IMG/VR virus record: IMGVR_UViG_3300042882_001391
Location: 1 to 27,161 of that record
Source of the DNA: a virus
Strand: one strand, 5' to 3'
DNA: 27,161 bases
Part shown: piece by piece, positions 1 to 27,161 of the stretch
Numbering within the stretch: position 1 is the first letter of the stretch
Layout of the letters: every line of letters starts with the position of its first letter
Notes under the pieces: generated by a model
Database searches by the model: none
Told to the model about the DNA's origin: nothing
Seen by the model: only the letters and a program-made list of their open reading frames with translations
Program-made: the position numbers and the translations under genes

Positions 1-2
1 TA

Positions 3-1562
3 AGGAGTTTAGATAGCAACTTAGACCAATCCGGCCCAAAGAAAGTCAGGAGAACAACCTACTCAATTGACGGGCAAACAGACAGAGAGGTTATTGAAAC
101 CTGGGGATTTGCTTATTATTTAAAAGACTTTATTGAAACGCCCGATGGATTAATGATTCTCGATCCAGTAAACTTCTGGAAATTAATCGAATTTCAAGAA
201 ACTCGCTATTATTATCAGGCAGTAGAACCACCGACTTACACACTTACTACACCTAAGAACACAAAAGAAATAGAATATCAGTTAACTGTGCATCCAGATT
301 ATGAAGAATATTTAGGACGTGGTGATTCATTGAAGGGGCTTCAATCTAAGGTTTCAAATGCTAAATACTTGACAAGTATTGTCACGTCTGGATGGAAATT
401 AAGCCGATTTCAACAGGAAGAACCAGGAGGGGATACTGATACAAGTCAGATGGAGGTAGATAACAACGGGAATCTCATAGGGCCTTGGGCTCCAGTGGTT
501 ACCTTTAAAAAGATAAACAGGCAAGATGTAACCAGCTTTTACATCAAATCAATGCGCGCAGACTATGGACAGGATACAGTCCCTTACAGCATTGAGTGGG
601 TTTTTTGGGATGAAATGGATGAGGAAATGCAGCGAAAGATGTTCACAAAGGTTACACCCCCAAAAGAGGGCTTTAATCGAAGGTTGAAAGTGGGCTTGCT
701 TACTGCTGACATGGATTTTGTGGAGCCGATGCTGGTTTGGACAGAATCTCGCCAAGCCTCGTCTATCGCAACAATGGCTCACCCCGACTCAACCAGCGAA
801 GATCCTCTGCCAGCACTTGTTACAGGAGAGGAAAGTTACTATCAATCAATTTGGACTAAAAAGAACGACGAATATTCAACCGAGAAAATAGTGGAGTTAA
901 CCGCATCGGGAGCAGGGTTTGTTGATGGGGTTGAGAATGTTCGATATCGGGAGATTCAGGGTAGACCCCCAGAAGCTCAATACAGGAAAACAACATGGGA
1001 GCAACAGCAACCCAAAAAAACCTATACAAAAAGTGTTGTAACGACAAAAGAAGGTGTCGGAAAACGCTACTTTGTCTACTCTGATTCAATCCCTGAATGG
1101 GCAACAGAGGGGGGAGAGAGTCTAAGTTTTGGGGCTGCTTCTACCCTTGAGCAAGCAAAAAAAGCAGCCGAAACTCAACTTACAATTAACACCCTTCAAA
1201 GCACCCAAGAAACCCGAACGGTTAGCTGGCACTTCCCAAATATTGAAGGCGGGGATTTTTGCACTTTTAGTGGAAACAGGTTTCAGGGAAGATTTAGAGT
1301 CTTGTCGGCTTCTTATACCCTTGAATATGATGGAAGTCAGAATGCCTACGGATTAGATCCAATCTGTAAAACGGACGGCACAAAGCTAACACTAGGATTG
1401 TCGGACAGTCGATCTATTCGTATTGAAACAATAGAAGATATCGTTCCATCTAACGAAGGTTCGGACAATAACCAAGGGGAAGATCCAAAGGTAGACAATA
1501 ATGCCACTATAATTACTTTAGGAGGGGTTTTACCCTCAACTGTCCCCGGTCGGAGGAATTAA
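3..1562 (+). CDS. Tail/baseplate-like structural protein, 5' truncated
   Basis: The reading frame is open from the left edge of the window with no stop, so the gene starts before base 1. The ATG at 153 is internal and not the real start. About 519 residues are visible. I do not recognise the family with certainty. The sequence is soluble, acidic and rich in beta-prone stretches, with no signal peptide or membrane segment. Around residues 415-445 of the visible part, a glycine-rich run (EGGDFCTFSGNRFQGRFRV) resembles the 'flow of V-sG-f-G-f-V-s' strands seen in baseplate hub or tail-associated proteins. The last 50 residues are a low-complexity Asp/Asn-rich linker ending in GRRN. It sits directly upstream of other virion-like genes and a tail fibre, so a tail or baseplate role is inferred from position. 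The gene ends 0 bases before the next ATG at 1563. Confidence 0.7.
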   Translation, partial: RSLDSNLDQSGPKKVRRTTYSIDGQTDREVIETWGFAYYLKDFIETPDGLMILDPVNFWKLIEFQETRYYYQAVEPPTYTLTTPKNTKEIEYQLTVHPDYEEYLGRGDSLKGLQSKVSNAKYLTSIVTSGWKLSRFQQEEPGGDTDTSQMEVDNNGNLIGPWAPVVTFKKINRQDVTSFYIKSMRADYGQDTVPYSIEWVFWDEMDEEMQRKMFTKVTPPKEGFNRRLKVGLLTADMDFVEPMLVWTESRQASSIATMAHPDSTSEDPLPALVTGEESYYQSIWTKKNDEYSTEKIVELTASGAGFVDGVENVRYREIQGRPPEAQYRKTTWEQQQPKKTYTKSVVTTKEGVGKRYFVYSDSIPEWATEGGESLSFGAASTLEQAKKAAETQLTINTLQSTQETRTVSWHFPNIEGGDFCTFSGNRFQGRFRVLSASYTLEYDGSQNAYGLDPICKTDGTKLTLGLSDSRSIRIETIEDIVPSNEGSDNNQGEDPKVDNNATIITLGGVLPSTVPGRRN

Positions 1563-1736
1563 ATGTCGTCCCCAAAAGAAAGAGAATTAGCAGCCAAACT
1601 TTTAAGAATATTAAGCAGTGGACAGCCAACCTGGAATATTTCAGGAAGTTCCATCACGGGCAGATATGGAGGGAAAACTGTAAGAGCAACAAACCGAACC
1701 AGAACGTTAAGGGAATCAGTAGCATGGCGACGGTAA
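1563..1736 (+). CDS. Small basic protein, 57 aa, unknown
   Basis: This short ORF starts with ATG directly after the stop of the upstream gene (TAA then ATG) and overlaps the next gene's start at 1724 by 13 bases. Its upstream context GGAGGAATTAA supplies a strong Shine-Dalgarno sequence, which supports translation. The product is 57 residues and strongly basic (many Arg and Lys), begins MSSPKERELAAKLL, and ends in WRR. It has no cysteine pairs, membrane segment or known motif. Tight packing between two structural-region genes suggests a minor virion or assembly protein, but that is only positional inference. Confidence 0.65.
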   Translation: MSSPKERELAAKLLRILSSGQPTWNISGSSITGRYGGKTVRATNRTRTLRESVAWRR

Positions 1737-1930
1737 ATCAAATCGCATCTCAGGCTTTAAGTCGATTAAACGCTCTTAACAAATCAGTGTTAATTGGCAA
1801 GGCTTACCCTCTGGGGAATAGTGGATCTGTATTCTCTGGGATGGGTAAAAGTTTTGTAGCTAAAGGTGTGGTTACAGGGAATGCGATCGCCTTTAAACAC
1901 AATGGTAAATGGCAAGTAATTCAAGGATAA
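1724..1930 (+). CDS. Small protein, 68 aa, unknown, structural region
   Basis: The start ATG at 1724 overlaps the end of the preceding small gene, and an AAGGGA sequence lies about 9 bases upstream. The 68-residue product begins with a helix-like segment (MATVNQIASQALSRLNALNK) and continues with Gly/Ser/Val-rich beta-prone sequence ending FKHNGKWQVIQG. A short N-terminal helix followed by a small beta domain is common in minor tail proteins, but I do not recognise a family. The gene carries a HIP1 octamer at 1883-1890. Confidence 0.65.
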   Translation: MATVNQIASQALSRLNALNKSVLIGKAYPLGNSGSVFSGMGKSFVAKGVVTGNAIAFKHNGKWQVIQG

Positions 1931-1956
1931 ATGAGTACAAGGGTAAACAATAAAAT

Positions 1957-3684
1957 ATGCTGACTTACGCTGGTATTCCCTCTCAAATTCCTGCTCCGGT
2001 TGTCTCAGTAATTTCGGGAAGTTTAACAACTCCGGTTTCGGGTTCGTTGTATTGGCAGATGCGGAACCGCCAAGGATTTAACCTGTATTCCCCTCCAACC
2101 GCCATCAATTTAACAACGGGTCAAGGTGTGACTGTAATTGTGCCTAACTGTAACTGTGAGGGGTATGATCCAGTCTCCTATGTGCTGTCATTCTCCCCGA
2201 CAAATACCTATTTAGCTGCTTATGTTATAGCCACTTACTCAGCTTCAGATACTTTACCTGGGACGCTAACACTTAACAAAAATGAATACTTCGTTACCCA
2301 AAAAAGCGTAGCGAATACCTCTCAAATCCCTGTTAATAAAATCGACGGGATGCGGGTTTACGTTGACGAATGGGGAGAAATCAGAGAATGGCAAGACAGT
2401 CAGTGGCTGAGGGTTTATCCCCAAGAATTCCAAACCTTAGTTACATCAACTCGTTCGGTAAACGGCTGTGATAGGTTGCTTTCTGAGTTCACAGATGAGC
2501 AAAAAGAAATTATTATCCGTCCCGATTATGCAGTTGACAGAAGTTATTCCGAGCCCGTCAAATTTTGGCTAAGAAACGAAACGACATCTCCCTATTTTGC
2601 GGGGAGATCCATATCAGTAGGGATATCGTGGGGGGATACAGACTTAACTGATCTGTTTTTTGGTGCGGGTGCGGTCAATTTGACATTTTTAGGATACGTC
2701 AACTTGACCGATGGATCTCTGGATACCTCCGCCTCTGGAGGTGGGGAGATGACGGGAATTAATCAAAGAATTACTTATACCAACAACAATTCGGGATTAA
2801 TTTTAGAAAAAGATTTGCTATCGGGATATGCCTATCTAGTTGCTGTGGAGATTCAGGTTGACGTGGCAAGTTTAGGGGGGAGGGTAGCCGAGAATGCTCA
2901 GATAGAAGTCAGTCTATCAATCGGGGAGCGTGTTGGCTATTATTCGGGTGTGGCTGCAATCATTGGCAATTTAATTAGTGCGGGGTTGGATCTACGTCGA
3001 ATTGTCCCTGATACGGGTTTAAGCGCGATCGCCTTATCGGGATCGGGAATTGTCAATGGGCGATCATTTATTGGAGCAGGAGAGCGTGGGGTATTTGGTT
3101 TAGTTGCCAACACTGCCAATCAGATCGTTGCCATTAACGGGAATGGGACTTGTTTAGCAGTTTCGGGGTTAGGAACAGGTCAAGTATTGAGGGCTAAAGT
3201 CGGGACATTAAATGGTTGTGGAAAAGCAATTGTGGCAGGGAGTGTAACGTTAAGCCCTTCAAAACAATTAGAGATTAAACTAACGCATCCCACAAATATC
3301 AGATCCGACTATCTTGATGTTATTGCAGGAAATTCAAAAGGGAATTTCAATGCAACAGATATATGGATCTGGATAGGGGGAAATAAGTTTAGCACTCCAG
3401 TGCAGCTAGGCGAAGCAACTCAAACTATTGTCTTAACTGGATCAGGAGGAGAGGCAACTACTGTTCCTGATTCGGAACTGGGATTGTACAGCCCTGTAAT
3501 TAACTCTGTAGCTGCCGTCAATGGGGCTTCAGGCTTCGCTAGTGGGAATTATTTGATCACAGTCGCATATTACTACACAAACACTGTGACAGCCATTTCT
3601 CACCAAGGGATTTTAGAGATGGATTCTGATATTTTGAGTTTTATTGAAAACTCGGCTAAAAAATATGCCTTAGTCTTGGGATAA
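1957..3684 (+). CDS. Presumed virion protein, 575 aa
   Basis: This is a 575-residue protein almost entirely made of beta-prone, Gly/Ser/Thr/Val-rich sequence, typical of tail, baseplate or fibre proteins. An early segment (residues about 20-85) resembles a fibronectin-like or immunoglobulin-like fold, with a repeated 'SGSLTTPVSGSLYWQM' type strand. A Cys-Asn-Cys pair sits near residue 64. Residues about 120-150 contain a short 'YVDEWGEIREWQDSQWLRV' stretch, similar in style to linker segments in tail fibres. No signal peptide, catalytic motif or membrane helix is visible. It lies between small structural-region genes and the tail fibre, so a tail-tip or adhesin role is likely but not proven. 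The ribosome binding site is weak. Confidence 0.7.
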   Translation: MLTYAGIPSQIPAPVVSVISGSLTTPVSGSLYWQMRNRQGFNLYSPPTAINLTTGQGVTVIVPNCNCEGYDPVSYVLSFSPTNTYLAAYVIATYSASDTLPGTLTLNKNEYFVTQKSVANTSQIPVNKIDGMRVYVDEWGEIREWQDSQWLRVYPQEFQTLVTSTRSVNGCDRLLSEFTDEQKEIIIRPDYAVDRSYSEPVKFWLRNETTSPYFAGRSISVGISWGDTDLTDLFFGAGAVNLTFLGYVNLTDGSLDTSASGGGEMTGINQRITYTNNNSGLILEKDLLSGYAYLVAVEIQVDVASLGGRVAENAQIEVSLSIGERVGYYSGVAAIIGNLISAGLDLRRIVPDTGLSAIALSGSGIVNGRSFIGAGERGVFGLVANTANQIVAINGNGTCLAVSGLGTGQVLRAKVGTLNGCGKAIVAGSVTLSPSKQLEIKLTHPTNIRSDYLDVIAGNSKGNFNATDIWIWIGGNKFSTPVQLGEATQTIVLTGSGGEATTVPDSELGLYSPVINSVAAVNGASGFASGNYLITVAYYYTNTVTAISHQGILEMDSDILSFIENSAKKYALVLG

Positions 3685-3789
3685 TTTTAAAAATTATGCT
3701 TTTAGTCCTAGGGTGAATTTTCTTAAATTAAAAATGCAATCAATAAAAGAGGGGTTAAAATTAATTATAAATCCTTCTATTTTTGAAAG

Positions 3790-4224
3790 ATGCCTGATAT
3801 TAGTACACAGCAAACGGAGGCGGCTGCTTTAATTAAAGAGCAAATAGAAGCCCTGGAGAACCCGGCACAGACACTTCCCTACTGGGAGATTTATCGTGCT
3901 ATCTCAAACGACGGGGGATCTGCGGAAGCAACACTTGGTGCGATCAACGCCAAACTTCCATCTTTATCAAGTGGTAGAGTCCCAGTCTCTTTACCAACAA
4001 TAACCGCCGAGTTAGATTGTAGATTGCTAACAACAAATACAACAATTGCAACTGGTAGTTATTTCATTTATTTAAAGGTACTCGTAGGGGATGTAACTAT
4101 TAATGGATTAACATTTTCATCCGGTGAAAATCTAAACTTTGAGGCCATTAATAATGTTCTATACCCCGCTATTGAGTTGGTAATTCCTAGTGGTAAATCA
4201 GTTCGATTAGTAAGAGGATATTAA
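3790..4224 (+). CDS. Small presumed tail-associated protein, 144 aa
   Basis: A 144-residue protein ending one base before the tail-fibre ATG, so the two are probably translated from one message. The N-terminal 50 residues are helical and acidic (MPDISTQQTEAAALIKEQIE). The remainder is beta-prone, with Thr/Ile/Val-rich strands ending 'SGKSVRLVRGY'. This helix-then-beta layout fits a small fibre-connector or head-fibre-like protein. I do not recognise a family. No clear Shine-Dalgarno sequence precedes the start; the 105-base gap upstream is AT-rich and contains only a weak AT-only inverted repeat around 3681-3698. Confidence 0.65.
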   Translation: MPDISTQQTEAAALIKEQIEALENPAQTLPYWEIYRAISNDGGSAEATLGAINAKLPSLSSGRVPVSLPTITAELDCRLLTTNTTIATGSYFIYLKVLVGDVTINGLTFSSGENLNFEAINNVLYPAIELVIPSGKSVRLVRGY

Positions 4225-4225
4225 C

Positions 4226-6349
4226 ATGGGAATGTTTTCGGATATTGATTATTCTTTGATTGTTTTGCAATTAGAGAAAGCAATGGCTAATGGTGTGGCT
4301 ACCTTGGATTCAAATACCAAGGTTCCTAAAGCTCAGATTAGTTTAACCGCGTCTGATGTTGGTGCGATCGCGTCTACTGGTAACGAAGTTTTAACAAGTT
4401 TAAACGCCGCGTCTGGCACAATTTCATCTGGGCTTTTACCGTCTTATGTTGATGATGTCCTGAGTTATACAAACCTTGCCGGGTTCCCAGGTACGGGTGA
4501 AACTGGAAAGATTTACGTTGATGAAACGACTAATAAAGTTTACCGATGGTCGGGTTCTGTTTATGTTGAGATATCGAGTTCTGCTACTGCGGGAGAGGCT
4601 TTAAAACTAACCACGCCACGGACAATTACAACAACGGGGGATGCTAGTTATTCAGTATCTTTTGATGGTTCAGCCAATGTTACAAGTGCGATAACACTGG
4701 CAACGGTCAATAGTAATGCTGGTTCTTTCGGTAGTGCTAGTTCAATTCCTGCTATTACTGTCAATGCTAAGGGTCAAGTAACTGCGGTTTCAACTAACAG
4801 TATCGGCAACGAATTAATTGCTATTCAATCGCTATCCGACACCCCAGGATTCCTAAAGAAAACAGGGGATGGGACTTATTCAATTGATATTAATTCCTAT
4901 CTTTCATTGGCGGGTGGGACTATCACGGGGAATCTAGCAGTAAACGGAAACATAATAGGTTCTTTAGGTGCAGGAGTTAGTCTATATCAAGGGTCTCCTC
5001 TCGGTAGTACATCTGGAGATTTTCAAGTTTTATCTTCAAAAACAGGGGCATCAGGAAACATAATAACAGAAAGAACTTGGCTTTGTCGGAAAGCTAATGG
5101 TGTAGACTGGAATACAACCAGTTTTCATAACGGGATAGCTGTTGATGCTTCCTTTAACATTCCCCTGAGTACCACTAGAACGTGGTGGGAGAGAGATATA
5201 TCGACAGGGATTCAATCCTGGGGAGATGGTGCGACTACTTATTTCTCTGTTGATAGTTCGAGATTTCATATTCCCCTATCAACCCAATCAACATCAACAA
5301 CTACAGGGGCTTTAAGGGTCGCTAGTTTAGGGGTTACGGGTGCTATTTTTGCTGGTACTGTTAGTGCCAATTCTTATAATTTGATTCCTATTGGGAGAGG
5401 AGGGGGGAGTTTAGACACAAATACAATAACAGGAGTTAGTGTGCTCCAGGCCAATACCACAGGTATTGGCCTGGCAGGTTTTGGAACTGGGGCTTTACAA
5501 AATAACACCACAGGGAATTATTCAACGGCAGTTGGAGTTAGTGCGCTTTTGTCCAATATTACAGGGAGTAGTTTAACTGCCGCTGGACTTAATGCGCTTC
5601 GTTCTAATACTACAGGGAATAATTCGTCTGCTTTTGGCGTTGGGGCTTTAGAAAATAACACTACAGGGAATAATTTAACTGCCTCTGGAGTTGGTGCGCT
5701 TTTCAGCAATATAACAGGGAGTAATTTGGCAGGTTTTGGAGTTGGTGCAGGACGCTTCACTTCTGACGGCGTTACAGGTCTAACTATCTCAAATAACTCT
5801 TGTTTTTTTGGCGCAAATACAAAAGGAACCCAGAACGCAACCAACGAAAACGTATTTTGTTTTAACGCCACCGGTAACGGCTCAAACACCGTAACAATTG
5901 GTGATTCAAGTATCACCAATACCTACCTAAGAGGTGTGATATCAACTAATTCCACAACACCTTCAACATCTCCCACCACGGGAGCTAGTGTAATTCCTGG
6001 GGGACAGGGGATTGGAGGAAATCAATATGTTGGTGGTTTCAGTTCTTTAGGTGGGGACGCTAATCATCCAGGGATTAAGATTAAAGTTTTGACGGGGACT
6101 ACGGCTGCAACTGAAGGGGGGGTTGCATTAATAGCTCATGGAGTTACGGTTTCAAAAATTGTATCCGTCACAGTATTAGTGGAATTCAGCGCAAACGCGT
6201 TTGTATTGTCTGGATATGATACACAGTTTGTTGGTCTTCATTTTTCCGTGTCCGTGTCAGTGGCGGACATACAAATAATAAATCATCCAACAAATAGCGA
6301 AAATATTTTATCAAAACCAGTTAAAATAACAATAATTTACACGGCATAA
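4226..6349 (+). CDS. Tail fibre protein with YadA-head-like repeats
   Basis: A 707-residue presumed receptor-binding fibre. Residues about 65-115 match the phage-fibre segment with 'SYVDDVLSYTNLAGFPGTGE' followed by an 'IYVDETTNKVYRWSGSVYVEI' type beta unit. Residues about 125-195 carry the widespread fibre block 'TITTTGDASYSVSFDGSANV' and 'ITVNAKGQVTAVST'. Residues 406-507 are six consecutive 17-residue repeats (consensus AL-xNxTGN-xxxAxGVG), resembling the left-handed beta-roll heads of trimeric autotransporters. The C-terminal 150 residues form a distinct domain, probably the receptor-binding tip or a trimerisation domain. The start follows an AGAGGA sequence, and the next gene begins 4 bases after the stop. 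Trimeric assembly and host-cell binding are inferred from family. Confidence 0.88.
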   Translation: MGMFSDIDYSLIVLQLEKAMANGVATLDSNTKVPKAQISLTASDVGAIASTGNEVLTSLNAASGTISSGLLPSYVDDVLSYTNLAGFPGTGETGKIYVDETTNKVYRWSGSVYVEISSSATAGEALKLTTPRTITTTGDASYSVSFDGSANVTSAITLATVNSNAGSFGSASSIPAITVNAKGQVTAVSTNSIGNELIAIQSLSDTPGFLKKTGDGTYSIDINSYLSLAGGTITGNLAVNGNIIGSLGAGVSLYQGSPLGSTSGDFQVLSSKTGASGNIITERTWLCRKANGVDWNTTSFHNGIAVDASFNIPLSTTRTWWERDISTGIQSWGDGATTYFSVDSSRFHIPLSTQSTSTTTGALRVASLGVTGAIFAGTVSANSYNLIPIGRGGGSLDTNTITGVSVLQANTTGIGLAGFGTGALQNNTTGNYSTAVGVSALLSNITGSSLTAAGLNALRSNTTGNNSSAFGVGALENNTTGNNLTASGVGALFSNITGSNLAGFGVGAGRFTSDGVTGLTISNNSCFFGANTKGTQNATNENVFCFNATGNGSNTVTIGDSSITNTYLRGVISTNSTTPSTSPTTGASVIPGGQGIGGNQYVGGFSSLGGDANHPGIKIKVLTGTTAATEGGVALIAHGVTVSKIVSVTVLVEFSANAFVLSGYDTQFVGLHFSVSVSVADIQIINHPTNSENILSKPVKITIIYTA
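5441..5746 (+). repeat. Six tandem 51-bp coding repeats in the tail fibre
   Basis: Six in-frame 51-base units encode 17-residue repeats with a core of AL, then N-T/I-TG, then A-x-G-V/L-G/N/S. At DNA level the units are diverged but share 'aca ggg a' at the TG position. Such repeats build a beta-roll shaft or head and can change in copy number by recombination, altering fibre length. Confidence 0.85.
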
Positions 6350-6353
6350 AATC

Positions 6354-6677
6354 ATGACTATTGAGAAAAAAGACCATTTTTTTGTATTACAAAGCCAACA
6401 GATTCCTGTGAGTGGGATTTTATTGGATGTTGTAATTGAACTGTGCCACCAATATTCGATTGTCAATCTTGAGACTGGAGAAGTTTTGGGGACAAGTCCA
6501 GGTGAAGGTATTTTGAATTTGGGAACACCCAATGAATTAGAGACTAAATATCCAGGATTTTCCGAAAAGATGGAGTGGATAAAAATTGCACTGGTTACAG
6601 AGGCAATGGGAATAATAGCCACCAGAAAAGCAGCAATTGAAGCGTCAAAAAACAACCCATTAACACCAATAGAATGA
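6354..6677 (+). CDS. Unknown protein, 107 aa, just after the tail fibre
   Basis: A 107-residue protein starting 4 bases after the tail-fibre stop; its own stop overlaps the next ATG (ATGA). It has a beta-prone first half (FFVLQSQQIPVSGILLDVVI) and a helical second half rich in Ala and Glu. No membrane segment or cysteine pair is visible. Position right after a fibre is where fibre chaperones or attachment proteins often lie, so that role is possible. I do not recognise the family. Confidence 0.65.
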   Translation: MTIEKKDHFFVLQSQQIPVSGILLDVVIELCHQYSIVNLETGEVLGTSPGEGILNLGTPNELETKYPGFSEKMEWIKIALVTEAMGIIATRKAAIEASKNNPLTPIE

Positions 6678-7033
6678 TATCAATATCAATTTTTTCGCTC
6701 CCTTTCAACCAGTCCGGTTATGCCTTCTTGCTTTTCTTTGCCGGACTGATTTCTATTATTAATGGATTTTCCTTGATATTTGATAACCGAAAGTTGAATC
6801 AATACTTGTCATCTACTCTGTTGATAAATAACGGATTGATGTTATTGTTTGACAGCTTTAACAAGATAGGTTATGACAAGTTTGATAATATGAAAATATC
6901 AACTTTAATAATTCAAATTATTATAAGTTTTTTATCGCTTTTCCTTGTATTGGGGCATCACTATGAACGTAGCAAAAAACTCAAAGAGCGAAAAAAAGAG
7001 GGTGAGTCTTACGATTTTAGAAAGAGGGGGTAA
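6674..7033 (+). CDS. Small membrane protein, 119 aa
   Basis: The start overlaps the previous stop by four bases. The product has about three hydrophobic segments (residues about 14-36, 45-62 and 75-95) followed by a very basic C-terminal tail (ERSKKLKERKKEG) that should face the cytoplasm. Small size, several membrane spans, a charged tail and position after the fibre genes fit a holin-like protein. There is no sequence proof, and the role is inferred. Confidence 0.6.
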   Translation: MISISIFSLPFNQSGYAFLLFFAGLISIINGFSLIFDNRKLNQYLSSTLLINNGLMLLFDSFNKIGYDKFDNMKISTLIIQIIISFLSLFLVLGHHYERSKKLKERKKEGESYDFRKRG

Positions 7034-7043
7034 ATATTGCAAT

Positions 7044-7475
7044 ATGCCACGCCCTGTTTTTAGAATTAAATATATAGTTCAGGCATTATTTTTTAATCAT
7101 CATTTCCTGGTGATGATTCTGGTCGGATTGTTTGGAATGATTTTTACCCCATTAGAAACATCTATTAGATGGATAAATGAGAGTATTGATTTTTTAAACG
7201 CTATCACCCTTGGGGTGGGGATTGGCGGGATAATTTGTTGGTGTTTCGTCTACAAGTTCAAGAAAGAGTTTAGTAGTGAAATTAGCTCCTCTGTTTGGAC
7301 TGCTTGCTATATTCTTTTAAATATCTGCCACATCCTTTCAGTATTGTTTATAGTAGTTTTCTTTTTGTCTGTAGGAATCAAGCAAAATGGCAGTATATCT
7401 TCCTTAGCTTGCGGGGTGTTTTCTTCAATGCTTGCAGAGATTATGTTATCAATTAAATATGCCTACAAAAGTTAA
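7044..7475 (+). CDS. Membrane protein, 143 aa, four spans
   Basis: I place the start at ATG 7044, giving MPRPVFRIKY. An AGAGGGGG sequence lies about 13 bases upstream and the preceding gene ends at 7033. A longer frame reaches back to 6945 but would overlap the upstream gene by about 90 bases. The product has four hydrophobic segments (roughly residues 18-36, 55-76, 88-112 and 118-138) and a short positively charged N-terminus. It resembles no enzyme I know. It lies between two other membrane-associated small proteins, so the three may form a lysis cassette (holin or antiholin), which is inference only. Confidence 0.6.
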   Translation: MPRPVFRIKYIVQALFFNHHFLVMILVGLFGMIFTPLETSIRWINESIDFLNAITLGVGIGGIICWCFVYKFKKEFSSEISSSVWTACYILLNICHILSVLFIVVFFLSVGIKQNGSISSLACGVFSSMLAEIMLSIKYAYKS

Positions 7476-7492
7476 TTACCCTCGTAATCAAA

Positions 7493-7939
7493 ATGTTGAT
7501 GTCTTTTTTTCATGTTATTCTCCAATCAAATACAACAACAGCTACTACAGACCAAACGATTCAATCAGTATTTGGTTTGATTACCGTTCTGTTGGGTGGT
7601 AGTAGTGTAATTGGTATTGCTATCAATAGAATTTTTGATACCAAAAACATCAAGGTTATAGTTGAATTACAAAGTGAAATTAAAAGCCTTCAGAGGGAGG
7701 CTAATTATAGGGAGAATGATTTAAACAGGCTTGAGGTTGAAAACAACGAACTCAGGGAAAAGATAGCCGCGCTACAGGAGAAAACTAACTCTAATTTTTC
7801 TGAACAATTAGTAAACATTCAAGAAAAATATCAACACTTAGCTTCAGAACATCAAAAAGCTATTGCAATAATAAAGAAGCTAAAAGGGGTATCTACCAAT
7901 GCAAGTAATTCAAACACTAACGACGGCAATCAAACCTGA
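7493..7939 (+). CDS. Membrane-anchored coiled-coil protein, 148 aa
   Basis: One hydrophobic segment (residues about 25-47, with GLITVLLGGSSVIGIAINRI) is followed by a long predicted coiled coil of about 75 residues (LQSEIKSLQREANYREN through the KKLKG region) and an Asn/Thr/Ser-rich tail. This one-anchor-plus-coil layout resembles a spanin-like or i-spanin-type lysis protein, but it could also be an unrelated phage membrane protein. The ATG at 7499 (third residue) is an alternative start. No strong Shine-Dalgarno sequence is visible. Confidence 0.6.
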   Translation: MLMSFFHVILQSNTTTATTDQTIQSVFGLITVLLGGSSVIGIAINRIFDTKNIKVIVELQSEIKSLQREANYRENDLNRLEVENNELREKIAALQEKTNSNFSEQLVNIQEKYQHLASEHQKAIAIIKKLKGVSTNASNSNTNDGNQT

Positions 7940-8011
7940 GACAATCTCTTGCACGGGAGGGCATTAGATTGTATTTAATGCAACACCAACACAACCCAGT
8001 CCCTTTTTATC

Positions 8012-8251
8012 ATGAATAATTCAACTAAAATTAAACTGATTGCATTGGATCGTGAAGTTACCGTATCCGAGGAAACTTTCACGATTAAGGAATTGAAAGT
8101 TAAGTATCCTAAACAATGGCTACAATCTCGTAATGATTATCCTGTTTTTATTAATTCGTGTATGGATAAATGGATATCAGAACAGGTAAAATTACAGGTA
8201 GAATTACAGGTAGAATTGAAGTGGAATGTTGTTACTTTTGAGGTGGGATGA
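8012..8251 (+). CDS. Small unknown protein, 79 aa
   Basis: A 79-residue protein with a helix-rich middle (KYPKQWLQSRNDYPVFINSC) and a C-terminal part with the internal repeat KLQVELQVEL. The DNA under this repeat is three imperfect 12-base copies (8185-8220). The start has no clear Shine-Dalgarno sequence. Its stop overlaps the next gene's ATGA, so the two are likely translated together. Family unknown. Confidence 0.55.
   Translation: MNNSTKIKLIALDREVTVSEETFTIKELKVKYPKQWLQSRNDYPVFINSCMDKWISEQVKLQVELQVELKWNVVTFEVG
8185..8220 (+). repeat. Three imperfect 12-bp tandem repeats
   Basis: Three adjacent 12-base copies close to GTAGAATTACAG encode the KLQVELQVEL stretch of the small protein ending at 8251. 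The third copy has drifted. The repeat probably arose by slippage. Confidence 0.7.
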
Positions 8252-8679
8252 TGGATACGGAAGCATTAAAAAATTTAATAACCGAGTACGAGAATGCTAC
8301 TACGGATTCAGGGTACAAGATGAGATTAGCTAATCAGATGAACGACATTATAAAAAAAGATATCTGGGAACTTCAAGGGAAAATTAGAGAGGAAATGATG
8401 TTGCGAATGCAAACAAAAACAGAACAATTAAATAATTTAATATCCCAAACAACGGGAGAAAATACCAACTATGGTTATTGGTATATTGAGTTCAGAGGTC
8501 GGTCTGGGTGGTGGGCGGTTTCTGATATCCCTGTTAGTTTTGGAGAGAATGGAACATACCTCGGTAAGTCTTATATTGATGCTGTCAGGTCAATTAAAGA
8601 TTTATTTCCAGAAAGAAAACCTTTGGTTTCAGCAATGGTTGATGATGAAATAGGGTGCTATAATAATAATGCACACTGA
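8248..8679 (+). CDS. Unknown protein, 143 aa, helical then WW-rich
   Basis: The start overlaps the upstream stop by four bases (ATGA) and begins MMDTEALKNL. Residues 1-70 are strongly helical, with Met-rich amphipathic segments. Residues 78-110 are Trp/Tyr-rich (YGYWYIEFRGRSGWWAV), and the rest is mixed. No domain is recognised. It closes the rightward structural-side run before a promoter region. Confidence 0.6.
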   Translation: MMDTEALKNLITEYENATTDSGYKMRLANQMNDIIKKDIWELQGKIREEMMLRMQTKTEQLNNLISQTTGENTNYGYWYIEFRGRSGWWAVSDIPVSFGENGTYLGKSYIDAVRSIKDLFPERKPLVSAMVDDEIGCYNNNAH

Positions 8680-8730
8680 TTAAAATTGGACAACACACCC
8701 GATGATTTATTAATTGTTGGGTTATTTTTA

Positions 8731-8760
8731 TTGGTGAAGATATTGGGTTTGTATTATAAT
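8731..8760 (+). promoter_or_regulatory. Sigma70-like promoter upstream of rha
   Basis: A TTGGTG -35 box (8731-8736), an 18-base spacer and a perfect TATAAT -10 box (8755-8760) lie in a 155-base intergenic gap. Transcription would start near 8767, just before the hairpin at 8772-8803, and run into the regulator gene starting at 8835. Confidence 0.6.
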
Positions 8761-8771
8761 ATAAATAGGCA

Positions 8772-8803
8772 ACCCGCCAAAAGTTTTTGGCTTTTGAACG
8801 GGT
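8772..8803 (+). promoter_or_regulatory. Leader hairpin upstream of rha
   Basis: ACCCG and CAAAAG on the left pair with CTTTTG and CGGGT on the right, giving a two-part stem with a small asymmetric bulge and a 7-base loop. There is no T-run after the 3' arm, so it is not a classic terminator. It sits at the extreme 5' end of the predicted rha message and could protect the RNA or be a binding site. It may also be recognised as DNA. Confidence 0.5.
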
Positions 8804-8834
8804 CTAACCACAACTTACTTATACGGAGTAAACA

Positions 8835-9524
8835 ATGGCTATTCTTGACATTACCACACAGAATGACACCTTAGTTGTCGATTCCCGATTGATTGCTGAT
8901 GAACTGGGGATTCAACATAAGAACTTACTGCAAACAATCACAAAGTATTTAGACCGATTAGAACGAAAAACACCAGTCGCGTTTAAAACGGACGTGGTGA
9001 GACGCCCGCAGGGTGGGGCTTACGAAGTCTCTTACTGTTTCTTGAATGAAGCACAAGCAACACTTTTGATGACGTTTTCCCGAAACAGTGATCAGGTTTT
9101 GGATTGCAAAGAACGGTTAGTTGAGGCTTTCTCCCTTGCTAAGAATAACCACGTTCAGACCCCGCTTGCGTTACCACAAACCTATGCTCAGGCTTTGCTA
9201 GAGGCTGGACGATTGGCGTTAGAGGTAGAAAAGTTAGAGGCCGAGAAAGCACTGCTTGAGGAAGAAAACAATCAACTGTCCGAGGCTTTGGATGAACTTT
9301 TTGATTATTCGTCAATCATCAGGGTTGCCAAGTTCAATAAAGTTCATGAGTCTAACTTCAGTTGGCGACCTCTCAAAGCGATGAGTATTAAGATGGGGAT
9401 AGAGATTAAACAAGTTCCCGACGCCCGGTACATGACGAAAAATATTTATAGTCACGATGTTTGGCGGATCGTTTATCCGTGGGTGAAGTTGCCAGAGACT
9501 ACGACGTTAACGATTATCAGATAA
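8835..9524 (+). CDS. rha: Rha-family phage regulatory protein
   Basis: The N-terminal about 100 residues match the Rha family: 'VVDSRLIADELGIQHKNLLQ' followed by 'VAFKTDVVRRPQGGAYEVSY' and 'FLNEAQATLLMTFSRNSDQV', the usual DNA-binding-like domain of phage antirepressor proteins. Residues about 118-150 form a Glu/Leu-rich coiled coil. The C-terminal about 75 residues are a second compact domain (WRPLKAMSIKMGIEIKQV then YSHDVWRIVYPWVKL), analogous in position to the KilA-C-type domains found after Rha in other phages. GGAG lies 9 bases before the ATG. Known Rha proteins interfere with host or phage regulation; an antirepressor or lytic-switch function is likely but inferred. Confidence 0.85.
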   Translation: MAILDITTQNDTLVVDSRLIADELGIQHKNLLQTITKYLDRLERKTPVAFKTDVVRRPQGGAYEVSYCFLNEAQATLLMTFSRNSDQVLDCKERLVEAFSLAKNNHVQTPLALPQTYAQALLEAGRLALEVEKLEAEKALLEEENNQLSEALDELFDYSSIIRVAKFNKVHESNFSWRPLKAMSIKMGIEIKQVPDARYMTKNIYSHDVWRIVYPWVKLPETTTLTIIR

Positions 9525-9534
9525 TCAAAAAAAG

Positions 9535-9558
9535 AACCCTCTAAATATTTAGAGGGTT
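9535..9558. terminator. Bidirectional terminator between rha and leftward genes
   Basis: A perfect 24-base inverted repeat (arms AACCCTCTAAAT / ATTTAGAGGGTT) sits between the convergent ends of rha and the leftward genes. A run of seven A lies on its left (T-run for leftward transcripts) and GATTTTAAAA on its right (T-run for rightward transcripts). It should stop transcription from both sides. Confidence 0.85.
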
Positions 9559-9562
9559 GATT

Positions 9563-9682
9563 TTAAAATAATTTATTACAATCCTTGCATTTCATTCGGC
9601 GGCGACCGTGTTCGGTGTAACCATATCTAACCAGCCTATGACTACCACACCGGGGGCAACCGTCGCCAATCAGGGCTTTTGC
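9563..9682 (-). CDS. Zinc-ribbon extension, possible -1 frameshift product
   Basis: This 39-codon stretch has no good start codon of its own. It encodes a zinc ribbon (CPRC at the start, CKDC near the end, with R/K-rich spacing and 'GRRRMKCKDCNKLF'). It is in the -1 frame relative to the upstream 126-aa gene. A -1 slip on T TTT TTG (9682-9688) would join it to residue 123 of that gene, giving a 162-residue protein. The CxxC-x-CxxC pattern looks like transposase/InsA-type zinc ribbons. Alternatives are a decayed fragment, an unusual start codon, or a sequencing indel in the T7 run. I cannot choose among these from the sequence alone. Confidence 0.5.
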   Translation of the reverse strand, partial: AKALIGDGCPRCGSHRLVRYGYTEHGRRRMKCKDCNKLF

Positions 9683-10050
9683 AAAAAAAGACAGCCTAAC
9701 ACCTCTGATGGGTTGGCAGAATTGCGGACTAGCGCACCCGGAGCCAGGCAATCAGCCCTGTTCACTTTAACGGCGGCTGCTGCTACCAGTCCCGACACTA
9801 CATAATAAACATCGGGAGACGCAGGGGGGAGTCCCTCAATCTCGCCATATTGAACGCTTTGGACTGGAATACCTAAAATGGGTTCGGATTCGGTATTCCC
9901 CATCGCCACGCGGGGGATGATTCCCGATGGTGGCAGGGTGTGGAGGATCTCAACAGCCGAAGCTGTGAATTGCTTAGTCTTTGCATCTTGGACAACCCCT
10001 TGGTTGCTACAGATAACGATTTGATGGGGTGTAGCGTTAATGATTTCCAT
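9670..10050 (-). CDS. Phage protein of the 'IPPSG...VSGLVA...APG' family, 126 aa
   Basis: A 126-residue protein with a typical actinophage/cyanophage-like pattern: an N-terminal 'NATPHQIVI', a central 'PPSGIIPRVAM' strand, 'YYVVSGLVAAAAV', then 'RADCLAPGALVRNSANPSEV' and a C-terminal 'LGCLF'. I recognise this shape from unnamed small phage proteins that usually end at the IGC-like motif, so the 0-frame stop looks natural. The function of that family is unknown to me. The gene follows a small gene at 10062-10226. See the frameshift extension feature for the overlapping zinc ribbon. Confidence 0.7.
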   Translation of the reverse strand: MEIINATPHQIVICSNQGVVQDAKTKQFTASAVEILHTLPPSGIIPRVAMGNTESEPILGIPVQSVQYGEIEGLPPASPDVYYVVSGLVAAAAVKVNRADCLAPGALVRNSANPSEVLGCLFLQKP

Positions 10051-10061
10051 TTGATTTTTCC

Positions 10062-10226
10062 TTAGAATAATGTGTCAATGCGACTGCAAGCGCAGTCATA
10101 GGCTGTGGCTTCTGTGGGGTAATCGTAGCCACTTGAAAAGATGATTACCCCGTCTTGGTAGATAAACCAGGCGTACTTCCCTGATTTATCTTTAATCTCG
10201 ACTTCGTAGCCGAAATAATGGGTCAT
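10062..10226 (-). CDS. Small unknown protein, 54 aa
   Basis: I choose the ATG at 10226 (MTHYFGYEVEIKDKSGKY), because it follows the upstream stop with one base between (TAA-T-ATG), typical of coupled phage genes. AGGAG lies about 14 bases upstream, which is distant. A longer frame starts at 10262 and would overlap the upstream gene by 35 bases. The 54-residue product has an antiparallel-beta look (EVEIKDKSGKYAWFIYQDGV) then 'SSGYDYPTEATAYDCACSRID'. The segment around 'YDYPTEATA' has a duplicated DNA copy at 11119-11144. Confidence 0.6.
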   Translation of the reverse strand: MTHYFGYEVEIKDKSGKYAWFIYQDGVIIFSSGYDYPTEATAYDCACSRIDTLF

Positions 10227-10227
10227 A

Positions 10228-10509
10228 TTAGACAAGAGCGCGCTCCTTGTGTTGGCTGGCACAATCTTGAACTGTAGGACAGTAATCTGTCCAGTTGTAG
10301 CCTTCTAAATAGAAGGCAAAACCATCGGGTTGATCAGAATATTCCGATCCAAACCGTGCTTCGGCTTGGGCAATTTGCCCACCTTTACCCCATAGCTTCC
10401 AGACGGTCATACAATCCCTGGTGTTGTTGTCAACCGTTACCTCTAGGTTAGAGCAGTTAGTAAGTTTCAATAACTTACTAAGTTGCTCATTGATTTGATG
10501 TTTCTTCAT
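10228..10509 (-). CDS. Unknown protein, 93 aa
   Basis: A 93-residue protein with a Lys/Leu-rich N-terminal helix (MKKHQINEQLSKLLKL), then beta-prone 'NLEVTVDNNTRDCMTVWKLW' and an aromatic-rich segment 'GFAFYLEGYNWTDYC'. It ends one base before the next gene's ATG. No domain is recognised. The leader between it and the next upstream gene (10510-10598) holds a T-arm-like hairpin. Confidence 0.6.
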   Translation of the reverse strand: MKKHQINEQLSKLLKLTNCSNLEVTVDNNTRDCMTVWKLWGKGGQIAQAEARFGSEYSDQPDGFAFYLEGYNWTDYCPTVQDCASQHKERALV

Positions 10510-10553
10510 TGCTTTAGCCTATGTAGTTAATAATCCCTTTCGGGAATGCGACC

Positions 10554-10572
10554 GCACGGAATCGAACCGTGC
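10554..10572 (-). other. tRNA T-arm-like hairpin
   Basis: Read on the minus strand, this is GCACGG-TTCGATT-CCGTGC, a 6-bp stem with the exact seven-base T-loop pattern TTCGANN. It is followed by CGGTCGCA, which looks like the 3' side of an acceptor stem plus a discriminator base. Only a partial 5' acceptor partner (GCGATC, 15 bases upstream of the T stem) exists, and there is no D-arm or anticodon arm. It is therefore not a complete tRNA. It could be a tRNA fragment, a tRNA-like regulatory element or chance. Confidence 0.5.
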
Positions 10573-10598
10573 TAGGAGCTAACCTGAGATCGCTACTT

Positions 10599-11096
10599 TT
10601 AGTCTCTCCATGTCGGGAATTTAGCACCCCCAACAACCCCTGTTTTGGGGGTAACGCGGGATAGCCTGTTGAACAGGTTGTGAAGCCCTCGAAACTTCAC
10701 ACTACCAGAGGCTTTTACCTCTGTCGCTGTAGTTTCCATAGCTTTTTGCCAACCCGAAACATCAGTGGGTGACATCGGCGCAACCCAAACGCCCACTTTC
10801 CCGTTTACAGGGTGCAGGACAACTGAATCCTTGAACTCATTGGGAAGTTCAACAGGACAACTTTCTACCTCCTTAAACAAAAGGTCAGAAGTAGATAGCT
10901 CTATAGCTAGAAACCAGTGTTTTGCCGTTAGGCAGTGAAGGTCGAAGTCAAACTTTACGACCTGTTTTTTATTCCGCTTAAAATCGGGGACTTGACCCCG
11001 ATACAATACTGTTGTTACCGCGTCGTCTTCTCCGACGACAAATCCTTGAAAATCAACTGAATCAAAAAGGTTTTCTGGTTTTGTGAAAGTTGTCAT
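10599..11096 (-). CDS. Unknown protein, 165 aa
   Basis: A 165-residue protein with mixed alpha/beta sequence. It begins MTTFTKPENLFDSVDFQGF and contains an acidic central strand region (VVGEDDAVTTVLYRGQV), a segment 'KFDFDLHCLTAKHWFLAIEL' and a basic C-terminal part. Weak AGAGAGG lies before the ATG. I do not recognise the family. It belongs to the leftward early cluster. Confidence 0.65.
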   Translation of the reverse strand: MTTFTKPENLFDSVDFQGFVVGEDDAVTTVLYRGQVPDFKRNKKQVVKFDFDLHCLTAKHWFLAIELSTSDLLFKEVESCPVELPNEFKDSVVLHPVNGKVGVWVAPMSPTDVSGWQKAMETTATEVKASGSVKFRGLHNLFNRLSRVTPKTGVVGGAKFPTWRD

Positions 11097-11118
11097 TGTT
11101 TTTCCTCTCTGTTTTTAG

Positions 11119-11144
11119 CTGTGGCTTCCGTGGGGTAATCATAG
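11119..11144 (-). repeat. Duplicated fragment of the 54-aa gene
   Basis: These 26 bases match 10103-10128 with only two differences. The second copy lies inside the 54-aa gene (YDYPTEATA region). The copy here sits in the leader of the 165-aa gene and has no open frame of useful length. It looks like the remnant of a local duplication of that gene or its 3' end. Confidence 0.75.
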
Positions 11145-11152
11145 TGAAAAGG

Positions 11153-11956
11153 TCATATCAGGTCACATTTTCCTACCATCTTGTTCCCGCAGGGGAAATC
11201 CGCGCAAACGGACTGGTAGGTGGGGTTTTTAGTCCCGAAAGCCTTTGTGACAGTTCCCTGTCCATATACAGGGTGAATCACGCTGTCACCGACCTTTAAC
11301 AGCCCTTCAACGGGTTTATCTAAATTGTCAAGGTATTCTTTGACAACCTTGATTGCCTCTCCATAGAGGTGTTTTCGTTGGTCTGTGTAGACCTTCTCCA
11401 CTTTTTCGGTAGGCAAGTCTAAGACGGCCAACTCGGTCACGGTATATTCCGTTTCTTTCCCATAGCCCGTTTCATAGGCAATGGTAGTGGGGGAAGGAAA
11501 CTTGGGTTTTCCCTCAATAATTTCCCTGAATTGATTGACGGCTTTAGTTGCCGTGTAGGTGACAATCACCTCGTACTCATCAGCCACAAAATGGGCTTTA
11601 GGGCCAGAGACTTCTCCCCACTGAGAATTGCCTCCCCGCATCCCATCGGGGGATTCTTTACGACGGGCAGGAGTCGCGTTTTTTTTGTAGCTCCCGTGTA
11701 GCTTTTCGCAGGAAACGGCTTCCTGTTTTTGTTCGTGGGTGACAACCCATTCTAGGGGTGTCACCTTAACTGAATTTGGCAACGGGGTGACGTTACCAAT
11801 GGAGTCGCCGTCTTTCCAGACGTTTCCTCTGTTGTCAACGTGACATCCCTTTGTAGGGAGTTTTAGGGCATCACACCCCAGATTATTATTCCATTTCCAC
11901 TCAGGGGTTTTAGTTTTTGCTGCGGTTTTGGTTTTTGCTGTGGTTGCGGTTGTCAT
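11153..11956 (-). CDS. Unknown protein with Lys/Thr-rich tail, 267 aa
   Basis: The first 17 residues are a Thr/Ala/Lys-rich tail (MTTATTAKTKTAAKTKT), like the basic extensions on nucleic-acid-binding proteins. The middle has a tract 'DEYEVIVTYTATKAVNQFRE'. Near the C-terminus there is 'KVGDSVIHPVYGQGTVTKAF', a small beta-barrel motif (Tudor/KOW-like) seen in CarD- and UvrD-type DNA-binding tails, followed by a Cys pair region (CADFPCGNKMVGKC). A nucleic-acid-binding role is a reasonable guess. It has its own strong promoter (see 11986-12015). It could instead be an unrelated early protein. Confidence 0.65.
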   Translation of the reverse strand: MTTATTAKTKTAAKTKTPEWKWNNNLGCDALKLPTKGCHVDNRGNVWKDGDSIGNVTPLPNSVKVTPLEWVVTHEQKQEAVSCEKLHGSYKKNATPARRKESPDGMRGGNSQWGEVSGPKAHFVADEYEVIVTYTATKAVNQFREIIEGKPKFPSPTTIAYETGYGKETEYTVTELAVLDLPTEKVEKVYTDQRKHLYGEAIKVVKEYLDNLDKPVEGLLKVGDSVIHPVYGQGTVTKAFGTKNPTYQSVCADFPCGNKMVGKCDLI

Positions 11957-11985
11957 GGCGTTACCTCTGTGCGTTTACAAATTCT

Positions 11986-12015
11986 ATAATATACGCATAC
12001 TTTAGAAATTGTCAA
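11986..12015 (-). promoter_or_regulatory. Leftward sigma70 promoter for the 267-aa gene
   Basis: Read on the minus strand, a perfect -35 TTGACA (12015-12010), an 18-base spacer and TATTAT as -10 (11991-11986) precede the ATG at 11956. The -35 overlaps the 3' end of the ribbon-helix-helix gene. The -10 sits in a 15-base element that recurs at 12252-12266. Confidence 0.65.
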
Positions 12016-12221
12016 CCTTTTTTTAAAAAAATTTTATAAAAGGCTTGTAAGTCTTGTGGGGCAATCGCTCCACGGGATAGGCGTTCGACGAACTCACTCC
12101 TGGACACTCCCAAGAGCGCAGCTAATTTATCAAGCCGTTGCCACGCCGTGTCGGTCAAACTCAGATTGTGAGGCTTTTTCTTTTCCCCATAGTCGGGGAC
12201 TCTGTTTATATAGTCGCGCAT
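12012..12221 (-). CDS. Ribbon-helix-helix regulator, 69 aa
   Basis: A 69-residue protein whose core 'HNLSLTDTAWQRLDKLAALL' then 'GVSRSEFVERLSRG' gives one beta strand followed by two helices with the turn at the Gly-Val-Ser, the classic ribbon-helix-helix layout. Such proteins bind DNA as dimers and often repress their own promoters. Its promoter region faces that of nblA-tmk. A 15-base element is shared between its upstream region and the promoter of the 267-aa gene, so it may control both; this is inference. The start has AGGAG 7-8 bases upstream, good support for this start. Confidence 0.75.
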   Translation of the reverse strand: MRDYINRVPDYGEKKKPHNLSLTDTAWQRLDKLAALLGVSRSEFVERLSRGAIAPQDLQAFYKIFLKKG

Positions 12222-12251
12222 TGTGCCATCTCCTGCTGTATTTATATATTT

Positions 12252-12266
12252 CTATACTATACGCAT
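12252..12266. promoter_or_regulatory. Shared 15-bp operator-like element
   Basis: CTATACTATACGCAT here matches CTATAATATACGCAT at 11984-11998 with a single difference. In the second place it overlaps the -10 box of a leftward promoter. Here it sits about 30 bases upstream of the ribbon-helix-helix start. Two copies at two leftward starts suggest a common regulator. Confidence 0.6.
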
Positions 12267-12309
12267 TGGCAAATTAAATCCATCATCAGGAGCAATTGGC
12301 AACAGGTAA

Positions 12310-12328
12310 ATCAAAAAAATATTTTGAT
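12310..12328. promoter_or_regulatory. Operator-like palindrome, copy 1
   Basis: A 19-base imperfect palindrome, ATCAAA...TTTGAT, that is the reverse complement of the element at 12351-12368 apart from one A. It lies in the gap between the ribbon-helix-helix gene and nblA. AT-rich TCAAAA...TTTTGA dyads are typical repressor sites. Confidence 0.65.
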
Positions 12329-12350
12329 TCTGTATTAAAGAGGTATAAAA

Positions 12351-12373
12351 ATCAAAATATTTTTTGATATAAT
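12351..12373 (+). promoter_or_regulatory. Operator-like palindrome copy 2 overlapping nblA promoter
   Basis: The element 12351-12368 is the inverted counterpart of copy 1, separated from it by 22 bases. The last base of copy 2 is the first base of a perfect TATAAT -10 box (12368-12373) for nblA, with no convincing -35. A repressor bound here would block RNA polymerase. Confidence 0.65.
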
Positions 12374-12403
12374 CTATGTGTTGATATTCTTATAACAACG
12401 GAA

Positions 12404-12568
12404 ATGGAACCAACACAGCTAACAATGGAGCAAGAATTTAAACTTGCGATAATTAAACGTAATGTGGATATATTGACACTGGAGGAAGCTAGAGAATATA
12501 TAATTGAATTAATAAGGCAAGGTATGATTAAAGATGATTTGATTAAAAATTGGATGAGGATGAAATGA
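12404..12568 (+). CDS. nblA: Phycobilisome degradation protein NblA, 54 aa
   Basis: A 54-residue protein matching the NblA family, whose members are about 55-65 residues. The N-terminal 'LTMEQEFKLAIIKRNVDIL' fits the family's LTLEQEF start. The C-terminal 'YIIELIRQGMIKDDLIK' fits its L-E-L-x-RQ-x-M-x-K-D-x-L helix. Known NblA proteins are small two-helix dimers that bridge phycobilisomes to a Clp protease, so the antenna is broken down. Phage copies are known in several cyanophages, where they free amino acids or change light capture in the infected cell. The stop overlaps the ATG of tmk (ATGA), so the two are co-translated. A twin operator and TATAAT box precede it. It is too short for usual gene finders. 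Confidence 0.85.
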   Translation: MEPTQLTMEQEFKLAIIKRNVDILTLEEAREYIIELIRQGMIKDDLIKNWMRMK

Positions 12569-13161
12569 GTAAATTGATTGCTTTTGAAGGTATTGACCGC
12601 AGTGGGAAAACAACCCAAATTAGAAAACTTTGCGACCATTTCACGGCGTTAAAGTTAAAGTTCTACATCACAAGAGAACCCTGCGATTATGACGTTCGTT
12701 TTGAATTAAAGAATGGGTGTTTAACGCCGGAGCAGCAGCTTAAATTAATCCTGAAGGATAGGATTAAACACAATCCCACGATTAGATATTTGTTAGAAGA
12801 TTCTGATTTGGTATTGTGTGATCGATACACGGATTCAACACTTGCCTATCAGGGATATGGGCACGGGCTTAATTTAGATAATTTAAGGAAGCTAAATCAC
12901 GAGGCGACGGGGGGAATTGATCCCGATATGGTGATTTTGTTCGATTGTCCTGTTGAGGTGGCGGTGCGCCGCGATCTCGACAAACCTCTGGACAAGGTTG
13001 AACGAGACTTGCTTTTTTTAGATCGGGTTCGGTTTGGATATCTTGAATTGGCGAGGGAGAATAACTGGATTGTGATTAACGCAACGCAAACAACTACGCG
13101 AATGTTTCAGGAAATATCTGGCATTCTGATGGGGATTATTCCTGTCCCTGTGATTAGATAA
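12565..13161 (+). CDS. tmk: Thymidylate kinase
   Basis: 198 residues from ATG 12565, the usual length for the family. The P-loop GIDRSGKTT spans residues 9-17, the TREP substrate motif lies at 36-39, and DRYTDSTLAYQG (86-97) carries the dTMP-binding arginine and lid neighbourhood. RRDLDKPLDK near 135-144 is the arginine-bearing lid. It phosphorylates dTMP to dTDP with ATP, supplying precursors for phage DNA. The ATG overlaps the nblA stop by four bases. A TTG upstream at 12550 is an unlikely start. It is followed by a bidirectional hairpin terminator. Confidence 0.9.
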   Translation: MSKLIAFEGIDRSGKTTQIRKLCDHFTALKLKFYITREPCDYDVRFELKNGCLTPEQQLKLILKDRIKHNPTIRYLLEDSDLVLCDRYTDSTLAYQGYGHGLNLDNLRKLNHEATGGIDPDMVILFDCPVEVAVRRDLDKPLDKVERDLLFLDRVRFGYLELARENNWIVINATQTTTRMFQEISGILMGIIPVPVIR

Positions 13162-13170
13162 ACAGCAAAA

Positions 13171-13200
13171 AACCAGGGAATATAAACCCCTGGTTAGTTT
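13171..13200. terminator. Terminator after tmk
   Basis: AACCAGGG (13171-13178) pairs with CCCTGGTT (13188-13195), with a 9-base loop. It has a run of A before it and TAGTTTT after it. It can serve both tmk and the convergent leftward gene ending at 13221. Confidence 0.75.
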
Positions 13201-13220
13201 TAAGTTGAATTAGAGGTCTT

Positions 13221-13379
13221 TTAATTCCATTCCTCTAACTCTAATTCTTCCCCTACAAATTCAGGGAATTGGTTATGAAATCTTGTCAAAGCCTCTAACT
13301 CATTCAAGGCTTCTAAATAATACCCTTGACGGTCTTTTCTGTCGGGTGCGGTTTTGATTCGGGTGATGCGATATAGCAT
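13221..13379 (-). CDS. Small acidic protein, 52 aa
   Basis: I choose ATG 13379 because it is preceded at the right distance by AGGAGA (about 7 bases). A longer frame starting at 13451 overlaps the next gene by 20 bases and has no good ribosome binding site. The 52-residue product has a basic front half (MLYRITRIKTAPDRKDRQGY) and a very acidic end (GEELELEEWN). Family unknown. An Arg-rich-then-Glu-rich character is common in small phage inhibitors, but nothing more can be said. Confidence 0.6.
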   Translation of the reverse strand: MLYRITRIKTAPDRKDRQGYYLEALNELEALTRFHNQFPEFVGEELELEEWN

Positions 13380-13431
13380 AATTTGTTCTCCTGCTTTACT
13401 TCTTGGAGGGAGGGTAAGACCTCCCATGAAA

Positions 13432-13941
13432 TCAATATTCGTCTTGATCAAACTCTGGGCAGTTCATACTCATGAACTCAGTAAGATCAAATCCTTCCCA
13501 CTCGCCCGTCAAATCGTTGTCATCTCGGTACTTGATGGGAGCTATAGACCATTCCGACGATGACAAGTACAACGCGGCTGACTTATCCCCGTTCCACTCA
13601 AGGGGGAACCAGGTGACATTCTGATTTTGCTTCGCACTCAAGAATTTAATCTTGAGGACTAAAAGCTCGTCATGAATCTGAATCAGTTGTTTGTAGCGTC
13701 CCTCTGGTAGTTCGACCTTTCCTTTTTTGAGTAGGGCATCAATGGGGTGTTTAACTACTTCGGGACTGGGTTCGGGTTTTAGGCCGTGAGCATCGGGGTC
13801 AACTACTTTACTGAAAACTTTATTGAGTTCTCCCAATAATCCAAAAAACTCTTTAGCTTCTGACCGTGTTAATGGCCCTAGTGATTCGGCTAAACTTAGT
13901 GTCAGTTCTAAAGATTGCTTGACCTGTTTTTTGCTTGACAT
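13432..13941 (-). CDS. Unknown protein, 169 aa
   Basis: A 169-residue protein preceded by AGAGGAG, a strong Shine-Dalgarno sequence, 5-6 bases before the ATG. It has a helical N-terminal half (SLELTLSLAESLGPLTRSEA), a Lys/Pro-rich linker, and an acidic C-terminus. A central segment 'RYKQLIQIHDELLVLKIKFL' looks like a helical bundle. No known domain is visible. The leader just upstream carries a 9-bp hairpin. Confidence 0.65.
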   Translation of the reverse strand: MSSKKQVKQSLELTLSLAESLGPLTRSEAKEFFGLLGELNKVFSKVVDPDAHGLKPEPSPEVVKHPIDALLKKGKVELPEGRYKQLIQIHDELLVLKIKFLSAKQNQNVTWFPLEWNGDKSAALYLSSSEWSIAPIKYRDDNDLTGEWEGFDLTEFMSMNCPEFDQDEY

Positions 13942-13970
13942 GGTATACTCCTCTTAAATGATTGACTTCG

Positions 13971-14000
13971 AACCGAGTAGGGCAGCCACCTTACTCGGTT
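13971..14000 (-). promoter_or_regulatory. Leader hairpin upstream of the 169-aa gene
   Basis: AACCGAGTA (13971-13979) pairs with TACTCGGTT (13992-14000) as a perfect 9-bp stem with a 12-base loop. On the minus strand it lies 10 bases after the stop of the preceding gene and 30 bases before the next ATG. No T-run follows it, so it is more likely an RNA-stability or regulatory hairpin than a terminator. Confidence 0.6.
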
Positions 14001-14009
14001 AATTAATCT

Positions 14010-14240
14010 TTAACCGTAGCATTCAATAACGTAATCAATCGAAGCTTTGTCACTCATTGTCAAGCGGTAGGACTGACTACCTTTCCAGGTTTTCAACCCA
14101 TTGACGGCACGTTTCACGTCTTCACCATCGTCAACCAAGTTAAAGAAATTCGTCAGCCTTGCGGCTGTCCAGGGTGTTACGTCGTAAAGTGAAAATTTCC
14201 GGTCGCAGTAAATTTTAGTTGGCTCGGTTTGAGTGGTCAT
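14010..14240 (-). CDS. Unknown protein, 76 aa
   Basis: A 76-residue soluble protein, beginning MTTQTEPTKIYCDRKFSLYD and continuing with a helical segment 'AARLTNFFNLVDDGEDVKRA' and a Trp-Lys stretch. It ends in 'IDYVIECYG'. Two cysteines are far apart and no domain is recognised. It is part of the leftward small-gene run with a clear message leader on its right. Confidence 0.6.
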   Translation of the reverse strand: MTTQTEPTKIYCDRKFSLYDVTPWTAARLTNFFNLVDDGEDVKRAVNGLKTWKGSQSYRLTMSDKASIDYVIECYG

Positions 14241-14301
14241 CGTCTTGTTCCTTTATTTCAACCTTCTACATTTATAACTGTACCCCACTTATCCCAAAAG
14301 G

Positions 14302-14502
14302 TCAACCCCCTCCCCCGACTTTTTTGTAAAGAATTATATCGCCCGTTGCGATCGCCTCCAAAAACTCAGTCCATGCGGGTTCCGGTGACTCCTGCCTCCA
14401 ATAACGATAACCCATGCCAACGACGAGGGCTTTCAACTTCTCCCTATCTTCTGGTTTGAGTCTGGCTTTGATTTCTTGCCTGTGTTCGTGGGGTCTTACC
14501 AT
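14302..14502 (-). CDS. Small basic cyanobacterial-type protein, 66 aa
   Basis: A 66-residue protein with 'HRQEIKARLKPEDREKLKAL' followed by 'WTEFLEAIATGDIILYKK'. This pattern (short strand, helix, then a hydrophobic helix with IATG) recalls the ribbon-helix-helix-like small proteins common in cyanobacteria, so a DNA-binding role is possible. It ends in four glycines. It carries a HIP1 octamer (14348-14355). It is transcribed leftward, probably from the promoter at 14770-14798, through a leader of about 260 bases. Confidence 0.6.
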   Translation of the reverse strand: MVRPHEHRQEIKARLKPEDREKLKALVVGMGYRYWRQESPEPAWTEFLEAIATGDIILYKKVGGGG

Positions 14503-14723
14503 AAAAACAACCTCATATAACTACTCACCAGTTATAACAGATTATGGGGATTTGTGGGAAATCGCTGCTTATTAAGAGGGTATCAGCAGTATTGCTGACT
14601 TAATTGCTGTACATCTGTTTAATCACTTAGTTATAGAGCTTGGAACTGGCAACGCATCCCAAGGTATGAACTTAAACACTTCCCAATAACGTAGCTCAGT
14701 AAAGAGCTTAGACTGGTTAACTA

Positions 14724-14748
14724 TTTACCAACAAACTACATTGGTAAA
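14724..14748. promoter_or_regulatory. Hairpin in the leader
   Basis: TTTACCAA (14724-14731) pairs perfectly with TTGGTAAA (14741-14748), 8 bp with a 9-base loop. It lies 22 bases downstream (leftward) of the -10 box at 14770-14775 and would be the first structure in the leader RNA. Confidence 0.6.
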
Positions 14749-14769
14749 CCTTGATTCTTGACTGTTTTC

Positions 14770-14798
14770 ATTATACACAAATAACGCAAAAAAAACAA
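14770..14798 (-). promoter_or_regulatory. Leftward promoter with overlapping dyad
   Basis: On the minus strand, TTGTTT (-35, 14798-14793), exactly 17 bases, and TATAAT (-10, 14775-14770). A 12-bp inverted repeat (ATACACAAATAA at 14773-14784 with TTATTTGTGTAT at 14801-14812) covers both boxes, so it may be an operator. The same dyad would also form a hairpin followed by T-rich DNA on the plus strand. Confidence 0.6.
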
Positions 14799-14822
14799 GT
14801 TTATTTGTGTATTTTTAAAAGG

Positions 14823-15266
14823 TCAAGAGCAAAAGCAATCGTCAACCTTGATAACTTCGATCTCGACACAAAGGGCTTTTAATCGCTCATAAGCCACCAC
14901 CGGATCGGCTTCAAAATCAACCGGACTAGATCCGTCCATCGGCGCGTCAGACACCGCCCCTAATGGCTCATAGGCACGGGATTTATTATTCCAAAAAAAC
15001 ACCCTGTTAATATGCCGTTCCGTTGCTTCCGGTGTTTCAAGAAAGCAATAGATCAACCCCGTAATAATGGCTTGCCTGACATCAGTCCGAAACCGTCGTT
15101 TATCGAGTTTGACTGTCCACAATTCGGTCAATAGTTCCTCGTCGGTTTCTGAGTCATACCAAAGGCACTCACAAGAAAATATATGTAAGTCATTGTCATG
15201 AATTTTAGGGGCGGGTTGAAATCCTTTTTTAGCGGGTTTGGTTTTGGCTTTAGTTGATGTTTTCAT
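14823..15266 (-). CDS. Unknown protein with basic tail, 147 aa
   Basis: The N-terminus MKTSTKAKTKPAKKG resembles the Lys/Thr tail of the 267-aa protein. The body is alpha/beta, with an acidic loop and a segment 'TPEATERHINRVFFWNNKSR'. The C-terminus contains two cysteines (CVEIEVIKVDDCFCS). No domain is recognised. It ends the leftward replication and modification run; the methyltransferase stop lies 3 bases before its ATG. Confidence 0.65.
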   Translation of the reverse strand: MKTSTKAKTKPAKKGFQPAPKIHDNDLHIFSCECLWYDSETDEELLTELWTVKLDKRRFRTDVRQAIITGLIYCFLETPEATERHINRVFFWNNKSRAYEPLGAVSDAPMDGSSPVDFEADPVVAYERLKALCVEIEVIKVDDCFCS

Positions 15267-15268
15267 GG

Positions 15269-16300
15269 TTAGTTAATTGATTTTAAGATTGCCAGACCTA
15301 ATTCTTTAGCCAATAACGGAGGCACGGCGTTTCCTATTATTTGTTGGCTTAAAGTTTTGGATTCTGGGAATTGATAGGAGTCGGGGAAAGTCTGGAGCCG
15401 TGCCGTCGCTTTCTGACTAATTCGTTTAATTTGGCTTCCCTGCACGATGTCCGCCCAATGGGTTGAAACATCCTTCATAGCTCGAATTGTTGGGCAGGGT
15501 TTGTTCTGTGGAGTCGGGAGAATATTCTTGATGCAAGCTCCCGCTCGGGGGATTAACAGGATAGGAGAATGCGAGTTAACATGACCACTCACAATAGTAA
15601 AACTTGGATCGTTTGACTCCCGAACTGTAGCCTGTCTAATGAGTTGTTTCCCAATATCAATCCAGGCTTTTTCTGGTAAATAACCCAATTCATTTAGTCG
15701 CTTAATCTGCCAGTCTGCAAGCTCACAGTCCTGCATTTCTGGGATTAAGTCAGCAATGGCTTGATACCATCCCTTTTTGGGTTTTGATTCGGGGAAATAG
15801 GGGAGAGGTTGATCATTTTTAACTGCCCACATAATCAACCGTTTCCGGTTTTGGGGAACCCCGTGATCCGCCGCGTCAAGTATTAACCAATGATAGCGAT
15901 ATCCGTGGCGAATTAAGGATTGTAGGATTTTCTCGAATACAGGTGATTTTGAGTAGCCAGGGACGTTTTCTAAAACTACCCATCGAGGATCAATCGCTGC
16001 GATATAACTGCTACAGTACAGCCCCGCGTCCTTGTCTTTGTGATCGCCTAAATTACCCCGTCTAGCGTTTGAATACTGTTGGCACGGGGGACTCATCCAA
16101 AGCAGGTCAACATAGGGAAGACTGCGGGGGTTTATGTCTCCTGCGCAAGAATTAAATACTTTGGTATTTGGGAAATTTAATCGTGCTACTTCTGCAATTT
16201 TAGGATCTCTTTCAATTCCCCATAAAGACTTAAACCCTGCGGCCTCTAACCCCAAATCTGCACCGCCTCCGCCCATGAATAATGTTGCGAATGTTGGCAT
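15269..16300 (-). CDS. C5-cytosine DNA methyltransferase
   Basis: 343 residues with the family motifs in order. The SAM-binding motif is 'FMGGGGADLGLEAAGF' (residues 8-23), and the catalytic PPCQQ has C73 (motif IV). ENV is at 111-113 (motif VI), QNRKR at 150-154 (motif VIII) and IGNAVPP at 322-328 (motif X). It transfers methyl groups to C5 of cytosine. There is no neighbouring restriction gene, so a solitary phage methyltransferase protecting phage DNA from host restriction is likely. Target site unknown. Its ATG overlaps the preceding stop by 1 base (TAATG). The region between motifs VIII and X, from about 160 to 310, is the target-recognition domain and looks complete. Confidence 0.92.
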   Translation of the reverse strand: MPTFATLFMGGGGADLGLEAAGFKSLWGIERDPKIAEVARLNFPNTKVFNSCAGDINPRSLPYVDLLWMSPPCQQYSNARRGNLGDHKDKDAGLYCSSYIAAIDPRWVVLENVPGYSKSPVFEKILQSLIRHGYRYHWLILDAADHGVPQNRKRLIMWAVKNDQPLPYFPESKPKKGWYQAIADLIPEMQDCELADWQIKRLNELGYLPEKAWIDIGKQLIRQATVRESNDPSFTIVSGHVNSHSPILLIPRAGACIKNILPTPQNKPCPTIRAMKDVSTHWADIVQGSQIKRISQKATARLQTFPDSYQFPESKTLSQQIIGNAVPPLLAKELGLAILKSIN

Positions 16301-16863
16301 TAGAAACCCTCCTCAACAATTGTTAAGCCACAGCCGGGGAGCAATAAATTAGGATCGTTTGATGAACTCAACACCACCATTCCAGAGGGTAAGCATTCTT
16401 TTACAGTGAGGATTACATTGCCAAAATTCTTGTCTGTAGTTTTGACATGATCGCCTTTCTGGAAAGCGTAATTTCCGAGGGGGATTTGTTCCCCTTTGAC
16501 CATCTGAATAAATAGTTTTATCTTGTCCGAGTCTAAGGATTCTGCCAATCCTTTCGCCCACTGAATTTTGATTTTATTCCCCCGGCACATAATCACCCGT
16601 CCGATGTAACGGCTATCCTTTTTTAATTGCACAATATCTGTTTTTTTGAATGGGGATGAGTCGGAAACCTCCTCAAAGTCTAGGGTTTCCGATCTGGTTT
16701 TTTCGTTAGTTACTTGACAGGTTTGTTTTAATACATTGAAACTTTCAACTCGCCATGCTGTACCTCTTATTAGATAAGATGGGCGGTGTTTATGTGGGTC
16801 AATCTCTACCCACTCACCAATTTTTAAGATTCTTTCAATTATCTTCTTGGTTGCTGCGGTCAT
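16300..16863 (-). CDS. Unknown protein with KOW/Tudor-like segments, 187 aa
   Basis: A 187-residue beta-rich protein. Repeated patterns 'WVEIDPHKHRPSYLIRG', 'FKKTDIVQLKKDSRYIGRVI' and 'FQKGDHVKTTDKNFGNVILT' each read like a small beta-barrel strand set (KOW/Tudor type), suggesting three such barrels and nucleic-acid binding. This is pattern-based. It overlaps the methyltransferase start by one base, so the two are co-translated. Confidence 0.6.
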   Translation of the reverse strand: MTAATKKIIERILKIGEWVEIDPHKHRPSYLIRGTAWRVESFNVLKQTCQVTNEKTRSETLDFEEVSDSSPFKKTDIVQLKKDSRYIGRVIMCRGNKIKIQWAKGLAESLDSDKIKLFIQMVKGEQIPLGNYAFQKGDHVKTTDKNFGNVILTVKECLPSGMVVLSSSNDPNLLLPGCGLTIVEEGF

Positions 16864-16867
16864 GGCG

Positions 16868-17296
16868 TTAATTAACCTCTTTTTTGTATTTTCGGGTCGG
16901 TGTTTCTAATGCTTTCTTTAGTGACCAACCCCGTTGAAGTCTTTGAGCAAAATATTGGAGGGTCATCGGGGGGTTTTGGTTTTGGTAAATCCATTCGACG
17001 GTATGTTGTCTTCCCCTGAAATAATAGGTTTTAAAAATGGGATTAGGGGGGATGATTTTGTCTTTAATCTCCTGGATTCTTTCTTCTGACAGTGGTTCGA
17101 TTTCGTATCTGCCATAAGTTAGTGGTTTAATGATTCCAAACTTAAGAAACCGTTTTATTCGGGTGTTTGAATTTGGAATATTCAAATTAAACTTATCGCG
17201 CATTTCTTGAACTTTAAAGGAAGTTTTGCCTTGTCTCTGCTGTTCGTAAAACCAATTGATAATACTTCCTAAGTCTTCCCAACCAAGTATGTCCAT
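16868..17296 (-). CDS. Unknown protein, 142 aa, winged-helix-like start
   Basis: A 142-residue basic protein with an N-terminal helical part (NWFYEQQRQGKTSFKVQEMR) and an 'LNIPNSNTRIKRFLKFGIIK' segment that resembles the recognition helix and wing of a winged-helix domain. The ATG follows the DnaB stop with no gap. The C-terminal part has 'WIYQNQNPPMTLQYFAQRLQ', another helix pair. It may be a replication-associated DNA-binding protein; family not recognised. Confidence 0.6.
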   Translation of the reverse strand: MDILGWEDLGSIINWFYEQQRQGKTSFKVQEMRDKFNLNIPNSNTRIKRFLKFGIIKPLTYGRYEIEPLSEERIQEIKDKIIPPNPIFKTYYFRGRQHTVEWIYQNQNPPMTLQYFAQRLQRGWSLKKALETPTRKYKKEVN

Positions 17297-18613
17297 TTAG
17301 TTCATCCCCCGTACTAAATTTTTAAATTGGGTAAATTGAGAATCGAACAATAGCTTTACTGTTCCGGTGGGGCCGTTGCGATGTTTAGCTAAAATTAATT
17401 CAGCTATTCCCGCGTCCGAAGTGTTGGGATTATAATAATCATCTCGATAGATCATCATTACTAAGTCCGCGTCTTGTTCAATTGAGCCCGATTCTCTCAA
17501 GTCTGAAAGCATTGGGCGTTTATTGGTGCGCTGTTCGACGCTACGACTCAACTGAGACAGGACAACTACAGGAACGTTTAAATCTTTTGCCATTCCCTTT
17601 AATCCCCGTGTAATTCTTGACAATTCTTGCACCCGATTATCACTTCCTCCGTCCATTAATTGCAGATAATCTATTAGAATTAAGCCTAACTTTCCATCGT
17701 TATCGGCTTGCAATCTTCGAGCTTCAGAACGCATTTCGGTGATGGTAATATTCGAGGTGTCGTCAATATAAATCGGTAATTCTGCTAAGGAACTAATTGC
17801 GGTTGTCAAAGGTTCCCATTCCTCTTGCTGAATGTTTCCTGAACGAATGCGGGTACTTTCAATTTTGGTTTCGCTCGATAATAGTCTTTGGACTAATTGA
17901 CCTTTAGACATTTCTAAACTGAAGACCGCGACGGGTAGCCCTTTTTTGGCAATGTTATATCCAAAATTTAAAGCCAAACTCGATTTGCCCATTGCAGGTC
18001 TTCCTGCCACAATAATTAAGTCGGTGTGTTGGAATCCTCCAGTCATAGCATCGAGGTCATAAAATCCAGAGGGGACACCGGGGGGAATCTTGCTTTCGCT
18101 CCGGTCTTCAATTTCTTGAAAGGTATCAATTAAAGTTTCACCAATCGAAACTAAATCCTGTTGTGATTTTGATTGGGAAATATTAGCAATTTGTTCCTCT
18201 GACTTTTGGAGAATTGTCTCTAAAGGTTGACTGGTATCTTCTGCCAATTCAATAATTTTATGGGCAGATTCAATTAGGTTTCTTCGAGTTTGCTTATCGG
18301 CAATTAACAGCCCGTATTGATCAATGTTAACTGCTGAAACTGTGCGGTCTAATAATTGGGTTAATCCTAATTGTCCCCCGGCTTTTTCAAGTAATTTCTG
18401 ATCGGATAACCAGGTAGTGACGGTCATTAAATCCGTGGTTATTCCCTCGGAATGTAATGCTAAAGCTGCTTTGTAGATTGTTTGATGCGATCGCAGGGAA
18501 AAAGATTTAGCAGTTAGCGTTTCCGCAACTCGCCCCATAGCTTCGGGGTCTAAGAGAATCGCTCCCAAAACGGCTTGTTCTGCCTCAACGTTTTGCATGA
18601 TTATTGTTTCCAT
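17297..18613 (-). CDS. dnaB: Replicative DNA helicase DnaB
   Basis: 438 residues, close to the usual length, with both DnaB domains. The N-terminal domain (1-105) begins with 'VEAEQAVLGAILLDPEAMG'. The RecA-type motor has Walker A GRPAMGKS (204-211), the catalytic Glu in FSLEMS (E234), Walker B LILIDYLQ (311-318) and the arginine-finger region KHRNGPTG (410-417). It forms a hexamer that unwinds the fork. No intein or frameshift is seen. The start overlaps the upstream stop by one base (TAATG), so translation is coupled to the loader-like gene. Confidence 0.95.
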   Translation of the reverse strand: METIIMQNVEAEQAVLGAILLDPEAMGRVAETLTAKSFSLRSHQTIYKAALALHSEGITTDLMTVTTWLSDQKLLEKAGGQLGLTQLLDRTVSAVNIDQYGLLIADKQTRRNLIESAHKIIELAEDTSQPLETILQKSEEQIANISQSKSQQDLVSIGETLIDTFQEIEDRSESKIPPGVPSGFYDLDAMTGGFQHTDLIIVAGRPAMGKSSLALNFGYNIAKKGLPVAVFSLEMSKGQLVQRLLSSETKIESTRIRSGNIQQEEWEPLTTAISSLAELPIYIDDTSNITITEMRSEARRLQADNDGKLGLILIDYLQLMDGGSDNRVQELSRITRGLKGMAKDLNVPVVVLSQLSRSVEQRTNKRPMLSDLRESGSIEQDADLVMMIYRDDYYNPNTSDAGIAELILAKHRNGPTGTVKLLFDSQFTQFKNLVRGMN

Positions 18614-19200
18614 TATTTCGCTCCATTTAAGTTTTTATTCATTTTTGTGGCGATCAGGTTATTTAGAAATTCCTGATTTTTTAACTTCTGTTCCTCTGAA
18701 ATCTGTGGCTTGAGTCCATTGGGCTTGAACTCGATTTGCTCACGGGGGATGACCTGCGTGGGACGCTCAAATTCTCGCGGGGCTTTTCGGTAGGCTTGCC
18801 AATGAGTCTTGAAATCGTTGCTCAGGTAGTTGAGTTGGGTACTTTCAATCGACCCAAGGTGAGACATCCCTCCGAGTTGAACGATTGCATATTGACTCGC
18901 ATCGTCTAAATTATTCAACGGGAGGCGTTTAGCAAGCGATTCTAGGCATCTTGACCAACAGTTACTTACTAACTCACGTTCGGATTCTTTAACGAGGCTT
19001 ACAAGCTCTTTTCCCGTGGGACACTTGCTAAGGTTGAAAATTGCCTCACGGATTGCAGTCTCAAATTCTTCAGCTGATAACTCCTGAGAGAGTTTGTCGA
19101 ACCAAATTTCATATTTGAGTTCGGTGAAAATCGCGTCGGAAAAATTTTCTTTCAGGTTTTCAATTCCCTGATCAAAGATTTCATCGTTAAGCTCGGTCAT
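18613..19200 (-). CDS. Helicase-loader-like protein, 195 aa
   Basis: A 195-residue protein between an initiator-like gene and dnaB, the place of lambda P or SPP1 G39P-type helicase loaders. The N-terminal half 'KYEIWFDKLSQELSAEEFET' and 'CPTGKELVSLVKESERE' resembles the helical domain of those proteins. A later 'QLGGMSHLGSIESTQLNYLS' with 'DFKTHWQAYRK' recalls a widespread phage/plasmid family with a 'ALGGW...FLRKxFxxAY' signature. Its role as loader is inferred from position and weak similarity. It lies between the initiator stop (19203) and its own ATG with a 2-base gap. Confidence 0.6.
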   Translation of the reverse strand: MTELNDEIFDQGIENLKENFSDAIFTELKYEIWFDKLSQELSAEEFETAIREAIFNLSKCPTGKELVSLVKESERELVSNCWSRCLESLAKRLPLNNLDDASQYAIVQLGGMSHLGSIESTQLNYLSNDFKTHWQAYRKAPREFERPTQVIPREQIEFKPNGLKPQISEEQKLKNQEFLNNLIATKMNKNLNGAK

Positions 19201-19202
19201 GG

Positions 19203-20378
19203 TTAGGCTCCTTTTTGTTCGCGTTTGGCTCTCAGGATGGCGAGGCGTTCATCCCTAGAAAGTTCGCTGATATTGCGGGTCTGGGTTGATTTGCCACCGC
19301 TAAACTTGGCTTTTGATTTCAACCACGACTCGGCATCGGCAAGGATTTTTAGTGGCTCGGATTTCCATTTCTGAGCAAGGGAAGATTTGGCATGGTTTGA
19401 ATTACAGTCTTTGCCCCTGTAATGAGTGCATTTGCTTAATAGCCCCCTGTAATATTCCAAAAACTCAGGGTCGGGCGATCGCTCACCTCTCATGGCTCCG
19501 GTCGCCACAATTGCGTTCCAAGTTTTCATATTGTCTGCTGTTGCGTCCGTTGGTAGAAATCGAGGATCGGACTCGACGGCGGCGGAATGTCTGATCACCG
19601 GATTAAGATTTTGTTCAGGTCGGTGATTCTCTTTTTGACTTTGCTGTGTAGCAGAGTCCTCGGTAAGCTCTTTCCCCTGGTCTTCGTTTGAAATCAAAAC
19701 GGCTTCGTTCTGAATCCCCCCCTCCTCCGATTCCCCTTGGGGGGTAAGGGGGGTATTTTCTGGAGTCTTTTCTGAAGTCTTTTCTGAAATATCTATATAA
19801 GGAATAGGAAATTGGGATTCACCACTCTGGTAAATTGGGATTCCCGATGATGGTAAATTGGGATTTACCATATTCAGTAAATTGGGATTCCCGATTTCCT
19901 GTAGATTGGGATCTACCATTTGGGGTCTAGTTTTCCGTGGGCGAAAACCCACTGATTTTTGCCTGGGTTCGATATCGGAAATTAGCTCATCTACCTTGCT
20001 GTGATTCCGAAAGTAGAAAGTTAACCCCGACCTCCGGTCAACGTAAGAACAGTAGTAATTACAACCAAATTCCGATCCGCTAGATTTTGCTTCGTCATAC
20101 TGGGTTTTGGAGTTGTAACGGACTCCAATCTTGTCAAACCCAGTCCTAAATTCTTCTTTAGAAAAAGCGAGTTCCTCAACCCAACTATCCCCAAGCCTGT
20201 AGTCCTGATGTCCGTTTTGAGGGGGTTCTAAAAACTTATAAAACCCGTCTGGATACTTTGCGAAACGATACTCAAGTTGCATCATAAGAATCGTGGCTAC
20301 TACGCTCCCTGTTTGCTGTCTGAGTCCGGGGATATAGGGGACGGCTTCTGCAAAGGCGGCTAGAATAGATGGTTTCAT
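19203..20378 (-). CDS. Replication-initiator-like protein with intragenic iterons, 391 aa
   Basis: I choose ATG 20378 because it overlaps the upstream TGA (ATGA); a start at 20396 is less likely. The N-terminal about 140 residues form a winged-helix-like domain (SVVATILMMQLEYRFAKYPD ... WVEELAFSKEEFRTGFDKIG ... YFRNHSKVDELI), as in phage initiators. The middle, about 150-260, is a disordered linker rich in Pro/Asn/Gln/Glu that contains the DNA repeats at 19807-19925. The C-terminal part is basic. Such layout (wHTH, linker carrying the origin, helicase loader next, then dnaB) matches lambda O-P. Role inferred. Confidence 0.7.
   Translation of the reverse strand: MKPSILAAFAEAVPYIPGLRQQTGSVVATILMMQLEYRFAKYPDGFYKFLEPPQNGHQDYRLGDSWVEELAFSKEEFRTGFDKIGVRYNSKTQYDEAKSSGSEFGCNYYCSYVDRRSGLTFYFRNHSKVDELISDIEPRQKSVGFRPRKTRPQMVDPNLQEIGNPNLLNMVNPNLPSSGIPIYQSGESQFPIPYIDISEKTSEKTPENTPLTPQGESEEGGIQNEAVLISNEDQGKELTEDSATQQSQKENHRPEQNLNPVIRHSAAVESDPRFLPTDATADNMKTWNAIVATGAMRGERSPDPEFLEYYRGLLSKCTHYRGKDCNSNHAKSSLAQKWKSEPLKILADAESWLKSKAKFSGGKSTQTRNISELSRDERLAILRAKREQKGA
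19752..19806. other. AT-rich asymmetric block next to the iterons, possible DNA unwinding element
   Basis: This block carries two exact 12-bp direct copies AGTCTTTTCTGA (19764-19775 and 19776-19787) followed by AT-only sequence such as ATATCTATATAA. One strand is pyrimidine-rich over about 30 bases. In lambda the equivalent AT-rich, strand-biased block follows the iterons and melts first. Here the matching order supports an origin, but function is inferred. Confidence 0.6.
19807..19925. repeat. Five iteron-like repeats inside the initiator gene
   Basis: Five copies of a core ATTGGGAT (starting at 19811, 19834, 19857, 19881 and 19905) are spaced 23, 23, 24 and 24 bases. Copies 2-3 and 4-5 form a 47-48 base super-repeat. 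In copies 2 and 4 the core is flanked by a GGGATTCCC dyad, in copies 3 and 5 by GTAAAT/ATTTAC and GTAGAT/ATCTAC dyads with paired compensating changes. The encoded peptides are NPNL, IPIY and SQFP, so the same DNA is read in all three frames. This indicates selection on DNA. Likely initiator-binding sites of a replication origin. Confidence 0.8.
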
Positions 20379-20653
20379 ACAGCCCCCACTTCCCACTTAC
20401 TGGGATGAACTAAGGTATAGTTTTCCGTTTCGATATCACCGCTAATTAAACCGAGCTTAATTAGCTCGCGCAACGCAAGCCTTGTCTGCGTTTTTCCAGA
20501 CGCGCGTCGTCTGGAAAAACATTTTGACGTGATTTGATCAACCGTTGGAAACGTCTCGTGATTTGCAATATGGCAAACGATCGCAAAATAGACTCGGAAT
20601 GCTTCGGCGGACATTCCAATGTCATCCAATTCTTCTGAAATTGAAATCTTCAT
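20375..20653 (-). CDS. Winged-helix DNA-binding protein, 92 aa
   Basis: A 92-residue protein, first in the leftward replication operon. 'GMSAEAFRVYFAIVCHIANH' then 'FPTVDQITSKCFSRRRASGK' and 'TRLALRELIKLGLISGD' read as helix-turn-helix with a wing, a MarR/DnaD-type winged helix. The middle RRRASGK is strongly basic. Its TGA overlaps the ATG of the initiator-like gene. It may regulate or assist replication. FFT not applicable; family not assigned. Confidence 0.65.
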   Translation of the reverse strand: MKISISEELDDIGMSAEAFRVYFAIVCHIANHETFPTVDQITSKCFSRRRASGKTQTRLALRELIKLGLISGDIETENYTLVHPSKWEVGAV

Positions 20654-20782
20654 ATTTTCCTCAAAATTTTTAGGGAAAATGATGATCAGCTTCTTCGACC
20701 ATCTCCCCGTTTGGGTTGCTCTTCCGACGGGGAATTTTCCCCGATTTTCTGCGAATCATCACAGAAAATTAATAAACAATTT
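20654..20782. promoter_or_regulatory. Structured leader/control region upstream of replication operon
   Basis: This stretch holds three possible hairpins. TCCCCGT (20704-20710) can pair with ACGGGGA (20727-20733). GGGGAATTTTCCCC (20729-20742) is a self-complementary hairpin that shares bases with the first, so the two exclude each other. ATTTTCTG (20744-20751) pairs with CAGAAAAT (20762-20769). Mutually exclusive hairpins are the hallmark of an attenuator, but no T-run terminator is clear. No strong promoter for the leftward operon is visible. Confidence 0.5.
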
Positions 20783-21004
20783 ATGACTGCAAAAATCGCA
20801 ATCGCAATCGCTATCGCTATTTTTTTCATTTCATTATTTAGGAAACCAAAGGGAATGCTTGAATCTTCCCTCTGGTATTTAGGTGTTCTACAATCTGCCC
20901 GTTCAGTTTCATCCCATAGGCATTTTCCTTTTCGGGTTTTTCCCCTTACGATTTACAAAGCCGATCCAAGGCTTGTTGTTTCAGGGGGTGCAGGAATCTG
21001 GTGA
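20783..21004 (+). CDS. Doubtful small ORF with membrane segment, 73 aa
   Basis: An ATG at 20783 opens a 73-residue frame starting MTAKIAIAIAIAIFFISLF, a hydrophobic helix coded by a 6-base tandem repeat (AATCGC x3, TATCGC; 20794-20817). The remaining residues are basic and show no family. It has no good ribosome binding site and overlaps the upstream part of the XRE gene's region. It could be a small membrane protein or a chance frame from a simple repeat. Confidence 0.3.
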   Translation: MTAKIAIAIAIAIFFISLFRKPKGMLESSLWYLGVLQSARSVSSHRHFPFRVFPLTIYKADPRLVVSGGAGIW

Positions 21005-21095
21005 TTTGGTCTTGCCAGATTCCTACAATATTGCTATGTTAGAACAAAAAGGTAGTAATGTCAATACTATACCGAAAGATCAAGAAGAGGAGATT

Positions 21096-21368
21096 ATGAT
21101 TCCATATAACTGTATTGTCCAAATTGCTTGGGATAAGGACGTTGGGACTAGATTGCAAGATGTAAGAAATGCCAAAAACATATCGCAAAAAAAACTTGCA
21201 ACCCTTACGGAGCCAACGGTTTCCTTTGACACAATCCTCAAATGGGAACAGGGAAAAGTTGCATCTGTTAGTCGTGAAAGATTGGATTTTGTTTTAAAGA
21301 CCCTCGGTGCTGATATCCGAGACCTGTTCCCTACCGTGACAATCAAGTCCTTTAGTCAGAAGCGATGA
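21096..21368 (+). CDS. XRE-family repressor, Cro/C1-like, 90 aa
   Basis: I choose ATG 21096 because AAGAGGAG lies a few bases before it. An earlier ATG at 21036 would give a 110-aa form, and a TTGCCA / TATGTT promoter (-35 at 21013) would make that start leaderless. Residues about 17-78 form a helix-turn-helix of the XRE type ('GTRLQDVRNAKNISQKKLAT', then 'SFDTILKWEQGK' and 'LKTLGADIRDLFP'). The gene lies just upstream of the palindromic promoter at 21477. It likely represses that promoter or its own, which is inference. Confidence 0.75.
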   Translation: MIPYNCIVQIAWDKDVGTRLQDVRNAKNISQKKLATLTEPTVSFDTILKWEQGKVASVSRERLDFVLKTLGADIRDLFPTVTIKSFSQKR

Positions 21369-21476
21369 GAGTGATTGTCGATTGCAACCGCATAAGCTAA
21401 ATGCCTTTCTGTACAAGCCTTGCCGCCAATACCTAAACTTCTTTTTGTGTAGTAACAAGAATTTTTCCGAAACCCC

Positions 21477-21505
21477 TTGACATAGTAATCAGATTACTAT
21501 AAGAT
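21477..21505 (+). promoter_or_regulatory. Strong promoter with palindromic operator in the spacer
   Basis: TTGACA (-35, 21477-21482), then the perfect 17-base palindrome TAGTAATCAGATTACTA (21483-21499) filling the 17-base spacer, then TAAGAT (-10, 21500-21505). A dimeric repressor bound at the palindrome would exclude RNA polymerase. This is the probable early rightward promoter, with transcription starting near 21512. A related half-site TAGTAAC lies at 21450-21456. Confidence 0.85.
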
Positions 21506-21587
21506 TGTAGATACAAAGCCAAAAGCGGTCAGCACCCGACTACAACATCAGTGCCAACCGCCTTACGGGTCAAAACCCAACTAAACC

Positions 21588-22112
21588 ATGATAGCAACAA
21601 CCGTCCAAACAAGTCAAGTTCAGACAGCGCCCGCCCCTCTGATTTCAGGGGAAATCATGGCGTTAGCACTAGACAAGACCATCGCTGCCCAAGTCATTGC
21701 TTGGGACACATTCGGACAAATCAATCCCACGCCCGAACAGATAACAGGTATCTTTACCAATCACGACATCTTGAAATTTGTGTTAGCTGATGGTGGCGCA
21801 ATTCTAATTGGTGCGGATCAGTTCTCATTCTATTGGGAGCTAATCTGTTCCCAAAAACGGGAATTAATCGACGCGAATCAACCAACTCAAGAAATGATTG
21901 TTTCCTTAGCCAAACAACAGGGGACGGTTATTTATGAGACGGGTTGTAAGTTGGGTTTCGTAGTCCAGTACAAATCCTGGTTTTATGCGGTCGGTGAGAT
22001 GCTGGTGCATGGGAAAGGTTTTCAGTATAGTACGTCCCGCCATAGTTCGTTTCAGTTAGCTGTTGATTGCTTAGTTGAACAAAGTTGGACTGAGGAGGAA
22101 AACCGCTATTAA
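21588..22112 (+). CDS. Unknown protein, 174 aa, first early rightward gene
   Basis: First gene after the operator-controlled promoter, with a 76-base leader. It has an N-terminal Thr/Gln/Ala/Pro-rich stretch (MIATTVQTSQVQTAPAPLIS), then an alpha/beta domain ('TIAAQVIAWDTFGQINPTPE', 'GAILIGADQFSFYWELICSQ'). The ATG at 21657 is an alternative start with GGGGAAAT before it. No domain is recognised. Being first under an early promoter, it may be a host-interaction gene. Confidence 0.6.
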   Translation: MIATTVQTSQVQTAPAPLISGEIMALALDKTIAAQVIAWDTFGQINPTPEQITGIFTNHDILKFVLADGGAILIGADQFSFYWELICSQKRELIDANQPTQEMIVSLAKQQGTVIYETGCKLGFVVQYKSWFYAVGEMLVHGKGFQYSTSRHSSFQLAVDCLVEQSWTEEENRY

Positions 22113-22187
22113 TACCCATAGAACAACCGAGACCTGAACAAGTCCCTAAAAGGTTCAACAAAGCATTAATTATTTAAGGCAAAAAAA

Positions 22188-22418
22188 ATGAACAGTAACT
22201 ACATCACGCTGGGAATCGAACCCATCAACTTCGACACCTACCAAGAATTTAAAGAATGGGTGGGAGAGAATGGGGAAAATCCCACCTTCAGATGTGAAGG
22301 AATCATAGGATTTCCGAATAAAGAAGAAACTGATAAATTTAACCGAGTCTATCGGATCGAATATCGTTACGACAACGGATCGGTGAAATATTACAAATCC
22401 CACGAGGAGGTGGCGTAA
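22188..22418 (+). CDS. Unknown small acidic protein, 76 aa
   Basis: A 76-residue protein with an acidic character, 'TYQEFKEWVGENGENPTFRC' and a beta-prone end 'YRIEYRYDNGSVKYYKSHEE'. AAGG lies about 9 bases upstream. Its TAA overlaps the ATG of the next gene (TAATG). Family unknown. Confidence 0.65.
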   Translation: MNSNYITLGIEPINFDTYQEFKEWVGENGENPTFRCEGIIGFPNKEETDKFNRVYRIEYRYDNGSVKYYKSHEEVA

Positions 22419-22615
22419 TGGATGTTAAGCAGTTGGCTGAAAGATTCGTCGAATTAATAGAAGAACGCGACTTCATTGTCGAGTTCAACGAAACCTATAA
22501 CGACCGATGTATTGAGATTGACGATGTTTTGATCCCTGCAATTATTAAGCAGATTCCACAGGGAACAATGAATGAGTTTAACGAATTAATTAATTCAATT
22601 CTTGGAGAAAACTAA
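22418..22615 (+). CDS. Small acidic helical protein, 65 aa
   Basis: Start overlaps the previous stop by one base and has GAGGAGGTGG before it, a strong Shine-Dalgarno sequence. The 65-residue product is Glu/Asp-rich and mostly helical (KQLAERFVELIEERDFIVEF, then IIKQIPQGTMNEFNELINSI). No known domain. Highly acidic small early proteins are often inhibitors or DNA mimics, which is speculation here. Confidence 0.65.
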   Translation: MDVKQLAERFVELIEERDFIVEFNETYNDRCIEIDDVLIPAIIKQIPQGTMNEFNELINSILGEN

Positions 22616-22616
22616 C

Positions 22617-22838
22617 ATGGACAGAAAAAATTTAGATAGAGCCTATGAGATCGGATCTGATCGTGGATCTAGTTTAAGTCTGGATTATTTCTCAAATCCA
22701 GAAGGGGACATTTTTATCAAGAACCCCAACAACTCAGGGGGAATTATTCTATTTGCCGATGGTAGCGACGGCTTCTTTCCCGAAATGCCGGATGACGACT
22801 TTTATCCTTTTGATATGTACAAAGAGCGTAATCAGTAA
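22617..22838 (+). CDS. Small acidic protein, 73 aa
   Basis: I place the start at ATG 22617, one base after the previous stop; a TTG at 22602 is unlikely. The 73-residue product has a mixed first half (MDRKNLDRAYEIGSDRGSSL) and a Phe/Asp/Gly-rich second half (GGIILFADGSDGFFPEMPDD). Very acidic near the end. Family unknown. Confidence 0.6.
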   Translation: MDRKNLDRAYEIGSDRGSSLSLDYFSNPEGDIFIKNPNNSGGIILFADGSDGFFPEMPDDDFYPFDMYKERNQ

Positions 22839-22931
22839 TCGTTTTTCCCTTACGCTTCATAGTGCGATTGTGAGGCGTTGGGGCGGTGCGATTAAGCCTA
22901 ATTAAACTAACAGAAACCAAGCTAAAACAAA

Positions 22932-23615
22932 ATGACAAAAACAGCAGCCGAAAAATCCACTATTTCCGTCTTCGGAGCTAAGCCGAAAGATGCAATCTTA
23001 GTTCCCAATTTCCCTATTGCCGTTCGTAACAATTGCCAAGCCGGACAATGGACAATTGGCGACACCGATTATGGCTCTAAATGTTCCATGACAATCCTGA
23101 AATTCTCCAAATTCTGGGGCGACCTCGGACAAACTCAAGGCGCAACCTGGGGACAGATTTGGTTCGTCGCTGAATCGGGGGAACTGCCTAAAGGTGTGGT
23201 GATGGTGACGTACTTAAAAACCCAATCTTTAGGGGATTTTAACCGCCTCGTCACAGAAGTTCAAGCGCGAGGTGTGGAACCCGCGACAGGCATTTTTGTA
23301 CCCGAATTTGTCAAACAGTCAAGCTCCAAACCCGATGCCAACAACGTTATCAAGCCTGTTAATTATTACAGCCTTAAGTGGTCTTGGCAGGAGCGCACCG
23401 ACTGGGCGATGTTAGATCAAGCGTCGGCGGTTTTAGCTGATCCGGCTAATCTGTCTCGAATGACCGACATGGAAGGGACTCGGATGATGCAGTGCATTGA
23501 TGGTCTTGCTCAAGATGAATTGAGTTATTTAGTTGGGAACAAAACTCCCACACTCCCCTCGGCGCTGCCACCTGTTGAAGTAAAAGTTCTCACTGGAAGT
23601 AATTTCGATTTCTAA
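22932..23615 (+). CDS. Unknown protein, 227 aa, SSB-like acidic tail
   Basis: A 227-residue protein with a beta-prone first half ('AILVPNFPIAVRNNCQAGQW', 'WGQIWFVAESGELPKGVVMV') and a helical second half. The last residues 'VKVLTGSNFDF' form a short acidic/aromatic tail, reminiscent of the DDDIPF tails of single-stranded-DNA-binding proteins, though the sequence is not the same. I do not recognise the family. It is a relatively large early gene and may be abundant. Confidence 0.65.
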   Translation: MTKTAAEKSTISVFGAKPKDAILVPNFPIAVRNNCQAGQWTIGDTDYGSKCSMTILKFSKFWGDLGQTQGATWGQIWFVAESGELPKGVVMVTYLKTQSLGDFNRLVTEVQARGVEPATGIFVPEFVKQSSSKPDANNVIKPVNYYSLKWSWQERTDWAMLDQASAVLADPANLSRMTDMEGTRMMQCIDGLAQDELSYLVGNKTPTLPSALPPVEVKVLTGSNFDF

Positions 23616-23694
23616 ATAATTGCCTTGGTTCTTGACTGATTAACTCCGGGGGTGAAATTCCCCCAATTCAAAACCCAGCATAAATAAGAGAATT

Positions 23695-23904
23695 ATGAAC
23701 GCATCAGAAATTAGACGGGTGGCTTCAAATTACGACAAAGATTATTACGCGATGCCCGAAGGCGTTGAACTCTGGGGAACCGCTACGGGTTCTGTCCCTT
23801 ATCACCGGAAATGGTGGCTCCTGAAAGGGGATGAAGTAATAGCACACCTTGATCAAGGGTGTTATGAAGATGGTCAACAAGCGGGGCGCGATCGCACTCG
23901 CTAG
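23695..23904 (+). CDS. Unknown small protein, 69 aa
   Basis: A 69-residue basic protein, 'MNASEIRRVASNYDKDYYAM' then 'YHRKWWLLKGDEVIAHLDQG' and an Arg-rich end. A HIP1 octamer overlaps the end of the gene (23888-23895). The leader upstream (23616-23694) has a GGGGG-TGAAATT-CCCCC hairpin (23648-23664). Family unknown. Confidence 0.6.
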   Translation: MNASEIRRVASNYDKDYYAMPEGVELWGTATGSVPYHRKWWLLKGDEVIAHLDQGCYEDGQQAGRDRTR

Positions 23905-23936
23905 ATCAATGAACTTATGAGAGCAGGAAAAGGGTT

Positions 23937-24233
23937 ATGAAAACCTTAACTCTAGCCATCAAGAAAAAGTGGTTTGACATGATAGCCTCCGGCGTGAAGC
24001 TAGAGGAATATCGGGAGATTAAACCTTACTATCAATCCCGATTTCATAAGCCACTAACCCATATCCGCTTTACCAACGGATACGGCAACAGCGTCCCCTC
24101 GGTAACAGTTACTTTGTTAGGAATCTCTAAGGGAATCCCCAAGCCTGAATGGAGCGAAGGAACAATTGAACAAGGGACAGAAGTTTATGTTTTATCGCTT
24201 GGGGATTATATCAAGCAGAAAGGAGAATCATGA
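23937..24233 (+). CDS. ASCH-domain protein, 98 aa
   Basis: The N-terminal 'MKTLTLAIKKKWFDMIASGV' and 'KLEEYREIKPYYQSRF' match the ASCH (PUA-like) fold, with conserved Lys-Lys-x-x-x-x and the E-Y-R-E-I-K-P-Y motif. ASCH proteins bind RNA or modified nucleotides and are frequent in phages. The full length is about 98 residues, typical. Its TGA overlaps the next ATG (ATGA). Function here is inferred: translation or RNA modulation. Confidence 0.85.
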   Translation: MKTLTLAIKKKWFDMIASGVKLEEYREIKPYYQSRFHKPLTHIRFTNGYGNSVPSVTVTLLGISKGIPKPEWSEGTIEQGTEVYVLSLGDYIKQKGES

Positions 24234-24385
24234 AAGCAATATTTAGAGCTTGTGGTGACACAGAAGAAATAGATTATCCTTCTTTGACCAAAGAAGAAAT
24301 CTACCAAGAATTTATCGAATGGCTGCTAGAAAAAGCGGATGCTTCAATTGATATTGAAGCCGAAGATGAAGGAGGTGATGTTTAG
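24230..24385 (+). CDS. Very small acidic protein, 51 aa
   Basis: The ATG overlaps the ASCH stop by four bases, so translation is coupled. The product begins MKAIFRACGDTEEIDYPSLT and ends in an acidic run (EAEDEGGDV). No domain is recognised. It is too short for ordinary gene finders but the tight overlap and the ASCH gene's GGAGAAT before its start support it. Confidence 0.65.
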   Translation: MKAIFRACGDTEEIDYPSLTKEEIYQEFIEWLLEKADASIDIEAEDEGGDV

Positions 24386-24393
24386 ACAAAAAT

Positions 24394-24411
24394 CGTTTAA
24401 TCATTTAAACG
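24394..24411 (+). promoter_or_regulatory. Short hairpin after the 51-aa gene
   Basis: CGTTTAA pairs with TTAAACG over 7 bp with a 4-base loop (TCAT). It is followed by TTTGTG only, so it is a weak terminator at most and probably protects the 3' end ahead of the main terminator. Confidence 0.5.
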
Positions 24412-24433
24412 TTTGTGTAAGTAAGAATCTCCT

Positions 24434-24467
24434 GGGGTGGAAAGCCCTCTAGCTACACCCCTTTTTT
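24434..24467 (+). terminator. Rho-independent terminator
   Basis: GGGGTG (24434-24439) pairs with CACCCC (24456-24461), with a 16-base loop, followed by six T (24462-24467). It should end the message from the ASCH group. Confidence 0.75.
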
Positions 24468-24488
24468 AACCCATTAACCAGAAACCAG

Positions 24489-24587
24489 ATGTCAAGTACG
24501 AAGCGTTATTCTCCAGAAATTGATCTTCTCATTAAAGCCATTAGCGAACTAAAAGACTTTTACAACAAGAAGGAGGAGGTGTTGTAA
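24489..24587 (+). CDS. Tiny helical protein, 32 aa
   Basis: A 32-residue frame MSSTKRYSPEIDLLIKAISE... ends KKEEVL. Its last codons contain GGAGGAGGT, which is the ribosome binding site of the next gene, and its TAA overlaps that gene's ATG (TAATG). Short amphipathic helix. It may be a real leader peptide or coupling peptide; the coding case rests on the overlap only. Confidence 0.5.
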   Translation: MSSTKRYSPEIDLLIKAISELKDFYNKKEEVL

Positions 24588-24742
24588 TGAAATGTCCTAA
24601 ATGCAACGCTGAAAAGACTTGTGTAGTCGGCACGAGGAAAGAGTACCGAGAGCGGAAATGTCCAGACTGTGGGCATCGGTTCAAAACTGTTGAGACTCTA
24701 TACCATCACGTTCAATATGGTTCGAGATTAAAACGAGCTTAA
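24587..24742 (+). CDS. NrdR-like zinc-ribbon protein, 51 aa
   Basis: A 51-residue protein with C3-x2-C6 and C25-x2-C28 and the run 'RKEYRERKCPDCGHRFKTVE', like the N-terminal zinc ribbon of NrdR-type repressors. Only the zinc ribbon is present; the ATP-cone domain is missing, so it is not NrdR itself. A DNA-binding or transcription-modulating role is likely. It has a strong GGAGGAGGT 7-8 bases upstream and is followed by a terminator. Confidence 0.75.
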   Translation: MKCPKCNAEKTCVVGTRKEYRERKCPDCGHRFKTVETLYHHVQYGSRLKRA

Positions 24743-24749
24743 AGTTTAA

Positions 24750-24797
24750 GCCCCCAATCCATACAGGGAAAAACAGTATAAAGGGGGCATATTTTTT
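24750..24797 (+). terminator. Rho-independent terminator
   Basis: GCCCCC (24750-24755) pairs with GGGGGC (24783-24788) across a 27-base loop, followed by ATA and six T (24792-24797). It ends the zinc-ribbon gene message. Confidence 0.7.
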
Positions 24798-24834
24798 GCT
24801 ATTGAATATGCCAAATTAACATTAAGACAGAAAG

Positions 24835-25026
24835 ATGAGCAAACAGAAAGGCTACGCGATTTGGGAACTAGGAAAAGGCGTTATTATCGCGTCTTATCCG
24901 AGATTTAATCAAGCTCGGAAAAAGTGCGAGGAAATGAATAAATCTGGCACTGGCAGATACTATATCCAGGAAGATTGGGACGGGGTTCCCGTTTCAGTTA
25001 TCACAAGAACAAGGGTTGAGTCATGA
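24835..25026 (+). CDS. Small unknown protein, 63 aa
   Basis: A 63-residue basic protein, 'MSKQKGYAIWELGKGVIIAS' then 'RFNQARKKCEEMNKSGTGRY' and 'YIQEDWDGVPVSVITRTRVE'. It resembles the many single-domain alpha/beta phage proteins of unknown function. Its TGA overlaps the next ATG (ATGA). Confidence 0.6.
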   Translation: MSKQKGYAIWELGKGVIIASYPRFNQARKKCEEMNKSGTGRYYIQEDWDGVPVSVITRTRVES

Positions 25027-25316
25027 GAAAAACGATTGTAACCCATACTATTTATGGGCGATGGAAAGTAAAGGCAACTATCAGAAAGTGGATCGCTGTA
25101 CATCGGATTGACGACGATTACTGGGGGGTTACTCACTTGGCATCAGGGCGACGTTTCCCTGGGTATTTTCATTCTAAAAAAGATGCGATCGCAGCATCTA
25201 AACTAGCTCGGAGGATGTTCCCGCATCCGTTAAGAGAAAAAAATCAACACTTAATGCCCACGCAAAACCAGTGGCTTCAAACCCTCTGGGATGCTCAAAT
25301 CAGTTTTACTAGATAG
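25023..25316 (+). CDS. Unknown basic protein, 97 aa
   Basis: The ATG overlaps the upstream stop by four bases. The 97-residue protein is basic, with 'IYGRWKVKATIRKWIAVHRI' then 'YWGVTHLASGRRFPGYFHSK', and a Pro-rich tail. A HIP1 octamer is at 25185-25192. It has no recognised domain. AGGAGAAG precedes the following gene. Confidence 0.6.
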   Translation: MRKTIVTHTIYGRWKVKATIRKWIAVHRIDDDYWGVTHLASGRRFPGYFHSKKDAIAASKLARRMFPHPLREKNQHLMPTQNQWLQTLWDAQISFTR

Positions 25317-25325
25317 GAGAAGATT

Positions 25326-25715
25326 ATGCAAGTTGAACAAATTGAAACCACTGAAATTGATAACGTCATTCAATTAAAAGCCCCAGAGAAAAATATGGGG
25401 ACAGTGATGAATAAACAGGGTAAATTAGTCCAATCTGTTTATAATTTGCAATCGGATTTAATAGCAGGGGGAATAAACAAATCTGTCTACATTCTCTATA
25501 TGCTTCGTCTTCTTTATGGCTGCAATAAAGATTTAGAAGTTACACCAGAAAATCTAATCACAATACTTGACTGTTCTGGCGTAACTCCATTGGGGAAGGA
25601 GAAAGAAATTAAATTCGACGTGCAAGATGTTCAGGTTGAATTGGCAAAACTTTCTAAAAAAGGATTGTTGGAGATTAACGAGGTTCCTATTCAGTTAAGG
25701 ATTCAAGGTTTATGA
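25326..25715 (+). CDS. Unknown protein, 129 aa, helical
   Basis: A 129-residue protein with AGGAGA 4 bases from the start. The front is Glu/Thr-rich; the rest alternates helical segments ('QSVYNLQSDLIAGGINKSVY', 'QDVQVELAKLSKKGLLEINE'). It resembles a small phage wHTH or adaptor but no motif is certain. Its TGA overlaps the next ATG by four bases. Confidence 0.6.
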   Translation: MQVEQIETTEIDNVIQLKAPEKNMGTVMNKQGKLVQSVYNLQSDLIAGGINKSVYILYMLRLLYGCNKDLEVTPENLITILDCSGVTPLGKEKEIKFDVQDVQVELAKLSKKGLLEINEVPIQLRIQGL

Positions 25716-25993
25716 TTGCCACAGCCTACGAATTTGGCTCCAAACATGAAGCGGTCAAACTCCTGGGATTAAAAAATCCCGATTCCGTTAAACACTCTCA
25801 CAAAAAATGGATCGAAAATATTCATTATTACAAACGCCCTGGGGGGAATCGGGCGGGGTATGGCTACAATTTGACACTGATTAAACATTGGATTCAGTGT
25901 CATGAAGATGTTAATGATCCAAACCATTGCCGAGCGATTGCAGATTATTTGCGATCGCTAAACCCCAAAAAACACAGGAGGAAACATGATTGA
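25712..25993 (+). CDS. Excisionase-like HTH protein, 93 aa
   Basis: A 93-residue protein with 'SKHEAVKLLGLKNPDSVKHS' and 'HKKWIENIHYYKRPGGNRAG' giving a helix-turn-helix then a wing-like turn with Pro-Gly-Gly, and 'LTLIKHWIQCHEDVNDPNHC' as a further helix. This pattern is like MerR/excisionase-type DNA-binding proteins. No integrase is seen, so a regulatory role is equally possible. A HIP1 octamer is at 25951-25958. Its end overlaps the next ATG at 25986 by 8 bases. Confidence 0.65.
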   Translation: MIATAYEFGSKHEAVKLLGLKNPDSVKHSHKKWIENIHYYKRPGGNRAGYGYNLTLIKHWIQCHEDVNDPNHCRAIADYLRSLNPKKHRRKHD

Positions 25994-26123
25994 TTGGACT
26001 GGCCTGCGTGACTTTCGAGCCAACTTCAGACTATGGCGCAATATTGTCAGTCGTAAAAAACCCCACGAGTGGCAACTGACAACGTTTTGGTATTGGTTGA
26101 ATTATTATTCTGGAGGGAATTGA
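25986..26123 (+). CDS. Tiny Trp/Arg-rich protein, 45 aa
   Basis: A 45-residue frame, MIDWTGLRDFRANFRLWRNI and ending YYSGGN, overlapping the upstream gene by 8 bases. It has seven aromatic residues in the second half. GGAGGAA lies about 8 bases upstream of the ATG, which supports translation. Its end (GGAGGGAATTG) gives the ribosome binding site of the next gene. Family unknown. Confidence 0.6.
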   Translation: MIDWTGLRDFRANFRLWRNIVSRKKPHEWQLTTFWYWLNYYSGGN

Positions 26124-26124
26124 A

Positions 26125-26454
26125 ATGCAAATGTCTTGGCGCGATTGTTCAATCTCAAAGATTGCAGACTCTTTGATCGAGTACGAAGCACAATGCGCTT
26201 GTCTGAGCGAAGAGATCAACTCTAAGGATGCCCGGAAGTATTGCAACGACCGCTACCCATTCGGAGCCAGGGAATACAGTCCTTACAAAATCTGGCTTGA
26301 GGAATTGAAACTGATTCCTAAATTTGTGGCACTGAAACAACCGTTCAGAACCTATCCCCACTGGCGAAACCGTGTCAACAGTCGGGGGGAATCGTGGAAC
26401 AATCCAAAACGTAAAGCGGTTGCTAGTGAGGGTCAGTTAAGTTTGTTTATCTAA
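26125..26454 (+). CDS. Unknown protein with beta-clamp-binding tail, 109 aa
   Basis: A 109-residue protein with a helical Cys-containing front (MQMSWRDCSISKIADSLIEY, then EAQCACLSEEINSKDARKYC) and a segment 'YSPYKIWLEELKLIPKFVAL'. The last residues are QLSLFI: Q104-L-S-L-F108 is an exact fit to the bacterial sliding-clamp (beta clamp) binding consensus QLx(L)F. A role at replication forks or in recruiting the host clamp is plausible. GGAGGGAA precedes the start by 5-6 bases. The family itself is not recognised. Confidence 0.65.
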   Translation: MQMSWRDCSISKIADSLIEYEAQCACLSEEINSKDARKYCNDRYPFGAREYSPYKIWLEELKLIPKFVALKQPFRTYPHWRNRVNSRGESWNNPKRKAVASEGQLSLFI

Positions 26455-26506
26455 CGATCAAGACTTCATCAGCGACGGACAATGGTGGCGATAAAATAAA
26501 TTAAAA

Positions 26507-26539
26507 GCCCCTATTTCTGATTCCCGTCAGAGTAGGGGC
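26507..26539. terminator. Leftward-facing hairpin upstream of the last gene
   Basis: GCCCCTA (26507-26513) pairs with TAGGGGC (26533-26539), and TCTGA pairs with TCAGA inside, with a TTCCCG loop. The plus-strand side has no T-run after it. The minus-strand side has TTTTAATTT after the 3' arm, so it works best as a leftward terminator. It may also mark the end of the rightward message. Confidence 0.6.
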
Positions 26540-26567
26540 ATCCCACAGGAAACATTATGGAGACAAA

Positions 26568-27002
26568 ATGGACATTAAAGAATTAGATTCTGGCTCAAAG
26601 TTTGTGAGTGAAAAAGGCGTTATTTTACTCTCACAATTGAACCCAGATAATTTCAAATACTGTTTAGAATACAGTTTAGCTCATAAATCTACGGTTGAAA
26701 TTAACGAAAAAGCCAAAATAGTAAAACCCGATTATTCGGATTTATTAAAAGCTGGATTCTACATGGGATTAATTGGCATTGTGGAATTGTTGGTGCATGA
26801 TGGCGTTCTAAATGTTGAGGATGCCGTGATAATAGCAAATAAAATATTTAACGGTGAACTTGACAACGTTTTAAATATCCCAATGTATCTTACTGAATCA
26901 AGAGCTTTTCAATTTTTAATTGATTCAATCAATGCAAAAAGATTTGTAGATGATGAAATCAATAAGGAAGAAATTGTAAATAGTTTGAACAGTCTTATTT
27001 AA
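26568..27002 (+). CDS. Unknown helical protein, 144 aa
   Basis: A 144-residue protein with a helical, Leu/Ile-rich profile: 'LLKAGFYMGLIGIVELLVHD' is a hydrophobic helix, perhaps amphipathic rather than membrane-spanning, and 'EDAVIIANKIFNGELDNVLN' follows. Family unknown. Its message would end at the hairpin at 27047-27071, which overlaps the convergent gene. Confidence 0.6.
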   Translation: MDIKELDSGSKFVSEKGVILLSQLNPDNFKYCLEYSLAHKSTVEINEKAKIVKPDYSDLLKAGFYMGLIGIVELLVHDGVLNVEDAVIIANKIFNGELDNVLNIPMYLTESRAFQFLIDSINAKRFVDDEINKEEIVNSLNSLI

Positions 27003-27046
27003 AACAATCTTACAACTCCTGCCCTTATTCCCGATAACTCCAAAGA

Positions 27047-27071
27047 AGCTCACTCTACCTAGTGGGCTTTT
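27047..27071. terminator. Terminator between convergent genes
   Basis: AGCTCACT (27047-27054) pairs with AGTGGGCT (27061-27068), 8 bp including one G-U, with a 6-base loop and TTTT after it. It serves the rightward gene ending at 27002 and overlaps the end of the leftward one. Confidence 0.65.
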
Positions 27072-27161
27072 CTTGATCATCTGAATCATTGACAATCTTT
27101 TTAATAAATTCCTCAATAGTTAATCCTTCATCCTCAGACCGAGACTTTAACATCGCCACAA
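27055..27161 (-). CDS. Partial leftward gene, 3' end only
   Basis: A minus-strand frame is open from the right edge to the stop at 27055-27057, coding VAMLKSRSEDEGLTIEEFI... ending QEKPTR. 'GLTIEEFIKKIV' is typical of ribbon-helix-helix or small regulator ends. The gene may start at the ATG at 27153 or, more likely, further to the right outside the window. Convergent with the 144-aa gene and separated from it by a terminator. Confidence 0.6.
   Translation of the reverse strand, partial: VAMLKSRSEDEGLTIEEFIKKIVNDSDDQEKPTR

Follow-up and report, generated by a model that had tools for sequence, protein, structure and literature searches.

Why should a short DNA word recur five times inside the coding sequence of a phage gene and be translated there in three different reading frames? 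This question is raised by an initiator-like gene on the virus record IMGVR_UViG_3300042882_001391, a stretch of 27,161 nt that was analysed at its full length and is referred to here as the window. The array is very probably the recognition part of a phage replication origin, housed in the hinge-coding part of the gene for its own initiator, and, judging from its relatives, recognition domain and start site seem to be exchanged together as one cassette.

Organisation of the locus and its relatives

The window resembles Planktothrix phage PaV-LD (88% identity over 61% of a 10-kb query) and carries a minus-strand operon in the order sD ORF, initiator, loader-like ORF and DnaB (Table 1). The 391-aa protein described in the first-pass annotation corresponds to the initiator ORF read from its ATG codon. 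The annotation had also proposed a lambda-like origin within this gene, and the arrangement expected of such a putative origin is present: the N-terminal domain is followed by the repeats, these by the AT-rich block and the C-terminal domain, and the initiator gene by the loader-like gene and DnaB. As to the genes that follow, the helicase assignment holds on its Pfam match (Table 1), while the putative loader has weak matches to unnamed families, DUF6475 (2.9e-05, below its cut-off) and phrog_10105 (1.2e-07), and is termed loader-like from its position and co-inheritance. The PaV-LD DnaB gene (L035, 3659-5398) contains a long insert after LRESG, intein-like by eye, which the window DnaB lacks. 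Such an insert was also noted in an 867-aa DnaB ORF at L012 (7632-10235), and L105-L107 align with the window DnaB only up to residue 382, suggesting the same insertion site.

Table 1. Coordinates of features in the window, with leader ORFs of relatives in the last row
Feature	Position	Strand	Remarks
Stand-alone winged-helix protein sD, 92 aa	20375..20653	(-)	overlaps initiator start
Initiator ORF	19203..20396	(-)	397 aa (GTG start) or 391 aa (ATG at 20378)
N-terminal domain of type A, putative origin-binding domain	19932..20378	(-)	
Iteron array, five sites around ATCCCAAT, two short dyads	19807..19919	(-)	spacing 23/23/24/24
Dyad GTAGATcccaATCTAC	19901..19916	(-)	symmetric
Dyad GTAAATcccaATTTAC	19853..19868	(-)	symmetric
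AT-rich block, proposed duplex-unwinding element	19752..19806	(-)	TTATATA run and exact 12-bp tandem
C-run CCCCTTACCCCCCAAGGG	19734..19751	(-)	ends hinge; homology switch point between swapped halves
C-terminal part of initiator, variant alpha-1, proposed loader contact	19206..19733	(-)	
Loader-like protein, 195 aa	18613..19200	(-)	N-half type tracks initiator C-terminal variant
DnaB-type replicative helicase, 438 aa	17297..18613	(-)	Pfam DnaB_C 8.7e-109
Leader ORFs	L105 2767; L096 2836; L108 2809; L102 2824; L084/L088/L107 3201; L073 1134		

A DnaB-anchored scan yielded 55 loci, of which 44 were examined, giving 46 with the window and PaV-LD; the 11 left out (L120-L124, L127-L132) have 27-38% identity. 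Of these 46 loci, 34 have a readable initiator. The contig stops short of it in five (L085, L097, L103, L104, L110), and other upstream genes are present in seven loci (L113, L114, L117, L119, L125, L126, L133). The fused N-terminal domains of the 34 initiators fall into four types, A in 15 loci, B in nine, C in nine and D in one, counts which are not independent events since many contigs are near-identical. Alignment between different N-types gave nothing with E below 0.05.

The window initiator has no Pfam or PHROG match at E 0.1, O-like families included, where kinship may still exist. Nothing was found with it in a PDB sequence search at E 1; among annotated phages there was no match to the whole protein at E 1e-5, nor to domain A at E 0.1, and host-genome searches returned no relative of the initiator or of the loader-like protein. 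Matches were obtained for its relatives, the type C protein of PaV-LD reaching phrog_345 (‘replication initiation O-like’) at 9.3e-22 and type B a ‘DnaD-like helicase loader’ family at 3.7e-05. Among the proteins scanned, those of types C (6.7e-4, 4.4e-5) and D (3.4e-3) matched HTH_36 at values that miss its cut-off, and those of types A and B gave no such match; RepA_N gave no match to the window protein at E 0.1, or to five fused relatives at E 1. An AlphaFold2 model of the type A domain, built with four close sequences, has a pLDDT of 45, so no fold is claimed for domain A.

The repeat array in the window

As the first-pass annotation had it, five copies of a short word lie 23-24 bp apart: ATTGGGAT occurs at 19811, 19834, 19857, 19881 and 19905, within a 19-nt repeat family starting at 19807, 19830, 19853, 19877 and 19901. 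The super-repeat of 47-48 bp proposed there needs widening, as the distances between every second copy are 46, 47 and 48. A sixth copy of ATTGGGAT is located at 26877 on the other strand. The word is expected 1.8 times in the whole window, and six copies anywhere were reached in 1 of 100 shuffles, a score of which clustering is not part. No other array-like site is present in the window at up to three mismatches.

On the minus strand three copies are read as VDPNL, GNPNL and VNPNL in one frame, another as GIPIY in a second and the last as ESQFP in the third (frames 1,1,1,0,2 in the hinge repeat analysis), so that the NPNL, IPIY and SQFP readings, and hence the use of all three codon frames, were located as claimed. 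The two dyads were said to differ by a change in both arms that preserves symmetry, which is true of the window; in L100 and L016 the site is GTAGATcccgATTTAC, with one arm changed. Alternating site types are a feature of A1/A2 arrays. The GC skew of the window has no clear turn, and that of PaV-LD has a local low near 4 kb and its global minimum at 36 kb.

Repeats and protein constraint

Repeats within a gene could be a feature of the protein only, that is, of a repetitive, disordered linker. A synonymous control, in which the protein is kept and synonymous codons are redrawn, bears on this and was applied to 12 representative hinges of the 23 initiators read, with hinge limits drawn around the repeats by the analyst. 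The window hinge contains 22 repeated 9-mers, compared with a mean of 0.60 and a maximum of 9 in 1000 shuffles. Repeated 9-mers exceed all 1000 shuffles in 11 of the 12 hinges, the exception being the C4 hinge of L112 (290/1000 shuffles). When the best family of 10-mers is taken as the measure, one mismatch being allowed, none of 200 shuffles reached the observed value in eight hinges, and 1, 2, 2 and 16 did so in A5, C1, D and C4, respectively. This family occupies three frames in nine of the ten A and C representatives, two in C4 and one in B and D. Relatives having lost the repeats were sought as a refutation, and all five A-type representatives (of 15 A-type loci) keep the array above the control, although in L100, L016 and L111 the best 10-mer has four copies and not five.

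The earlier statement that protein constraint cannot explain the repeats therefore stands for types A and C, with two to three frames and nine of ten above the shuffles, but not in full for B and D, whose arrays keep to one frame (SLDLN, SSPTLP), so that a repeated peptide contributes there. These one-frame hinges are what speaks for a linker, yet the B and D representatives exceed their shuffles as well, and for types A and C a purely proteinaceous origin of the repeats is already contradicted by the synonymous-codon control.

Substitution patterns point the same way. In the DNA-binding domain, dS between the window and L100, L016 and L111 is 0.63, 0.64 and 1.79, with dN/dS of 0.05, 0.09 and 0.06, compared with a hinge dS of 0.30, 0.17 and 0.64 and dN/dS of 0.76, 0.98 and 0.61. 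Over the 22 codons of the AT-rich block and C-run, the same pairs have 1, 1 and 0 synonymous differences, and each of six type A pairs has 0 or 1. Conservation above the codon level, which the first-pass annotation had named as a check, was thus found, synonymous change being lower in the hinge, and 0-1 in the AT-rich/C-run block, than in the DNA-binding domain. A low hinge dS together with dN/dS of 0.6-1 in these three informative window pairs suggests, with small samples, that the DNA is held and the protein is not, which again argues against a mere linker. Recent recombination could likewise lower synonymous change near the C-run. That the repeats are a protein feature alone is extremely improbable.

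The AT-rich block and the C-run

Beside the array, an AT-rich block with two exact 12-bp copies had been reported, and the tandem AGTCTTTTCTGA was found by eye at 19764-19775 and 19776-19787. In the window, AT content reaches 68% over the 66 nt that precede the C-run, compared with 54% for the gene, and it is raised at this position in all nine cases measured (68-77% over the 66 nt, genes 52-55%). All 23 initiators examined contain the C-run in one variant or another, sequences which were themselves anchored on the peptide that the C-run encodes. Its pattern matches the window at its own site only; as 44 of 100 shuffles contain at least one match at two mismatches, this rarity is no evidence.

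In a block comparison of 12 pairs the homology switch is located at the C-run. Exchange thus occurs beside the array, and the array might be a recombination hot spot, a patch of homology for module exchange with no role as an origin. The junctions, however, lie at the C-run and outside the repeats, and the repeats differ between N-types and so supply no homology between them, making a hot spot very improbable compared with an origin.

Two cassettes meeting at the C-run

C-terminal variants were assigned by eye in 23 initiators, as alpha1 (8), alpha2 (3), beta (11) and gamma (a single case). Type A and type B domains each occur with alpha1, alpha2 and beta, type C with alpha1, beta and gamma, and type D with alpha1, and each N-type has its own hinge sequence. 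The C-terminal variant matches the type of the loader-like N-half in 23 of 23 inspected. PaV-LD has a loader with a beta-type N-half and a C-half resembling that of the window. As far as sequence comparison reaches, these combinations show directly that N-terminal domain, hinge repeats and AT-rich block move as one cassette, and that the C-terminal part moves with the loader N-half, both cassettes meeting at the conserved C-run. The arrays of the window and L011 have 4 differences in 138 nt, and L105 has the same two dyads, with sD as the upstream stand-alone gene in the window and sB in L011 and L105. Near-identical arrays under different stand-alone genes indicate that the array follows the fused domain.

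Stand-alone DNA-binding domains upstream

Directly upstream of the initiator, 27 of the 34 loci carry stand-alone relatives of the fused domains, amounting to 29 genes of types B, C and D (sD in 12 loci, sB in four, sC in nine, sD with sC in L111, sD with sB in L112). Six loci are without such a gene and L018 is unreadable, being at a contig start. The stand-alone ORFs terminate roughly where the binding domain does and are 28-50% identical to the fused types (34% for the sB of L112); L109 is the sole locus in which both are of one type (sD and D), and there the two share 28% identity. The peptide CGTFKRNKVIE, read as a putative recognition helix, is the same in the fused B domain and L016 sB, which are about 50% identical overall; L011 sB differs from it by two changes and L112 sB by many.

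The window sD protein has weak matches to replication-initiator families (phrog_270, 0.0013; phrog_678, 0.015). Its model is a winged helix (pLDDT 82), closest among the matches listed to LexA (Z 10.1, rmsd 2.9, 77 aligned); Foldseek gave no match at E 0.001 or better, and lambda O was not among the matches listed.

A dN/dS of 0.16-0.32 was obtained in 10 of 12 stand-alone pairs (two with dS above 2.6), with 0.59 in one and saturation in one; for the fused domains it is 0.05-0.15 in eight of nine pairs, one being saturated. The stand-alone genes therefore appear to be mostly under purifying selection, and mere debris is not the whole story. Relics do exist: remnants of sD with both its ends preserved lie ahead of sB in L105, of sC in L096, L102 and L108, and of the C3 initiator in L084, L088 and L107, and in L073 an sD-like start is joined to an sC-like end. 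The resulting leader ORFs (Table 1), of 18-34 aa, keep the start and end of the deleted stand-alone gene, perhaps for translational coupling.

The intact genes can be read in two ways, as leftovers of earlier cassettes or as genes maintained because they regulate or interfere with rivals. A bolder version of the latter, rather unlikely as it stands, would make them nuclease-free counterparts of the ICP1 protein Odn, occupying the other-type iterons of rivals, blocking their replication and driving the swapping of recognition-plus-iteron cassettes. The number of stand-alone genes, the low identity of the L109 pair, the purifying selection and the CGTFKRNKVIE comparison would all be compatible with it.

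Regulation also enters another reading of the array, in which the repeats would be operator sites for transcription or copy number (incompatibility) control and not a replication start. Dyads of this size suit operators too, and a gene with a LexA-like winged-helix model lies just upstream. Iterons in known systems often serve both origin and control roles. The array, however, is located in the middle of the gene, some 0.5 kb past its start, beside an AT-rich block and ahead of the loader-like and DnaB genes, it has no counterpart elsewhere in the window at up to three mismatches, and the dyads upstream of the operon differ from it in sequence. Operators alone are thus unlikely, and a replication origin remains the preferred reading.

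The upstream dyads, TTTTCTG-N10-CAGAAAA and CGGGGAA-AA-TTCCCCG, are conserved whether sD is intact or not, and were seen at about 20653-20800 in the window and in the operon-upstream regions of L035, L093, L087, L105, L084, L088 and L107. They were considered as operators of sD and rejected, since they persist where sD is a mere relic (L105, L084, L088, L107), leaving no link of these dyads to sD.

Site types and distant relatives

Each N-type is accompanied by sites of its own. Type A hinges contain GTARAT-N4-ATYTAC and/or GTAAAT-N11-ATTTAC dyads, type B GTTTAgattTAAAC, type D GTAGCcccacGCTAC, and type C the dyads ACGGAcaaaCCGT (C1) and ACGGaaaaaCCGT (C3) or repeats of GGGAAACCC (C2). In 17 loci scanned the motifs were found with their own N-type, a descriptive result as they were defined on the same loci. 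There are exceptions: L102 has an A-like N4 match that lies beyond the hinge, and L016 has a further one; L111 (A5) has no N4 match and contains the N11 form, and L112 has none of the motifs.

Homologues of domain A were found on four plasmids (L150-L153). The dyad GTARAT-N11-ATYTAC is present in the cyanophage A3-A5 hinges and in the hinges of such homologues on Cupriavidus and Methylovorus plasmids (L150, L151); a search with gaps of 0-20 over 166.6 kb, plasmid loci included, gave three matches in all, two of which are those in the plasmid hinges. The N11 dyad was reached in 2 (L150) and 5 (L151) of 20,000 mononucleotide shuffles, before allowing for the 21 gaps. The words GTAAAT, ATTTAC, GTAGAT and ATCTAC are found 3 times in the L150 hinge (0.09 expected) and 4 times in that of L151 (0.38), compared with 1 (0.62) in L152 and 0 (0.20) in L153, and the site is absent in the latter two. 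In synonymous shuffles, 20 (L150), 0 (L151), 149 (L152) and 1000 (L153) of 1000 reached the best window per gene. The genes at L150 (Cupriavidus pRK1-3) and L151 (Methylovorus pMsip01) are initiator-like and annotated ‘hypothetical protein’; pMsip01 additionally bears an annotated replication initiation protein.

Aphanizomenon phage CL131 has a B-domain relative (33% identity) adjoining its helicase gene, with hinge repeats that 0 of 1000 shuffles reached for the best window. For type C, the core ACGGAAAANCC first drew attention because the C3 hinges of cyanophages share it with the Bacteroides phage L168, and it was then counted in six more phages of at least 18 further matches listed (PaV-LD aside). 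Hinge copies number 3 in L168, 2 in L169, 3 in L170 and 1 in L173, with one extra copy outside the gene in each of L168 and L173; none occurs in L171, L172 or L174, in the cyanophage C1, C2 and C4 loci L035, L093, L094 and L112, or in nine loci without a type C initiator. In the four positive phages, of which L168, L169 and L173 have related hosts, the core is read in a single frame and spells TENP/TEKP, so a shared peptide may be a partial source of the sharing. The gene-wide synonymous control was reached by 0, 0, 1, 0, 8, 100 and 1 of 300 shuffles in L168 to L174, respectively. Since site cores were seen before counting, the agreement is partly post hoc.

Proposed mechanism and known systems

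The anatomy, the co-inheritance of parts and the precedents named below suggest three steps. The N-terminal domain would bind the dyad-bearing iterons, the resulting nucleoprotein would open the adjoining AT-rich block, and the C-terminal part would recruit the N-half of the next protein, which would deliver the phage DnaB helicase. The same DNA word could be read in three frames because the hinge peptide would be mainly a spacer.

Origins inside initiator genes and swaps of domain plus origin are already known from lambda/P22/L, pSK41/pPR9 and PLE RepA (in the portions available of PMC7466680, PMC6022878, PMC10343443, PMC8022706, PMC8263062, PMC9836094, PMC5703833 and PMC7157519). As far as the accessible text goes, lambda (O/ori-lambda), P22 and L (gene 18) have initiator genes with iterons and an AT-rich region midway along them, followed by replication gene P or a helicase gene, and are said to carry different iterons, each inside the corresponding gene (PMC7466680, PMC6022878, PMC8022706). 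The window shares the repeats and AT-rich block inside an initiator gene, and a loader-like gene and DnaB follow; unlike lambda, its initiator lacks an O family match, and unlike all three as described there, its group joins several non-aligning DNA-binding domains to one C-terminal part and has stand-alone relatives upstream. The PaV-LD ORF005 hinge contains CAACGGATTGTCC, and phage L gene 18 is reported, in the part available, to repeat TGTCCAACGGA (PMC8022706), a possible shared element.

In the available portion of PMC5703833, the N-terminal winged-helix domain of pSK41 RepA_N recognises boxes that lie midway along the rep gene and is followed by a central linker and a separate C-terminal domain, while in pPR9 a phage-like pfam13730 (HTH_36) N-domain with its origin replaces that of pSK41 and the C-terminal domain is kept. 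Mid-gene sites, a linker-like hinge and an exchangeable N-domain with its putative origin recur in the window group; in contrast, those are staphylococcal plasmids whose C-domain binds primase, and stand-alone domains are unmentioned in that portion. PLE RepA has a competitor in the ICP1 protein Odn, whose DNA-binding domain mimics that of RepA (PMC8263062, as far as available); there the origin is intergenic. Odn also includes a nuclease domain, in contrast to the stand-alone ORFs of the present group, which end near the binding domain.

The nearest counterpart is PaV-LD, whose ORF004-ORF007 (NC_016564.1) have the same gene order with an sD stand-alone gene upstream, but with a type C domain, ACGGAcaaaCCGT-type repeats and a beta C-terminus. 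Its ORF005 is annotated ‘replication initiation protein’, and no repeat or origin feature is among the NC_016564.1 entries listed. At title and abstract level, the papers listed make no mention of an origin in PaV-LD or of origin-binding domains that stand alone, and the presence of such relatives of DNA-binding domains just upstream of an initiator appears unusual.

Implications

The PaV-LD group of bloom cyanophages gains a concrete, mappable candidate origin, in which natural swaps have uncoupled the choice of DNA site from the choice of loader. Looking for hinge repeats in excess of synonymous expectation provides a simple computational test for candidate origins in the phages of other hosts, and the stand-alone domains raise a testable question of competition at replication origins.

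Follow-up and report, generated by a model that had tools for sequence, protein, structure and literature searches.

Small proteins of phages and plasmids with putative sliding-clamp-binding tails

Introduction

The window analysed here, meaning the whole stretch of viral DNA at its full length of 27,161 nt, raises the question of whether a small phage protein could reach the replication machinery of its host through a pentapeptide at its C-terminus. Motifs that bind the bacterial sliding clamp, DnaN, follow the consensus QL(S/D)LF or Q-aliphatic-x-[LM][FL], with other examples likewise located in C-terminal tails (PMC11139829). QLSLF stands at the C-terminus of PolC in Bacillus subtilis, where it binds DnaN with a KD of 3.8 uM (PMC12309361). 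Use of the host sliding clamp is known for few proteins of mobile elements, most of which are enzymes or toxins. The reading favoured here, to which we assign a probability of roughly 0.58, is that the protein encoded in the window is a non-enzymatic docking protein of mobile elements, with its tail on DnaN giving access to the host replisome.

The gene and its product

The earlier note on this DNA had described a 109-aa protein ending SEGQLSLFI, and the plus-strand open reading frame (ORF) at 26125-26454 translates exactly so, its C-terminus reading ...KAVASEGQLSLFI. QLSLF forms residues 104-108 and agrees with the consensus QL(S/D)LF, as expected from the exact fit to the clamp pentapeptide that had been claimed. 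The start of the ORF is directly abutted by the stop codon (TGA, 26121-26123) of the preceding ORF. The gene and its product comprise the following features:

26112..26117, + strand: Shine-Dalgarno-like GGAGGG, identified from the sequence, 7 nt 5' of the ATG
26125..26454, + strand: ORF of the clamp-motif protein (orthologue of PaV-LD ORF133L), ATG to TAA, 109 aa
26125..26385, + strand: helical core predicted by AlphaFold, residues 1-87, with helices at 5-27, 33-42, 51-69 and 74-87
26254..26295, + strand: family signature YPFGAREYSPYKIW, residues 44-57, containing positions invariant in 74 members
26386..26433, + strand: variable linker predicted to be disordered, residues 88-103, pLDDT ~50, differing in length and sequence between close relatives
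26434..26448, + strand: putative clamp-binding motif QLSLF, residues 104-108, on the grounds of sequence, conservation and enrichment

AlphaFold, supplied with 68 family sequences, predicted four helices within residues 5-87 (mean pLDDT 82), with pLDDT above 90 over residues 11-80 and a disordered tail at residues 88-109. The pLDDT of ~50 across the tail holding the motif is in keeping with the flexible C-terminal placement that the earlier note had suggested. The model of a distant family member (L137) has three helices, again followed by a low-confidence tail. A fold search of BFVD returned the PaV-LD protein as its sole match, while fold searches of the PDB returned only weak matches, all of the common small-helical-bundle kind, and none suggesting a partner.

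The motif is unusual within the window. Across all frames, this is the sole ORF of 45 aa or more with Q..[LM][FLP] among its final 12 residues, and the sole one of 80 aa or more to contain Q[LMI][SDENGT]L[FLP] at any position. The rough chance of QL[SD]LF occurring near the end of any of ~45 genes is 2e-4; the wider family, described below, provides much stronger statistics.

The gene belongs to a cluster of small ORFs, which includes the following upstream:

25326..25715, + strand: 129-aa ORF of the small-ORF cluster, syntenic in PaV-LD, L005 and L013
25712..25993, + strand: 93-aa ORF of the small-ORF cluster, syntenic in PaV-LD and 84% identical there
25986..26123, + strand: 45-aa ORF of the small-ORF cluster, with relatives ahead of the gene in PaV-LD and at other loci

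A DnaB/methylase module lies at 15269-20653, on the strand opposite to this cluster, and the cluster and the divergent module both have syntenic counterparts in PaV-LD. Such an arrangement is compatible with an early region, as implied by the description of the protein as early in the earlier note, but is no proof of one. General scans with Pfam and PHROGs recognised no antitoxin among the ORFs neighbouring the clamp-motif gene. The DnaB of PaV-LD (L163:3659-5398, 579 aa) contains an intein-splicing domain, which seems to be absent from that of the window (17297-18613), as the latter is only 438 aa in length.

Conservation among close relatives

The DNA around the gene is identical in a 96 kb IMG/VR contig (L002), and both this contig and the window are of the same kind as the Planktothrix phage PaV-LD. 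The orthologue in that phage, ORF133L (HQ683709, ADZ31640.1), is annotated only as a hypothetical protein. It is 91.5% identical over its full length, shares the QLSLF end, and is found with an upstream small-ORF cluster and a replication module as in the window, but lacks the terminal Ile. Together with ORF133L, full-length orthologues were found at 31 IMG/VR loci, at ~68-100% identity. QLSLF closes every full-length close relative, the extra Ile being found only in the window and L002, because 6 nt (TAGTAG) at the PaV-LD stop are missing from the window.

Among 18 distinct close-clade genes, a set that leaves out the fusions L035 and L036, QLSLF has undergone zero amino-acid changes while its Gln codon and one Leu codon vary silently, and the 20-codon linker 5' of it differs at 10 columns, with an indel of one residue. 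This conservation is partly due to recent common ancestry. A cause at the DNA level, in the form of an overlapping downstream element, was rejected, since the DNA of close relatives diverges straight after the stop codon and the codons of the motif change silently. In the fusions themselves (L035/L036, 5815-6200), a relative of the 45-aa upstream ORF runs in frame into the clamp-motif protein, of which the N-terminal part is gone and the C-terminal half, QLSLF included, is retained. At another locus (L022, ~6301-6350), a 15-bp unit ending in the stop codon (TAAGTTTGTTTTAGC) is tandemly repeated across the gene end.

The earlier note had looked to relatives for retention of the motif alongside variation elsewhere, and had regarded a lack of conservation among homologues as counterevidence. 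The motif survived this comparison: it is the same throughout the PaV-LD clade, in which linkers vary, and recurs in distant relatives from phages and plasmids, although its conservation is not universal across the wider family.

A wider family of phage and plasmid proteins

Searches with tblastn gave weak matches to Pseudomonas plasmids over residues 3-62, and back-translation of the signature YPFGxRxxxPYKxW, scanned over IMG/VR, gave ~140 contigs. The resulting family set comprised 128 distinct sequences, in 97 clusters at 80% core identity, and Y44, P45, G47, R49, P53, Y54 and W57 were invariant across 74 members. An hhalign comparison between profiles of the PaV-LD clade and of 28 non-cyanophage members gave a probability of 99.1 (E 1.7e-18), limited to residues 1-63. 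As judged by sequence, the clamp-motif protein therefore belongs with the small YPFGxRxxxPYKxW proteins of phages and plasmids; and as the core alignment ends at residue 63, the tails constitute an independent observation.

Named carriers include PaV-LD, a Rhizobium phage, and Campylobacter and Cereibacter plasmids. A family member is present on 235 plasmid records, almost all of them from Pseudomonas, including large conjugative plasmids. The diversity of the family is found in IMG/VR and in plasmids, with hardly any relatives among isolated phages (INPHARED) besides PaV-LD and the Rhizobium phage.

Scans of up to 74 members with Pfam, PHROG and NCBIfam found no model worth naming, Pfam showing neither a transposase nor any other match of note among the 74, and searching PDB sequences with both profiles returned nothing useful. 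Weak matches to MutY (best E 0.012 across 74 members) were ascribed to the look-alike PYKxWLxE and chance. A Paenibacillus contig (L031) was also rejected as a relative, as it resembles a flavodoxin-type quinone reductase and has only KIWLEELK..YPHW in common with the family. Individual plasmids showed further arrangements. One P. aeruginosa plasmid (L039, 1432-1944) encodes a fusion of the core with a TrfB-related DNA-binding protein, in which the motif is lost, whereas the core protein and the TrfB-related protein are separate adjacent genes on its sister plasmids (L044 and L197). On plasmid pNY5709-IMP (L200), a truncated family member directly follows a UmuDC-like pair of S24 peptidase and Y-family polymerase.

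Recurrence of clamp-type motifs in the tails

QxxLF tails were found in 25 of the 97 clusters, against an expectation of 0.57 when each tail was shuffled. The same pattern occurred in the last 36 residues of 0.8% of 2124 other ORFs on these loci. It was also present in 4 of 15 held-out loci, which were those fetched after the hypothesis had been formed, against 0.12 expected. Of the matched motifs, defined as Qxx[LM][FL], 25 of 27 end at most 5 residues from the C-terminus, and the motif is not always terminal across the family. Most frequent are P at -2 and G, R or N at -1, followed by Q, L, S/D/E, L and F; Q, L and F are fixed, while the third position favours S, D or E, like known clamp motifs. 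Members from Pseudomonas plasmids retain Q-x-[DE]-hydrophobic-hydrophobic (QLDLF, as in L040, QMELF, as in L044, QTDLF, QTDMF and QADFF), with QIDFL and QMEFEF found at the same place in other members from these plasmids.

Roughly half of the 97 clusters have no LF-type motif, and instead have other tails or nothing recognisable. Other endings were also enriched: [GP]LF in 21 clusters (0.95 expected), [ST]P[LM]E in 12 (0.23 expected) and W..[LIA]YG in 7 (0.02 expected). On a poorly resolved tree of the core alone (57 columns), tail classes were clustered yet intermingled, with 12 changes on the tree compared with 23.1 after shuffling, and only 2 forced by well-supported branches. The poor resolution of this tree means it gives no firm count of independent gains of the motif.

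These observations bear on whether QLSLF matches the consensus by chance, or whether this end is conserved for some other role, such as a degradation signal, packing against the core, or binding to some other peptide-binding partner. A pentapeptide is by itself weak evidence, and the conserved [ST]P[LM]E and W..[LIA]YG tails mean that family tails probably serve further roles. Yet neither chance nor these other roles would readily account for the excess of QxxLF, repeated in the held-out loci, nor for fixed Q, L and F around a third position that matches known clamp motifs; moreover, the motif need not be terminal, and lies in a tail predicted by two models to be disordered. An origin in chance or another role is hence improbable. 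Rather, the invariance of the motif in the PaV-LD clade, and its recurrence in distant relatives, make a clamp-binding role likely, and it is probable that the clamp-motif protein binds DnaN.

Replication context

No DNA polymerase of family A or family B, nor a Pol III alpha subunit, was recognisable in PaV-LD and seven related contigs, and these elements therefore probably use the host replisome. PaV-LD does encode DnaB. Complete three-domain DnaN homologues (404-406 aa) are encoded by two of the seven related contigs (L169:7681-8892 and L170:16038-17255), near genes for a C5 DNA methylase and the small subunit of ribonucleotide reductase. No match to DnaN was found in PaV-LD, in L002 (which encodes the identical protein) or in four other related contigs, records that may be incomplete, nor in 12 distant carriers, the contigs of which may likewise be incomplete.

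The DnaN genes of these two phages mean that the host clamp need not be the partner in every case, and the tail might instead dock on a clamp encoded by the phage, or on some other phage partner. The presence of the motif without any DnaN match in PaV-LD, L002, the four related contigs and the 12 distant records speaks against docking of this kind in place of docking on host DnaN, and we consider it very unlikely.

Beside distant members lie, among others, RecT, RusA, DNA methylases, helicases, GemA and NinG, with only 1-3 of 114 neighbours for each. Clamp-type motifs are also present in two other proteins of PaV-LD: ORF029L (L163:16783-17160), a small protein resembling a fragment of a DNA methylase, likewise ends in KQLSLFDVA, and the PAPS-reductase-like ORF020R (L163:11844-12731) has the N-terminus MAIQLDLFG.

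Discussion

The docking of a mobile-element protein on DnaN would be achieved as follows. Firstly, a compact, basic helical core would bear the YPFGxRxxxPYKxW signature, serving either as cargo or to contact DNA or a partner. Secondly, a flexible linker would bring the C-terminal QLSLF, replaced by QxxLF in relatives, into the hydrophobic pocket of DnaN. Thirdly, docking would put the core, and any DNA or protein held by it, at replication forks or on freshly replicated DNA, such that an element without its own polymerase could thereby reach the host replisome.

The main rival to such an adapter is a pocket blocker, in which the tail fills the pocket of the host clamp and displaces polymerases or repair proteins, slowing or redirecting host replication or repair. 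A small protein with a free tail that binds the pocket would by nature be a competitor, and overexpressed clamp-motif peptides inhibit Escherichia coli. Phage and toxin proteins that attack DnaN are also known, in Twort Gp168 (PMC11139829) and RipA (PMC12795458), and the DnaN of the two related phages could spare their own replication. However, the family is stably carried on hundreds of Pseudomonas plasmids, and its presence on 235 plasmid records argues against a strongly toxic blocker, favouring an adapter. The apparent need of the phages for the host clamp makes a strongly toxic blocker less likely still, as no DnaN is carried by PaV-LD or by five of the other seven records, and these would poison a clamp that they probably need. 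Nor does a simple competitor require a conserved folded core. Blocking is an unlikely reading, albeit less so than the other alternatives, and if the protein binds DnaN, it is reasonably likely to act as an adapter.

The variety of tails suggests a broader, tentative proposal: the family might be a modular plug, in which one conserved helical core, shared by phages and plasmids from widely differing bacteria, is combined with interchangeable C-terminal short linear motifs, each docking on a different hub of host replication or repair. These motifs would include the QxxLF clamp motif, and perhaps also [GP]LF, with [ST]P[LM]E and W..[LIA]YG as the others.

The docking protein probably belongs to a kind of mobile-element protein not described before, which attaches itself to the host replication machinery. 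If so, it would represent a general route by which mobile elements attach to the host replisome, and a function could be assigned to a 'hypothetical protein' present on hundreds of plasmids. The family is common yet unnamed, spanning cyanophages, proteobacterial phages and Pseudomonas plasmids, and offers a sequence-varied set of natural candidate clamp ligands.

Known systems provide partial parallels. The IS1634-type transposases are likewise mobile-element proteins that reach the host replication machinery by a clamp motif (PMC4549789), whereas the clamp-motif protein has no recognised transposase domain or catalytic residues. Gp168 of Staphylococcus phage Twort is likewise a small phage protein that acts on the host clamp, as is predicted for the clamp-motif protein, but it targets the DNA channel of the clamp rather than the peptide pocket (PMC11139829). 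Inhibitors of the Gp168 type also block loading. SocB and RipA are also small proteins acting on DnaN, but are parts of toxin-antitoxin modules, SocAB and RipAB (PMC12795458), in which the toxin is paired with an antitoxin gene. The closest likeness in the motif itself is to bacterial clamp binders, as PolC, Pol II, Pol IV, Pol V, MutS and Hda share an identical consensus, and the flexible C-terminal position is that seen in PolC. Yet unlike these proteins, which have polymerase, repair or AAA+ domains, the clamp-motif protein is one of phages and plasmids, in which the motif is joined to a small helical core.
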